Below are positions 1-51,635 of a stretch of DNA of 51,635 nt, piece by piece. The stretch spans positions 1 through 51,635 of the IMG/VR virus record IMGVR_UViG_3300038825_000578. One strand, 5' to 3'. The notes under the pieces are model-generated. The model ran no database searches and had not been told where the DNA came from. It saw only the letters and a list, made by a program, of their open reading frames with translations. A program made the position numbers and the translations under genes. Position 1 is the first letter of the stretch. Each line of letters starts with the position of its first letter. This DNA is from a virus.

Positions 1-524
1 AGAAGAACTTCATCTTCACTTGATTGCTCCTTTGGTTCTGGTTTATTTGCTTGTATATAATCTGTTTTGTATTTACTACCCTCTGGAATTTCGTCAGGAT
101 TATCATTCCAGTATTGAGCTGCTTCCAGACCTATGGAACCTCGTGCAGGGCACGGAGTCCCAGCATCGGTCATTGCGTCCCAGACACGAGCATCTTGACA
201 GAGTATTGATACTGCCGCTACTTTCATGCCATAGGCATACATAGATCTAGATAATTTTAATTTTTGACATAGCTCATCGTCTATGACTATGCCACTTGCT
301 AATCCTACAATATTATTTTGTACACTAGCGCCCACGCCAACTTTACATATATCACTGTTCGAGTTAATTATTGAAGGTGCATTGGCCGTAGGTGGTGTCG
401 AATTGGTCACAACCGTACTCGACACCGTATTTGTTTCAGCGTAAGATTTTTTTTGAAAGCCTATTATTAGAACACATGTAATTAAAATTATAGAACATAA
501 CCACATGTACCAATTTTGTTTCAT
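1..524 (-). CDS. Secreted/membrane-anchored conserved phage protein, 3'-truncated by window edge
   Basis: The reading frame opens at ATG 524 and stays open to base 1, so the C-terminus lies outside the window. The N-terminus (MKQNWYMWLCSIILIT...) is a hydrophobic segment of about 20 residues, a signal peptide or single membrane anchor. A Thr/Ser/Asn-rich linker follows, then a domain with cysteines in contexts SDICKVG, DELCQKL, ILCQD and TPCPARG. I recall similar cysteine-containing hypothetical proteins in marine phages, but no function is known. It starts one base after the stop of the 11-residue peptide at 526 and lies downstream of the endolysin, so an envelope role is inferred. Confidence 0.8.
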   Translation of the reverse strand, partial: MKQNWYMWLCSIILITCVLIIGFQKKSYAETNTVSSTVVTNSTPPTANAPSIINSNSDICKVGVGASVQNNIVGLASGIVIDDELCQKLKLSRSMYAYGMKVAAVSILCQDARVWDAMTDAGTPCPARGSIGLEAAQYWNDNPDEIPEGSKYKTDYIQANKPEPKEQSSEDEVL

Positions 525-525
525 T

Positions 526-561
526 TTATCTACCGCATCCGCCACCGCAACATTCACACAT
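526..561 (-). CDS. 11-residue cysteine/glycine peptide (MCECCGGGCGR)
   Basis: A tiny open frame starts at ATG 561 behind a strong Shine-Dalgarno sequence (AGGAGG with a five-base spacer) and ends with TAA one base before the ATG of the secreted protein. Four of eleven residues are cysteine (C2, C4, C5, C9), which could bind a metal or an Fe-S cluster; that is inference. It may instead be a leader peptide that couples translation to the downstream gene. The good ribosome binding site and close spacing on both sides argue for real translation. Confidence 0.55.
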   Translation of the reverse strand: MCECCGGGCGR

Positions 562-570
562 AACGTCCTC

Positions 571-1008
571 CTATCCTAAACTTGCCATTAACTCAGACAT
601 TCTTTTTGCCCGGTTTGGTGTCTGTTTTGCCCAACGTGAATCGAGCATTTCAGCCGCTGCTGTCTTGTAATCTGGTGGTGTCTTATCTTTTAACGCAGAC
701 CACATGTTGCGAAACTTACTAACGCCTGTTTTTCCAAGCTGAAATACCATCTCAACCAATAATTCTTTACAGTGGTCGTGTACGGTGTACTCACCTAGTA
801 ATTCTTCTGCACCTGATATAGCGTTTTCTAAATCTTTTTCTAGTATTTCCATTAAAAATGACTCTTCATATTCCTTGTCATCTTCCCAAAAATCTTCTAC
901 ACAGAGGTGGCCTACCCCCACAGTTCTTTTGCCTAAGGTGTCTAGGTATACCTTATTGCGGTAACCCTCATTAGAACGCACTGAAGCTAAAAGTCTTTCC
1001 ATATCCAT
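571..1008 (-). CDS. Endolysin, T4-type lysozyme (GH24 muramidase)
   Basis: 145 residues. It cleaves the MurNAc-GlcNAc bond of peptidoglycan at the end of infection. The N-terminus carries the GH24 catalytic triad with exactly the T4 lysozyme spacing: E14 (SNEGYRNKVY), D23 (LDTLGKRT) and T29, then the GVGHL motif. The C-terminal half has the helical segment GKTGVSKFRNMWSAL and ends in an alpha-helical tail. There is no signal peptide, so release depends on a holin. The start has a good site (AAGGAG upstream of ATG 1008). It follows a small membrane protein gene, a normal lysis-cassette order. Confidence 0.93.
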   Translation of the reverse strand: MDMERLLASVRSNEGYRNKVYLDTLGKRTVGVGHLCVEDFWEDDKEYEESFLMEILEKDLENAISGAEELLGEYTVHDHCKELLVEMVFQLGKTGVSKFRNMWSALKDKTPPDYKTAAAEMLDSRWAKQTPNRAKRMSELMASLG

Positions 1009-1019
1009 CTATTTTCTCC

Positions 1020-1247
1020 TTAATAATCTATAGTTTTGATCAAAAATTCTTCGATCCACATTACTCTATCATCCATTTGAATGATCTTTTCTTTAATTAC
1101 TGCAATATCTTGTTGCATTTTTGCAACAGCATCAGCTTTTTTCTCTACGGCATTGAGTCTTTCTGACCACATACCCCATGTAATACCAAAACTAAGCACT
1201 ATACCCATTAACCATATAGCGTCTTTTGCAGTAAATTTACTAAACAT
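1020..1247 (-). CDS. Small membrane protein with coiled coil, holin- or spanin-like
   Basis: 75 residues from ATG 1247, chosen because GGGAG lies a few bases upstream and the ATG overlaps the stop of the preceding gene; a longer frame from 1268 exists but lacks a clear site. The protein has one membrane segment (AIWLMGIVLSFGITWGMW), then a charged heptad-like helix (LNAVEKKADAVAKMQQDIAVIKEKI) toward the C-terminus. Position directly before the endolysin suggests a role in lysis. A better holin candidate lies at 28151..28546, so this one may be an accessory holin, antiholin or inner-membrane spanin component. Confidence 0.7.
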   Translation of the reverse strand: MFSKFTAKDAIWLMGIVLSFGITWGMWSERLNAVEKKADAVAKMQQDIAVIKEKIIQMDDRVMWIEEFLIKTIDY

Positions 1248-3099
1248 TATACTCCCACTCTCCTTCATCAGAAGGATCTCTAAACATTAAACTGTCGGCC
1301 TGCATCATATCATCCATGCCACCATCTTTCAAACCAATAATACCACCGTTAGCTTTACTCATTTCATCTGCTCTTTGATAATCTATCATTTGTTTTCTAG
1401 CATCAGGTTTTACTCTTTCAGCTCTTGATATTTGTTCAGCCATCTGTGTTACCAATTCTTTACCTTGATCTGTCAATTCATCATAGCTTGTACCAGGTCT
1501 TAATCTTTCCTGTGCTATTAGAGTATTAATAGCTTCATCAATAAAGTCAGCAGGAGATCCTTCACCTATATTAGATTTTCTAAATGGCTCCATAAAAAAA
1601 GATAGTGTTGAATCACCTATTTTACCCATGATACCAAGATCATCACGATATAAATTTTGTGCTGATTGATCGTTCTCTGCCATCATGATCCCTGATCCGA
1701 GAGGCACGGGCTCCATTAGTTTGTCCCTAAATATTTTATCAGTTTCTTCTTTTACTTTCATTTGCCCTTCTGTTTCAGGTTTTACATTAGAAAACTCTTT
1801 AATATCTGCAACTAATTCTCTTAATCCAGCAGCTCTATCTCTTACATTATCAGCTTCTGCTTCTTCCATAGGATCGCCACCTTCTTGTAATTGTATAATG
1901 CCACCGTCCTTTGCAGTCACGTATTGTAAATATTCATCATAGGTTCCTGTTCTATATCTACCTAATACAGGGTCAAAGAAAGTGTAAAAAGCGCCAGGTG
2001 TGGATACAAATTGATTCCCTGGATCTGCTGGGTTTGTAGGATCTGTAGGATCTGTAGGGTCAGTCGGGTCGCCTGGTTGTTGTCCTGACACAGGATCTGG
2101 ATCACCCTGACTACTACCTTTTCTTCTTCTTAATTCATCACGAGCTCTAGCTATTTCTCGTACTAAACCTTTATTACCTGCATTACTACTTATATCCATT
2201 TTTGCTAATGTCTCTAATTCTTGAGTAGTTGTAGGTCTAAACCCATATCCACCCTCTTCAACATCACCATAATATAATTCAGGATTTTGAGTTTGTATGA
2301 TTTTATCTAACCGTGGTCCGAGTTTCTTTTTTGCATCTACTTGAGACATGTAATCTTCTGGTAAGCCACCAAAAATACCTTTTAATTGCTGACCAAAAGT
2401 CAGTTCAGGGTTATCAATACGTTGATTTAAAACTTCAATTGCAAGAGGATCTGCAGCTGTAGGTATACCACCTTGAACAGTAGTTAATAAATCACCTATA
2501 TTAGCCACAGGTTCTCCATCAATTTTTAAAGTATTGGCTAAGAAAGCTTGAGCACTTGGATCATTTAATTTATTAGCGGTATTTAAAAGAGTATTAAATT
2601 CTTTATTAGACATATCACCAATAACTTTTGATATTGGTATACCAGCTTGTTGAGCTTGATAAATTTTTTCTAATTGATTTTGTGCTACAACATCATCACC
2701 AAATAATAAACTAAACCCTGATAAAGTCCCCATCAAAGGACCAGAACCTAGAGCATCTGAAAATTTAAATTTACTTTTCTGACTGTCTAATTTACCTAGC
2801 TCTGCTAATCTTAAATCTGCTTTTGTTTCTCTAGCTTGTTCTAATTCGTCTTGTTTAACTTTATCAGATTTTTGATCTCTCTCTAATTTTATATTACCTT
2901 TATCATCAGCTTCTTGTTTAGGTCTATACTTTTCTCTTATTTTAGATAACTCAGCAGATGTTCCTGTAAAACCAGCAGGACCAGTATAACTTTTTACATT
3001 TTTAGATTTAAATTCACCAAAAGACTCTTTCTTTTTACTAGGTCTACCTCTTTTACTTCCTGTTTTTTTAGGTTTTTGTTTATCTTTAGGTCCAGCCAT
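1240..3099 (-). CDS. Virion-module protein, 619 aa, unknown function
   Basis: No enzyme motif is visible. The N-terminal 100 residues are very basic and then charged (KPKKTGSKRGRPSKKK). The middle is helical and Gln/Asn-rich, with a hydrophobic stretch GPLMGTLSGFSLLFG. Around residues 345-362 there is a DPTDPTDPT repeat encoded by near-identical 9-base units. Two KDGG/QEGG-type motifs (AKDGGIIQLQEGG and NGGIIGLKDGG) flank the acidic C-terminal third. Its place among other large virion-module genes suggests an internal or ejected protein. ATG 3099 overlaps the stop of the upstream gene. Confidence 0.7.
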   Translation of the reverse strand: MAGPKDKQKPKKTGSKRGRPSKKKESFGEFKSKNVKSYTGPAGFTGTSAELSKIREKYRPKQEADDKGNIKLERDQKSDKVKQDELEQARETKADLRLAELGKLDSQKSKFKFSDALGSGPLMGTLSGFSLLFGDDVVAQNQLEKIYQAQQAGIPISKVIGDMSNKEFNTLLNTANKLNDPSAQAFLANTLKIDGEPVANIGDLLTTVQGGIPTAADPLAIEVLNQRIDNPELTFGQQLKGIFGGLPEDYMSQVDAKKKLGPRLDKIIQTQNPELYYGDVEEGGYGFRPTTTQELETLAKMDISSNAGNKGLVREIARARDELRRRKGSSQGDPDPVSGQQPGDPTDPTDPTDPTNPADPGNQFVSTPGAFYTFFDPVLGRYRTGTYDEYLQYVTAKDGGIIQLQEGGDPMEEAEADNVRDRAAGLRELVADIKEFSNVKPETEGQMKVKEETDKIFRDKLMEPVPLGSGIMMAENDQSAQNLYRDDLGIMGKIGDSTLSFFMEPFRKSNIGEGSPADFIDEAINTLIAQERLRPGTSYDELTDQGKELVTQMAEQISRAERVKPDARKQMIDYQRADEMSKANGGIIGLKDGGMDDMMQADSLMFRDPSDEGEWEYNV

Positions 3100-6000
3100 T
3101 ACGGTCTCCTTCTTCCTGAAAAGTACATTATTCCTTGTTTTTTAATACTACCACCTCTTTTAGCAGTTGCAATCGCTTCGTACAAGTTACCACCAGCCAA
3201 AGCTGCACGTTTTTCTGGTGAGAATGTGGCTCCTCCAACCTTTCTAAAAGGACTAGATACATTACTAGCCACAAAGTTAGTCTTAGGTTTAGTTAATAAT
3301 TCATTTGACATATTATTACTAGATGTCTTTTGAAACTGCTCTACGCCACCGGCTTCAACAGGGCCCACATCAGGAGCATTTTCTCTTGGAAACATTGGTT
3401 GAAATGTTTTATCAACATCTCCTTCTGGTTCAGAAGAAGTTTGAAACTCATTTGTAAACATATACTGCATGACTGCCTCTGGATCTTCAAAATCTAATCC
3501 TTGTACTTTTTCATTATCAGGATCATCAAGTAAAACTCTTGCTAATTTAGCGGCGTTTGCTCTTCTAATTTTGTTAGAAATAGTGTCATCCACAGTAGAT
3601 ACAATCCACTCTAAATATTGTGGGCTAGATAGTATCTTACCTTGATGTTTAGCTAGTAAAGCAATACCAAGACCAGTCAAAGGACTCATACCAGCACCTG
3701 TTGCTAAGAAAGCACCTGTAATACCAGAGAAACCAGCAAGTCCAGCTCTACGTGCTACGAACTGAGAAGTCTCAGCTATTTTGTTTGCATAACCTATTTC
3801 AGCTATTTTTAACAATGACTGTAAATTTTGTAATGCTGCTTCAGATCCTTTTTTACCTAAAGTTTTTCCTTCTGCTGCCATGGTTTGGGACCATAGTGCA
3901 TTCATAAAATCTTGACCTTGTTGAGTATCTAATTTTAGACTTGCTCTAAATCTAGCTGGATCAAAAACATTGACGGTAACAATATCTTTTGGATTAAAAC
4001 TAATTCCAAACTCACCACCACCAGCTATATTTACTCTTTGTGTAAGATCTGCTTTACCTAATTCAACACTACCTGTCTTTCTGTTATATGCTACAGCTTG
4101 ACTTGAGTTTTCCCAAAGTTGACTCATGTAAGCTCTAGCTGCAACATTAATAGGATCTTTAGTAGGATTTTCTTTGTTTCTTTTTACTACTGCAGCTAAA
4201 TCTTCTAACGCTCTTGCACTAGGATTATTAAAGAAAGTATCAAATATAGATCTTGCTAATTGATCATCATATATCCAACCTTCCATTGGTAAAGCGCCTT
4301 GAACAAACATATTTTGATCTACGTTTTGGAATTGTTTTGCCATTGGTGATTTGTATGTGTTAGCACCAAAACCAAACACTTTATTAGCTCTAATCAAAGA
4401 ATTTTTTACTTGATTCATTTGTTCTAATAAAACTGGATCAGGTTCTCCGCCCTGGCCTGTTATAATTCGCCACTCATTTACATCGTTAAATCCTTGTTCT
4501 AATGCTTTTTTAAAGTGTCTTGCCTGTGTAGCAATATCATCTACTTGTTTAACACCAAATTTATTAGCATATTCACCCCAAGCCTGGTTAAATTGTTTCT
4601 GTAAAGATCTAAACTGCATAGCATTTAAATACTCAGGTAAATTACCCATGCTTAATAATAAATTTTCAAACTTAGATAAATCTTCAAATCCACCTAACTG
4701 ACTCATAGGCGTATTTGGATTAAATTCTAAGTCAATTTTACCTCTACCAAGATCGTCAATATAATTTTTAGCTAATTGTTTTACTCTAAATGTTGGGATA
4801 TATCCTTGTTTAACACTATTTCCGTATTGATTTACACCAAGAGGTATTGCATCATCTAAAGCTTTAGCTTTTGCAAAAAAATCATCATATAAAGCTGTGT
4901 TTAATCTTGACCATTGATTAAATTTTTGTTGTGCAGCATCAGTTAGTAAAGCACCTGCATCCATAACAGTAGCCATGGGTGCTAATTCATTAAGAGTTTC
5001 CATAACTCTTTTATCACTATACCACATGATATTAGCTCTGTTGGCACGTAAATCTGTACCAATCAATGGGAACACACCAACAACTCTACCAAACCATTTA
5101 GCCCATGATCTGTCAGTTACGTTAGCAATACCAAAAGGAACTTTTTGTTGTATGGCTAATTGTGCTAAATACTCTGCGTTAGAACCTTTTTGTACACCAT
5201 AGGTCCAACGTGCTAAACCTTTCATCATTTTGAATACAGGATCTAATGCTGCGGCACCACCGCTAAATATCATTGCATTTCTAGCATGTAATAAATTTTC
5301 TACTCTTGGGTCATTTGATAGTTCTGGATCTGGTAGTCCTTCTAATTCTCTAATAATAGAGTTTAAACCATCATACGCTGTGGCTGCTGTATAAGCTCCA
5401 GCACCAGCAAAAGTTGCAATCTCACCCGCTGCAAGTGGATTGCTTTTAGGATTCATAAATCCTTTTAATAATTTTTGTCTATCTAAAAAATATAAAGGTA
5501 ATAAACTTAAAAAATCTCCGCCAATGGTTACATTTTGTTTATTTACTTCTGGTGCAAATCTCATGGTAGTGTTTGCGATACCCATAAAACTATCACCAAA
5601 TAAGTTTAATACTTCATCAGGATTAGAAGCTCCTGACAATACGTCTACTGTCGTTCCTACAATACCTTTTTGATCATCTCTTCCTTTACCAGTTATTATT
5701 GTAGTCCAGTTTCTTTTATCTGCCTCTAACTTCTCTCTCCAAGCTTTATTTTTTTCACGTAAAGGATCTTCAATATATGCTTTTTCTTGTTCAACTGCAG
5801 CTTGAAATTCTTTTAAATTTCTTATCTCAGCAAGTTCCGCCTCTGTATAAGACTCAAGAGGTTTTTCTGTAATACCATTTTCTTTTCTAATATTATTAAT
5901 TAAACTTTGTAATAATAATTTATCTGATTCAAATTTAGGTGTTCCTACCTGTTCAGGATTTAAAAAATTATCAATGTCTGGCACTTGTATTTTGATGTCA

Positions 6001-6104
6001 TTTTCACCAAATACTTCCATTAAAACATTGGGTGGTATACCAAATGTTCTTTCAATATCAATACCAGGATATCTCTGTTTTAAACTAAAAACACCTTCAG
6101 CCAT
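3099..6104 (-). CDS. Large probable internal virion/ejection protein, 1001 aa
   Basis: Predominantly helical with Gln/Lys-rich stretches. Two Ala/Gly-rich hydrophobic regions occur, one near residues 225-245 (AAGEIATFAGAGAYTAATAY) and one in the C-terminal third (GFSGITGAFLATGAGMSP), the kind of segments found in proteins that cross the cell envelope during DNA ejection. The C-terminus contains AKRGGSIKKQGIMYF, one copy of the GG motif shared by several genes here. The start forms a TAATG overlap with the gene upstream. No enzymatic motif was recognised; the ejection role rests on size, composition and position. Confidence 0.7.
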   Translation of the reverse strand: MAEGVFSLKQRYPGIDIERTFGIPPNVLMEVFGENDIKIQVPDIDNFLNPEQVGTPKFESDKLLLQSLINNIRKENGITEKPLESYTEAELAEIRNLKEFQAAVEQEKAYIEDPLREKNKAWREKLEADKRNWTTIITGKGRDDQKGIVGTTVDVLSGASNPDEVLNLFGDSFMGIANTTMRFAPEVNKQNVTIGGDFLSLLPLYFLDRQKLLKGFMNPKSNPLAAGEIATFAGAGAYTAATAYDGLNSIIRELEGLPDPELSNDPRVENLLHARNAMIFSGGAAALDPVFKMMKGLARWTYGVQKGSNAEYLAQLAIQQKVPFGIANVTDRSWAKWFGRVVGVFPLIGTDLRANRANIMWYSDKRVMETLNELAPMATVMDAGALLTDAAQQKFNQWSRLNTALYDDFFAKAKALDDAIPLGVNQYGNSVKQGYIPTFRVKQLAKNYIDDLGRGKIDLEFNPNTPMSQLGGFEDLSKFENLLLSMGNLPEYLNAMQFRSLQKQFNQAWGEYANKFGVKQVDDIATQARHFKKALEQGFNDVNEWRIITGQGGEPDPVLLEQMNQVKNSLIRANKVFGFGANTYKSPMAKQFQNVDQNMFVQGALPMEGWIYDDQLARSIFDTFFNNPSARALEDLAAVVKRNKENPTKDPINVAARAYMSQLWENSSQAVAYNRKTGSVELGKADLTQRVNIAGGGEFGISFNPKDIVTVNVFDPARFRASLKLDTQQGQDFMNALWSQTMAAEGKTLGKKGSEAALQNLQSLLKIAEIGYANKIAETSQFVARRAGLAGFSGITGAFLATGAGMSPLTGLGIALLAKHQGKILSSPQYLEWIVSTVDDTISNKIRRANAAKLARVLLDDPDNEKVQGLDFEDPEAVMQYMFTNEFQTSSEPEGDVDKTFQPMFPRENAPDVGPVEAGGVEQFQKTSSNNMSNELLTKPKTNFVASNVSSPFRKVGGATFSPEKRAALAGGNLYEAIATAKRGGSIKKQGIMYFSGRRRP

Positions 6105-6757
6105 TATTCTTTATCCAATCCAAAAGCACCACCAGTTACAAGCGCTGTAGTTTTTTTACCAAAGTCTTTTATTTCAGGAGGTATGAAACTTGATACTGTT
6201 TTTACCACCTTTTGTATTTTTTCACCAGTTGGTTTTTCTGCTGTTTTTGACCAACCAAATTTTCCTAAAGTATACCCCTCTGTGTTAACTGGTCCATACA
6301 TTTCTTCATAAGGATCTACCCAAACATAATCTACTCCCTCTACTTCATCTGAGCCAGTAGGTATACTAGGCACTTTATCAAGATATTTTTTGTATGGTAA
6401 ATGATCACTTAAGGATTGAAAATCTGGTTGTGTAAGTGTTTGTGTGCCGTCTTCATTGACTACAACTTTTGGTATATTACTTAATATTACATCCTGTCTT
6501 ATAGATTCTCTTTCTTCTACGTCATCTGGTATGTTACCTAAACTTAATACTTCTTTTCCTAATTCATATACAATACCAGCTAGTGCTCCATATTTACCTA
6601 ATCTAGCTACTTTCCCTACTTTTGATAATCTATTATAAGGTTTCTTACCACCGTATTTATCATAATACTCGCCTGGATGATTTTGTTTTAACCAGTTTTT
6701 GTAATCATTACGGTAGTTTTCTAACATTACCTTTGATGATTGTTTTACATCAGTCAT
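6104..6757 (-). CDS. Hypothetical virion-module protein, 217 aa
   Basis: Basic, tyrosine-rich N-terminus (ENYRNDYKNWLKQNHPGEYY), then a short hydrophobic helix (GKYGALAGIVYELG) and an acidic, Thr/Pro-rich C-terminal half. No family recognised. It is coupled at both ends by TAATG overlaps to the 677-residue gene upstream and the 1001-residue gene downstream, so it is probably made in fixed ratio with them and may be a small partner of the ejection proteins. Confidence 0.65.
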   Translation of the reverse strand: MTDVKQSSKVMLENYRNDYKNWLKQNHPGEYYDKYGGKKPYNRLSKVGKVARLGKYGALAGIVYELGKEVLSLGNIPDDVEERESIRQDVILSNIPKVVVNEDGTQTLTQPDFQSLSDHLPYKKYLDKVPSIPTGSDEVEGVDYVWVDPYEEMYGPVNTEGYTLGKFGWSKTAEKPTGEKIQKVVKTVSSFIPPEIKDFGKKTTALVTGGAFGLDKE

Positions 6758-8790
6758 TATGGTGTTACCTTTATCTCATCTGGTAATGTAATTTGTAAGT
6801 CCCCATTTTCACCATAAAAAGCTTTTGGTAGATTTTTAGGGTCAATTGTAGCCACACCAGTGTAGCCTTGAGGATATACTCCTTTGTTAAACTCATACAA
6901 TACTTTCATGTCATTGTTTGCTAATCGTAATTCTTCTCTTACAGTAATTAATCCAGCAATAACTGTTTTTGAGTCTACGAATCCTGTGATTTTTAAACTT
7001 TCATATGCTCTCTTAATATCATCTAAGTTCAATCGACCAGATGATTTTCTAGCTCTAGCTACAGCATATGCAATCGCATTAATACGCACTCTGTTTTCAG
7101 CAAGTTCAGGTTTAAATTCACCCCAGAATTGTTGTGATAATTGACTATTTGGATCAAATAAAGCATTTACGTCTGCAAATTCTCCTGATCCCTCAGCAGT
7201 TTCAATTCTACCATCACTAAAGTTATCTTTAACATTATCTAAAACATTTGTTAAAATAGATATCTGATCATCAGCTGCAACTAAGTCAGCTATCATACCA
7301 AAACCTCTTTGTTTAACGTCTTGAATTAAGCCAGGTAAACCTGCGATAGTAGGGTCATCTAATAAGTTTGTTATAACTTTATCAATACTCATGATATTAC
7401 GATCATAAAGTAAAATTGTAGATAGCTGTTCGTTTAAAGCTTTTTTAGGTAAAACATCAGCTGCGGTTAAAGACACAGGATCTTCTTTTGTAAAGTCTGC
7501 AAGTCCAGATCCGATGCTCATCCATTCTGGTCTACCATTTGCTTGTAATATTACGTTACCATCTTTATCTAATTTAGGTATTAAGATTTGATCATCTTTC
7601 ATTATTTTTACAGCATATCTACCGTATTCACCTGTCATAGGATGAGTAAAGCTACCCATAGAGAAACTCTTTACTAATGCTACAGGAGTTACGTTTGGCA
7701 CGTATCTATTTGTATCTAATGGTACATTTTTAGGAACATATACAACCTTACCGTTTTGTTGTGTGTCTATGACTTCCATATACTCAAGACTATCTGCTGG
7801 TGTATGTACTGTAGGATCTAATTTATCAGCTTCTACAAATTCAATTTTTTTAGTGGTTGAGTTGAATACTCGTTTCCAATCCTTTTTTTGGTTTTCTTTT
7901 TTGTCACCATATCGACCGGGATTTGCGCTATTTGCAATTGCAAATTCTTCGTATGTACTAAAGAATTTATTTTCTTTTATAACATTATCATAAGCAACAA
8001 AAGGAGTTGTATAGTCTTTTGCAGTCATAAATCTTCTTTCATTCTCAGGTAATTCTGCGTCTTTTAATAAAGTTTCAAGACTTACTTCTGTATTTAAACC
8101 TGTTTGTTTATCTAATACTAATTTAAATGATCCTTTTAAATCTAATTGATTTTTAAAATCCGTTTTTTGTAATTCTTGGAAAAATCCTAAATTAGAAAAC
8201 ATAGCTTGAGATACTACGTTAGCTCTGTTTACAGCATCTTCTTGTTCTTTTGTTAGTGCGTATGTCGCTCTTTGTGCATCTACTGCTCTTTCTGCACCTC
8301 TTATTTCTGCTTCCTCTTTTCTTGTAGCTCTTCTTGCGGCAGTAAATTCAGGTAGTGTTGCCTGCACTGCTTGACCAAATACATCTAATGCCTTACCTCT
8401 ACCTGTTAATAGTCTTGCACCTAAGTTAATTAATGATGACGCTACATCAGCTTCTTTTTGTGTAGCTATAGCTTCTTTTTCTGCACTAAAATCTTTTTGA
8501 TATAACATTTTAGCTTCTGCCGCATATTCTTCTGGTGTTTTTGATGGAAATAATGTGTCAGCAAAATTGACAGCAGTAGGATAAAACTCTTGCATACCTT
8601 CTACAACATTACCTAAATTCACACTTGCTGCGGTTATACCAGCAGGCACTGAGGCATCAGTAGTTTGATTAATGCTAGTATCTACTACGTTAGTATTTAC
8701 AGGTGCGCCTGTATAATGATCTATATTAGGATTACCGCCATGCTTAAGCTTAGCGACTTTCTTGAACATTTTTCTATCAAGTACGCTCAT
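6757..8790 (-). CDS. Virion-module protein, 677 aa, probable internal virion protein
   Basis: Starts MSVLDRKMFKKVAKLKHGG, with the GG motif at the N-terminus here rather than the C-terminus. Residues about 95-190 form a long Ala/Glu/Lys/Arg-rich helical region (EFTAARRATRKEEAEIRGAERAV is part of it) expected to be coiled coil. The rest is mixed alpha/beta without recognisable catalytic residues. ATG 8790 is four bases from the stop of the next gene upstream. I infer a structural or ejected role from location and composition only. Confidence 0.65.
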   Translation of the reverse strand: MSVLDRKMFKKVAKLKHGGNPNIDHYTGAPVNTNVVDTSINQTTDASVPAGITAASVNLGNVVEGMQEFYPTAVNFADTLFPSKTPEEYAAEAKMLYQKDFSAEKEAIATQKEADVASSLINLGARLLTGRGKALDVFGQAVQATLPEFTAARRATRKEEAEIRGAERAVDAQRATYALTKEQEDAVNRANVVSQAMFSNLGFFQELQKTDFKNQLDLKGSFKLVLDKQTGLNTEVSLETLLKDAELPENERRFMTAKDYTTPFVAYDNVIKENKFFSTYEEFAIANSANPGRYGDKKENQKKDWKRVFNSTTKKIEFVEADKLDPTVHTPADSLEYMEVIDTQQNGKVVYVPKNVPLDTNRYVPNVTPVALVKSFSMGSFTHPMTGEYGRYAVKIMKDDQILIPKLDKDGNVILQANGRPEWMSIGSGLADFTKEDPVSLTAADVLPKKALNEQLSTILLYDRNIMSIDKVITNLLDDPTIAGLPGLIQDVKQRGFGMIADLVAADDQISILTNVLDNVKDNFSDGRIETAEGSGEFADVNALFDPNSQLSQQFWGEFKPELAENRVRINAIAYAVARARKSSGRLNLDDIKRAYESLKITGFVDSKTVIAGLITVREELRLANNDMKVLYEFNKGVYPQGYTGVATIDPKNLPKAFYGENGDLQITLPDEIKVTP

Positions 8791-8793
8791 GCT

Positions 8794-9756
8794 TTACCCT
8801 ATTGGATTACCTATGTTTAACCCTTTATATGCTCCTAGTCCCATGATTCCTAATCCTGCTACCTGCATTAACGGACTAGTAGATGGTTGTTGTTGAACTG
8901 ACATTTGTGAAGCAGGTGTGCCTGTTAAAATACCAGACGCAAAAGATAATCTTTGGAAAGGCTCTTGAGCAGCAAGATTTGCTGTAGCTCTTTGTGCATC
9001 TAATACATTTTGTGCTTGTTGCTGTCTTAATGTTCCTGCTTGTTGTAACTGTGCAACGTCTTGTGCTAATAATCCTTGCGCTAATTGACCTAATCCTGCT
9101 TGTTGACCACCAAGTGCAGCTAATTGTTGACCTACATTAAATTGTCTGCCTTGTTGTTGCTCAAATGATTGTTGTGCAGTTTGCTGTGCTTGTTGGAAGT
9201 TTCTTGATAAATCTTCAAAGATACGTCTAGATTTAATATCTTGTAAATTTCTAGCCATCTCAGCACTTTGTATACCAGCTCTTTCAGTGCCAAAAGCACC
9301 TGCTGATACTGCTTGTGCATCTAAACCTTGTTGTTGTAGTTGTGCTTGTCTATCTAATTCTGCTAATGCTTGTTGTGTGACTGTTTGTTGATAAGGGTCC
9401 ATGTAGGCTTGTATGCCTTCTGCTGTAGGTGCAAACATTCTAGCGGCACCTCTAGTTGCTGCTATACCTTCACCTATTGTTGCACCAGCTTGATCTAAGA
9501 AAGGTTGGAATGTTCCAATACCTTGCTCACTCATAGCTAATGCTTGTTGTTGCTGAGGCGTGAGCCCTGCTACTTGAAACCCTGCAATTGGTTGTGGAAC
9601 TCCTGCTCTACCTAATTTTCTTGCTTGAAAGTCTGCTTCTGATTCGCCTGGCTGTTTTACAGCACCAGGATCACCAAATGTTGCAGCTAATAACTGTTTG
9701 CCTCTCTCTTCAATATAAGGTGCCAGTCTATTATATTGTATTATTTCATCAGCCAT
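8794..9756 (-). CDS. Gln-rich virion protein, DNA-injection-protein-like
   Basis: 320 residues, about one fifth glutamine. Contains MDPYQQTVTQQALAELDRQ, a pattern I recognise from phage proteins annotated as structural or DNA-transfer proteins in marine podovirus-like phages, followed by long heptad-like Gln/Ala helices (QQAQQTAQQSFEQQQGRQ). The C-terminus ends in a glycine-rich hydrophobic segment (MQVAGLGIMGLGAYKGLNIG). Translationally coupled to the upstream gene by TAATG. Probably a long trimeric helical component of the internal core or tail; the exact role is not established. Confidence 0.7.
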   Translation of the reverse strand: MADEIIQYNRLAPYIEERGKQLLAATFGDPGAVKQPGESEADFQARKLGRAGVPQPIAGFQVAGLTPQQQQALAMSEQGIGTFQPFLDQAGATIGEGIAATRGAARMFAPTAEGIQAYMDPYQQTVTQQALAELDRQAQLQQQGLDAQAVSAGAFGTERAGIQSAEMARNLQDIKSRRIFEDLSRNFQQAQQTAQQSFEQQQGRQFNVGQQLAALGGQQAGLGQLAQGLLAQDVAQLQQAGTLRQQQAQNVLDAQRATANLAAQEPFQRLSFASGILTGTPASQMSVQQQPSTSPLMQVAGLGIMGLGAYKGLNIGNPIG

Positions 9757-10922
9757 TATGCCATACCTACCCCTCTTGATGAATCAGGATCTAAACTGTT
9801 CATTAGATTATACATGACCCGTGGTCCACCAGCGTTTTTTACCGCTTTTGCAGTCATTACAAACTCTCCGTCACTCAACATAGCAGGAACTAAATCATCT
9901 TTAGGCCCGCCTGGTCCTGATATTTGACCTTGTCTTCTTGGAAACTCTCCTCCCATAGCATATTTATCCATGTATCTTATATCCATTATACCACCATCTG
10001 CAACAGTTGGAACTCTATTTCCAAACATACCGTAGTAAGGAGTTTCAGGATAAATGTTATAGAACCCTGGATATTTTTCTTCCATGCTTCTATCGTCTTC
10101 TTCTTCACTAGCTGCATCTATAAGCGGAGGCGCAACTAAAGCAGCAACATTTGCATAAGTTTTAAAATCAGCTTTACCTGCTGGATTAATTAATTTACCA
10201 TCAACTATTTTTGCTCCACCTGATTTAGTTAATAATTGTGCCTGCTCTGATGTTAATGTGCCTAACTCTTTTCCTACTAATTCAGGATCTCCAAGCAATT
10301 GTGCTTGTGCTGGATTAACTTGCGTACCCGCAGATTGAAAACCTAAATTCTCTCCTAATTGACTTAATATACCTTGATCTGAAGTAAAAGCATATGGATT
10401 TTCACCAAATAAATCTGCACCTGGTAAGCCACTTGCGTAACCAGCAGTGCCAAAAGCCCTACCAGCTCCGTATCCACCAATACCACCCATGATTGCATCT
10501 CCTGCATCACCACCAGTTAGTAATGGTACACCTGCACCGATAAGTGCAGAATAGAAAGGTCCAGCACCAGCCAGGCCAGCAATAGTGCCAGCATAAGGTG
10601 CAATACTTTTAAGTGCTTTCTTAGCACCTTTAAAAATCTTTTTTAAGAAAAACTCAGGTTGTCCTGTAACAGGATTGATAGAGTTAAATTCATTACCTAC
10701 GATATATCTTTCAGGGTTGATACCCATGTCTAGCATTTGATTGAACAACATTGCTTTAAGTCTAGGATTAGAATCTAAGACTTCCATAGGCACAACTGTT
10801 TCGCCTTCAGCAACGTGTGCGATATATGCGTCTTCGAATCTACCTAAATCTGCAATTTTAGAAACCTCATTTTGAAAAGACTCTAAGCCTCTAGGTTCAT
10901 ATTGTTGCATGCTATAATCCAT
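9756..10922 (-). CDS. Tail/internal virion protein with C-terminal DGEFVM motif
   Basis: 388 residues. The N-terminal part (AHVAEGETVVPMEVLDSNP) and the C-terminal part (GPGGPKDDLVPAMLSDGEFV followed by AKAV...GG...MYNLMN) are two versions of a motif common in marine phage virion proteins and at the ends of tape-measure-like proteins. Between them lies a basic helix (FFLKKIFKGAKKALKSI) and a strongly hydrophobic Gly/Ala region of about 70 residues, likely membrane-interacting. It also holds ADGGIMDIRYMDKYAMGG. I call it a probable ejection or tape-measure-like protein; the motif itself is solid. Confidence 0.72.
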   Translation of the reverse strand: MDYSMQQYEPRGLESFQNEVSKIADLGRFEDAYIAHVAEGETVVPMEVLDSNPRLKAMLFNQMLDMGINPERYIVGNEFNSINPVTGQPEFFLKKIFKGAKKALKSIAPYAGTIAGLAGAGPFYSALIGAGVPLLTGGDAGDAIMGGIGGYGAGRAFGTAGYASGLPGADLFGENPYAFTSDQGILSQLGENLGFQSAGTQVNPAQAQLLGDPELVGKELGTLTSEQAQLLTKSGGAKIVDGKLINPAGKADFKTYANVAALVAPPLIDAASEEEDDRSMEEKYPGFYNIYPETPYYGMFGNRVPTVADGGIMDIRYMDKYAMGGEFPRRQGQISGPGGPKDDLVPAMLSDGEFVMTAKAVKNAGGPRVMYNLMNSLDPDSSRGVGMA

Positions 10923-10925
10923 GTT

Positions 10926-11156
10926 TTAACTTGTTCCTCCGAATATATCCGGCATTTTATTAACCTTTATTGCGACATCTTTTTGAATGTCTTCTTCTTT
11001 TGTGTCGGTGGCAGGATCTTTAACATCTTTGGTTGCCTCGTCTTCAGAAGCATAGACTTTTCCTGTTTTGGCGTGTTTAATAGTTGTAACTGTTTCTACA
11101 TCTATTTTTGGGATAGTTCTCCCAGCAACCACGATAGTATCTTCTTTTATACCCAT
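10926..11156 (-). CDS. Small acidic/charged hypothetical protein, 76 aa
   Basis: Short beta-type N-terminus (MGIKEDTIVVAGRTIPKIDV), then KTGKVYASEDEATKDVKDP and a charged Asp/Lys/Thr-rich C-terminus. Similar short proteins sit next to tail genes in related marine phages as far as I recall; no function is known. A ribosome binding site (AGGAGG) precedes ATG 11156, and the stop is only three bases from the start of the 388-residue gene. Confidence 0.65.
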   Translation of the reverse strand: MGIKEDTIVVAGRTIPKIDVETVTTIKHAKTGKVYASEDEATKDVKDPATDTKEEDIQKDVAIKVNKMPDIFGGTS

Positions 11157-11177
11157 TTTTTAACCTCCTTGCAATGT

Positions 11178-11504
11178 TTATGTTATCTCCAAAACGCTGA
11201 TAATTATGTGTAAATCATTAGCGTTTTGAGCTGTTGCTTTAATTATTTCTGACTCTTTTGCCACCAGTGTGCTAGTTAATATTTCAGCAGATGTTTTAGC
11301 TGCAATTGACTTGTCTTTTTCTAATGAAAACACAGCATCAGAACTGTCTGTCAATGTTAAGGTCAACGTACAAGCATTAGATGCATCATCATTAGAAACT
11401 CTTATTGACTTGATTATTGACGTGGTAGCTGTCGGCACAGTATAAACTGTAGTAGCATTTGTCGTTGTTAAATCTACTTTATAATTTGTGTATGTATTAG
11501 CCAT
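11178..11504 (-). CDS. Small beta-rich virion protein, paralogue of 19587..19934
   Basis: 108 residues, Thr/Ser-rich beta pattern. Begins MANTYTNYKVDLTTTNATTV and ends IISVLEIT. The gene at 19587 begins MANTF, has the same internal phrase (VYTV..TT) and ends SIMEIT, so the two are paralogues flanking the fibre region. The fold is probably a small beta-sandwich such as a decoration or fibre-accessory protein; that is inference. The start follows the TAG of the 56-residue gene at 11505. Confidence 0.7.
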   Translation of the reverse strand: MANTYTNYKVDLTTTNATTVYTVPTATTSIIKSIRVSNDDASNACTLTLTLTDSSDAVFSLEKDKSIAAKTSAEILTSTLVAKESEIIKATAQNANDLHIIISVLEIT

Positions 11505-11675
11505 CTACGATAAAAACCAAGTAAACCTTTCGTCATCTTCTCGTAATGTTTCTGGAGTATAAGTATTATTTAGTAAAAATATCAATTGATCCAATGTTTG
11601 TATCAATGTGTTTTGTTGTTGTTGACTATACTCTGGTGTAGCCTGGGGTAATCTAGGTATTTGTATTTTAGACAT
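11505..11675 (-). CDS. Small conserved phage protein, 56 aa
   Basis: ATG 11675 overlaps the TAA of the tail-nozzle-like gene (TAATG) and the TAG at 11505 directly abuts the ATG of the next gene, so the frame fills the gap exactly. Sequence: a Gln run (YSQQQQNTLIQTLDQL), then LLNNTYTPETLREDDERF and a WFLS C-terminus. I recall proteins with this pattern at the same place in marine phages. Mostly helical; probably a small structural partner of the nozzle protein. Confidence 0.7.
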   Translation of the reverse strand: MSKIQIPRLPQATPEYSQQQQNTLIQTLDQLIFLLNNTYTPETLREDDERFTWFLS

Positions 11676-13543
11676 TATGCTCCTCTCATTCCGTCTGGTT
11701 TAATATCTAATCGTAACGTTCCATATCTCCAATTATCATCAACAGCATCACTAGCAACTCTTACAGATATTTGTCTACCACGTATTCTTGTATCTTTTTT
11801 AGTTGTTGATGTTGTAATATTAAAAGATCCATGAGTTGTTTGTGAAGCAGATGGATATGGTCTAGTTTTTATTGTTAAATCTACAGTTCCAGATTGTGCT
11901 TTAAAATCAGGAATCATTCTACTAATAGACATAAAATTATCACCATCAGCTATGTCAATATCTCCTGATTCTACGTGAGCATTCATAGCAGCTCCATCAT
12001 CATTAGAACCAGTCTCATGTAAATGTATAAAAGTTCTACCTGCTTTTAAACCAGTAATAGTGCTTATAGTGGCTGTAGTATCAGTTGATTTAAATTCAGC
12101 TGCATAAGGATTATCGTAAGTTCCTCTGTCTGCCCAAGATGTTCTAGATAAAGTTCCTACATACCAAAGATTTTCTGCATAATTATAAAATACTACTCTA
12201 TCTATTTGTTGTGAATTAGCAGAAGCATAAAACCACATAACTTCATTGTAATCAGTATTTGCTGCACAAAATATATCTTGTTTAGCATTTACATTTAAAT
12301 CATCAAAAACATAGTCTTGAACACTACATGGTATTTTTTGCACTGCACCATCAAATAAGAAGAAAGAGTCAGTGCCCATCCAAAAGGATACACCACCTAC
12401 ATCTACTGCTGCATTTAAGCCAATACAACCACAAGCAGAACCTAATTGATTAAAACCAAAGGTAAGTGGTGGACCTATAAACTGCATTTGATATAAAGCT
12501 GTATCTGTCCATATTAGAACAGCACCTCTAGATCTTACTGCTGTTTGTATAAAGTTACCATCCACCAATCTTTTCGATCCTGCTGTATTAGTTGCCGTTG
12601 GTGTCCAAACATTTTGATCTTCTTGACCTGACCATCTTAAAAACATGTTGTCTTGTGTAGAAGATGTACCTATTGTTGTTTCTGTACCAAAACAAATGAC
12701 ATGTCGATCATCACCTGACACTAACATAAATCTACTTTTTGTGGGTGCATTAGATACATTGGTAGTTGAAGATCTATTTGATGATAATCCACTTGATGTA
12801 TCCCAATAGAATAATCCACCATTAAATTGTAAAGCTAATACGTCTTCACCCCAGTTATCGAGAGCCCACTTACCAGATTCTAACAAAACACCCTCAGCTC
12901 CAGTAAGTCCTTCTCTTGTTGTATTCCAAGTGGATGCACCGTATGTAGAGGCACCCCAACCATAACCAAATATAGATACTGCTGAACCTGTATTTATTTG
13001 ATATGTTCCGTTGGCCGTGGCTCCTGTCGCATCAGAACTAGCCGCAGCTTTTGCTTCTATGGTAAAAGTATTAGCATTAGGAACTGTTAGTATTTCAAAC
13101 TCTCCCTCAAGATTAGCAGCAGATATACCACCTACTGCGCCACTAACACTTGCAATAGTTACAAAGTCACCGATCAACGCACCATGAGATGAGTCTGTTA
13201 CAGTAACTGTAGTGCTACCATTAGTAGTTTCAAATTGTGTAATATTACCTGTGCCTGTAGCTCTGATAGGAGTTATATCAGCGTATGAGTTTTCAGAGTA
13301 AGCGTATAGTTTTTTGTTAGTGCCATAGATAGCATACTTAACACCACTTAAATCACTATAAGTTAAAATAGCTCTAGTAGCACCTACCAGTGCATCACTA
13401 GTTACTTTTTCCCAACCACCTAATTTTTCTGGTAAACCATATCGAAAGCGAACATTATCACAATCTACCCAACGTCCTTCTGCACCGTACTCGGTATTTT
13501 GTTTATCTATTCCTGGTGCTATTTGCAGTTTTGATAAAGGCAT
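11675..13543 (-). CDS. Tail nozzle / packaged-DNA-stabilisation-like protein
   Basis: 622 residues with the plan of podovirus nozzle proteins (P22 gp10 or T7 gp12 type): an N-terminal segment that introduces a beta-propeller (GRWVDCDNVRFRYGLPEKLG), repeated WTDTALYQMQ, FWMGTDSFFLFDG and VMWFYAS propeller blades, and a C-terminal beta domain with GRQISVRVASDAVDDNWRYG. A Thr/Gly-rich insert (GNITQFETTNGSTTVTVTDS) sits near residues 100-185. These proteins form the distal tail tube and keep packaged DNA in place. The neighbours are fibre genes, as expected. Family placement is by recognition, without a search. Confidence 0.78.
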   Translation of the reverse strand: MPLSKLQIAPGIDKQNTEYGAEGRWVDCDNVRFRYGLPEKLGGWEKVTSDALVGATRAILTYSDLSGVKYAIYGTNKKLYAYSENSYADITPIRATGTGNITQFETTNGSTTVTVTDSSHGALIGDFVTIASVSGAVGGISAANLEGEFEILTVPNANTFTIEAKAAASSDATGATANGTYQINTGSAVSIFGYGWGASTYGASTWNTTREGLTGAEGVLLESGKWALDNWGEDVLALQFNGGLFYWDTSSGLSSNRSSTTNVSNAPTKSRFMLVSGDDRHVICFGTETTIGTSSTQDNMFLRWSGQEDQNVWTPTATNTAGSKRLVDGNFIQTAVRSRGAVLIWTDTALYQMQFIGPPLTFGFNQLGSACGCIGLNAAVDVGGVSFWMGTDSFFLFDGAVQKIPCSVQDYVFDDLNVNAKQDIFCAANTDYNEVMWFYASANSQQIDRVVFYNYAENLWYVGTLSRTSWADRGTYDNPYAAEFKSTDTTATISTITGLKAGRTFIHLHETGSNDDGAAMNAHVESGDIDIADGDNFMSISRMIPDFKAQSGTVDLTIKTRPYPSASQTTHGSFNITTSTTKKDTRIRGRQISVRVASDAVDDNWRYGTLRLDIKPDGMRGA

Positions 13544-13551
13544 GATAGCTC

Positions 13552-14559
13552 CTATACTGCTGATTCATAAAATCTAATCCAACGATCAGTTCCATTTATA
13601 TTTACTCTTATAGCTCCTGCTTTACTTGCAGTTTCACCTGTAGATGAAGAAACACTAGCAGAACTATCACTAGCTGATGTTCCATCAAAATATATAAATT
13701 CTTGATCTTGATCATCTTGATCTAAAGATAAACAAGCTATTGCTCCAGATGAATTAGCTTGATTTATTTCTACACTTGCATTTGCTGGTGAACTTGTTCC
13801 AAAACCAATTTTATCTGCTGAACCATCAATAAAGAAAGCATGAGTTAAAGTATTTGTTTCTGCTCTAAAATCCACAGAAGCGCCTGATTCATTAAATGTA
13901 AATCCACCTCCGTCAAAGTCAATCGCACCCGTGGCTTTTACACCACCGACAACATGTAATTCTGTAGAAGGTGAGTTTGTTTTAATACCAACACGGTCAT
14001 TACCTGCATCAGTAAAGAATAAGTTTGCGTCACCGTTACCTTCGATTCTAAAATCTAAGTCTGCTGAGGACTCGTTAAATACAAAAGTACCACCGTCAAG
14101 AGAAACATTACCTGAAACACTTAATGTTCCGTTGGCCGTAATATTTCCTGCATCGTTTAAAACATCAAACATCGTAGAACCGTCTGAGTATAAGATGTGC
14201 TTTGCACCCTGTACGAGGGTCGTGCCTGTTCCCCCTGAAGGTTTGAAAGTTAAACTATTACCACTGTGTGTGGTTGCATCATCAACAATATACCATGTTT
14301 CTACAGCTTCACAGCTCATAACAGTATCCCCTGTCAGTGTGCCTGTTAGTTTGATAATGGCATTACTTTGTTCATCAGTTGTTGATCCATCGGTTGTAGC
14401 TAAAGTATCATTGGTGCTAGCAATCGCTACAGATACATAACCTTTGATTGCTGATTCTACTTTTTGTAAATTGTTATTTGTAATATTACCCCAAGTTCCC
14501 GAGTTTTCACCTGTGGCTTGTAACTCTAAATTTAATGAACTTGAATATGACGATGCCAT
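13552..14559 (-). CDS. Tail fibre protein with two beta-repeat modules
   Basis: 335 residues. The N-terminus (NLELQATGENSGTWGNITN) is typical of phage fibre proteins that attach to the virion. Two copies of a module occur: FVFNESSADLDFRIEGNGD..NDRVGIKTNSPS and FTFNESGASVDFRAETNT..ADKIGFGTSSPA, giving an elongated beta shaft. The C-terminal region is Ser/Asp-rich and ends INGTDRWIRFYESAV. It has no small partner gene of the kind seen in the 14964-19585 array. Confidence 0.8.
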   Translation of the reverse strand: MASSYSSSLNLELQATGENSGTWGNITNNNLQKVESAIKGYVSVAIASTNDTLATTDGSTTDEQSNAIIKLTGTLTGDTVMSCEAVETWYIVDDATTHSGNSLTFKPSGGTGTTLVQGAKHILYSDGSTMFDVLNDAGNITANGTLSVSGNVSLDGGTFVFNESSADLDFRIEGNGDANLFFTDAGNDRVGIKTNSPSTELHVVGGVKATGAIDFDGGGFTFNESGASVDFRAETNTLTHAFFIDGSADKIGFGTSSPANASVEINQANSSGAIACLSLDQDDQDQEFIYFDGTSASDSSASVSSSTGETASKAGAIRVNINGTDRWIRFYESAV

Positions 14560-14568
14560 TTTTTACTC

Positions 14569-14961
14569 CTAATCTGTTGAACCTGGCTCTACATCAACCC
14601 AGGTTATTGTTTGTGAATCATCCACTTCGTTCCAAATAAAGAAGTTTGGATCACCCACACTAAAATTAATAACATTCTGAAATGCTTCACCAAAAGCAGT
14701 TTCATCACCTAATCCTACACTAATTTGTCCTGCTGTGGTAGGACTAATATTTGCAGATGCTGATACAGTCTCAGTTCCTATAGTAAAACTTGGTGCTCCA
14801 GCAGTAGAAGGAGACACAGAGGCACTTGCGGTTACAGTTTCATCTCCTAGATTAACAGAAAAAGATAAGCCACTAACAAAAGGCGATCCTACGTTTTGAA
14901 CACCACCGCCTCTAACAGAGGCTATGGCAAACTCAGATATGGTGCCGTGGCCAAATAACAT
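14569..14961 (-). CDS. Small repeat-containing fibre/structural protein
   Basis: 130 residues. After MLFGHGTISEFAIAS there are about two and a half copies of a 20-25 residue beta repeat (NLGDETVTASASVSPSTAG, TIGTETVSASANISPTTAG, GLGDETAFGEA). The C-terminus reads IWNEVDDSQTITWVDVEPG. The N-terminal phrase is shared by small tail proteins of many marine phages. Probably a short fibre or baseplate-like component; function not known. Confidence 0.7.
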   Translation of the reverse strand: MLFGHGTISEFAIASVRGGGVQNVGSPFVSGLSFSVNLGDETVTASASVSPSTAGAPSFTIGTETVSASANISPTTAGQISVGLGDETAFGEAFQNVINFSVGDPNFFIWNEVDDSQTITWVDVEPGSTD

Positions 14962-14963
14962 TA

Positions 14964-15263
14964 TTAACCTTTTGGATTATCACTTCTTACTTTATTGTAA
15001 GCTGTTTTGTAAGCATCCCATTTTGTAGAATCTCCACCTATTTCTTTTTCACAATATGCTTCAGCAAAATCTTGTAAAGAAGGATACTGTGCAAGACGAT
15101 TTATTTTGTATAAATCTGGATCACTCCAAGCTTCTACCTTTGTCCAATCAATAGTTACAGGTTTATTATTAGCATCCACTGCCACTATATCTGTTTTGCT
15201 GTTTCCATTTATTGAAACTGCATCGCTGTGAATTGCTCTAATTGCTTTGTGTAAATCAGCCAT
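14964..15263 (-). CDS. Small partner of fibre gene, possible fibre chaperone (99 aa)
   Basis: Helical, charged protein coupled by TAATG to the fibre gene at 15263..16255. Contains VTIDWTKVEAWSDPDLYKIN and ends AYNKVRSDNPKG. The last segment matches the end of the protein at 18361 (DKVRNDNPKE), which also follows a fibre gene. Small genes after fibre genes in tailed phages are often fibre-assembly chaperones or XkdW-like proteins, so I infer that role. No signal peptide or catalytic motif. Confidence 0.68.
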   Translation of the reverse strand: MADLHKAIRAIHSDAVSINGNSKTDIVAVDANNKPVTIDWTKVEAWSDPDLYKINRLAQYPSLQDFAEAYCEKEIGGDSTKWDAYKTAYNKVRSDNPKG

Positions 15264-16255
15264 TATGCTAGTACCTCCATAACTGTAATTGATTGAACTG
15301 TTCTTGCAAACTGAGAATTGTCAGTATCATCATGTGTTCTACCATAATACAAAGTGCCTCCACCTACAGCAGCACCTTTAACTTTGTACGTGACCTGAGA
15401 TGTCGTATTAGGACTGTCTAAACACATTATATTAGGATAGAGCAAAATAGTATTTCCTATAGTTCCCCCATAGGCACCAGAACCAAAAGCTCTTGATCTA
15501 TTACTTGAAGCATCGCCTAAAGCAATTTGTGTTGAATCTCTAAATAATTGTCCAGAAATAGCATTATCACTTGAATGAATACTAAGATTTACATTAACAA
15601 GGATTTTACTACTAGTAGCAGAAGGTGTAATATTTACACTTAATCCTGTAACATCAACAAAACTAGATGAAGTAGTCGAAAACACATCTGTTTTCAAAGT
15701 TTGTATAACTTGTCCTATTTTTCCTTGTCCTATAGAAGTATACTCAGTTCCTGCTAAATCTAAAACATCACAGTGTAATGTGCCATCAAAATATCCATCT
15801 TTAAATTCTTTTGATGAAGCTCCAATATCCACATCATTATCTGTGGTAGGTTCTATAACACCGTCTTTTATACTAAATTGATCTGTGCCACCTATCTTAA
15901 CATCTATCTGGTCATCTGTATCAGCATGAAGACTTGTATCACCGTCTGTATCTAAAATTAATTCATTACCATTTAAGTCAGAATCTAAAGGACCACCTAC
16001 TGCACCAGATATCTCTACAATAAAAATACTGTCTCCACTTGCAGGAGCTGTAGTAAAAGAAATTTGAGATCCACCACTGGCCAAAGTAAAATCAGTGCCT
16101 GGTCTTTGAATTACACCATTTTTAGATACGATTAATTGTGCAGGCGAACCTACTTGTGTGCCTAAATTAAAATCTGTGGTGGAACTATTAAAAGTTCCTG
16201 TAAATCCTAAATCTGAAAAAGTCCCGCTTTCTATTGATTTTCCTATATATGGCAT
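15263..16255 (-). CDS. Tail fibre, receptor-binding candidate (330 aa)
   Basis: Three parts are visible. Residues 1-90 (MPYIGKSIESGTF..., LIVSKNGVIQRPG, APASGDSIFIV) form an attachment domain shared with the fibre at 18701. The middle (TDNDVDIGASSKEFKDGYFD) is a shaft repeat also present in the fibre at 19952. The C-terminus (QTLKTDVFSTTSSSFVDVTG, then ITPSATSSKILVNVNLS) is a tip domain shared with the small fibre at 17833. So this protein looks built from modules shared with three neighbours, consistent with recombination among fibre genes. Confidence 0.8.
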   Translation of the reverse strand: MPYIGKSIESGTFSDLGFTGTFNSSTTDFNLGTQVGSPAQLIVSKNGVIQRPGTDFTLASGGSQISFTTAPASGDSIFIVEISGAVGGPLDSDLNGNELILDTDGDTSLHADTDDQIDVKIGGTDQFSIKDGVIEPTTDNDVDIGASSKEFKDGYFDGTLHCDVLDLAGTEYTSIGQGKIGQVIQTLKTDVFSTTSSSFVDVTGLSVNITPSATSSKILVNVNLSIHSSDNAISGQLFRDSTQIALGDASSNRSRAFGSGAYGGTIGNTILLYPNIMCLDSPNTTSQVTYKVKGAAVGGGTLYYGRTHDDTDNSQFARTVQSITVMEVLA

Positions 16256-16256
16256 A

Positions 16257-16436
16257 TTATTCTCCTGGATCCGTTATTGTATTACCCGCGGCAACCCACA
16301 GAAGAATCTCTTTGTAATGTCTGTTTTCTGTGTCGTGTGGTACAGACATTATGTCTGTACTATCAGTTAAAGTTACCGTGTAAAATTTATTCCAGATTCC
16401 GTCCTGATATTTTTTTGTTACTGTTGCAATATTCAT
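16257..16436 (-). CDS. Small partner of fibre gene (59 aa)
   Basis: The frame from ATG 16436 to TAA 16257 exactly fills the gap between two fibre genes. It starts immediately after the stop of the 375-residue fibre. Sequence features: MNIATVTKKYQDGIWNKFYT, then SVPHDTENRHYKEILLWV and an acidic tail ending TDPGE. The WV..GN.I.DPG ending resembles small proteins found after tail fibres in other phages. It occupies the second-gene slot of a fibre-partner cassette. A perfect 10-bp-arm inverted repeat lies inside it (16340-16360). Confidence 0.75.
   Translation of the reverse strand: MNIATVTKKYQDGIWNKFYTVTLTDSTDIMSVPHDTENRHYKEILLWVAAGNTITDPGE
16340..16360. repeat. Perfect inverted repeat, 10-bp arms, inside the 59-aa gene
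   Basis: GTACAGACAT and ATGTCTGTAC are separated by one base. As RNA it would be a tight hairpin; as DNA a two-fold symmetric protein site. It lies inside a coding frame and has no T tract, so it is not a terminator. It could be a recombination or cruciform site between fibre cassettes; that is speculation. Confidence 0.7.
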
Positions 16437-17564
16437 TTATAACTCCGCATCCAATTTTAAATAACATGAAGATACAGCGTTCATCATATATCCCGGATCA
16501 TCTACATGAGATGACATATCTGTTCCTCCTGTATCTACTAGAGTGAATTGTCCAGATTTATTAGTTCCTCCAAAAGTGACAGCACTACCATAATTTGTAT
16601 TAATACTACTGGTAATAACTCTCCAGTGATCTGCACTTCCAGAAGAAGAAGAGGATAAAGAGGGAGTTGCTCTAAACTCCACAGGCCACAACATAGTCAT
16701 TCTAAAAGTATCATTATCATGAATATGACCCCCCATAAGATCTTTTAAAGATTCAGATGCATCCATGTAAATTTGAAAATATCTCTTACATCTTCTTAAG
16801 TTACTATCACGACTCTCAAAAGGAAAATCAGGTATTGTGTTAGTATCAAACTCACCGATTTCCATTTGAACTCCTGTAATGTACCAATTATTATCAGTGC
16901 TATCTGCATTATTAACTTGACCTACTGCAACATTTGCATTGGTATGTGATTGCCATGTTGTTGCTAATGTTCCAGAAGTACGATTAGTGCCTGTTGTTAT
17001 CCACCAAGTAATTCTAAAACCTTCACCGTTATTATCGTCTATTACTCCAGTAGTGTCTGCAGCAAAAACTACTGTTTTCTTTTCCCATGTGTTGGTTGTG
17101 TTGACAGTGTAAGTCTGTGCTTGACTTCTTGCATCATCATTTTGATAAATCCAAATAGCATGAGTTCCTGTTTTTGTGGCATTTACCCAAAAAGATAAAG
17201 TAATTTTTTTAGCACTTGAAGTGCCATATCTTAACAACTGTAAATCTTGTGCTTCTAATAAAGTTTGAACTCCTAAAGCATCATCTGCATCTGGAGAACC
17301 TGCCGCTGTGGTACAATCCATTTTTAAAGATGTTGTAAAACCTTCACCAGTAGGCACATCTGTTGATTGAGTTTGTGTAAATCTAGCTGATGGACTACCT
17401 TCAACGACAAGTTTCCATCTATCACAAGTATTATATCCTGAAGTTGCTCCTAGACCTGTGGCGGAAGTCGCTCGCTGAGCCACGGACATATCTCCATTAA
17501 TAATTAGAGGAGTTACGATTCTACTTCTATCTAATCCCCCATCTGTTACTTTTGTAATGCTCAT
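16437..17564 (-). CDS. Tail fibre with carbohydrate-binding-like domain (375 aa)
   Basis: After a short attachment segment (MSITKVTDGGLDRSRI) the protein reads INGDMSVAQRATSATGLG ... TCDRWKL, a signature of phage fibre proteins with a carbohydrate-binding-like beta-sandwich. The sandwich continues through ITLSFWVNATKTGTHAIWIY and WYITGVQMEIGEFDTN, ending FPFESRDSNLRRCKRYFQ, the usual end of this domain. The remaining 110 residues form a separate tip. It probably contacts surface polysaccharide of the host. Confidence 0.8.
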   Translation of the reverse strand: MSITKVTDGGLDRSRIVTPLIINGDMSVAQRATSATGLGATSGYNTCDRWKLVVEGSPSARFTQTQSTDVPTGEGFTTSLKMDCTTAAGSPDADDALGVQTLLEAQDLQLLRYGTSSAKKITLSFWVNATKTGTHAIWIYQNDDARSQAQTYTVNTTNTWEKKTVVFAADTTGVIDDNNGEGFRITWWITTGTNRTSGTLATTWQSHTNANVAVGQVNNADSTDNNWYITGVQMEIGEFDTNTIPDFPFESRDSNLRRCKRYFQIYMDASESLKDLMGGHIHDNDTFRMTMLWPVEFRATPSLSSSSSGSADHWRVITSSINTNYGSAVTFGGTNKSGQFTLVDTGGTDMSSHVDDPGYMMNAVSSCYLKLDAEL

Positions 17565-17572
17565 CTATACTC

Positions 17573-17833
17573 CTATTTACCTATCAATGCCTTAATTTCT
17601 TCATCAGTTAAACCAAGGTTTTTAAGTTTAGTTTTGCCTGATGCCTCTTTACTTTCATCATTTGTTTTTTTCGTTGCTTCAGCAGTTTCATATTCAGATA
17701 TTTTTGCATTAATATCCTCTGCTGATATTGGTGTAGTTCCATCTAACCATTCAATTTTATTAACATTATTATCAGTGATCTGACACTTAGCATCAGGATT
17801 AATATATTGTATTACTTTTAAAATATCAGCCAT
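17573..17833 (-). CDS. Small partner of fibre gene (86 aa)
   Basis: Coupled by TAATG to the 174-residue fibre upstream. Contains KIEWLDGTTPISAEDINAKI, a pattern found in XkdW-like and small tail proteins that follow fibre genes, then a charged helical C-terminus (ATKKTNDESKEASGKTKLKN) and a final helix ending DEEIKALIGK. Proposed as a fibre chaperone or short fibre accessory by position. Confidence 0.68.
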   Translation of the reverse strand: MADILKVIQYINPDAKCQITDNNVNKIEWLDGTTPISAEDINAKISEYETAEATKKTNDESKEASGKTKLKNLGLTDEEIKALIGK

Positions 17834-18357
17834 TATCCTTCTACCTCAATTAATGTCCAATGTGATTTGTAATCAGAAATTCCTAATCTCCAGTTTGGAT
17901 TACCATCATAATTTGCAACAGAAATACCTACATGAACAGCACTTGTAGTTGAAGGTGAATGTAAATAATTAAATACTAAACACCCATGTTCTTCTGTGGT
18001 TCCTGCTGCACTATTATAGTTATAAGCACCAAATCTAACTTGTTGATAATCAGTTGAGCTAGTTGATGCTGCGCTACCCGTGTTAATTCTTAATTTAAAA
18101 GCTGCATTTTGGCCAGCAGAGTTACTATCCTCTGTTTGTGCAGGACCACTAAAAAGCACTAATATTTTACTTGAAGTTGAACTTGGTGTTATATTAGCAA
18201 CATAATTACTGATCATTACCTCACTAGACGTGTTTCCAGATTGATTTGATGTTATTGTAGTGCCAACAACTTGAAGTATTTTACCAAATCCTGTGGCTTT
18301 AGCTGCAGTGACTGCATCATCTGCTATACCATTTGTTCCTATTGTACTAAGTGCCAT
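17833..18357 (-). CDS. Short tail fibre / receptor-binding tip protein (174 aa)
   Basis: A short attachment segment (ALSTIGTNGIADDAVTAAK) is followed by a beta-rich tip domain with ITPSSTSSKILVLF, shared with the C-terminal domain of the fibre at 15263. The end reads NPNWRLGISDYKSHWTLIEV. No shaft repeats, so it may be a minimal fibre or a tip that trimerises onto another protein. The phrase GIADDAVTAAK recurs in phage fibre linkers (compare SSIADDAVESEHL in the protein at 18701). Confidence 0.75.
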   Translation of the reverse strand: MALSTIGTNGIADDAVTAAKATGFGKILQVVGTTITSNQSGNTSSEVMISNYVANITPSSTSSKILVLFSGPAQTEDSNSAGQNAAFKLRINTGSAASTSSTDYQQVRFGAYNYNSAAGTTEEHGCLVFNYLHSPSTTSAVHVGISVANYDGNPNWRLGISDYKSHWTLIEVEG

Positions 18358-18360
18358 GTT

Positions 18361-18699
18361 TTATTCCTTTGGGTTGTCATTACGAACTTTATCACAATGA
18401 TCCTTAAAAGTTGTTGTCCCATTTTTTTGATCCTTATAAATCATTTCTAGTTGATCCTCAAAAGGTAAGTATTCTGTTCTTCTTTTTGCATCTACAACTG
18501 CATTATTTTCTAAAGTTATTGCTTGAGAAGATAAAGCGTTTAATTGTGAGTCTGTGGGCTTGACTTTGTCTTTTGCATTCCATTCTTTAATGTAAGGATT
18601 ACTAACTCCACCTATCATATCATCTTGAACTTTTACTTCGGATGTAAAATCTGGTGTCCTACCTAAATACGCTTCTATTTTTCTAATTAAATTACTCAT
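18361..18699 (-). CDS. Small partner of fibre gene, XkdW-like (112 aa)
   Basis: Helical protein with PTDSQLNALSSQAITLENNA in the middle and RRTEYLPFEDQLEMIYKDQK then NGTTTFKDHCDKVRNDNPKE at the end. The R..YP..DQLD..Y.D..NGT..W pattern is typical of XkdW-like and fibre-assembly proteins that follow tail fibre genes. It begins a few bases after the stop of the C1q-like fibre at 18701. I infer an assembly role. Confidence 0.72.
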   Translation of the reverse strand: MSNLIRKIEAYLGRTPDFTSEVKVQDDMIGGVSNPYIKEWNAKDKVKPTDSQLNALSSQAITLENNAVVDAKRRTEYLPFEDQLEMIYKDQKNGTTTFKDHCDKVRNDNPKE

Positions 18700-18700
18700 T

Positions 18701-19585
18701 CTAAACCCCTATTAATCTAAACCCTTGAAAGTAAGATGTATCCGATTTAAATGTGTGATTAGTACCATCATACATAAAACCATATATTTCAACATAATCA
18801 TCTGCATCCATGTTTACTATAGCGGCAAGACTTGGAGCATTTGGTTGATCATTTTGAAAATACTGAGATGTTAAAAAATAACCATTTTGATAAAGTTGAC
18901 CTCCATTAAAATGAAGTGCTAGTCTAACTGCTCTGCCATTTGCCGCAGATGCTATTCTAAGACCGGCAGTGATAAGGTATTTTCCTGCCACAGTTGGAGT
19001 AAAACGATAATTTGTACTGTGGTCATATTTTCCATCTGAATCAAAAACTTCACTATCAAAAGCCACTTTAGTTGTTGCTCCAGCACTAAACGTACCCTTG
19101 TCTCCAGAGAGTTTTGCAGAAAAAGCAGGCGTACTATAAATGTGAGAAAAATCCAATCTTTTTATTGTTCCTGCATCAGATACAAGTATTTCATCAGTTG
19201 ATGCAGGTTCAGCCGCTAATTCTGTTTGTCCTGATATAATGTTATCATTTAAGTGTTCACTTTCTACTGCATCATCTGCTATAGAACTAGCTGTTACAGA
19301 ATCATTAGAAGGATTAATTGTTCCTACTGATTTAGCTTGATGAATTACATAAATATTATTTGTGCCAGAAGGAGGTGCTCCAGTAAATGTAAGTGTAGTT
19401 CCGCTTATGCTATAAGCAGAGTTTGGATCTTGACGAACATTTTCTACAAAGACCTCTATGTCAAATACTGAACTAGGTGCAATGTCTAATGTAAAAGCTG
19501 TTGTGCTTCCGTCACCATTAAACCTCTTACCTTGTAGAGATTGAAAAGTATTCCTAGTATCTAAAGGTGTACCAATAAAAGGCAT
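18701..19585 (-). CDS. Tail fibre with C1q/TNF-like C-terminal domain (294 aa)
   Basis: The N-terminus (MPFIG...FNGDGSTTAFTLD, FTGAPPSGTNNIYVI) is the same attachment domain as in the fibre at 15263. A linker with SSIADDAVESEHLNDNIISG follows. The C-terminal 140 residues (FSAKLSGDKGTFSAGATTKV, HSTNYRFTPTVAGKYLI, DDYVEIYGFMYDGTNH, SYFQGFRLIGV) have the order of strands of a C1q-like jelly roll, a trimeric fold used by phage receptor-binding tips. The match is by pattern only. Confidence 0.8.
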   Translation of the reverse strand: MPFIGTPLDTRNTFQSLQGKRFNGDGSTTAFTLDIAPSSVFDIEVFVENVRQDPNSAYSISGTTLTFTGAPPSGTNNIYVIHQAKSVGTINPSNDSVTASSIADDAVESEHLNDNIISGQTELAAEPASTDEILVSDAGTIKRLDFSHIYSTPAFSAKLSGDKGTFSAGATTKVAFDSEVFDSDGKYDHSTNYRFTPTVAGKYLITAGLRIASAANGRAVRLALHFNGGQLYQNGYFLTSQYFQNDQPNAPSLAAIVNMDADDYVEIYGFMYDGTNHTFKSDTSYFQGFRLIGV

Positions 19586-19586
19586 C

Positions 19587-19934
19587 TTATGTTATCTCCA
19601 TTATTGACACAGCAATGTCAGCTGCACCAGATGCCGTTAATTTCAAGACATCCGTGGTTTCCATTACTACTTTATTTCCTGCTAAAAGTTCTAGAGTACC
19701 GCCAACAGGGATAGGTGCATTAGTAACTAGCTCAACATCTTGATTCGCTTCGTTATTTGCTCCTGCTCTGTTAGAAGTATCTGAACTTAAAGTAACTGTA
19801 GCAGTTATCTGTCCTGTTGTTGTATTACCTATCATTACACCAAGAACTACAGTTGTTGTAGAACTAGCAACAGTGTAAATAACATCTTCACTAGTAACTC
19901 CTGCTTTTGTTACACATTTAAAAGTATTAGCCAT
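19587..19934 (-). CDS. Small beta-rich virion protein, paralogue of 11178..11504
   Basis: 115 residues. MANTFKCVTKAGVTSEDVIY, then a beta-rich body (ATVTLSSDTSNRAG, VGGTLELLAGNKVVMETTDV) and the ending DIAVSIMEIT. Comparison with the protein at 11178 shows the same start, spacing and ending, so these are diverged copies. The two copies sit at either edge of the fibre cluster. Possibly a head decoration or fibre-attachment protein. Confidence 0.7.
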   Translation of the reverse strand: MANTFKCVTKAGVTSEDVIYTVASSTTTVVLGVMIGNTTTGQITATVTLSSDTSNRAGANNEANQDVELVTNAPIPVGGTLELLAGNKVVMETTDVLKLTASGAADIAVSIMEIT

Positions 19935-19951
19935 CTACCCTCCTTTATATA

Positions 19952-21286
19952 TTACCCGAGTGCTATTGCAAGAGCTGTAGGATCTTCTTGAGAAAATCCT
20001 TGAGCTGTCATTAAAGTTACCACTCTAGATAATGCTGCTTTACGGTTTGTGCCTCCAGCACCATCATCCACTATTATTAAATCTGATGTTGTTAGATCTG
20101 CGCCTATGTCAGATCCTCCATCAATCTCTAATGCCGTTAATGCTACTTTACCTGCTGTAGATATTGTAGCTAATTTTGTATCTGCGATTGCAGCGCTTGA
20201 TTTAATGTCTGCATTTACAATGTTTGTTATTGTGTTGTTATCTGAATCAATAGATTTGTTTGTTAAAGTTTGTGTTGACGCAATACCTGCGATTGTGTCT
20301 GTTGTCGCTGGTAATGTTAATGTTGTATTACCAGAAAAATCAGCATGTGCTGGTGCTTGAATAGCAGCATAGTGAGCATTTGATGACTCACAATAAAATC
20401 TAACTTGTGATTGTGCGCCTGTATTTTTAACATCTACGACACCGCCCTCTACTGTTAAATCATCTCCTACAGTAACATCAGCAGTTACTGTTAAATTACC
20501 ACTACTATCTAATTTTAATCCATTACCAGAACCTACGGTTCCCCCTGATTTAATTACTAAATTATCACTGTCAGAATCATCTACAGCGAAATGAAATTTA
20601 TCTGCTCCTTGTGTATCTAATATTATTGCTGGATCGCCTGATGCTACATCTATTTCTATATTACCTGTAAAAGTTGCACCAGATAAACTTGCAAACAAAG
20701 AAGTTACGTTTGTACCACCAATGGTTACTGCATCTGCTTCTACTGTGCCATCAAAAAAAGCATCTTTAAATTCTAAAGAACTTGTACCTAAATCTACATC
20801 ATTATCCGTTACAGGAGCTAAAGCACCATCAACTAATTTGATTTGATCAGCACCTGCAGCTCTAAATAAAATATTATTGTCAGTTGCAAAATCAATATCA
20901 TTGTCAGCATCTCTACCAACTACTAAACTTGTATTTTTTAAAGAAGCTACATTTAAATTATCACTACCATCTTCAAAAATTAATTTACTTGCAGGTAATG
21001 TACAAAATACGTCTTTTGTGCCTGCACTAAAATCTACAGCACTATCACTATTAGAACTTGATATGACTGTAGTTCTAGTTAAAGTAGAACTATCACCATT
21101 TAAAGTTCCCAAGCCAACTTCAAACTCAGCCTGGTCTTGATGTGCAATACAATAGTAAACTGTATTAGAATTTCCAATACCAGCTGCAAAAGTTTCAAAA
21201 CCAGTTACAGCACCAGCAAGTGATACAGCACCTGTTCCTGTAGTAGTAGTTGTTTCTTTTACTCTGTCATTAATGACTAAAGCCAT
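19952..21286 (-). CDS. Major tail fibre protein (444 aa)
   Basis: The N-terminal 100 residues (NDRVKETTTTTGTGAVSLAG, GFETFAAGIGNSNTVYYCI, EFEVGLGTLNGDSSTLTRTT, KDVFCTLPASKL) are the very common phage domain that attaches fibres to the virion. A shaft repeat with TDNDVDLGTSSLEFKDAFFD follows, shared with the fibre at 15263, then a beta-rich region with TLTLPATTDTIAG and TLTNKSIDSDNNTITN, and a C-terminal helix (LSRVVTLMTAQGFSQ). This is the longest fibre protein in the array. Confidence 0.85.
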   Translation of the reverse strand: MALVINDRVKETTTTTGTGAVSLAGAVTGFETFAAGIGNSNTVYYCIAHQDQAEFEVGLGTLNGDSSTLTRTTVISSSNSDSAVDFSAGTKDVFCTLPASKLIFEDGSDNLNVASLKNTSLVVGRDADNDIDFATDNNILFRAAGADQIKLVDGALAPVTDNDVDLGTSSLEFKDAFFDGTVEADAVTIGGTNVTSLFASLSGATFTGNIEIDVASGDPAIILDTQGADKFHFAVDDSDSDNLVIKSGGTVGSGNGLKLDSSGNLTVTADVTVGDDLTVEGGVVDVKNTGAQSQVRFYCESSNAHYAAIQAPAHADFSGNTTLTLPATTDTIAGIASTQTLTNKSIDSDNNTITNIVNADIKSSAAIADTKLATISTAGKVALTALEIDGGSDIGADLTTSDLIIVDDGAGGTNRKAALSRVVTLMTAQGFSQEDPTALAIALG

Positions 21287-21297
21287 TTAATTTTCTC

Positions 21298-21729
21298 CTA
21301 TGCTAATCTTAATATAGCGTTACTTGCGTCAGCAGTTGGGAACTGTATTGTAAATGTTCCACTTGTAGATGTTTTATCTCCACCAAAATCTAGCACAGCA
21401 ACAGCTTTATTAGAATCAGAGCTGTTATAAATTAAAGCTCCTCTTGCTGTAATTGTTGCAGAAGTAAAAGATATATCTGAAAAATCACATATAGCAGTTG
21501 TTCCAGATGTTGTTGGAGTAACACTAGTTAAAGTTCCACCACCAGACGAATATGTTCCTGAATCAGAAACTTCGTTTGATGTGCTGAATGCAGTTGTACT
21601 TGCATCTAAACTTGCAGAACTTGTATACAAGGCTATTTTAAAAGTATCCCCTGTGGTCGCAGTAAAATCGTGAGTGCCAGTTAAAAGCTCTTGTTTAAAA
21701 CTTGTGCACACAGCCTGTGTAATTGCCAT
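21298..21729 (-). CDS. Conserved phage structural protein (143 aa)
   Basis: MAITQAVCTSFKQELLTGTH, KIALYTSSASLDASTTAF, ITARGALIYNSSDSNKAVAV and LDFGGDK are strongly recognisable as a small structural protein found beside fibre and adaptor genes in many marine phages. Beta-rich, no catalytic motif. It likely forms part of the tail or a head decoration. AAGGAGGA upstream gives a good ribosome binding site. Confidence 0.75.
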   Translation of the reverse strand: MAITQAVCTSFKQELLTGTHDFTATTGDTFKIALYTSSASLDASTTAFSTSNEVSDSGTYSSGGGTLTSVTPTTSGTTAICDFSDISFTSATITARGALIYNSSDSNKAVAVLDFGGDKTSTSGTFTIQFPTADASNAILRLA

Positions 21730-21741
21730 TTTTTATCCTCC

Positions 21742-22425
21742 TTATGGACTTGTTGATTTTATGGGCAATCTAATTGCACCATGCATGTACTCATCTCTTC
21801 GATGCCTTCCTTGCTGTTCTATCGCTAATTCTTGTATGGCTCTCTGATATGACTGTTCGTATAATTGCAGCATTTCTGCTGGTCCCTTTAAAAATTTAAA
21901 GGCTTCTGCAAGGCATCCATACAATAACGCACTTGGAGCATTACTGCCTAACCAAGACGAAGTATTTGTACTAGATAACCTTGTTGGTAATCTTGTAATT
22001 CCCAGTTCTACATTATATGCAAGATCTGGTGTAGGCGCAACTATTAATGAGTTATGATCCCACCAGGCCCAATAAACGGGTGTGCCTGTTGATGTTCTAT
22101 CTGGAGCATATTCTGTAATAAATGAAACATCTCTTTGCTCTAACATAGTTCTTGTTGGCGTGCCTGAAGCTGGAAAAATGTGCATTGTTCTTATAGTTCC
22201 TAAAGATGTAGGATCAGGTGATGATCCACCTGGTAATGATACGAAAGGATTACTTGCAGTTAAATTTGCAGATTGATTGGATTTAAATACATCAATATCT
22301 ACATCTCTGAATATTCTATTTTCTGCATGTTCTATAAAATCATTTACACGCACATCTGTTAAAACATCAGAACTTACTTCTGTATAATCTCTAATTTGTG
22401 TTACTAATTCTGAATATGTAGTCAT
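21742..22425 (-). CDS. Head-tail adaptor protein (T7 gp11-like)
   Basis: 227 residues. Begins MTTYSELVTQIRDYTEVSSD and continues VNDFIEHAENRIFRDVDID, a pattern seen in phage adaptor proteins that join portal to tail nozzle. The end (LYEQSYQRAIQELAIEQQG) is a helix as in these adaptors. It sits between two other connector candidates and the fibre genes. Family-level call by pattern; precise ring position unknown. Confidence 0.72.
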   Translation of the reverse strand: MTTYSELVTQIRDYTEVSSDVLTDVRVNDFIEHAENRIFRDVDIDVFKSNQSANLTASNPFVSLPGGSSPDPTSLGTIRTMHIFPASGTPTRTMLEQRDVSFITEYAPDRTSTGTPVYWAWWDHNSLIVAPTPDLAYNVELGITRLPTRLSSTNTSSWLGSNAPSALLYGCLAEAFKFLKGPAEMLQLYEQSYQRAIQELAIEQQGRHRRDEYMHGAIRLPIKSTSP

Positions 22426-22751
22426 TATGAAATACTCACGGTCACTCCACTAACGGAAGCTTTTACAATTGTTATATTTTGTTTTTGTGGAGACATTTGA
22501 TTATTTTGATCAAAAAAAGTTTTAGCTCCTAGTAATACTTGCACAGGTTCTGATCTGTCTGGTCTTGCATTTTTTAATGCTTCAGCATCTGCCCTGTGTG
22601 TAGATGGATTATCTTCTTGTGGATGTTCTGGTTCAAATTCAGACTTATGTACAAATACACCATCATGCTCTTCGATCATTTCACTATATGGAAATGCGAA
22701 TCCACTTCTATCTGATATTGCTTTAGCGTATTTACCTCTTGCTGTGCCCAT
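22425..22751 (-). CDS. Conserved small structural protein (108 aa)
   Basis: Begins GTARGKYAKAISDRSGFAFP, then VFVHKSEFEPEHPQ and ALKNARPDRSEPVQV. This combination recurs in marine phage genomes between connector genes. The C-terminal segment (QNITIVKASVSGVTVSIS) is beta-type. TAATG coupling at both ends places it in the connector group. Function unknown; probably a minor virion component. Confidence 0.72.
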   Translation of the reverse strand: MGTARGKYAKAISDRSGFAFPYSEMIEEHDGVFVHKSEFEPEHPQEDNPSTHRADAEALKNARPDRSEPVQVLLGAKTFFDQNNQMSPQKQNITIVKASVSGVTVSIS

Positions 22752-23419
22752 TACATAACTCCTACATCTGGAACAATTTTAATACTTGCTCTTGTGCTAT
22801 CTTCAGATGATGCTCTTTGCCATTCATCTTCATAAACTTGTTTTAACAATTGTATTCTATCAGGTGCTTTTTTCATAGCTATGTAATAAGAAAGTCCTGA
22901 TACTAAACAAGGAAAAAATCTAAAAGGTACTTCTGGATTGTTTGTATATTCACCTGCATCTGCAATTCTAGTCATCGCATAATACTTAAATGTATCAGCT
23001 GCATCGGGTGTTGGATATACATACAACTTAGGAGTAATAGTTCTCTCTATATAAAATTGAGTGGGAGAAGCTGACGTAGATTTTTTGGATATGTTTAAAT
23101 ACTCAGCTCTACTGATTCTTTCTATTTGTCTGTCAACAGTAGAATCACTGGCTTCTGTAACAACAGCAGATAATACATCAACTAAATCAGTATCTAAATC
23201 ATAAGAAGATGTTCCTGACGCTAGAGTTTTTGTTCTTTGTTCTATTGTCCAAAGATTTAAACCTCTATTAGCCCACTCAGCAAAAAGTAAATTAAGAGAT
23301 CTTCTTGCAGTTTTAAGATCATATCCTGACCTCACATAAAGGCCACATCTTTCATATGACTCTGCTATGACCTCTTCGATTGTAAGAGTAAATGCGTTAG
23401 TACCTGAGTATGTAGGCAT
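22751..23419 (-). CDS. Connector / head-completion protein (222 aa)
   Basis: TIEEVIAESYERCGLYVRSG, YDLKTARRSLNLLFAEWANR and GLNLWTIEQRTKTL are well-conserved phrases of a podovirus connector protein of the gp4/gp11 type. The C-terminus has LKQVYEDEWQRASSEDSTRA. It probably binds beneath the portal. Two such connector-like genes (this and 21742) frame the 108-residue protein. Confidence 0.74.
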   Translation of the reverse strand: MPTYSGTNAFTLTIEEVIAESYERCGLYVRSGYDLKTARRSLNLLFAEWANRGLNLWTIEQRTKTLASGTSSYDLDTDLVDVLSAVVTEASDSTVDRQIERISRAEYLNISKKSTSASPTQFYIERTITPKLYVYPTPDAADTFKYYAMTRIADAGEYTNNPEVPFRFFPCLVSGLSYYIAMKKAPDRIQLLKQVYEDEWQRASSEDSTRASIKIVPDVGVM

Positions 23420-23428
23420 ATTTTACTC

Positions 23429-23848
23429 CTAATATATCTTTTGAAACTCTGCTATAACTGTATACATGTTGCCTGAATCAGCAGTGCTAGGTACAACAAA
23501 ATTTACATCGCTTTCATTACTATTGCTAGATTTGTCTGCTGGTATACCACCAAACTCTCTAAAATCCCAATAGCCCGCACCTGTTAATCCAATTATAGGA
23601 ATATCACCATCTGAATCTTCTTCATCAAGACGAGCAAAAGAATCTCCTCCATCTCCACCTTGACAAGAATACCAAACTCTAAGTAATCCTAAATGTGCCA
23701 CAGCAGTTCCATCTGCACGTGCAGTTAGTGCTGACACATCTCCCATGACTGTTGTGCTACCTGATCCATCTGATTGTACGACCATTTTAATAACAACACG
23801 ATTGTCGTTTTGTTGTAGTATTGTTGGTCCTGTTACTGTATCTGCCAT
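23429..23848 (-). CDS. Conserved phage structural protein (139 aa)
   Basis: Beta-rich, with VVIKMVVQSDGSGSTTVMGD, LGLLRVWYSCQGGDG and IPIIGLTGAGYWDFREFGGI. I recall similar proteins next to capsid and connector genes in marine phages; no specific role known. It has a strong ribosome binding site (AAGGAGG) and is preceded by a stem-loop at 23874-23892. Confidence 0.7.
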   Translation of the reverse strand: MADTVTGPTILQQNDNRVVIKMVVQSDGSGSTTVMGDVSALTARADGTAVAHLGLLRVWYSCQGGDGGDSFARLDEEDSDGDIPIIGLTGAGYWDFREFGGIPADKSSNSNESDVNFVVPSTADSGNMYTVIAEFQKIY

Positions 23849-23873
23849 TGTTTCCCTCCTTAATTAAGAAACT

Positions 23874-23892
23874 GTGGGGGATAAACCCCCAC
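23874..23892 (-). terminator. Stem-loop between two structural genes, weak terminator/attenuator
   Basis: On the minus strand GTGGGGG and CCCCCAC pair around a five-base loop, followed by AGTTTCTTAATT rather than a clean T run. It lies between the stop at 23899 and the ribosome binding site of the next gene. It may reduce read-through or protect the 3' end of the upstream message. Confidence 0.5.
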
Positions 23893-23898
23893 TAATTA

Positions 23899-24405
23899 TT
23901 ATTGATCAGCAAATGCTGGTGCAGTTGTTGATGTTACACTACCAAAAATTTGATAGTTAGTAGAGTCTTTACCGACAATAGTTACGTCAAATGCTTGTGG
24001 TACATTTATCTGAATACTACTATTAGAGTTACCATCAGAAAAAACTGAACTGATTGCATTATCAGAATCATTAAAAGTTAATCCACCAACGTAAAAGTTT
24101 GTGTTTCCTGGAGTAATAATGATTGCATCAGTAGCATCAGCCGCTCCTCCTGCATAAACAAATCTAAATACAGAGCCAGCTATTGGTGCTGGTAATGTAT
24201 AGGTATTGTCTTGAGTTCCATCTGGAACTAGTAAAATTCTACCACTATGAGTAGCGTTATCTAAAGTTTGATCAGCATCGTCTAAACTTACAGGACCATC
24301 GCCAAAAGTTGCTACTTCTGTAACTGTTCCTGTACTCGCATTTTTACTTACTGTTTTTATTGTGCTTTCAGATCTAATAGGACCTGAAAATGTTGAGTTA
24401 GCCAT
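23899..24405 (-). CDS. Virion protein after the capsid gene, probable decoration/fibre-like (168 aa)
   Basis: Ser/Thr/Asp-rich beta protein: STFSGPIRSESTIKTVSKNA, HSGRILLVPDGTQDNTYTLP, GSVFRFVYAGGAADATDAII and FDVTIVGKDSTNYQIFGS. No catalytic motif. It is the first gene after the capsid terminator and has its own promoter and a structured leader, suggesting separate dosage control. A head decoration role is possible but unproven. Confidence 0.7.
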   Translation of the reverse strand: MANSTFSGPIRSESTIKTVSKNASTGTVTEVATFGDGPVSLDDADQTLDNATHSGRILLVPDGTQDNTYTLPAPIAGSVFRFVYAGGAADATDAIIITPGNTNFYVGGLTFNDSDNAISSVFSDGNSNSSIQINVPQAFDVTIVGKDSTNYQIFGSVTSTTAPAFADQ

Positions 24406-24484
24406 TTTAAAACCTCCTTGGTTATATAGACCTCATCACATAGTCTCTATACCGTCTGCATTGCAGTCCATGTGACTTTATTAA

Positions 24485-24512
24485 CTTATACTATTTTAAA
24501 GAAATTTTGCAA
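24485..24512 (-). promoter_or_regulatory. Sigma70-like promoter for the connector/tail operon
   Basis: On the minus strand TTGCAA is followed after 16 bases by TATAAG. The predicted start is near 24478, giving a leader of about 70 bases to ATG 24405. The leader contains two short hairpins (CTGCA-A-TGCAG and ATAG-AGA-CTAT) inside a TCACAT...ATGTGA pairing, and ends with AAGGAGG. It lies immediately after the capsid terminator. Confidence 0.5.
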
Positions 24513-24517
24513 CAAGA

Positions 24518-24542
24518 AGAATGGGCGATATACGCCCATTCT
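24518..24542 (-). terminator. Terminator-like hairpin after the capsid gene
   Basis: A perfect 10-bp stem (AGAATGGGCG / CGCCCATTCT) with a five-base loop. On the minus strand it is followed by TCTTGTTGC, a weak tail. On the plus strand it is followed by AAGTTTTTATT, so it might act in either direction. It is 14 bases past the capsid stop. Confidence 0.65.
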
Positions 24543-24555
24543 AAGTTTTTATTGA

Positions 24556-25464
24556 TTATGCGCCTGGTGAACCAAAGATACCTCTAGGATCAGAGAATCC
24601 GAATGAATATCTCTCTCTAGCTTTGTATCTTACGTTACCTGTATCAAAATCGCCTTCCATAGAAGTTTTGATTGGAGCTCTGCTAAAGTGCTTCAAACCA
24701 TTTGGAGCATCAGTTTTGATAAAGAATGCATCTGTATCTGTTAGATAATGGTTGATAACGTATCCGCCAGGGATCATGCCCATGTTACCGATAGCGTTAA
24801 TGTCATTATCTGAAGTTGCAGTTCTTAACTGACTCTTCATTAATCTTTCAGCTACGAACTGAAGATTAACTGGAATGATCATTTTAGTTGCTTTTACAGC
24901 GATTTTTAGACCACGATTGTCAATGAAACCAGCAATGTCAATTAATGATTGCTCTAAAGAAGTTTCATTAAGGTCAGCAGATGTTGCTAGTTCGTTAGCA
25001 TAGTTGCCACCTGACACTGTTAAGTGTGCAGTTGAACATAATTCAACACCATCTCCACCTGTGTAGGAAGAGTTGAATGCTCTGTTAAGAACATTTGCGC
25101 CTTTGATTTCTTTAGCGTTAGCCATTGAACGTGCTAAAGCTTTTGTGTATCTAGAACTTAGGCTGTCATAAAGGTTATCCTCTACTGCTTCCTCAGTAAT
25201 AGCAAATGCTAAAGCAATTGTTTCGTGTGTGTAACGACTAGTAAACGCTTCTGTAGCATCGTCAAATTGTACGCTTGCTCCTTCAGCTTTTACCGGTGCA
25301 CTACCGAAGCCAGAAAGTTCTACTTCTTCCTCAAACGCTCTGTCTGAGTTTTCAGTGTCAAAAATTTCTGACCATTCCTGCTCGTATCTTGCATATTCAA
25401 GACCAAATAATGCATTAAGACCAGGTTCTAACTCTTTTACGAGTTGACTTCTTGATATAGCCAT
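24556..25464 (-). CDS. Major capsid protein, Mu gpT-like (HK97 fold)
   Basis: 302 residues. The phrases LEPGLNALFGLEYARYEQEW, FDTENSDRAFEEEVELSGFG, EDNLYDSLSSRYTKALARSM, LTVSGGNYANELATSADLNE and GLKIAVKATKMIIPVNLQFV match the major head subunit family typified by Mu gpT. These proteins form the icosahedral shell. There is no obvious propeptide; the separate scaffold gene at 26602 fits that. Flanked downstream by a terminator, consistent with high expression from its own mRNA end. Confidence 0.85.
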   Translation of the reverse strand: MAISRSQLVKELEPGLNALFGLEYARYEQEWSEIFDTENSDRAFEEEVELSGFGSAPVKAEGASVQFDDATEAFTSRYTHETIALAFAITEEAVEDNLYDSLSSRYTKALARSMANAKEIKGANVLNRAFNSSYTGGDGVELCSTAHLTVSGGNYANELATSADLNETSLEQSLIDIAGFIDNRGLKIAVKATKMIIPVNLQFVAERLMKSQLRTATSDNDINAIGNMGMIPGGYVINHYLTDTDAFFIKTDAPNGLKHFSRAPIKTSMEGDFDTGNVRYKARERYSFGFSDPRGIFGSPGA

Positions 25465-25480
25465 TTTTTAGTCCTTCCTA

Positions 25481-26065
25481 TTAAATACCAGCAGTATTAG
25501 CGTAGTGAAGACCTTCATTGATTCTAACGAGATAGTTTCCGTTAGCGCTAGAAGTTTCGTTGTTGTATTCATCAGAAACAACATCCACTATTCTAAATTG
25601 TGCTGTCGCAGCAGTAATAGAACTAGAGTCTAGCTCTTGTCCAGATCTTCCAGTCTTTGTACTGCCCGAGTGGGTTGATACTAGGTCAGCATTTGCTCCT
25701 CTATTATCAGGCCATGAAGCTCCGATATTAGTGCTGTCCTCTTGTGCCTCAAATACTACATTTGGATCATCAATCACAAACGCTACTGCATCACTTGCAA
25801 CAGTGCTTGCAGGCCAATATTTTGAGTATGTCGGTTTACCTGTTGAGTCAGTGTAAAAACATCCATTGAACACGCCAATTAAATTAGTTGCTCCTGCAGC
25901 TCCGACAGTAATTGTTCCGTCTGTGTGCAGTTCAACAGCATCTCCTGTGAATATGTTTGAAGAATATCCACTTTCAATACCATAACTTGTTTGGCCGCCA
26001 GTAAATGGTGCTCCACCCAACATCTTTGCAGGTCTAAAACCGAATGGTGCGTCTTTATTTGCCAT
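25481..26065 (-). CDS. Head decoration-like protein (194 aa)
   Basis: Begins MANKDAPFGFRPAKMLGGAP, then YGIESGYSSNIFTGDAVELH and IGVFNGCFYTDSTGKPTYSK, a family I recognise next to capsid genes in marine phages. Beta-rich, with the terminal segment NYLVRINEGLHYANTAGI. Probably a capsid-stabilising decoration protein. Strong ribosome binding site (AAGGAGG). Confidence 0.75.
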   Translation of the reverse strand: MANKDAPFGFRPAKMLGGAPFTGGQTSYGIESGYSSNIFTGDAVELHTDGTITVGAAGATNLIGVFNGCFYTDSTGKPTYSKYWPASTVASDAVAFVIDDPNVVFEAQEDSTNIGASWPDNRGANADLVSTHSGSTKTGRSGQELDSSSITAATAQFRIVDVVSDEYNNETSSANGNYLVRINEGLHYANTAGI

Positions 26066-26125
26066 GGTTATAAGTCCTCCTTAACCAGTTAGTTGTTTTA
26101 AAAGTGATAGGACCCATAACAAAAA

Positions 26126-26596
26126 TTATTTTTTGTCTGTTGTTCTACCACTGCCAAAAGTAACCCTACTATTCCTTTCAGAAGAGATAGGCATACTTCT
26201 ATGCTGTTCCTTAAACAGATTATTATCGACTGATTCTTCCTGCGTCTTAGTTTGCTCAGCAAAATATTCCGCTCTTTGATCAACGATTTCTTCTGGTATA
26301 CGGGCCAGCAATAATCCACCAACTCCGATAACACCAGCATGTGCTCCATTTTCAATCGTAGGTGCGTGAAAATCAGGGAACTCATCAGCACGAACTAACT
26401 CGAATCCTTCACGAAGTCTTCCAGCCATGTTCTTTCTGTCCTCTGTTCCTAGAGTTTCAGCTCTTATCCACCTATGTTTAAATCCTGGAGGCGCAGGTGG
26501 CGCTTCTAAGCTTGACGGTGGGCGCCAAGGTTGTGCTCTCTTTGTTTTTTCACGAGTAGCATCAGTGCGTGAGGTCTTTACGGTTTTATTTTCCAT
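26126..26596 (-). CDS. Conserved head-module protein (156 aa)
   Basis: Basic N-terminus, then PWRPPSSLEAPPAPPGFKHR and WIRAETLGTEDRKNMAGRLR, followed by EGFELVRADEFPDF. This pattern is common beside scaffold genes in marine phages. The C-terminus is charged and Ser-rich. It lies between scaffold and decoration genes, so a head-assembly role is likely but undefined. An AT-rich stem (ACAAAAA...TTTTTGT) overlaps the end of the frame and the gap to the decoration gene. Confidence 0.7.
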   Translation of the reverse strand: MENKTVKTSRTDATREKTKRAQPWRPPSSLEAPPAPPGFKHRWIRAETLGTEDRKNMAGRLREGFELVRADEFPDFHAPTIENGAHAGVIGVGGLLLARIPEEIVDQRAEYFAEQTKTQEESVDNNLFKEQHRSMPISSERNSRVTFGSGRTTDKK

Positions 26597-26601
26597 TGCT
26601 A

Positions 26602-27510
26602 TTACTCCTTCACGTATTTAGCATATTCCTCCAGAGGTACTCCAAGTCTTTTGGCGATATGGACTTGGCTCGGAGATAGTCTAACTGTTTTGCGTCCAGA
26701 TGTTGTTTGCGTTGTTGAACGACCAGCAGAAGCTACGGGTTGGACGGGTCTCGTAGATTCCGAACTATTTACCCCAAATTTATGGGGAAACTCTTCTCTC
26801 ATCCTTTTATCGACTGCGGCATAATACTCATCTGAGTTTGGATTCATACCCTCCTCATCAACTAGTTTTTTGTGTATTCCAAAACTAGCGTAAGTCATTG
26901 CCTCGTCTTTGCCAAACCATGGGTTTTTTTCTGCCCAAGCCTCGGCCTTAGGATCAACTTTCCTAGGAGCTGCTTGAAGTTGTTCTTGAGAAACATCCTC
27001 TGCATTCTCCTCTTTAGAATTTTCTTTAGCTTCTTTTGTAGCTAAAAGCCGTTCATTGTCAATAGATAACTTTGCTAAAGCTTTTTGTGCAATAACTTGT
27101 TTTTCTGCATCTCCTGCTTGTATAGCACTTTGCAGATCTTGCTCTGCTTTTTTAGTTTCTATCTCAGTTCTAGCTGCAAATTCTTGTATATAAGAATTAT
27201 CTAAGCTATTCTTTTGTGCTTTCAACTTCTTATTTTCATCTGCGACACGTTTCGCATATTGAAAAGAAGCTTGTTCTCTTCTCTCTGCCTCACGTAATTT
27301 ACCTGTGAGTTTGTTAATTCTAGATTTTACTTTATCACTGTAGTCCTCTAACTCTTCACCTTCTGAGCCTTCTGTTACTACTTGTGGTTGAGTATCATCC
27401 TTTACTTCTTGTTTATCGTCCTCTTTTAAATTGACATCGACTGAGTCACCTTCAGAGGGGACGTTCACAACAGGTTCATCTTTTGCTGTGTTTATTTGCT
27501 GTTCAGGCAT
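26602..27510 (-). CDS. Scaffolding protein
   Basis: 302 residues with the composition expected of a capsid scaffold: a strongly acidic N-terminus (EGEELEDYSDKVKSRINKL), a long Lys/Glu/Ala/Gln coiled coil from about residue 65 to 170, then a compact end (WAEKNPWFGKDEAMTYASFG and KRMREEFPHKFG) and a basic tail (GRKTVRLSPSQVHIAKRLG) likely to contact the shell. It precedes capsid genes in transcription. Scaffolds direct procapsid assembly and then leave. Confidence 0.85.
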   Translation of the reverse strand: MPEQQINTAKDEPVVNVPSEGDSVDVNLKEDDKQEVKDDTQPQVVTEGSEGEELEDYSDKVKSRINKLTGKLREAERREQASFQYAKRVADENKKLKAQKNSLDNSYIQEFAARTEIETKKAEQDLQSAIQAGDAEKQVIAQKALAKLSIDNERLLATKEAKENSKEENAEDVSQEQLQAAPRKVDPKAEAWAEKNPWFGKDEAMTYASFGIHKKLVDEEGMNPNSDEYYAAVDKRMREEFPHKFGVNSSESTRPVQPVASAGRSTTQTTSGRKTVRLSPSQVHIAKRLGVPLEEYAKYVKE

Positions 27511-27525
27511 GGTTCCTCCATGTTA

Positions 27526-27957
27526 TTAATATAAATGCAAGATATCCTCAGGATTCTTGATTGTTGCTAAAATTTCGTCATCATTTAAAATACGTATCTC
27601 TCCACCTTCAATACTTAGTCTTGAGCCTGCGTACCTTCCAAAAATGACCCAGTCTTTCTCTTTACACCACGGACCTTCCGGGAATCTCGTTTTATCTTTG
27701 TATGCATCTGGTCCAACACTTAAAACATAACCACATGTTGTGCTTACAGATTGCATCTCCATTGTTTGATCAGATAATATAATACCACCTTTAGTTTTAC
27801 CTGTGCCTTTGTAAGGTAAAATAACTATTCTCCAACCTGTAGGTTTGGGCAGTCTTTCAGTTAATTTTTTTGGAATATTTTGAGGATCTATATCCTCCAC
27901 TTGATCTTCTTTAACTTTGCCAAAGTTTAAAACTTTGTCTGGTATGGGCTTACTCAA
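27526..27957 (-). CDS. GroES-like co-chaperonin (Cpn10 family)
   Basis: 143 residues. The core LPKPTGWRIVILPYKGTGKT, KGGIILSDQTMEMQ, GYVLSVGPDAYKD, KEKDWVIFGRYAGSRLSIEG and EIRILNDDEILATI follows the beta-barrel of GroES with its mobile loop at TKGGIILSDQ. It would cap the host GroEL and adapt it to a phage client, as T4 gp31 does for its capsid protein. The position directly upstream of scaffold and capsid in the same transcript supports a capsid-folding role. No GroEL partner is encoded in this window. Confidence 0.9.
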   Translation of the reverse strand: MSKPIPDKVLNFGKVKEDQVEDIDPQNIPKKLTERLPKPTGWRIVILPYKGTGKTKGGIILSDQTMEMQSVSTTCGYVLSVGPDAYKDKTRFPEGPWCKEKDWVIFGRYAGSRLSIEGGEIRILNDDEILATIKNPEDILHLY

Positions 27958-28147
27958 CTTCTATTCTCCTTTTTTGCAAGAACTCTTTAAATTCTTGTTC
28001 TACGTTATCTAATGACTTTAATTGTCCAATTAAATTCATGTAATTAGTATAATCTGTTGCGCCACCTGTCAATAAAACATCGTGGACTGCCTTTCTATTA
28101 TTCTTAAGTATTTTATTTAATTCTTCTATTAATTCTAATGGATCCAT
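27950..28147 (-). CDS. Small helical conserved phage protein (65 aa)
   Basis: Two helices: LELIEELNKILKNNRKAVHD and YMNLIGQLKSLDNVEQEFKE joined by VLLTGGATDYTN. Similar proteins precede co-chaperonin or scaffold genes in marine phages as I recall. It overlaps the GroES-like gene by eight bases, implying coupling. Function unknown. Confidence 0.7.
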   Translation of the reverse strand: MDPLELIEELNKILKNNRKAVHDVLLTGGATDYTNYMNLIGQLKSLDNVEQEFKEFLQKRRIEVE

Positions 28148-28150
28148 TCA

Positions 28151-28546
28151 TTATTTCTTTTTACTAATCATTCCTTTTATGCCAGGTGCTGCACGTACCC
28201 CCAGACTGACACTGCAAGCCAAATATAAGAGGTGAGTATAATAATCAGGAAGTGTTGATAAAATTTCAAACCCACGTGCTATATGTGGTTGCATAAAAGG
28301 CAGGAAGCTGCAAATCGCAGGAACCATCAGGGCTAGAAGAACAAATTCGTCTTTCCAGCTGCCTTGCATCTGATCAACAGCGCTTTGTTCCCACTTAATT
28401 TTACCCGCAGCTATGTCTTCGTTTTTCTTTTTCTCTGCAGCAATTTGAGCAATTTTTACTTCGCTCTTTAATTTTTTTGTCTCTACGAAGCCTTTGACGG
28501 AGTCAGTTACGACTCCGAGCAAGGGCTTAGCTAGTAGTTGCCACAT
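28151..28546 (-). CDS. Holin, GTA-type three-transmembrane family
   Basis: 131 residues. The N-terminus is an amphipathic helix (LLAKPLLGVVTDSVKGFVET) followed by a Lys-rich stretch. Then SWKDEFVLLALMVPAICSFL and DYYTHLLYLACSVSLG form membrane segments, and the protein ends with a basic tail. The W-K-D-E motif before the first membrane segment is characteristic of the GTA_holin_3TM family. It would form inner-membrane holes to release the endolysin. It lies far (27 kb) from the endolysin gene, and next to another tiny membrane protein. Confidence 0.78.
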   Translation of the reverse strand: MWQLLAKPLLGVVTDSVKGFVETKKLKSEVKIAQIAAEKKKNEDIAAGKIKWEQSAVDQMQGSWKDEFVLLALMVPAICSFLPFMQPHIARGFEILSTLPDYYTHLLYLACSVSLGVRAAPGIKGMISKKK

Positions 28547-28547
28547 T

Positions 28548-28667
28548 TTAGATTGAACCTAAGATAGCTAAAACAACCACACATAAAATACCAGCTTTAA
28601 TCCAGTCTTTCATGTTCCAGTCATTCCATTCTTTGACCCACTCTATTACATCCTTAATTAGTTTCAT
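28548..28667 (-). CDS. 39-aa tryptophan-rich single-membrane-span protein
   Basis: ATG 28667 has a strong site (AGGAGG, five-base gap). N-terminal half is amphipathic with four tryptophans (IEWVKEWNDWNMKDW) and the C-terminal half is one membrane segment (AGILCVVVLAILGSI). The stop is one base from the holin start, so this is probably an antiholin, holin partner or small lysis regulator. Confidence 0.7.
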   Translation of the reverse strand: MKLIKDVIEWVKEWNDWNMKDWIKAGILCVVVLAILGSI

Positions 28668-28677
28668 GCTGTCCTCC

Positions 28678-28992
28678 TTAAGAAATTTTTACAGTGCCTT
28701 TATAATTCTTGTGACCTTTTACAGGTAGCTCAAGAGTTTGCCCTGCTTTAGGTGTAGCTATCTCAGTAGGCATTTTAATTACCTCATCTGCTTTTGCTAG
28801 AACTTCTCCACCCATTGAGTAGCCCATCATTCCGCCACCCATCATTTTTTTATTAGGGTCCATCATTCCGCCACCCATCATTTTTTGAGCTACACCACCT
28901 TTTTTCATGTAACCCATTTTTTTTGTAACATCAGGTCTTTTCTTTTTTAAAGCTGCAAGACCAGGCTGTTTTTCTGCATCTATTTTTTTCAT
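28678..28992 (-). CDS. Met/Gly-rich small protein with GG motifs (104 aa)
   Basis: Start chosen at ATG 28992, which has AAGGAGATAACT upstream; a longer frame to 29031 overlaps the neighbour and lacks a site. N-terminus is basic (KKRPDVTKKMGYMKKGGVAQ), then two near-identical MMGGGMM units separated by a DPNKK linker, encoded by a 24-base near-direct repeat, and a beta-type C-terminus (LELPVKGHKNYKGTVKIS). Function unknown; likely a small virion or capsid-associated protein. Confidence 0.7.
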   Translation of the reverse strand: MKKIDAEKQPGLAALKKKRPDVTKKMGYMKKGGVAQKMMGGGMMDPNKKMMGGGMMGYSMGGEVLAKADEVIKMPTEIATPKAGQTLELPVKGHKNYKGTVKIS

Positions 28993-29002
28993 AGTTATCT
29001 CC

Positions 29003-29236
29003 TTAATGTATGGTGCGTTTAGCGTCACCAAAACTGTGTCTCATAACTTCAAGTAAAAGACTTGTTGCTATTTCTTCACCTAGAGCCTGAGTATACAATA
29101 TTTTTGAAGCATTTAAAAATGCATTTGCAATAAAAATTGTATCTTCCTCAGTTTCTGCATGATCTTTAGCAATTTTAGAGGCCTCTTTCAATACTTTTTC
29201 AGTAAGTTGACTGACCTTATTATGATCCATAACCAT
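29003..29236 (-). CDS. Small helical hypothetical protein (77 aa)
   Basis: ATG 29236 overlaps the stop of the upstream gene (TAATG); ATG 29230 two codons later is an alternative. Content: NKVSQLTEKVLKEASKIAKD, ETEEDTIFIANAFLNASKIL and LGEEIATSLLLEVMRHSFG, all helical and acidic. No family recognised. It sits in the run of small genes between portal and co-chaperonin. Confidence 0.65.
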   Translation of the reverse strand: MVMDHNKVSQLTEKVLKEASKIAKDHAETEEDTIFIANAFLNASKILYTQALGEEIATSLLLEVMRHSFGDAKRTIH

Positions 29237-29517
29237 TAACAATTCCACTTTCTAAGAGATTTATTTATTCTACTATTTGGATCTTTAGCTGTTTTTGATG
29301 ATGTTAGTTTCTTTTTCATGCCTTCCATTCTAGCGCAAAATGATTTTCTACGATTTGCTGCTTTTGAACCTTTTTTTAATTTTGATGGTTTTGTTGTAAC
29401 TGCTGTTTTTAATTTACTACCAGGATTAGCTTTTCTATAAGATTCAACCCCTTTTTTATTTAAACCACCTGAAGGATTTTTGCCTTCTTTTCTTTGCCAT
29501 GCTGGAGTTTTTGCCAT
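29236..29517 (-). CDS. Small basic conserved phage protein, DUF6321-like (93 aa)
   Basis: Starts MAKTPAWQRKEGKNPSGGLN, then SYRKANPGSKLKTAV, KGSKAANRRKSFCARMEGMK and ends RINKSLRKWNC. This is a widespread small phage protein; I believe it corresponds to DUF6321 but cannot verify. About one quarter Lys/Arg, so it probably binds nucleic acid or the capsid interior. TAATG overlaps at both ends. Confidence 0.75.
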   Translation of the reverse strand: MAKTPAWQRKEGKNPSGGLNKKGVESYRKANPGSKLKTAVTTKPSKLKKGSKAANRRKSFCARMEGMKKKLTSSKTAKDPNSRINKSLRKWNC

Positions 29518-29816
29518 TATCTATTTGCTATGCCATAACCACGTACAGCTAGCCCTCCTGACGCTAATGTTTTAGCTATGTTAGGTTTTTTATCTGCTCT
29601 TCTACCTCCAGCCTCAACTTTCTTTTTTCTAGCTACTGCTGTTTTCTTTTGTGATTTAGACATACCAGCGGCTTTTGCGGCAGGGACACATTTAGGATAA
29701 TTTTTTCTTTTCTCACCACCAGATCTACCACATTTAGGATATGATCCGTCAGATTTTTTATTGGCTATATCTACCCAATTTTCTTTTACCCAAGCTCTAA
29801 GTCCTTTTTTTGCCAT
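29517..29816 (-). CDS. Small basic conserved phage protein, DUF5872-like (99 aa)
   Basis: Starts AKKGLRAWVKENWVDIANKK, has YPKCGRSGGEKRKNYPKCVP with two cysteines, then AAGMSKSQKKTAVARKKKVE. Matches my memory of DUF5872 family proteins in phages. Very basic. One of five consecutive small basic proteins between portal and co-chaperonin; role unknown. Confidence 0.75.
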   Translation of the reverse strand: MAKKGLRAWVKENWVDIANKKSDGSYPKCGRSGGEKRKNYPKCVPAAKAAGMSKSQKKTAVARKKKVEAGGRRADKKPNIAKTLASGGLAVRGYGIANR

Positions 29817-30087
29817 GCTGTTTCCTTATACTATTTTTACCACTTTTAAAGATAGAAGCTACTTTATTTTTACCCATAACTTTTGCTCTTTGTTCACCTA
29901 CGGTTAAGATTTGTATTTTTCTTGCAAATGGTTTATTGACTTTTTTAACTTTTGACACAGTTTTTTTTGCATCACTTGGCGTAGCAAATTTAATACCGAC
30001 AGTGTCTTTTGGATTTTCATCTGTGTATAATCTTCTACCAGATCCTTTAGGTTTTTTACCTGTACCTAATTTAGGATCTTTAGCCAT
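29797..30087 (-). CDS. Small basic hypothetical protein (96 aa)
   Basis: KLGTGKKPKGSGRRLYTDEN, then VGIKFATPSDAKKTVSKVKK and QILTVGEQRAKVMGKNKVAS, followed by a basic tail. It overlaps the next gene by 20 bases and begins in a TAATG junction. Probably a nucleic-acid- or virion-associated protein from composition. Confidence 0.7.
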   Translation of the reverse strand: MAKDPKLGTGKKPKGSGRRLYTDENPKDTVGIKFATPSDAKKTVSKVKKVNKPFARKIQILTVGEQRAKVMGKNKVASIFKSGKNSIRKQHGKKRT

Positions 30088-30359
30088 TATGAATAACTTG
30101 TTCTTTTTCTTTTATTTTCCATAACAGCTCCACAACCTCTAGCCACTCCACCAACGTTCATGTGAGATACTTTTTTTCTAGCTTGAGATAGTTTATTGCC
30201 GTTTCCAATCATGCCACCATCAGCTTTTTTGTTTTTCTTACCACCTGGCTTTATTTTACCAGAGCAAACAGCACTAGCATACATATTTGCATATGCGCTG
30301 GGATAGACATCAAATTTCCGCTTGGCCGCAGCTTTTCCTCTTGGACACAATTTACCCAT
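30087..30359 (-). CDS. Small basic conserved phage protein (90 aa)
   Basis: GKLCPRGKAAAKRKFDVYPS and AYANMYASAVCSGKIKPGG form a strongly conserved block common in marine phages. The C-terminal part carries KADGGMIGNGN and MNVGGVARGCGAV, two GG motifs. Good ribosome binding site (AAGGAG). Function unknown. Confidence 0.75.
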   Translation of the reverse strand: MGKLCPRGKAAAKRKFDVYPSAYANMYASAVCSGKIKPGGKKNKKADGGMIGNGNKLSQARKKVSHMNVGGVARGCGAVMENKRKRTSYS

Positions 30360-30361
30360 TT

Positions 30362-30490
30362 TTACTTCTCCTTACTAGGTTTCCAGCCTGTTTTACGTAA
30401 CGTACCATATACATAAGCATTTTTTGACTTTTTTGACAAGTTTTTCTTATTTGCTCGTTTTTTTAACTTAGCTTCTAGTTTTTTTGGCAC
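30362..30490 (-). CDS. 42-aa basic conserved protein, GTG start
   Basis: GTG at 30490 behind AAGGAT; the frame overlaps the last 23 bases of the portal gene in another phase and ends two bases before the start of the 90-residue gene. Sequence phrases MPKKLEAKLKKRANKKNLSK and AYVYGTLRKTGWKPSKEK recur as tiny proteins in many phages. Highly basic; may bind nucleic acid. The family resemblance makes it convincing despite its size. Confidence 0.78.
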   Translation of the reverse strand: MPKKLEAKLKKRANKKNLSKKSKNAYVYGTLRKTGWKPSKEK

Positions 30491-32915
30491 TTCTATCCTT
30501 ATCTGCCTTATCTAAAGCAACATTTGCACGTAATTGTGCAATATCCTCCTGACTTTCTATCTTTTCACGTGTAAGTCTATCGGTTTGTTCTAGTTTTTTC
30601 TCATCTAGTGCCTGTTTTTCGCCCATTGCTACTGCTTTTAGCTCTAAATCATCTTTTCTAAGGTTAATTTCTTGTTGTTTTAGGTCTACAAGTGGATCAT
30701 TACTGCCCATATCCATCATTTCTTGCTCTTCAGCTACCATTTGTTCAATAATTTCTGCTATTTTTATGGCAACTCCACTTTCTGTGCGTTGTTCTATCTG
30801 TTGTTGTTGCTCTGGAGACAATTGTCCACCTGTTTGTTGCATTATTTGTTGCATTTCTTCAGCCATTTCTTCTTGTACAATCATTCTAGCCATAAATCCA
30901 ACGTGTTCTGTTATGTGTGCTTGTAAAATTGTCATCGTTGCAGGGTTCGCTTTTACTAATTCTGATGACATGAACGCTCTATGTGCACGAATGTGTGCTG
31001 AATGATCTTGTTCTGGAAAAGGTATGGGTACTCCACCATTTAAAGTACCTGCATTTTCTATTGCAGGATCTTGTGCTTGTGGTTCAGCAGGTTGTGGTAG
31101 TAACTTTTCAATGTTTTGTACACCTAAAGCGGCATACATTCTCATATAAGCTTCCCTTAAATCATGTAATTCTGGATTTGATTGTGCTAATTGTAATTGA
31201 GATTGAGCTAAAGTAACTCTTTGCGCCATGGAAAAGATGTTTGGATCTGATACAGGTATAACATCTACTCTTTCATCAAAGTCAGTTTGCTTAATTGTTT
31301 GCTCTCCACCAGCAACCATGTATGGATAATTGGCTGGTAGATAATCTGCAAATACTTTTGCTAATAATTTAAATTCTGTTTTTTGTGCGTAGTGTAATCT
31401 TTTGTGAATAGCTGACATTACTTTCATGCCACGCTCTAAAATTGCCATTGTAGTTCCGACAGGTTGTTGCTGACTACCAGCATTTTCACCCATCATCATG
31501 TCTGCTACACCAGCAAATCTTCTACCTGCATCTACTACAAATCCTAATAGACTAAATAATGTTGCACTAGGTTCTTTGTAAGGTAATGGCATAAGCGATT
31601 CACGTAAGTTACCGCCTGGTGCATCGACATCTCTCCACTCGCCAGGATTTATGGCTTCATCATCATCTCTAATTCTAAGTCCTCTAGCTTTAAAACCAGC
31701 AGGTAAATTAGATAAAGTTCCAGCATCTACCAATTGACGAAGAGCTGCGGTTGCAGTTCTAGATAAACCACCTAACATGTGAATTAAACCAAATCCATAG
31801 AAACCTAGGCCAGGTAAAAACTTGAAATGTGTAAAGTATTCTTTTTTCTTTCTTAAAGGATCTCCTTGATTCCAGTTACGATAGATTGATAATATCTCGC
31901 CTGAGTCTTCATCAAGTGTTACAATGTAAGGAACCATAATCCCTGTTTTTTCATTGTTAGCACCCATATCCTCGAAACCAGGTAGATCTAAATCTACATG
32001 CATTTCTAAAAGATTGTGTTCATCTTCTGTAAAAGAAACTTGTTCTATACCAGATAATTCATCTTGTTTTTCTTTAATGTCAGATGTATCTACTCTTCCA
32101 CCTGATAAATCTATATCTCTGTAAAAACCTGACACTTGATTTTTTCTTAAATCATTGTGTTTCATTTTTACGACATGTGTAATTCTACCACATGATTCTA
32201 AGTCAGTTATAAAATAAGGAACAACTAAATCTTCTGCTGGTACAAACTTTGATACAGCTCTCTCTAATGTTGAATCATAATATATTTTTTTAAAAGCAGA
32301 TCCTGCTAAAGGTAAATGAAATAGTAGTTGATCTAATTCTGGATCAAATTCACCCATCTCACAGGTGATTTGATAGTTCATAAATTCTTTAATTCTTTCT
32401 GCTTGTTGTTCTACCTCTGCTGTTGGCACGCCAATAATTTCTGTTCGAACTGGTCCGCCTGGTGGTAATAATTCTTTATATGCCTGTGCTTGAAACTGTG
32501 TAACTGCTTCTGCTAGTAGAGGGTGTGTTACACCTGCTGCTCCTGCAAAAGGTTTAGATCTTTCTTCATATTTAAATCCAAGAAGATCTAGACCATCTTT
32601 GTATGTTTTCTCCCAATCTGCTCTGGAGTTTTTATCATCTTCAAAGTTTTTTTGTAAATCAGAAGATAATTTTTCTAATAAATCATCTTCCATAAATTCT
32701 GCTAAATTAGCAAAATAGTCACCCTCTGAAACTTTTTGTTTTGGATCGTAATCTAATGTTACACCACCATCTGCCTCTTCCACTATCTCTATGCCTTGAG
32801 ATGTATTCTCTGGCTGTTGTAACTGTATTTCTTCTCCAATCTCCTCTACTTTAAATTCATTGTTAGCATTAGGAGATATATCTACTGCTGTGTTTTGTAT
32901 TCGTTTTTCTACCAT
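30468..32915 (-). CDS. Portal protein (P22-like)
   Basis: 815 residues. It forms the dodecameric ring through which DNA is packaged and ejected. Recognisable blocks: WEKTYKDGLDLLGFKYEERS, PFAGAAGVTHPLLAEAVTQF, YKELLPPGGPVRTEIIG, FKKIYYDSTLERAVSKFVPA and GRRFAGVADMMMGENAGS, as in P22-type portals. The C-terminal 150 residues are a Gln/Glu-rich helical barrel (QQIMQQTGGQLSPEQQQQIE). ATG 32915 overlaps the stop of the giant gene upstream (ATGGTAG). Confidence 0.88.
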   Translation of the reverse strand: MVEKRIQNTAVDISPNANNEFKVEEIGEEIQLQQPENTSQGIEIVEEADGGVTLDYDPKQKVSEGDYFANLAEFMEDDLLEKLSSDLQKNFEDDKNSRADWEKTYKDGLDLLGFKYEERSKPFAGAAGVTHPLLAEAVTQFQAQAYKELLPPGGPVRTEIIGVPTAEVEQQAERIKEFMNYQITCEMGEFDPELDQLLFHLPLAGSAFKKIYYDSTLERAVSKFVPAEDLVVPYFITDLESCGRITHVVKMKHNDLRKNQVSGFYRDIDLSGGRVDTSDIKEKQDELSGIEQVSFTEDEHNLLEMHVDLDLPGFEDMGANNEKTGIMVPYIVTLDEDSGEILSIYRNWNQGDPLRKKKEYFTHFKFLPGLGFYGFGLIHMLGGLSRTATAALRQLVDAGTLSNLPAGFKARGLRIRDDDEAINPGEWRDVDAPGGNLRESLMPLPYKEPSATLFSLLGFVVDAGRRFAGVADMMMGENAGSQQQPVGTTMAILERGMKVMSAIHKRLHYAQKTEFKLLAKVFADYLPANYPYMVAGGEQTIKQTDFDERVDVIPVSDPNIFSMAQRVTLAQSQLQLAQSNPELHDLREAYMRMYAALGVQNIEKLLPQPAEPQAQDPAIENAGTLNGGVPIPFPEQDHSAHIRAHRAFMSSELVKANPATMTILQAHITEHVGFMARMIVQEEMAEEMQQIMQQTGGQLSPEQQQQIEQRTESGVAIKIAEIIEQMVAEEQEMMDMGSNDPLVDLKQQEINLRKDDLELKAVAMGEKQALDEKKLEQTDRLTREKIESQEDIAQLRANVALDKADKDRSAKKTRS

Positions 32916-35900
32916 CTACTGGCTCCTATAGGAGATAATACCCTCTTCAGTGGTACTATCGGTGTGTATAATATACTTTTTTTCACAAGACCACCATCAT
33001 TAAAATATGCTTTATATGGTAATAACATATCAGGTGTCAATTCAATCATAAAAGTATCTACAGCCGATCCTGCATTACCGAAATCAACTTTACCTACCTC
33101 TACTTTTGAACCTTTGTTTTTTGCTATTCTATTTAAACTTTCTTCAACATTACTTGTAAAATGTGCCCCCGTGTGATCATTTAAATTAGGACCTCCGTAC
33201 TGCATGTCATAAGCAACCATTTGCCCTCTTCTATCAATATTGTCTGGAGCTAACTCTACACCTAGACCACCTCTGTAAGCTTTTACAGCTTTGGCTGGTG
33301 CAACAGCATAATATGCAGGAGCATCATTGTTTATTATCAGTTTGCCTGATTCATCAAAACTAAATCTCTTTTTAGCTGCATTATAAACATCATTTTTTAT
33401 AATAGCGTCTACCCAATCTTTTTGATCTTTTAAAGGTATATTGGGAAATAATTCTCTAGCATCAATATTATCAATAGTAGAATTAATTGTAGCTAGTGCT
33501 TTGTCTCTTACTTTAGCCGCTTCGCCTAATTCTATAAAACTCTTTTTTGTTAAATCATCAATTTCCATTTCAGATATTCTTTGAAATATTGCATCACTTT
33601 CTATTAACTCATCTAACGATTTTTTTAACTGCGCATAAGTTGCAGGCATAGGTCTAAAAATATTATCTAATTTTTTGTAAAGTTGTTCTAGCTGTTGATC
33701 TCCACCAGGTAATGTTCTTCGTTCTTGTACAAGAGTTCTTATATCTTTTTTAATTTTAGATTTTAATGTAGCTGCTTTTTGCAAAAAGTCTGACTGTATT
33801 TCATCTGCTACGTTTACAATAATCGGTTTATTATTTAATGTTGCAACACGATTACTGTTTAACGACCACCCGACAACATAAGGCTCACCTTCTAACTTAT
33901 TACCTTGCACAACAAAGTCTTCGCTTTCCCTTACTTGACGCATATCTCTATGACCCTCGTAACTTCTTATTTCACGTGGAAGAGATCCTATATCACCTCG
34001 TATGTCTTTTGAGTCTAACCATAATACTCTTTCAACTCTTGAACCATTGATAGATCCGTCCTGTCTTCCTGTATTGCCATAATTTAAATTACCTGCCTCA
34101 TCACTATAACTTACTGTTTGTAAATAATTTGTAGGGGTTGTATCTGCTAGTTCTTTAATCTCAGCATAAGTGATAGGTTCATCTATTGTAAATTTATTTG
34201 TCTCTCTATTAAATCCACCTTTTTTATTTAAATAGGTTCTAATGTATGAATCATACAATTCACCTTCTCTAACTTTATTAGTTCTAAACCAATCGTGCCA
34301 TTCTTTTGCAGACATACTTACACTATCAGCAGGAACAACACTTCCTTTAATATTTAAATTACCAGACGGTGTGTTTATAACTCTATCTAGATCAGTATAG
34401 AATAATTTGTTATTACCTGTGCCAATAACATTTTTAGGTGTTACTACTGGGACCAACGCTGTGCTTTGTTCTTTTTTCTTTTTAATTTTTACAGGAACTT
34501 CTATTTCTTCAACCTTAAATTCTTTACCTTCTAAATCACCTAACTTTAATGCTTTCTGTTGTGCATCATCCATGCTTTTACTTTGAAATACTTTTCTACC
34601 ATTCTCATCTATAATATTATATCGCTTCTCTAAAGTGGGTGCGATAACATCTGAAGTTATTTGTTTTGTTACATTATCTACTTGTTTTACTGAGGTTGGT
34701 GCATCTCCAACTAAATTAAATATTTTACCAATTGGTGCAGCTTCTGCTTGACCAACAAATAAACCACCGACTGTTTCTACTGCTTTTGATAAGAAAGATT
34801 GATTTTCTTTTTCTGTCTCTACATCTCCACCTTGTTCAAATTCAAGATATCCTTTTGATTGACCTGTAACTTCTCCTGCTAAATCTGTTCTTTTTTGGCC
34901 AGGACTAACTCCAGGCTGTCCTTTGATAACAAAACTATCTGGATTATTAACATAACCATCAATGGCATTTTTTGCCTGATCTTTTAATTCTTGTAATGTA
35001 AACTCTTGTTCCCTACCAATAAATATATCCGCATCAATATCACCTTCTTTTAATCCTACATCAAATCCATTATCTTTTAAAAATTCTGCAACACGATTAT
35101 CTTTTATTTTTCTAAATGATGCCATACCAATATCAGTTAAATCTTGATCTGCTTTTTTTATTATAGATAGTAATTCTTGTGCCCTTTTATCACTGGTTAA
35201 AAATTTATTAATTTCACCTGTTTTTTTATATGTACCGCTTTTATTTCCAATAATAGATTCTAATTCTTTCAAAGCAGATTTAAATTTTGCCTCTATCTTA
35301 GGTTGTATAAATCTATTTCTATTACCAGAATTAACTCTCATGAGATCTGCAAAACCTGCAGCTCCTTTCATATATCCTTGTTTACCTAAATCTGACACAG
35401 AATAAACGTGAGATAATTGACCACCAAAATTAGCTTTTACAAAAATATCAAAATTTTTAATACCTACTCTTTGAAATTCTTCATCAACTTTCTTTTTAAA
35501 AGCAGGATTATTTGCGTATGCTTCTTTAAAATAATTTGTAGAAAAATTTGTAAGTTCGTTTCTGTTAGTTGCTTTTTGTATAACCTTTGCAATATTACCT
35601 TCTTCACCTACTCCTTTTAAAATTTTTTCTCTAAATTCCATATATTTATCAAACAATGAATTATTGTTAGCGATGGCAACTGCTCTTTCTTCTCCACGAA
35701 GTCCAACAATATTAACAAAGCCAATATCATCAAAGTCTCCAAAGACTTCATCTAACTGAAATGCTCTTGCGTCTTGTTGTAAAAAAGCAAGTTTAGGATC
35801 ACTTGTAGTAGGTGATCCTATGCCGTACCTTTGTAGCATTGTTGTTGCATTAGGTTTAGTTGCTCCACCAGGCAAAGTAATTAGTTCATTAAATTTTGCA

Positions 35901-37027
35901 ACTGTACTTTCATTAACCTTAATATCAGGAGATTCTAATCTACCTAAAATACGTTCAAGTTGATTTTCTGTCATTCCTGTTTCTTTTGATAACGATTCAA
36001 AAGTTAAGCCGTAAGCACCCTTTTGACCCTGTGCAAATACTTGTTTGCCTTCTTTAAGATCTTTTTGATACTGTTCGTATAAATTATTAATTACCTCATC
36101 AACTTTTTTCTGTCCTTCTTGTATTCCTTTGACATTAACACTTGCTAAGTTTCCATCTTCTTTAAAATAGAAAAAATCTTTTTTGTCAGGATTCCTTTCT
36201 AAAAATTTATTAATAATTCTTAAGTCTTGATTTTTGTAGTTACCTGTGCCTCTATCTGTGCCACCTACTCTTGATGGTTTAATACCTGCATCTGTTAAAA
36301 AATCAGATGCATAAACTTTTGTGCCTGGTGCTAATTTAGATAACATATTATTGAACATGGTATCTCTTTCTAACATTTTTTTAGTAGAGGAATGTTGTTT
36401 GACAGTATTAGATATTATTTCTTGATCCTCTTTTGATAAATTTTTTAAAATATTTTCTGCTTCACCTTTTTTAATACTCTCCTCTGTTAATCCTGATAGA
36501 AGTTTTTGACCTTGTTTAGATAAGCCTCTAGCTGCTAGAGTAGATAGACCTGTTATATCTATGGCATCTAAAATACCAAACGCATAGTCCGTAAATTCTT
36601 TTATAGATCGAAAGTCTGTAATTCCTATCTCACCACTAGCAACAGCCGCATGAATATCATATTGATCACCAAAGAAATATTCTCTAAAACGATTGACTTG
36701 TTCCATGAAGGTAAACTTAGGCATACCTAGTGCCTCATAGCGATTGTAAAGTTTAGCTATTTCTGGCCCTCTTCGTTGAGGTAGAAGTTTATTGATGCGT
36801 TCCATTTCAGCAACAAAGCCAGGATTATTTTTAAAGAAGTCTATACTAGCTTTCTTTTCTGCTATTTTATTTTTTATATCTTGACGTTCCTCTTCATTTG
36901 ATCCGGGGACCATGAGCCCTAGTGTGGGTTCAAATACTACAGAGGAAAAGGATTGAGGTATAATATCTATACCTGTCTTTAAACCAGAAAGAAAATCATC
37001 TGCTAGTTTACTATTTTTATCTACCAT
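32909..37027 (-). CDS. Giant polyvalent-like protein between terminase and portal (1372 aa)
   Basis: No whole-length family recognised. N-terminal 400 residues are helical. A middle section ends FLSKAVETVGGLFVGQAEAA, a short hydrophobic stretch. In the C-terminal third, YVVGWSLNSNRVATLNN followed by VNVADEIQSDFLQKA resembles the EIQSD motif of large polyvalent-protein-associated domains that phages inject into hosts. Near the end are GAHFTSNVEESLNRIAKNKG and YFNDGGLVKKSILYTP, the latter a GG motif. Its place between large terminase and portal is uncommon. I infer a virion-packaged, ejected multidomain protein. Confidence 0.65.
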   Translation of the reverse strand: MVDKNSKLADDFLSGLKTGIDIIPQSFSSVVFEPTLGLMVPGSNEEERQDIKNKIAEKKASIDFFKNNPGFVAEMERINKLLPQRRGPEIAKLYNRYEALGMPKFTFMEQVNRFREYFFGDQYDIHAAVASGEIGITDFRSIKEFTDYAFGILDAIDITGLSTLAARGLSKQGQKLLSGLTEESIKKGEAENILKNLSKEDQEIISNTVKQHSSTKKMLERDTMFNNMLSKLAPGTKVYASDFLTDAGIKPSRVGGTDRGTGNYKNQDLRIINKFLERNPDKKDFFYFKEDGNLASVNVKGIQEGQKKVDEVINNLYEQYQKDLKEGKQVFAQGQKGAYGLTFESLSKETGMTENQLERILGRLESPDIKVNESTVAKFNELITLPGGATKPNATTMLQRYGIGSPTTSDPKLAFLQQDARAFQLDEVFGDFDDIGFVNIVGLRGEERAVAIANNNSLFDKYMEFREKILKGVGEEGNIAKVIQKATNRNELTNFSTNYFKEAYANNPAFKKKVDEEFQRVGIKNFDIFVKANFGGQLSHVYSVSDLGKQGYMKGAAGFADLMRVNSGNRNRFIQPKIEAKFKSALKELESIIGNKSGTYKKTGEINKFLTSDKRAQELLSIIKKADQDLTDIGMASFRKIKDNRVAEFLKDNGFDVGLKEGDIDADIFIGREQEFTLQELKDQAKNAIDGYVNNPDSFVIKGQPGVSPGQKRTDLAGEVTGQSKGYLEFEQGGDVETEKENQSFLSKAVETVGGLFVGQAEAAPIGKIFNLVGDAPTSVKQVDNVTKQITSDVIAPTLEKRYNIIDENGRKVFQSKSMDDAQQKALKLGDLEGKEFKVEEIEVPVKIKKKKEQSTALVPVVTPKNVIGTGNNKLFYTDLDRVINTPSGNLNIKGSVVPADSVSMSAKEWHDWFRTNKVREGELYDSYIRTYLNKKGGFNRETNKFTIDEPITYAEIKELADTTPTNYLQTVSYSDEAGNLNYGNTGRQDGSINGSRVERVLWLDSKDIRGDIGSLPREIRSYEGHRDMRQVRESEDFVVQGNKLEGEPYVVGWSLNSNRVATLNNKPIIVNVADEIQSDFLQKAATLKSKIKKDIRTLVQERRTLPGGDQQLEQLYKKLDNIFRPMPATYAQLKKSLDELIESDAIFQRISEMEIDDLTKKSFIELGEAAKVRDKALATINSTIDNIDARELFPNIPLKDQKDWVDAIIKNDVYNAAKKRFSFDESGKLIINNDAPAYYAVAPAKAVKAYRGGLGVELAPDNIDRRGQMVAYDMQYGGPNLNDHTGAHFTSNVEESLNRIAKNKGSKVEVGKVDFGNAGSAVDTFMIELTPDMLLPYKAYFNDGGLVKKSILYTPIVPLKRVLSPIGASRW

Positions 37028-38487
37028 TAATAATATTCTCGTTGAATTTTGGGTACTGGATCATCGACATAGTCATCGCTCAAGCGTAAGAAGTTACCTT
37101 GTCTAAAACGCATTACGGCCTGTGTCATGCTATCCACCAAGTCATCATGATCTCCATATGGGAATGCAGCACATTCCTCGATTACATCCTCCGACCACCT
37201 TGTATCGGGAGCCCATATCATACCACTTTCAAATAAAGGCGCAACTGAATTTACACGAACATGTTTATCTTGTCCTTTGCTAGGAGTATAATTGACAACA
37301 GGGACTCCTATCTGTCTTAATTCATGTGTAAGGGGTAGCCCTGATGCTTTGGCTTCCACGATTACTGTTTCGGGTTCCCAGTATTTATATTCTTTAAACG
37401 CTACCTTTTTTAATTCAGGAAAGTCCCACCGACCACGCTTCGCATCCATTAAGATTAGATGTGCCACGTTATTAGGTTTAGGATAGAAAACTCCCCATGT
37501 TGTAATCGCTGAATAGTCTGCTGATGTTTTTTTACTAAACGCTGTATCATAACTCTGTATTACATGATGTAAATCGGGTATATCTTTTTCTTCCCACATT
37601 TGCCACCATTCTCTTTTGATAATACTACCCTCTTGTGATACGGGAGCCTGTTGCCATTGTGCATTCCATTTAGATGCTGACAGCGATGCTTTGACTGATT
37701 CTAATTCATCTATAGTCCAGAATCCTGGCCAAACAGGTTTATTACTAGGCATGATAGCAGGAAACTCTACTACCTCCCATTGATCTGCTTTTAATTCAGA
37801 TTGTTTCTTCATCAATTTACCCGTAAGATCTTTTACGGACCAACGGGTCATAACAATAACGATAGCACCACCTGGCTGTAAACGCTGACGAGGACCAGAG
37901 GTATACCACTCATATGCTTGATCGAGGGCCGTGTCGCTTAGTGCATCTTGCTCGGAATGTGGATCGTCAATAATTAATAAATCAGCACCACGACCAGTAA
38001 CCGCACCTCCTGTACCAGCTGCGAAGTATTCTCCTCCTTGAGATGTTTCCCAACGACCAGCGGCCATACTATCAGGTTGTAATTCAGTTTTAAAAATTTT
38101 TTTATATTCTTGGGTCTCCATAAGGTTCCTAACTTTTCTACCGAACCTGATGGCTAGTTCACCTGTGTGTGTAGTCTGCATGATCTTGGCTTTTGGATTT
38201 TTGCCCACGAACCACGCAGGAAATAAGAATGACGCAAACTCAGACTTTGTGTGTCGAGGTGGCATGTTAATAATTAATCTTTTTAATTTTCCAGATGCAA
38301 TATCTTCAAATTTTTTTGCAATAATTTTATGGTGGGCTCCTTCTTTGAACTCGGGCCAAACAGATCTTACGAATGGTAAAAAATTTTTTTCTGCTTGTTC
38401 TTGAACAGAATATTCTAATTTTTTTATTTTTAATTTTTGGGCTAGGAGTCTCGCCTCTTCTTGCGTTAGTGTTTCTATGGATTCCAT
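37027..38487 (-). CDS. terL: Large terminase subunit
   Basis: ATPase-nuclease motor that packages DNA into the procapsid. Start taken at ATG 38487 rather than the preceding TTG. ATPase motifs: a deviant Walker A INMPPRHTKSE near residue 75-84 and Walker B LLIIDDPH near 170. Nuclease domain: SYDTAFSKKTSADYSA, VIVEAKASG and FPYGDHDDLVDSMTQA carry the acidic residues of the RNase H-like site. The stop overlaps the next start. No strong promoter was found directly upstream, and a terminator separates it from 38753..39019. Confidence 0.93.
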   Translation of the reverse strand: MESIETLTQEEARLLAQKLKIKKLEYSVQEQAEKNFLPFVRSVWPEFKEGAHHKIIAKKFEDIASGKLKRLIINMPPRHTKSEFASFLFPAWFVGKNPKAKIMQTTHTGELAIRFGRKVRNLMETQEYKKIFKTELQPDSMAAGRWETSQGGEYFAAGTGGAVTGRGADLLIIDDPHSEQDALSDTALDQAYEWYTSGPRQRLQPGGAIVIVMTRWSVKDLTGKLMKKQSELKADQWEVVEFPAIMPSNKPVWPGFWTIDELESVKASLSASKWNAQWQQAPVSQEGSIIKREWWQMWEEKDIPDLHHVIQSYDTAFSKKTSADYSAITTWGVFYPKPNNVAHLILMDAKRGRWDFPELKKVAFKEYKYWEPETVIVEAKASGLPLTHELRQIGVPVVNYTPSKGQDKHVRVNSVAPLFESGMIWAPDTRWSEDVIEECAAFPYGDHDDLVDSMTQAVMRFRQGNFLRLSDDYVDDPVPKIQREYY

Positions 38488-38702
38488 CAATACTTTTTCG
38501 TATGCTGGCTGACAGAGTCAAACTTGCATAGCCTTCGGCTGTCAAGTACCTGCCACCAGATTTAGGGGGTACCCCCATGGGCAACATACTATATCTAGTG
38601 GTTTTTGGCAAATAGGAAATCTAGCAGCGGCCTGCTGCCTGGTTTACAGGTGATACCAGGATACCTGGATCAGGTTAATTTATATGTGGATAAGTAAGGG
38701 AA
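38488..38702. other. Palindrome-rich intergenic region upstream of the large terminase
   Basis: 215 bases without a convincing gene. It holds a perfect GGGGGTACCCCC palindrome (38565-38576), a hairpin AGCC-TTC-GGCT near 38530-38540, and repeated CCAGG/CCTGG words (38636-38675), including a CCAGG-ATA-CCTGG dyad. Weak -10-like TATAGT and TATAAA hexamers exist on the minus strand but without good -35 partners. Candidate roles are a terminase promoter or packaging-recognition site; neither is shown. Confidence 0.45.
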
Positions 38703-38740
38703 AAAACTAAAAATCCCCCCTATGCGCAAATAGAGGGGAT
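38703..38740 (-). terminator. Strong rho-independent terminator
   Basis: On the minus strand ATCCCCTCTAT and ATAGGGGGGAT form an 11-bp stem (one G-T pair) around TTGCGC, followed by TTTTTAGTTTTTT. It closes the transcript of 38753..39019 and isolates the large terminase from upstream promoters. Confidence 0.88.
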
Positions 38741-38752
38741 AAGATTAGAGAG

Positions 38753-39019
38753 TTATATTCGTTCAGTAATACCGAACTTTTGCGCAAGTTCTGACATTAG
38801 TTTCTGACCGAATGCTTTGACTTCGGGATTATTACTATTCATGACGAATTCGAAAATAGCATAATCCATGTGCTGACATACTGCTTTATAGTTAATGCTT
38901 TTAGACCATTCGTCATTAGAAGTCTTCTCAAGAATTTGTCGCTTGAGATTAGCAACTTCGGTCTTCATACATTCATCAACTACTGTTTTGATATCAGTTA
39001 AAGTTAAATCATTAGACAT
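38753..39019 (-). CDS. Hypothetical early-type protein (88 aa)
   Basis: Start placed at ATG 39019, with AAGGAG eight bases upstream; a longer frame to 39121 would run through the promoter and is rejected. Helical protein: LTLTDIKTVVDECMKTEVAN, WSKSINYKAVCQHMDYAIFE, AFGQKLMSELAQKFGI. No family recognised. Its own promoter (39044-39072) and strong terminator make it a single-gene unit. Confidence 0.75.
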   Translation of the reverse strand: MSNDLTLTDIKTVVDECMKTEVANLKRQILEKTSNDEWSKSINYKAVCQHMDYAIFEFVMNSNNPEVKAFGQKLMSELAQKFGITERI

Positions 39020-39043
39020 ATATCTTTCTCCTTTCTTCCCATG

Positions 39044-39072
39044 ATTATAGGATACTTTCAAACCTAAATCAA
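39044..39072 (-). promoter_or_regulatory. Promoter P1 with dyad operator, for 38753..39019
   Basis: TTGATT, 17-base spacer, TATAAT. The -10 lies inside the element TTCCCATGATTATAGGATA (39036-39054, plus strand), one of five copies of a dyad shared with P2-P5. Confidence 0.7.
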
Positions 39073-39190
39073 ACAAAAGATTAGAAACTTTTATTCTTTC
39101 ACAAAAAGGCATCACACCCATCTGAGCTGGGACGCTGACTGTTATATATACCTAAGGGCAAAGATCCGTGGAACTTCGCTGATGGAGAAT

Positions 39191-39264
39191 TGGACTCGTG
39201 AGCGAGATTCGAACTCGCATAATCGTATTTGCAGTACGACACATAACCTTTCTGTCATCACGAG
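39191..39264 (-). tRNA. tRNA-Cys (anticodon GCA)
   Basis: Complete cloverleaf: acceptor CTCGTGA/TCACGAG (7 bp), D arm ACA..TGT with GG in the loop as in bacterial tRNA-Cys, anticodon stem TCGTA/TACGA with loop CTGCAAA, T arm GCGAG-TTCGAAT-CTCGC, discriminator T and encoded CCA. U73 is the cysteine identity base. It lies between two boxes of the repeat array, one starting just past its CCA end. Confidence 0.95.
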
Positions 39265-39375
39265 AGTTAGACACACCAACCACAACCTGCGCAGCACGCT
39301 ACCGGTTTTTAATATATAGATACCCCAAAAAATTCGTGGGCTTCGGGCAATGCAGACCTAAAACAGAAGAAGACT

Positions 39376-39400
39376 GGCGACCCGGGCGACCGGGTACACC
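39376..39400 (-). terminator. Probable terminator after 39438..39749
   Basis: On the minus strand GGTG-T-ACCCGG pairs with CCGGGT-CGCC around TCGC (10 bp, one bulge, one G-T), followed by AGTCTTCTTCTGTTTT. It lies 37 bases past the stop of the gene, before the tRNA. Confidence 0.55.
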
Positions 39401-39437
39401 AACAATAATACTATAAGAAACTTCGTTGAAATCATCG

Positions 39438-39749
39438 CTATGCAGAAAGCATTTCCTGCATCTGTGTCCACGCCTGGTCCTTCGGAGACAGCAGCAACTT
39501 AGCGCCATCAAACCAGTCAAGGAACCAATATTCCAGGCGATGCAATTCTTTGTTTTCGTTTACGTAGCCTCGCAGCTCATCGCTGGGCCCGCCCCAACTA
39601 AACTGCCATCGCCAATATCCTTCAGGCTGGTTCTCCCACGTATGTGGGGCCACGTAATCAAAACCCAAGTAATCAAACTCAGGGTCTTGCAGATCCTGCT
39701 GGCGGGACTTCCATTCATCTTGTATTCTATCTTCGCATTTCTTTTCCAT
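39438..39749 (-). CDS. Tryptophan-rich conserved phage protein (103 aa)
   Basis: ATG 39749 with AAAAGGAG upstream. Phrases DEWKSRQQDLQDPEFDYLGF, GYWRWQFSWGGPSDELRGYV and LHRLEYWFLDWFDGAKLLL are recognisable from small proteins in many phages; function unknown. Acidic and unusually rich in Trp, Tyr and Phe. Its GC content is visibly higher than neighbouring genes, matching the surrounding box-array segment. Promoter P2 lies directly upstream and a hairpin terminator follows, so it is a self-contained unit. Confidence 0.8.
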   Translation of the reverse strand: MEKKCEDRIQDEWKSRQQDLQDPEFDYLGFDYVAPHTWENQPEGYWRWQFSWGGPSDELRGYVNENKELHRLEYWFLDWFDGAKLLLSPKDQAWTQMQEMLSA

Positions 39750-39769
39750 CTTTTTCTCCTTTTATCCCA

Positions 39770-39798
39770 TTTATATAGGATCTTTCACCTGCTGTCAA
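39770..39798 (-). promoter_or_regulatory. Promoter P2 with dyad operator, for 39438..39749
   Basis: TTGACA, 17 bases, TATAAA. The dyad TATCCCATTTATATAGGATC (39763-39782) covers the -10. The leader is short and leads to AAAAGGAG and ATG 39749. One of the strongest promoters in the window by consensus. Confidence 0.82.
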
Positions 39799-40278
39799 CC
39801 ACTCCAGTCAGGTTCCTGGTCTGGCCAGCTCCTATATATACCTAAGGGCACACGGGTCGTGAATCACGCCTGATGGAGAAATTTTCCTTGACAGGCATGG
39901 CTGTCCAACCCCAGCTGCCTCTGGGCTCATTTATTATACTAATGCTTCGCAAAATTCGTGACGCACCTGTAATGGAGATTCGTCAGGACACACATAGCTT
40001 TCATCACAGCTGCGCACGTGTGCGATCCTTTTTGCTTGGTTTGGGCAACGATTCGTGGGCATTGGGCAATGGAGAACGACACACGGCTGTACCAGCAGGT
40101 GACGCCGGAAACTTTATATAATACTAGTGACGTGGGTCGTGAATCAAGCGTAATGGAGAACTACCAGCACCAGGATCCACCATGCAGGCCTCCTGAGCTT
40201 CGGGAACCGCAGAAGCAGTATACCTGCTAATGCAGCTGTTCCAAACGCCAGATGGAGAATTGAACTAATCATATCCCA

Positions 40279-40307
40279 TTAATATAGGATCTTCGCCCTT
40301 TTGTCAA
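40279..40307 (-). promoter_or_regulatory. Promoter P3 with dyad operator, reading into the box array
   Basis: TTGACA, 17 bases, TATTAA, with ATATCCCATTAATATAGGAT (40271-40290) over the -10. Nearly identical to P2, but there is no clear gene for about 500 bases downstream (40278 to 39799); the transcript would cover five of the nine boxes, suggesting a noncoding or leader RNA. Confidence 0.75.
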
Positions 40308-40358
40308 CCAACTCCTGAGCCACGCCTGGTGAGCCCGGTCTGCAGCTCCTGGCCTATA

Positions 40359-40796
40359 TCAGGTGTCCGAGTCGCAAGATTCACGGTAATGGAGAAACCT
40401 TTCTAGCACACCCAGCAGGTTACCCGGGTGCCAAGGATAAGGGATAATGGCCAGGGGCTCCGTTTCAATGCCCGTAATGGAGAGTTCACGGGCCACGCCT
40501 CCCGAATATATATACAAGGCTCTATTAGGGAGGGTCTCGACCAAGATAAAATTCAACCCTCCAGCTTCATTATAGCTGTAATTCCACGATATTTGACGTG
40601 GAGTCAATGCCACTTTTTTCATCTTAGTACATTTCAATTCTACAAAAAACATGATAGGATAACCGTTTTTACCACGAAAAACTCCATGTAAATCAGGTAT
40701 CCCAGGTGAACTGAATGATTCTATTCTAGTCCAATGTACTTCTGGAGTGATCTCCTTCAGTTTTTTCCAAAATCTAGTTTCTGGTTTTGCTGTCAT
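40359..40796 (-). CDS. VRR-NUC-like PD-(D/E)XK nuclease
   Basis: 145 residues from ATG 40796 (ATG 40808 is an alternative; neither has a strong site). Catalytic pattern: SSPGIPDLHGVF gives the PD aspartate, FFVELKCTK gives E-x-K, then TPRQISWNY as in VRR-NUC proteins. Such nucleases act in phage recombination or junction processing. The last 40 codons include two copies of the box repeat in different frames, so the C-terminus (ERFLHYRESCDSDT) may be a late addition. The 5' end overlaps the 58-residue gene. Confidence 0.8.
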   Translation of the reverse strand: MTAKPETRFWKKLKEITPEVHWTRIESFSSPGIPDLHGVFRGKNGYPIMFFVELKCTKMKKVALTPRQISWNYSYNEAGGLNFILVETLPNRALYIYSGGVARELSITGIETEPLAIIPYPWHPGNLLGVLERFLHYRESCDSDT

Positions 40797-40950
40797 ATGG
40801 CACACCATCTTCGTTTTTTATGATGCTTTTTGAGAGTATCTTGCCAAAAACATTAAACCAAAAATGCTTAAACACAGGTGACTTAGCTGCGTGCATAGCT
40901 TTCAATGCTCTCTGTTGACGTTCAATACTCAATGTTATTTCTTTGTCCAT
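40774..40950 (-). CDS. Small hypothetical protein (58 aa)
   Basis: ATG 40950 is preceded by GAAAGGAGATATGTT, a good ribosome binding site lying inside the end of the methyltransferase gene. Content: SIERQQRALKAMHAAKSPVF, then HFWFNVFGKILSKSIIKNED. Overlaps the methyltransferase end by 16 bases and the nuclease start by 23 bases in other frames. Function unknown. Confidence 0.7.
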   Translation of the reverse strand: MDKEITLSIERQQRALKAMHAAKSPVFKHFWFNVFGKILSKSIIKNEDGVPYDSKTRN

Positions 40951-41888
40951 AACATATCTCCTTTCTTAATACTCATTCCAATATAATACGGTATCATTGG
41001 AACTAAACTGTTACCTAATGATTTAAGTCTGTCCACCCTTTTGGGTACCCCATGAGCCACTCGACCCACGTTGGGTTCAGACTGCCACCACTGTGACCAG
41101 CCAATCTGCCCTTCTTCTTGGCTTTCTCGTAATTCACATTGGGACCAGCGTCCCTCCAGTCTCTCGCTGTCGGTGTTGGCATCATTGCTACTTTCTCCTC
41201 CAGCTTTCCTCTCTGTGTTCCTCTGTTCTGTATGTTCTCTGTCTTCTCTGCCATAGCTGCTGACGCCCTGGGTGTTGGCCACATCAGATTCGGATGTCTG
41301 ACTTGGTCGTTCAAACTGATGGGCATTTTCTTTTCCAATTTCATTTTCATCCTGGCTTCCGAACAAGGTCCCCTCATGCTGTGTGCATCCGGAGTGCGCC
41401 AATATCCAGACCCTTTCTCTTTGGTGGTTTGCACCGATGCTCGAAGCTGAAATACTAAACGCTCTTGCGGAGTAACCTTCACTCTCCAAGTTCTCAAGTA
41501 CGGTGTCGAGACCGAGTTTAATGTGTCCACTAACATTTTCTCCAATAACCCAAGTCGGCCTGAGTTCTTTGACAAGTCTAAACATTTCTGGCCAGACGTG
41601 TCTCGGATCTTGCTCACCTTTTTGACGTCCAGCAATACTGAATGGTTGACAGGGATATCCTCCTGTGATGATGTCGATTTTAGTATGTCCATTTGCTGAT
41701 AATCTTTCACTATTTAACTCCTTTACATCGTCATAAATTGTAACCCACGGCCAATGCTTACGTAAAACTTTTTGACAATATGGATCAAAATCACAAAATG
41801 CTACAGTCTCAAAATAACCTGTAGCTTCTAGTCCTAAACTAAATCCTCCTATACCTGAAAACAAATCTAAATGATTAAGTTTTGTCAT
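40935..41888 (-). CDS. dcm: DNA (cytosine-5) methyltransferase
   Basis: 317 residues with all main m5C motifs: I DLFSGIGGF (residues 8-16, SAM binding), IV GGYPCQPFS with catalytic C80, VI GENVS (E117), VIII HQRERVWILA, and X-type RLKSLGNSLVP near the end. The target-recognition stretch between VIII and X is Ser/Glu/Arg-rich. It may protect phage DNA from restriction or alter transcription. From about 41536 to 41015 a second long frame on the same strand also looks protein-coding (separate entry), and this stretch is GC-richer than the genes around it. The start overlaps the upstream gene by 14 bases. Confidence 0.93.
   Translation of the reverse strand: MTKLNHLDLFSGIGGFSLGLEATGYFETVAFCDFDPYCQKVLRKHWPWVTIYDDVKELNSERLSANGHTKIDIITGGYPCQPFSIAGRQKGEQDPRHVWPEMFRLVKELRPTWVIGENVSGHIKLGLDTVLENLESEGYSARAFSISASSIGANHQRERVWILAHSGCTQHEGTLFGSQDENEIGKENAHQFERPSQTSESDVANTQGVSSYGREDREHTEQRNTERKAGGESSNDANTDSERLEGRWSQCELRESQEEGQIGWSQWWQSEPNVGRVAHGVPKRVDRLKSLGNSLVPMIPYYIGMSIKKGDMLWTKK
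41015..41536 (-). CDS. Overprinted frame inside the methyltransferase gene (173 aa)
   Basis: Same strand, different frame from the methyltransferase. The open frame reaches 41710; I take ATG 41536, which has GGAG four bases upstream. Phrases MLVDTLNSVSTPYLRTWRVK, VTPQERLVFQLRASVQTTKE, SLNDQVRHPNLMWPTPRAS, MMPTPTARDWRDAG and SLNPTWVEWLMGYPKGWTDL are what I know from the C-terminal part of many proteins annotated as phage methyltransferases. The bases that encode GVPKRVDRLKSL in one frame encode GYPKGWTDLNH in the other. Translation is unproven, but the protein-like sequence over about 170 codons is hard to explain by chance. Confidence 0.5.
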   Translation of the reverse strand: MLVDTLNSVSTPYLRTWRVKVTPQERLVFQLRASVQTTKEKGSGYWRTPDAHSMRGPCSEARMKMKLEKKMPISLNDQVRHPNLMWPTPRASAAMAEKTENIQNRGTQRGKLEEKVAMMPTPTARDWRDAGPNVNYEKAKKKGRLAGHSGGSLNPTWVEWLMGYPKGWTDLNH

Positions 41889-42270
41889 CTGGTATAAATA
41901 TTGGGCTGTGTCCGCCTTTAGCTGCTAACTCTGATTCTATATAATCAAGCGTAGGATCTTTCCTAACTTTATGACCTTCATAAAGTTTATCCATAATCTG
42001 ATTAGGAGTTAACATCTCATGTGTCCTATCAGAAAAAACTACAACATAAACATGTGTTTCACTTGTCTTTGTCATAACTTTCCATCTTTTAAATCTATGA
42101 ATAGCTTTACCATAAGACTTTGATATATATTCTTCCATCTTATGTTTGCCTAACAGTCTTACTTCTCCGCCTTGCAATGTTGTTTTCCAAATAGGTTGTT
42201 CATGCATGCCAGTTCCAGGATTTACTGCGCCTTCTTCCAATTGTTCTAATGATATAATTAATTTAGACAT
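41875..42270 (-). CDS. Hypothetical protein (131 aa)
   Basis: Mixed alpha/beta: KLIISLEQLEEGAVNPGTGM, GGEVRLLGKHKMEEYISKSY, IHRFKRWKVMTKTSETHVYV and TPNQIMDKLYEGHKVRKDPT. No family recognised. It overlaps the starts and ends of both neighbours, so it belongs to the P4-driven transcript that includes the methyltransferase. Confidence 0.68.
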   Translation of the reverse strand: MSKLIISLEQLEEGAVNPGTGMHEQPIWKTTLQGGEVRLLGKHKMEEYISKSYGKAIHRFKRWKVMTKTSETHVYVVVFSDRTHEMLTPNQIMDKLYEGHKVRKDPTLDYIESELAAKGGHSPIFIPDDKT

Positions 42271-42454
42271 CGCTTATTTTTCTTTTTCCTCCTTTCTTAG
42301 TTTGTTCGATTAATTTGTATTTGATTTTGGGTAAAAAGATTTTTACCAAGGGATTACTAAGATTGTTTCTACCAAACAATGACATATCTAAATGATTACA
42401 CATGATATCGAACTCTGTTTTGTCTAAATCAATCCTTACATAAGATCTCTTCAT
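42263..42454 (-). CDS. Small hypothetical protein, first gene after P4 (63 aa)
   Basis: ATG 42454 with AAGGAG upstream. Short sequence: MKRSYVRIDLDKTEFDIMCN, then FGRNNLSNPLVKIFLPKIKY and a basic tail. No family recognised. Being first after a dyad promoter it is likely expressed with the small early genes; it overlaps the next gene by eight bases. Confidence 0.68.
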   Translation of the reverse strand: MKRSYVRIDLDKTEFDIMCNHLDMSLFGRNNLSNPLVKIFLPKIKYKLIEQTKKGGKRKISDV

Positions 42455-42477
42455 TCTAGATTCTCCTTATGTTTTGT

Positions 42478-42506
42478 AATTTATCCCATAAATTTATGGA
42501 ATGCAA
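42478..42506 (-). promoter_or_regulatory. Promoter P4 with dyad operator, for 42454 leftward
   Basis: TTGCAT, 17 bases, TAAATT. The spacer is itself the dyad (TCCATAAATTTATGGGA), so here the element lies between -35 and -10. It starts three bases past the small terminase stop and leads to AAGGAG and ATG 42454. Confidence 0.65.
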
Positions 42507-42508
42507 GA

Positions 42509-42979
42509 CTAATCTGTGGGTGTTACATCAATAACATCTGTATTTATGCTAAATTGTTTTTCTATTTCTTTGAGTTTTTCTTCTACTTCAGACTTTGTTA
42601 ACTGATCTATAGATCCTGTAAGTATTTCTTTTCTGTCAATATAGAGTCCTGCTGCCTGGCCTCTGGACTTTTCAGCTGCAACAGCCGCTGCCCAATTGCC
42701 CGCTTCTTCAGCACCTCTTGATAAATCATCTAATCTTTTGATGTGTCTTGAATAACTTACCTTGTATTTTTCTTGCCATTCTCTACGTAACCTTTCTATT
42801 TCTTCTACAACTAAAGGAAATATTTTAGGGTTTTGTAGATTTGCAGCTTGTTGTTGTGCAGATGCTTCTGAAAAACCAGCTTCTATTGCACATTCTTTCG
42901 CAGATAATCTGTCACCCTTTGATACTAATAGAAGTGCAAACTTATGTTGTTTGGTTGTTAACTTTCTTACGTTGCCCAT
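42509..42979 (-). CDS. terS: Small terminase subunit
   Basis: 156 residues. LTTKQHKFALLLVSKGDRLS and AKECAIEAGFSEASAQQQAA form the DNA-binding helix-turn-helix region; EEAGNWAAAVAAEKSRGQAA and GLYIDRKEILTGSIDQL are typical of the oligomerisation half. It recognises phage DNA and hands it to the large subunit. It is 4 kb from the large subunit, with methyltransferase, nuclease and the box array between them. No strong ribosome binding site precedes ATG 42979. Confidence 0.88.
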   Translation of the reverse strand: MGNVRKLTTKQHKFALLLVSKGDRLSAKECAIEAGFSEASAQQQAANLQNPKIFPLVVEEIERLRREWQEKYKVSYSRHIKRLDDLSRGAEEAGNWAAAVAAEKSRGQAAGLYIDRKEILTGSIDQLTKSEVEEKLKEIEKQFSINTDVIDVTPTD

Positions 42980-43062
42980 TTTAATTCTTCATAAAGATGT
43001 TTAATATATACAATATTATTAATAAAAACCATTATTTTTCTTGCAAGGCATGTATAGTAAAA

Positions 43063-43149
43063 GTTACCAAGTAACCTATAAGTTACCTATAAGTTACCTA
43101 ATAAATACAGTAAAATCAATGACTTAATACAAAAGTAACCTCAGTAACC
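43063..43149. repeat. Cluster of six GTWACC hexamers in the divergent region
   Basis: GTTACC or GTAACC at 43063, 43071, 43082, 43093, 43135 and 43144, all same orientation, three of them within TATAAGTTACCTATAAGTTACC. GTTAC-CAA-GTAAC also makes an inverted pair. It sits in a very AT-rich gap between the leftward small terminase and the rightward small operon. Possible iteron-type origin or operator cluster. Confidence 0.6.
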
Positions 43150-43204
43150 TTATATTCTAATAATTATTGTAAAAGTAAAATAAAAATATATTCTATACAA
43201 CTAT

Positions 43205-43330
43205 ATGCCAATATCACGTGCACAAATGCCAAAACAACTTACTGGTGGCAAACGTAAAAAGAAATTAAAACGCCAGGCAGCTATTGCTATCAATATGAAA
43301 AAACGTGGTGTAAAACCAAAAGGTAAATGA
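43205..43330 (+). CDS. 41-aa basic protein, first gene of the rightward island
   Basis: ATG 43205, stop TGA overlapping the next ATG (ATGA). Sequence phrases MPISRAQMPKQLTGGKRKKK and INMKKRGVKPKGK; more than a third Lys/Arg. No Shine-Dalgarno site; a TTGTAA, 16-base spacer, TATTCT promoter would start the RNA only a few bases before the ATG, so it may be leaderless. Similar tiny MPxSRxQ proteins occur in marine phages as I recall. Probably nucleic-acid binding. Confidence 0.65.
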   Translation: MPISRAQMPKQLTGGKRKKKLKRQAAIAINMKKRGVKPKGK

Positions 43331-43677
43331 AACCACCAAAAAGACCAGAAGTAGTAGAAATTGGACCATTTAAAGTCCATTTAAAGCTCGTCAGTCACAA
43401 TTTAGCATACGAAGTAGGGGAACAGCAGGGCTCTTTTCATTCAAAACCACCCTTAACTATTGTTTTAGACGAAGATATTATGCTTTTAGAGAATGAAAAC
43501 ACGTTTAATTTACTTGTTCACGAACTATTTCATTGTTGTTACTATCAATATAATTTAGAAAAGGCCAGTGAAGAAGAGAATATAGTTAACGCTTATGCTA
43601 ACTTTGTCACAGAACTATTTACAAGAAGTAATATAAAAGAATATTTGATATATTTAACAAAAAATAAACTCAATTAA
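43327..43677 (+). CDS. HExxH metallopeptidase-like protein (116 aa)
   Basis: FNLLVHELFHCCYYQYNLEK has the zinc-binding HExxH motif (H65, E66, H69), and EENIVNAYANFVTELF about 15 residues later can supply the third ligand, as in small gluzincins and ImmA/IrrE- or SprT-like proteins. The N-terminal 50 residues are beta-type (FKVHLKLVSHNLAYEV). Substrate unknown: candidates are a host repressor or stress protein, or a virion protein. It is translationally coupled on both sides and is one of only three rightward genes. Confidence 0.72.
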   Translation: MKPPKRPEVVEIGPFKVHLKLVSHNLAYEVGEQQGSFHSKPPLTIVLDEDIMLLENENTFNLLVHELFHCCYYQYNLEKASEEENIVNAYANFVTELFTRSNIKEYLIYLTKNKLN

Positions 43678-43895
43678 TGTTAAAATTTTTCTTAGTCGGA
43701 GTATTCTGTTTAACTCAACCTAAAATTAGCTGTGAAAGAGTAGCCAGCACTATGTATTATCATACAGAAGAACAGTGTTTAATAGCTGCATACAATTTTG
43801 ATCAAGTAATGAAAGCAAAATATCCTGATTCAAAAACAACTTTGCATTGTGTTGATGCTTTTCCTATTCCTGCGAATCCGGGTGCTGAGATATAA
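43677..43895 (+). CDS. Small secreted cysteine protein (72 aa)
   Basis: ATG 43677 overlaps the preceding stop (TAATG). N-terminus MLKFFLVGVFCLTQP is a short signal sequence. The mature part has cysteines in KISCERV, EEQCLIA and LHCVDAF, which suggests disulphides in the periplasm. It ends convergently, overlapping the DUF3310 gene on the other strand by 32 bases. Function unknown. Confidence 0.68.
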   Translation: MLKFFLVGVFCLTQPKISCERVASTMYYHTEEQCLIAAYNFDQVMKAKYPDSKTTLHCVDAFPIPANPGAEI

Positions 43896-44088
43896 GCTTA
43901 TCTAAATACCACCTGGCTTTTTTTAAATCTTCTAATCCATTCTTAAACTTATGTCTTACAACATATTTAACGATATTACCTGCAAAGTAATCTAATTTAA
44001 ACTCAGCTATAAAATCAGATACTTGTATTTTTGAACCTACGTAATAAGTAGGATTGATATTATCCTTTTGATTCTTTTTCTCCGTCAT
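43864..44088 (-). CDS. DUF3310 protein (74 aa)
   Basis: TYYVGSKIQVSDFIAEFKLD, YFAGNIVKYVVRHKFKNG and LEDLKKARWYLDKLI are the hallmark of DUF3310, a small family found in many phages and sometimes annotated as nucleotide kinase-like. Start at ATG 44088 (MTEKK); an upstream TTG at 44112 would overlap the coiled-coil gene more deeply. Biochemical role not established. Confidence 0.85.
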   Translation of the reverse strand: MTEKKNQKDNINPTYYVGSKIQVSDFIAEFKLDYFAGNIVKYVVRHKFKNGLEDLKKARWYLDKLISQHPDSQE

Positions 44089-44218
44089 TGCATTTACATT
44101 TCTCTTGTTCAAGTTCCCCGTTTATCTTACGGAGAAACTGGTTTATTTCTCTTTGATCTTTCAACTGATCCGTGAGCCGTGCTACTTGCTCCCTTAACTT
44201 TTTTACTTCTTCTTCCAT
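44060..44218 (-). CDS. 52-aa coiled-coil protein
   Basis: Starts at ATG 44218 in a TAATG junction with the 36-residue membrane protein. Nearly all one heptad-patterned helix (VKKLREQVARLTDQLKDQRE), ending with CKC and a charged tail. It overlaps the DUF3310 gene by 29 bases. Probably pairs with a neighbour; function unknown. Confidence 0.68.
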   Translation of the reverse strand: MEEEVKKLREQVARLTDQLKDQREINQFLRKINGELEQEKCKCNDGEKESKG

Positions 44219-44328
44219 TATTTAAACTTATCCTTATGAATCGTAAATTGTCGATGTCCAATCACGTACACCATTACGCCTATAAATATTATCAACAAAG
44301 TATTTAATATTAATAATCCTAAAATCAC
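44218..44328 (-). CDS. 36-aa single-span membrane protein, GTG start
   Basis: GTG 44328 lies behind a strong TAGGAGGCGCAA site. The protein is one long membrane segment (ILGLLILNTLLIIFIGVMVY) with a short basic tail (GHRQFTIHKDKFK). The stop overlaps the next ATG. Function unknown; may act on the host membrane early in infection. Confidence 0.68.
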   Translation of the reverse strand: MILGLLILNTLLIIFIGVMVYVIGHRQFTIHKDKFK

Positions 44329-44429
44329 TTGCGCCTCCTATTTTTATATCTATTAGATCTGCGTTTACGTTTTTTCTTTCCTAATTTTCTTCTGCCTTTA
44401 TGGAGTCCTGCTCTCCCTGTATGTGCCAA
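44325..44429 (-). CDS. 34-aa very basic peptide, TTG start
   Basis: From TTG 44429 just past the oxygenase stop to a TGA that overlaps the next GTG. Sequence is MAHTGRAGLHKGRRKLGKKK followed by RKRRSNRYKNRRRK, over half Lys/Arg. No good ribosome binding site, so this call is weaker than its neighbours; the exact fit between two genes supports it. Confidence 0.5.
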   Translation of the reverse strand: MAHTGRAGLHKGRRKLGKKKRKRRSNRYKNRRRK

Positions 44430-45104
44430 TTACTTATCTATCCCTTTACCGACATCTTGTCCAGGAACCTTGGATCGTAAGTGTATATTAAATGCCATCG
44501 ATCTACGCTCCCCTTCACTACGAAACGGATAGACCTGGTGTAATAACCAACTAGGAAATAAATATAAATCACCTATCGTAGGTTTACACATCCATGAATG
44601 TTTACTAAATGTATTTGGCACACTACCAACAAACTCTAAACAACCCACACTAGGATAATGATCCTCTCTTCGATATTCTTCTTCGTAGTTAGGTGGTAAC
44701 TTTAAAAACAAAACACCTGACAGCTGCGAATCATGTATATGAACAGGATTAAAGTCACCTGCGTACTGACTAACAACCCATGACGCATAAGTCATGTTGG
44801 TATTTTCGGGATTAAATTGATTACCGACAGTCTTCATGATATACTCCGTCACCAATTTATTTACAATTGTTTCTAAAGACTTTACTTCACCTAACGATAA
44901 CGCTACTTCTTTCTTCACATTACCAGCCAGGTTAGCACTATAATCCAAATCTTTTGATCTTTTATCATCATCAAGTATCGCATTCGCTTTACTATTAATA
45001 ATGTCTATTATATTTTGCGGTACAGAACTTTTCATGACCCGTGGTCCGAAAGGCGTGTACAAGTCATAACTAATCTGTTGTTCTCTAACTTTTTCTGTCA
45101 TCAT
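44430..45104 (-). CDS. 2-oxoglutarate/Fe(II)-dependent oxygenase (2OG-FeII_Oxy_5-like)
   Basis: 224 residues. Double-stranded beta-helix core: NPVHIHDSQLSGVLFLKLP with the H-x-D iron ligands, KPTIGDLYLFPSWLLHQVYP with the distal histidine, and GERRSMAFNI with the arginine that binds 2-oxoglutarate. Such phage enzymes hydroxylate proteins, DNA bases or small molecules; the substrate here cannot be told. AAGGAG lies close before a double ATG at 45104/45101. Common in marine phages. Confidence 0.85.
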   Translation of the reverse strand: MMTEKVREQQISYDLYTPFGPRVMKSSVPQNIIDIINSKANAILDDDKRSKDLDYSANLAGNVKKEVALSLGEVKSLETIVNKLVTEYIMKTVGNQFNPENTNMTYASWVVSQYAGDFNPVHIHDSQLSGVLFLKLPPNYEEEYRREDHYPSVGCLEFVGSVPNTFSKHSWMCKPTIGDLYLFPSWLLHQVYPFRSEGERRSMAFNIHLRSKVPGQDVGKGIDK

Positions 45105-45112
45105 ATTTCTCC

Positions 45113-45301
45113 TTAAAATTTAATATAAAACTTTTCTCCATTACTTTTTAATAACTGTAACTTTCTAAGTATGTCATAGTAATGATCTAATTGATCAGCA
45201 TCTTTAAAATCTTGTGAACTAGAATTACGAACTGCTTTCTTTTTACGTTCAATCATGGCTGTAACTCTTGAAATTAGTTTATCTAAAGGAAATGCGTTCA
45301 T
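45113..45301 (-). CDS. Small hypothetical protein (62 aa)
   Basis: Helical and charged: FPLDKLISRVTAMIERKKKA, then SSSQDFKDADQLDHYYDILR and KLQLLKSNGEKFYIKF. ATG 45301 overlaps the preceding TGA (ATGA) with no ribosome binding site of its own, so translation probably depends on coupling. No family recognised. Confidence 0.6.
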   Translation of the reverse strand: MNAFPLDKLISRVTAMIERKKKAVRNSSSQDFKDADQLDHYYDILRKLQLLKSNGEKFYIKF

Positions 45302-45474
45302 AAAATATTAGGGGTGAGGGACGAAGAAAAAATAAAAACTTCATCCCCCAAGGTTATGAAAGAAGCCTGTCTCTCCAGGCCGTCACACCACTTCCTGCCT
45401 TTATCGGGTAAGGATCGGATACTAGTCTCATTATGATTTGCGAAGATATATAGAAAGGAGTATCCATGTTTCAT
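45298..45474 (-). CDS. Possible small protein filling a gap (58 aa)
   Basis: Open from ATG 45474, two bases after the stop of 45476..45970, to a TGA that overlaps the next ATG. Phrases MKHGYSFLYIFANHNETSIR and LPDKGRKWCDGLERQASFIT. No clear ribosome binding site and no known relative. The region also contains a short hairpin (GCCTG-GAGAGA-CAGGC) that a noncoding explanation would have to cover. Moderate call. Confidence 0.4.
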   Translation of the reverse strand: MKHGYSFLYIFANHNETSIRSLPDKGRKWCDGLERQASFITLGDEVFIFSSSLTPNIL

Positions 45475-45475
45475 T

Positions 45476-45970
45476 CTAGGTGTCAGATGAACCCCCTTCG
45501 CTGTGGGGATTAGGTCTAAGGACTATTTCTTTTACAGTCACATCCTTAATCTCGTATTCGGTAAACGGAGGTATTGGTTTATGTTGAGGAGACCCAGGAG
45601 GAAAGTATAATAGCTGTTTCCAATCCCTCTCATTTACCTTCTTTTGCACTTGCTTGACGGCCTCCTCTAGCGAGTCATGCAAAACTTTATAATGTATCGT
45701 CTGTGTTTGTTGAACGGCTACATCAAAATATTTGGGAAAATTACTTACAATAATATTATCGGGAGTTTGTTTGTTTTTTTCTTGTTTTAAAAAAATTATT
45801 GCTTTTTGCAGGCTATCATCAGCCTCATCTTTTTCTGCGTATTTTATTAATATATCTACGGCTTCATTTCTTGTCATTCTATGTTCTCCTATATAAAAGC
45901 ACCCACACCAAACACAGGACATCCCTGCGTGATTTGGACAAAAACATTGCGGGCATAAATCATGTGTCAA
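45476..45970 (-). CDS. Zinc-ribbon protein (164 aa), probable TTG start
   Basis: The N-terminus holds cysteines in pairs (DLCPQCFCPNHAGMSC and VWCGC), a zinc-ribbon-like knuckle that requires an upstream start; TTG 45970 overlaps the preceding gene. Then come a helical middle (DILIKYAEKDEADDSLQKAI) and a C-terminal half with KYFDVAVQQTQTIHYKVLHD, reminiscent of small phage regulatory proteins. Function unknown; DNA or protein binding is plausible. Confidence 0.65.
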   Translation of the reverse strand: MTHDLCPQCFCPNHAGMSCVWCGCFYIGEHRMTRNEAVDILIKYAEKDEADDSLQKAIIFLKQEKNKQTPDNIIVSNFPKYFDVAVQQTQTIHYKVLHDSLEEAVKQVQKKVNERDWKQLLYFPPGSPQHKPIPPFTEYEIKDVTVKEIVLRPNPHSEGGSSDT

Positions 45971-46109
45971 TGTTCTTCTTCTTACATTCTTTCATCGTCA
46001 AATATTCTATGACTTTACCTACTGAGCGAAACTCATCTTCGCCTAGTTTTTTTAATAACTTCCAAATAGATAGCTTTACTGCTACCGATTTATACTTCAA
46101 AGCATCCAT
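45960..46109 (-). CDS. 49-aa helical protein
   Basis: ATG 46109 with AGGAGAAAGAAAGT upstream. Sequence: MDALKYKSVAVKLSIWKLLK then LGEDEFRSVGKVIEYLTMKE and a basic tail KCKKKNIDT-like end. The R-S-V-G-K-V-I-E-Y-L part looks like small DNA-binding helices, but nothing is proven. Stop overlaps the TTG start of the zinc-ribbon gene. Confidence 0.65.
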   Translation of the reverse strand: MDALKYKSVAVKLSIWKLLKKLGEDEFRSVGKVIEYLTMKECKKKNIDT

Positions 46110-46121
46110 ACTTTCTTTCTC

Positions 46122-46223
46122 CTAAAATAATAAGGTTAATACAGCCATTATTATTAGTATTTGTTTCCAAAAAATGGCTAGAAATACTACTAAAATAAAT
46201 ATATTTAACCAATGTATACCCAT
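46122..46223 (-). CDS. 33-aa single-span membrane protein
   Basis: ATG 46223 to TAG 46122. Almost wholly hydrophobic: IHWLNIFILVVFLAIFW and QILIIMAVLTLLF. The ribosome binding site is weak (TTAGG). Promoter P5 has its -10 immediately before this ATG, so the frame is served only if transcription starts further upstream. Similar one-span proteins occur at 44218, 28548 and 50258. Confidence 0.5.
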   Translation of the reverse strand: MGIHWLNIFILVVFLAIFWKQILIIMAVLTLLF

Positions 46224-46252
46224 AATTTACCTAATTATATGGGATTTGTCAA
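46224..46252 (-). promoter_or_regulatory. Promoter P5 with dyad operator
   Basis: TTGACA, 17 bases, TAAATT, with the dyad ATCCCATATAATTAGGTA filling the spacer as in P4. The -10 abuts the ATG at 46223, so either the 33-residue frame is read from upstream or the true -10 is the internal TATAAT (46234-46239). Drives the small-gene block leftward. Confidence 0.6.
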
Positions 46253-46443
46253 TGAATTGTAGGACTAACATCAAAATCTTCCTCAAAAACAATGGTTTTT
46301 TCTATGGTAAATTCTGTACCACAATTAGGACAGGAATATAATTTTTTACCATCTTCTTCTTTATTTTCATCTACAGGCACTATAATTTCTTTACAGTTGT
46401 AGCATTCTGCATCTAATACAGTTAACTTTTTATCGTTCCCCAT
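46249..46443 (-). CDS. Zinc-ribbon protein (64 aa)
   Basis: Two CxxC knuckles, CYNC (C14, C17) and CPNC (C38, C41), spaced as in a zinc ribbon, followed by an acidic tail ending VSPTIH. The start lies in the end of the DNA polymerase gene (22-base overlap), so it is coupled to polymerase expression. Could be a transcription or replication accessory factor; family not resolved. Confidence 0.75.
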   Translation of the reverse strand: MGNDKKLTVLDAECYNCKEIIVPVDENKEEDGKKLYSCPNCGTEFTIEKTIVFEEDFDVSPTIH

Positions 46444-48293
46444 GACTTTCCTATCTTTGGATCAACTTTACTAGGAACCTCTAACTCAATACAGTTTTCC
46501 ATAATCTCTTTGATCATATTAATTTGTTTATCATCAAGACACGAACAGTTTAATTCATCATGTACTTGTATGTGTGGTATTATACCAGCTTTGTATACTT
46601 CAATCATTGCTTTTTTAGTTTGATCAGCTGCGCTACCTTGTATTAATTTATTTAAAGCTTTATAAATAAATGCTCTTTTTAAATTAGATCCATACTTTCT
46701 TATGGCTTCATCTCTTGGTAATGCTTTATGTACACCCCATTTAGTAGGTTCCCATAAATCAAAATGACAGATACGACCTAGTATTGTTCTTACCTGGCCA
46801 TTATCATTAGCTGATTTACTCGCTAGACTCATTAATTGTTTAACAAAAGGCACACGACTATGATATTTTTCAAATAATTCTTTAGTATCATCTTCATCTA
46901 ATCCTAATTCACTACCTAATTTCTTTTGACCCATACCATAAAATAAACCTAAGTTCATTGTCTTAGCTGTTTTACGATCTATTACAGCCATATCAGCAGC
47001 TATTTGATGAAAGTCTGTATCAGAATTATCCTGGTAAGAGTGTACAAATTCATCTGCACCCTCTAGTCCACCATGCGTTAAAGCTGCAAAGTGTACGACC
47101 AATCTTGGTTCTTGTTGTGAATAATCAAAACTACCCCATGAGTGTCCTTCTTCAGGTATAAATAAAGATCTTATCATAGGACCTATATTTTGATTTCTTG
47201 CTGGTATTTGTTGTAAGTTAGGATTTGACATACTCAATCTACCTGTAATCGTACCACCTTGATCTGATTTCAATTGATTAATTTCACCATGAATACGACC
47301 ATTGTGTTCGTGTTTAAGTAATGAATCAATAAAAGTAGACCTGGCTTTAAATAATTCCCTTGATTCTACTATCTTTTTTGACAAAGGATCTTCTAATGTT
47401 GCTAAGAAATTTTTATCAAAACTAGGCAACCCAGTAGGTGTTTTATTATAAGGAATCTTTTTTATATCAAATGCTTTGGCCACAGAACTAGGTGCAAATA
47501 CCTCTACTTCAAAACCAACATCCTTTTTTATTTCTAATAATAATTTTTTCTCTTTTGCTATTATTTCTTTCTTTAATTTATCTGCTCGTTCTAAATCTAT
47601 TCTTACACCCTGCCACTTCATATCAACAAGTATAGGTAAAAGTTCTGATTCTAAATCAAATATATTATGTAACTCTTGTCTGTTTATCTCTACACGTAAA
47701 GCTTTCCATAACCTTAATGTTAGATCAGCATCTTGTTCTGCATAAGGACCTACATATTGATAGGGTAATTTGTACATCTCTGACTTAGCATCAACTTGCC
47801 AGGCTTGTGCAGCTTCATATAATAAACTCTCATCTTTCTTTTCTTGTATATAATCTTTTGCTACTGCATTTAAATTATATTGTCCTGGCATCCTGTTTTC
47901 ATCTATAAGAGCCGCAGCTACCATCGTATCTATAATTTTACCTTTACAATTGATACCCCAGTTTTTTAACCAGCCTACGTCATAACTTGCATTGTGAAAA
48001 ATTTTATCAGAATCATTTTCAAAATATTTTTTTAATTGTTCTCTAAGCGCATCTTCATCAAAGTTACCTCCGCCTTCATGTCGTAAAGGATAATAACCTT
48101 TGAATCCATCTACAGCTATTGCAATACCTACTACATGTCCTCTGTTTGTAGCCCAGCCTGGTCCGGTGTCCTTGATACCTGGGTCGTAAGTCTCTAAGTC
48201 AATAGCAATTTCTTTTGCATCAGATAGATCTGGCAAACTTTGTGGAGGATTCCACTCTTTCGGAGGTTCAAATAAGGGTCTTTGGGTCGACAT
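46422..48293 (-). CDS. polA: Family A DNA polymerase (Pol I-like) with 3'-5' exonuclease
   Basis: 623 residues. Exonuclease motifs: IDLET (D32, E34), HNASYD (D105), YAEQD (Y184, D188). Polymerase motifs: A FDYSQQEPRL (D390), B DRKTAKTMNLGLFYG (R440, K444, Y452), C QVHDEL (D579, E580). The residue matching E. coli F762 is leucine (L448). There is no 5' nuclease domain, as usual in phage enzymes. It replicates the phage genome with the helicase and primase encoded upstream. It overlaps genes at both ends. Confidence 0.96.
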   Translation of the reverse strand: MSTQRPLFEPPKEWNPPQSLPDLSDAKEIAIDLETYDPGIKDTGPGWATNRGHVVGIAIAVDGFKGYYPLRHEGGGNFDEDALREQLKKYFENDSDKIFHNASYDVGWLKNWGINCKGKIIDTMVAAALIDENRMPGQYNLNAVAKDYIQEKKDESLLYEAAQAWQVDAKSEMYKLPYQYVGPYAEQDADLTLRLWKALRVEINRQELHNIFDLESELLPILVDMKWQGVRIDLERADKLKKEIIAKEKKLLLEIKKDVGFEVEVFAPSSVAKAFDIKKIPYNKTPTGLPSFDKNFLATLEDPLSKKIVESRELFKARSTFIDSLLKHEHNGRIHGEINQLKSDQGGTITGRLSMSNPNLQQIPARNQNIGPMIRSLFIPEEGHSWGSFDYSQQEPRLVVHFAALTHGGLEGADEFVHSYQDNSDTDFHQIAADMAVIDRKTAKTMNLGLFYGMGQKKLGSELGLDEDDTKELFEKYHSRVPFVKQLMSLASKSANDNGQVRTILGRICHFDLWEPTKWGVHKALPRDEAIRKYGSNLKRAFIYKALNKLIQGSAADQTKKAMIEVYKAGIIPHIQVHDELNCSCLDDKQINMIKEIMENCIELEVPSKVDPKIGKSWGTIKS

Positions 48294-48555
48294 ATTCTAT
48301 CTCTACTTTCATTTCTTGTTGCTTTTTACTAGGCATACGATTAATTCGTTGACCTAATTGTTTACCGCTTCTTCTTATAGACACCGTTTTAGCGTCTATA
48401 AGTTTACAGTTTCCTTTATCATCCACAACTACTAAATCAAAAGGGCTATGAGGACACAAAGACATGGCTACCCAAAATCCCTTTTTTAAATATTTAGCAG
48501 CTACAGTTAATTCACCTAATACACCTTTTTTACTTTTTGATAATTTTTTAGGCAT
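48268..48555 (-). CDS. PD-(D/E)XK nuclease, probable junction or recombination endonuclease (95 aa)
   Basis: GVLGELTVAAKYLKKGFWVA then SPFDLVVVDDKGNCKLIDAK: the aspartate in PFD and the D-x-K in IDAK form the PD-(D/E)XK active site, and the GE before it is also typical. Size and placement between helicase and polymerase fit a Holliday-junction resolvase or endonuclease I-type role. Overlaps both neighbours. Confidence 0.78.
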   Translation of the reverse strand: MPKKLSKSKKGVLGELTVAAKYLKKGFWVAMSLCPHSPFDLVVVDDKGNCKLIDAKTVSIRRSGKQLGQRINRMPSKKQQEMKVEIEYVDPKTLI

Positions 48556-50134
48556 AAAATAATTCCGTAAACTCTCTATCAGTATCTGATCTTACTAAAT
48601 GTAAATTTTTCTTTGCTCTTGTAATACCTACATAAAAAACTCTTCTTTCATTATCAGGATCTATGTAATACGCTTCATCAGCTTTTCTTGGTAAGTCAGC
48701 TAACAACGCTACATTATCAGCTTCTCCACCTTTTGCGCCATGTATTGTAGATAAATTGATCCGTGGTTCGTCAGTCAACTTCTCTTTTCTTCGTAGCAAA
48801 GACACAATATAACTAACCTCATGTGCTGGCATACGGTCCAAGGCATGGTGCCATATTCGATGATCTGGTATTAATAAACCATGATCTTTTACTAAATCAT
48901 CATAAGTGTACATCTTTTCTGGATCAGCATTAGTTAATCCTTTGTAACCATAAGCGACACCTTTTTTCACAGTCATATAATGATACATCGCTTTTACTTG
49001 ATCTAATGATATTGATTTTTTATTTTTTGCTATATCAGTCCAGGCCAATATAGCCGTTAATCTTTTTTTACTAACAGAAGGTTGACCATAAACAGAAAAA
49101 TAAAACCCTTTTAACTTCATTTCATCTGCTAGTTGTTCTAAAGTATAATTATCTCTAGCTAACACTAACCATTGACCTTTATCTCTTTCTATTCTTTGAA
49201 AAACTGATCCTCTTGTTACATGTTTTGTTACCGTACCGTGAGCTAAACCCTCTGCTTCTTTAACTAAACCATATTGTGTGGGTCTAGTTTTAGGTTTCCA
49301 TACTTTTGGTATTCTATTTTTTACTTTATTAATAATGTTAGTTGCTATCTTGTGAACACTAGCAGGAACACGATGTGACTTATCTAATATAAATCTTTCA
49401 CCCTGAAGACCTATGAGATCCTCAGGATTAGCGCCTGCCCATTTAAATATAGATTGATCATCATCTCCTGCTATATATACCTCACCCGCCTTGTCCATAA
49501 TTCTATTTACCATGGCCCATTGTACTGGCAATAAATCTTGTGCTTCATCAATAATTAAAACATCTAATCCTGGTATTATTTCTTCTTCTTTTGTTTGACT
49601 AAACTCGATAATCATGTCTGTAAAATCGTACAGTTTTCTAGTTTTTTTATATTCTGCAATACCATCTGCGATATATTTTATTTTCATCCATCCACCTTCC
49701 ATGTGTGACATTTGATGAAACTGTTCCCACAGTGTAATATTTCTTACCCTTGCCATATCTATGACTTTAGCAAAGATATCATCTTGCATTTGAAAACCAT
49801 ATGTATCCATCTTACGATTTGTGTTTGATAGTTTAATACCTAAAAGTTCTGACAACTCTTTATAATGATTGTCTTTCATTATATCATCTTTAGTTAAACC
49901 TAATTGTCTAAACGCTAAACTGTGTAAAGTTCTAAAATATAAAAAATCTTTTTTATCTAAATAATTAAACTTAGCCATGGCCCTGGTCCGTGCTTCATTA
50001 GCAGCTTTTACTGTATAAGCAAAATAACCTATGCGACTTGGTTTAATACCAGCTTCTAGTTTTTCTTCTACCTTACGTAAAAGATATTCAGTTTTGCCCG
50101 TGCCAGGGGGTCCAAGTATAATTTTAGTTTTCAT
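48548..50134 (-). CDS. SF1 DNA helicase (UvrD/Rep/Dda-like)
   Basis: 528 residues. Walker A GPPGTGKT (residues 8-15), motif Ia YFAYTVKAANEARTRA, motif II LIIDEAQD, motif III GDDDQSIFKWAG, motif IV/V region INLSTIHGAKGGEADNV, motif VI YVGITRAKKNL. Such helicases unwind DNA at phage forks or during recombination. No DnaB-type helicase is seen in the window, so this may be the replicative or an auxiliary enzyme. Confidence 0.94.
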   Translation of the reverse strand: MKTKIILGPPGTGKTEYLLRKVEEKLEAGIKPSRIGYFAYTVKAANEARTRAMAKFNYLDKKDFLYFRTLHSLAFRQLGLTKDDIMKDNHYKELSELLGIKLSNTNRKMDTYGFQMQDDIFAKVIDMARVRNITLWEQFHQMSHMEGGWMKIKYIADGIAEYKKTRKLYDFTDMIIEFSQTKEEEIIPGLDVLIIDEAQDLLPVQWAMVNRIMDKAGEVYIAGDDDQSIFKWAGANPEDLIGLQGERFILDKSHRVPASVHKIATNIINKVKNRIPKVWKPKTRPTQYGLVKEAEGLAHGTVTKHVTRGSVFQRIERDKGQWLVLARDNYTLEQLADEMKLKGFYFSVYGQPSVSKKRLTAILAWTDIAKNKKSISLDQVKAMYHYMTVKKGVAYGYKGLTNADPEKMYTYDDLVKDHGLLIPDHRIWHHALDRMPAHEVSYIVSLLRRKEKLTDEPRINLSTIHGAKGGEADNVALLADLPRKADEAYYIDPDNERRVFYVGITRAKKNLHLVRSDTDREFTELFYA

Positions 50135-50261
50135 CAGGTCTTTTATACATCTCTATAATCTCATCGACAGTATGTCCTTCATCTATTAAAAAACGAAACA
50201 ATAATATTTGAGATTCTGTTAAGTTATCTGATAGCTTCTCTCCTTTGTAATAAATAGTCAT
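50124..50261 (-). CDS. Small hypothetical protein (45 aa)
   Basis: Start at ATG 50261, which overlaps the stop of the membrane microprotein (ATGA) and has AAGGGT upstream; a longer open frame to 50318 is not needed. Sequence: TIYYKGEKLSDNLTESQILL then FRFLIDEGHTVDEIIEMYKR. Helical, possibly an HTH-like pair. Overlaps the helicase start by 11 bases. Function unknown. Confidence 0.68.
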   Translation of the reverse strand: MTIYYKGEKLSDNLTESQILLFRFLIDEGHTVDEIIEMYKRPDEN

Positions 50262-50335
50262 AACAATACCCTTAAATATTGTGCTGATACATAAACTACT
50301 AAGAATGCTACTAAACATATTACAAATTTATCCAT
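50258..50335 (-). CDS. 25-aa single-span membrane microprotein
   Basis: MDKFVICLVAFLVVYVSAQY then LRVLL. ATG 50335 overlaps the primase stop (TAATG) and its TGA overlaps the next ATG (ATGA), with GAAGG upstream. The fit at both ends is the main evidence. One of four one-span microproteins in the window. Confidence 0.6.
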   Translation of the reverse strand: MDKFVICLVAFLVVYVSAQYLRVLL

Positions 50336-51635
50336 TAGAACGGCACCTTCGGTTGTAAGTCAGGTAAAGGTAAATCAGATTTATCAGACTCTATCGCTTT
50401 TGGTATAAACCATAAGTGATATACTTTACCCCTTATTTTTTTCTTGGTTGAGTCACCCCCAAGTTCTCTAATCCTCGCACACATTTGCGTAGAACTAAAA
50501 TTACTAAATCTTTTTTTATTAAGATAATTTTCTAATGATGATAATCTAAAGTAAGTTACTTCTTCGTCTTCAGGTGACCAAGCTTTGTCTATTAATATTT
50601 CATCTATAGTCATTGCTTCACCTTGATCATTCATAAAAGATTCTAAATAATTATCAAATCTACCTACCTTTGTTACTTCTTCAGGCATCTCAATAACTTC
50701 TACAAGTGCTAACAACGCTTGTATTCTTGCATCCCAATCTCTACCATTCATTTTGTTTGGTAATATGTTTAATGTGTTCATACATGCTTTTCTAAATTTA
50801 CTTTGATCAAAAAACTCATCAGTGCTAATACATAATCTTCTACCGTCTACATTTAAAAACCAAACAGACTCATCAGATTCATACTTTGTAAGATCTGTTA
50901 CATCATGATCATAATCATTACCGATACCAAACTTACGAGTCCTACAAAGCTGCGAGTTACACACAGAACACATTGGCTGATCCTTACATTTAAATTGATA
51001 TTCTTTCTTCTCATGTTGATTAACTGTCTTTAATACTTGCTTAGAAGGTAGTATAGGGTCCATGTACTGATGATTAAACTCATCTATTTTGTCTTGCCAT
51101 TGATCTGGCCATTTCTTTTTTGCGTACACTGCGTATTGATATAAAGTATTATCTCTTCCCCCTTCTGGTATTTTTTCATTCATTAAATGTTCTAGGCAAG
51201 GGGGACCGTCAAAATTATCCTTACTTTTTTTAATTGTTGATAACTCTTTTAATTCACTTTCTGTAAGTGCAAGTTTGTTGTGAAGAGTAAAAAATTCTGT
51301 TAAACTATAGGGTTTACCATTTGTATCTATAGCGTATCTATTATTAGTTTCTTTATGCGCACCAAAGTAGGGTAAATTTAAAAAGTTACCTGTGTCTCCT
51401 CTATCGGCACGTATTTCTATTTGTTTTGGAAATATCTCACAGTTTGCAAAACCAAGAAAAGCTGCGAAGTCTGCTAGTTTATCTCTCATTAATAATGCTG
51501 TGACAGGTTCTTTTGTAAATATAAATATATGTGCACCGCCTGATTTTGATCTACAAACAACCAAGGGTAAATTCTTTTTATGTATTTTTTGTACTAATTC
51601 TTTTAAATTAAGAGGGTACATATCAACATCAATAC
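50335..51635 (-). CDS. Archaeo-eukaryotic-type primase (PrimPol), 5'-truncated by window edge
   Basis: The frame runs past the internal ATG at 51621 to the window end: codons before it read IDVD, the catalytic D-x-D of AEP primases, so the true start is outside. Next come SKSGGAHIFIF (G-x-H motif II) and IFPKQIEIRADRGDTGNFLN with LPYF, as in TOTE-type and phage primases. A cysteine cluster (CSVCNSQLCRTRKFGIG) near residue 215-235 may bind zinc. The last 190 residues are a helical C-terminal domain. It makes primers for the phage polymerase. Confidence 0.85.
   Translation of the reverse strand, partial: IDVDMYPLNLKELVQKIHKKNLPLVVCRSKSGGAHIFIFTKEPVTALLMRDKLADFAAFLGFANCEIFPKQIEIRADRGDTGNFLNLPYFGAHKETNNRYAIDTNGKPYSLTEFFTLHNKLALTESELKELSTIKKSKDNFDGPPCLEHLMNEKIPEGGRDNTLYQYAVYAKKKWPDQWQDKIDEFNHQYMDPILPSKQVLKTVNQHEKKEYQFKCKDQPMCSVCNSQLCRTRKFGIGNDYDHDVTDLTKYESDESVWFLNVDGRRLCISTDEFFDQSKFRKACMNTLNILPNKMNGRDWDARIQALLALVEVIEMPEEVTKVGRFDNYLESFMNDQGEAMTIDEILIDKAWSPEDEEVTYFRLSSLENYLNKKRFSNFSSTQMCARIRELGGDSTKKKIRGKVYHLWFIPKAIESDKSDLPLPDLQPKVPF

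Follow-up and report, generated by a model that had tools for sequence, protein, structure and literature searches.

The 51,635 bases of viral DNA analysed in this paper (the window; 36% GC) form one IMG/VR virus record. Four fibre genes stand there one after another, with a small partner gene after each. This raises the question of why one phage should carry four such pairs, and which of the parts, fibre tip, fibre N-terminus and small protein, belong together. Most probably, the locus is a host-recognition array of four N-terminally defined fibre slots, each with a swappable tip and its own trans-acting chaperone.

The array, its phage and the fibre modules

All eight ORFs of the preliminary description are present as it placed them. 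They lie on the minus strand and start with ATG; plausible RBSs are present, and neighbouring genes abut closely or overlap. The fibre of slot 1, F1 (18701..19585), joins a gp17-like N-terminal module, NF1 (approximately residues 1-95), to a C1q-like tip and matches the tail fibre family phrog_18673 (3.1e-15). Its partner P1 (18361..18699) is an XkdW-type probable assembly chaperone (PF09636 XkdW, 1.1e-7). In slot 2, F2 (17833..18357) has a short MALSTIGTN N-terminus and an ITPS tip with a predicted TNF-like lectin fold, and the partner P2 (17573..17833; family s6) has an ITPS-type N-half and a different C-terminus. Slot 3 consists of F3 (16437..17564), with a short MSITKVTD N-terminus and a T4-type tip region, and the 59 aa partner P3 (16257..16436; family s3). 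The fibre of slot 4, F4 (15263..16255), has the gp17-like module NF4 (approximately residues 1-88, recognised by the NF4 profile), a repeat region and an ITPS tip, and is followed by P4 (14964..15263), whose N-half is of the ITPS type like that of P2 and whose C-terminus, KVRSDNPK, is P1-like. P1, P2 and P4 (1e-5) match phrog_9114, and P3 matches phrog_20370. Two conserved minus-strand genes border the array: one at 19587..19934 on the F1 side (phrog_1276, 1.1e-8), of a kind that precedes NF1 fibres, and one at 14569..14961 on the F4 side, which has 68 relatives and adjoins the array end. Additionally, the former has a small paralogue at 11178-11504 (phrog_1276; 28% identity, 1.6e-9), so that the two paralogues flank the array on either side.

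The window also encodes a P22-gp10-like stabilisation protein (11675-13543; phrog_3287, 1.3e-96), an ejection-type protein, a family A DNA polymerase and a terminase. By its gp10-like protein, the window comes nearest among named phages to Phage DSL-LC04 and to the pelagiphages HTVC023P and HTVC027P (41-52% identity), and P1 relatives occur in 12 named phage records, every one a pelagiphage. Named phages gave no nucleotide match to the window, and a search of cellular genomes found no P1 relatives. Judged from its genes, the source is a podovirus-like marine phage and probably a pelagiphage (SAR11 virus); a SAR11 host is likely because the closest gp10-like relatives and all 12 P1-relative records point to pelagiphages. 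SAR11 phages are among the most abundant marine viruses, and what they bind is little known. Elsewhere in the window, a tRNA-Cys gene (39191-39264) and genes for a C-5 cytosine DNA methylase and a 2OG-Fe(II) oxygenase (40935-41888 and 44430-45104) were observed. The genes at 21742-22425 and 22751-23419 both match the tail-protein family phrog_10775, suggesting a duplicated tail gene.

The N-termini of F1 and F4 are homologous (1.9e-6) and represent two related, distinct modules. Against the T7 gp17 N-terminal domain (PF03906), F4 scored 15.2 bits, under the cut-off of 25.2, and three relatives matched, with values up to 9.8e-5. As F4 falls below the cut-off and few relatives match, NF1 and NF4 are called gp17-like here and, by this test, not members of that family. 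F2 and F3 have short N-termini only, and F2 is without a long N-terminal module.

According to the preliminary description, the four fibres end in different tip types. There are three tip families among them and not four, as F2 and F4 carry homologous tips (34% identity, 1.9e-12). The C1q-like nature of the F1 tip was confirmed by its family and not by the single protein: alone, the F1 tip is below the Pfam C1q (PF00386) cut-off (17.6 vs 23.7 bits), whereas the profile of its family, A5, finds solved C1q-domain structures down to 1.6e-16, indicating a sequence relationship to C1q. The AlphaFold model of F2 (pLDDT 80) resembles the TNF-like lectins PLTL and BC2L-C (Z 12.7 and 11.9; against 9ib7, Z 12.7 and rmsd 2.3 over 127 residues, with approximately 10% identity), and the predicted fold is a TNF-like jelly-roll. 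Although T0 and T2 tips were both found to be C1q/TNF-like by separate tests, their profiles do not align mutually. For F3, the "carbohydrate-binding-like" tip assigned earlier was not recovered; no Pfam domain was matched, and its match is the tail fibre family phrog_4492 (3.9e-44). Influenza haemagglutinin matches were taken as coiled-coil-like noise. Several receptor specificities are the natural reading of a C1q-like tip, TNF-like-lectin tips and the F3 tip, all of them with putative binding.

Pairing of tips and partners

Five scans of viral contigs gave approximately 350 loci. A script called their genes, which were then grouped by clustering into tip (T) families and partner (s) families. 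After deduplication there were 315 tip-neighbour pairs, and the mutual-information test used 272 of these. Tip family and partner family shared 1.81 bits, compared to a mean of 0.56 and a maximum of 0.72 in 2000 shuffles; the association of N-terminal class with partner was weak, at 0.36 bits (shuffled mean 0.18, maximum 0.26). The partner follows the tip, not the N-terminus. All 14 deduplicated T4-type tips had an adjacent partner, which was of the s3/s10 kind in 13 cases; the P3 family s3 is exclusive to T4-type tips, and the same fibre-partner pair occurs in HTVC100P and HTVC115P. As evidence to the contrary, 8/88 C1q-type tips were without an adjacent partner; several of these occupy slot 3, directly ahead of NF4.

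Peptidase_S74 is an intramolecular chaperone, and the S74 ending was confirmed by Pfam in 6 fibres. None of 13 S74 fibres had an adjacent partner, compared to 127/136 fibres with T0, T2, T4 or T10 tips (p 3e-13). The same exclusion can be seen within NF1 fibres (0/8 for S74 vs 30/31 for others) and within NF4 fibres (0/5 vs 36/37). Tips bearing S74 would carry their own chaperone and need no partner. The pairing rule thus predicts which tips could be expressed alone (S74) and which need co-expression; additionally, it finds fibre tips and their helpers among "hypothetical" genes and marks the border between tip and N-terminus.

Partner families looked mixed because their N-halves follow the tip and their C-termini do not. 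N-half clusters were uniform or nearly so with respect to the tip, for C1q-type (72/72), ITPS-type (T2; 42/46) and T4 tips (7/7) as well as in the other main clusters (14/14, 12/12 and 6/6), whereas the main C-terminal cluster spans 74 C1q-type and 19 ITPS-type tips. Within the window, P2 and P4, which serve both ITPS tips, have the same N-half type, and P4 shares its C-terminus with P1. The ending KVR[SN]DNPK, correctly reported before on two partners (KVRNDNPKE in P1, KVRSDNPKG in P4), is explained by partner C-termini being common to several tip families. Such a division suggests that the N-half recognises the tip and that the C-terminal part may be generic, perhaps trimerising. Chimaeric partners in HTVC203P (L365:7119-7460) and HTVC010P (L359:4872-5165), in which an ITPS-type N-half is fused to the C-terminus of another partner family, are evidence of partner domain shuffling.

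Among the window partners, P1 alone matches XkdW (PF09636; 31.9 bits, cut-off 24.6), as do 3/19 partners scanned. Its AlphaFold model (pLDDT 95) has the XkdW fold: residues 2-69 align with 2hg7 XkdW (Z 5.6, rmsd 2.6 over 60 residues), and the next match has a Z of 3.1. Foldseek alone gave no significant match for P1. In fold and sequence family, P1 is therefore like PBSX XkdW (PF09636, 2hg7), for which the portions of the literature covered gave no established function. The s1-family partners match the Pfam family Phage_tail_APC, and P2 and P3 matched no Pfam chaperone family. Weak Pfam matches below the cut-offs, of P4 to AcrIC5 and of P2 to SRP68/HlyD, were rejected as chance.

The partners are matched to the tip and lie directly downstream of the fibre, the position of Tfa, gp38 and gp25-type proteins. 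Since the partner follows the tip, S74 fibres are without a partner and the N-halves track the tip, the most likely role of the partners is that of assembly chaperones specific to one tip type, similar in kind to Tfa and Pam3 gp25, which would act by binding the tip. In Pam3, the N domain of gp25 binds the tip, conserved C-terminal helices trimerise, and the chaperone is absent from the virion (PMC9608196). The Pam3 gp24-gp25 pair likewise has a TNF-like fibre tip followed by its chaperone, with the same N/C division of labour as the partner halves here; however, Pam3 is a myophage with one fibre and one chaperone, and P1 is smaller and has the XkdW fold (PMC9608196).

It is improbable that the partners are instead adhesins, capping the fibre tip and binding the receptor like gp38 of T2 or S16. 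As small ORFs directly downstream of fibres, they do stand where gp38-type adhesins are encoded. Yet the tips themselves have lectin or C1q-type folds, P1 has the XkdW fold, and an adhesin would leave S74 fibres without theirs. Moreover, the partner was more conserved than the tip in 92-99% of comparisons for 3/4 pairings, which argues against an adhesin role; in the T2-s0 pairing this tendency was weak (59%). In favour of the adhesin reading, some chaperones, such as Mu Tfa, are retained at the tip, where they may contact the receptor (PMC10579305).

Exchange of cassettes between genomes

The earlier proposal that this is a cassette-exchange locus is strongly supported, as whole cassettes and blocks of them swap in near-identical backbones. 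Contig L002 has almost the backbone of the window (g19952 100%, gp10-like protein 99%), but is without F2/P2 and F3/P3; other cassettes are found there, and the tip of F1 with P1 stands on a short inner fibre. In L003, F1 to F3 have 90-99% protein identity to the window, compared to 49% and 78% for two upstream genes. In L273, F2 and P2 are 95% and 98% identical, F4/P4 79-86% and backbone genes 69-97%, whereas F1, P1 and F3 have only 47%, 30% and 38%. In L344, F4 and P4 (84% and 94%) adjoin a g14569 of 65%. Such a single cassette, 95-98% identical between otherwise divergent genomes, demonstrates recent exchange. The proposal had been set against a layout invariant in all relatives: the number of slots is indeed nearly invariant, and their content varies between contigs.

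A DNA-conservation profile was made from loci not selected with P1. Matches pile up at the first ~95 codons of F1 (54-73 loci, a count that is favoured because the F1 start adjoins a gene used as query, which is not so for F2 and F4), the first 25 codons of F2 (15-19 loci) and the first 116 codons of F4 (15-27 loci), compared to 0-4 loci over most of the tips. An apparent DNA conservation at the P1 C-terminus came partly from selecting loci with P1 and was discounted once those loci were removed. The conserved fibre starts would be natural recombination joints, at which recombination may swap the cassettes, each made of a tip of putatively glycan-binding type and a small, probably trans-acting chaperone. 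Most of the relatives are metagenome assemblies, possibly chimeric, and the cultured isolates agree with them.

Movement of fibre-chaperone units between distant phages is known from Alteromonas phages (PMC10579305). In A5 and V22, fibre and cognate chaperone also travel as a unit, and the chaperone resembles intramolecular chaperones; however, these are DUF4376 chaperones in a single fibre-chaperone pair, with no multi-slot array (PMC10579305). Swapping of tips and helpers among ocean phages probably changes what the phage sticks to.

The four slots in related arrays

Approximately 200 related contigs of marine viruses have the same array design, as do nine cultured pelagiphages. Large and small genes alternate in complete arrays, which are bounded by the same neighbour genes, and typically an NF1 fibre comes first, two inner fibres with different short N-termini follow, and an NF4 fibre is last. 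Where an array contains NF1, that fibre stands first. With tandem runs of one tip family counted once, 26 of the 36 arrays having both NF1 and NF4 hold exactly two inner cassettes; four cassettes are therefore the rule. Five of the ten exceptions belong to a different group with the order NF1, run, NF4, run. An arrangement first regarded as unusual for one virion turns out to be common: a complete related array with any other number of cassettes is the exception, and the plan recurs in cultured pelagiphages.

By a simple rule, the inner fibres comprise one MA and one M[ST] start in 24/24 complete arrays. A hand-typed table of 26 arrays gave one of each in 26/26 (shuffled mean 13.2, maximum 24, with relatedness remaining in the shuffle). 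The two types occur in both orders (9 arrays one way, 17 the other), and C1q, ITPS, T4 and T1 tips are found on both. Among partial arrays only 8/16 fit the rule, several exceptions being in the T6-tip group, and the cultured group departs from it, using other slot-specific N-termini. The pairing of these N-termini suggests four distinct attachment or assembly positions, set by the NF1, MALS-type, M[ST]-type and NF4 modules; homologous recombination at conserved starts could give the same pattern.

This last account, in which fixed slot number and N-terminal pairing reflect shared descent with homologous recombination at conserved 5' ends and no docking code, is somewhat unlikely. Homologous exchange would preserve slots where fibre 5' ends are conserved in DNA, and shuffles do not remove relatedness; yet the order of inner types varies (9 vs 17 arrays) while one of each is kept, and in cultured phages of other groups, too, each slot has an N-terminus of its own. 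It is less likely still that the virion incorporates the NF1 and NF4 fibres only, the inner two being a silent tip store for recombination. The inner fibres are indeed without a gp17-like module, and tips move between inner and NF positions, as with the F1 tip and P1 in L002. However, the inner genes are intact with start signals and keep their partners, and for a mere store it would be needless to hold two inner cassettes (26 arrays) with each N-terminal type once (24/24). Under the preferred reading of four working slots, all four fibres would be present on each virion, and the number of distinct fibres per virion can be tested directly in cultured pelagiphages.

A comparable principle is known from the branched tailspike complex of Ackermannviridae, with up to four receptor-binding proteins that have conserved, mutually different N-termini and exchangeable C-termini, as set out in the portion of that report covered (PMC11414711). 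There, tailspikes are joined by XD/Gp10-like domains and that portion describes no partner genes, whereas the inner fibres here have short N-termini. General Pfam and PHROG matches of F1-F4 included no XD/Gp10-like docking domain.

Cultured phages carry the same parts. In HTVC100P, an NF1 fibre with a C1q tip has an XkdW-type partner, a T4 tip a P3-type partner and an ITPS tip a P2-type partner, and NF4 is joined to S74 without a partner. Other combinations of these parts were found in HTVC106P, 203P, 035P, 026P, 019P, 010P, 115P and 131P, indicating that the system extends across several pelagiphage groups, Autographiviridae among them.

Tip genes of the KLYGV type (T1) come either alone or in runs of exactly three paralogues, mostly with one Phage_tail_APC-type partner after them. 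Examples are L328, L085, L351, L065, L075 and others, and HTVC010P (L359:6319-8597) and HTVC019P (L360:7411-9567). Complete runs number 26 of three and 13 of one, with none of four; in L063, a broken triplet accounts for the only complete run of two and for one of the singles. On a tree, the paralogues tend to cluster by their position in the run (first, second or third), and a heterotrimeric tip is possible. Tipless NF4 or NF1 anchor modules followed by three consecutive tip genes were observed in HTVC115P (L362:6353-8401; C1q-type), L085, L351, L256 and L267.

Tentatively, a four-socket docking code may be considered, in which four mutually exclusive N-terminal plugs would seat swappable tips on one virion and prevent mixing of co-expressed trimers. 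One socket in relatives would then take one gene (homotrimer) or three paralogues with one common chaperone (obligate heterotrimer, cf. the A/B/C chains of human C1q).

Hypervariable islands of C1q and tail fibre genes with XkdW have been known since 2014 in marine phages including pelagiphages (PMC3909814). The portion of that study covered here likewise has C1q, tail fibre, XkdW and tail fibre assembly annotations and a conserved N-terminus with a variable C1q part, but says nothing on how tips pair with partners, on S74 fibres being without one, or on rules for slots and triplets. Searches of the open-access literature recovered no description of the tip-partner logic with its S74 exception, of the four-slot rule or of the one-or-three paralogue rule.

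Two unusual arrangements were also observed. In L259, a T6-type run of four follows NF4. An apparent minimal array occurs in L113 (L113:2-1441), where a single fibre with an NF1 start and an F4-like shaft stands directly before g14569, representing a deletion or an assembly artefact.
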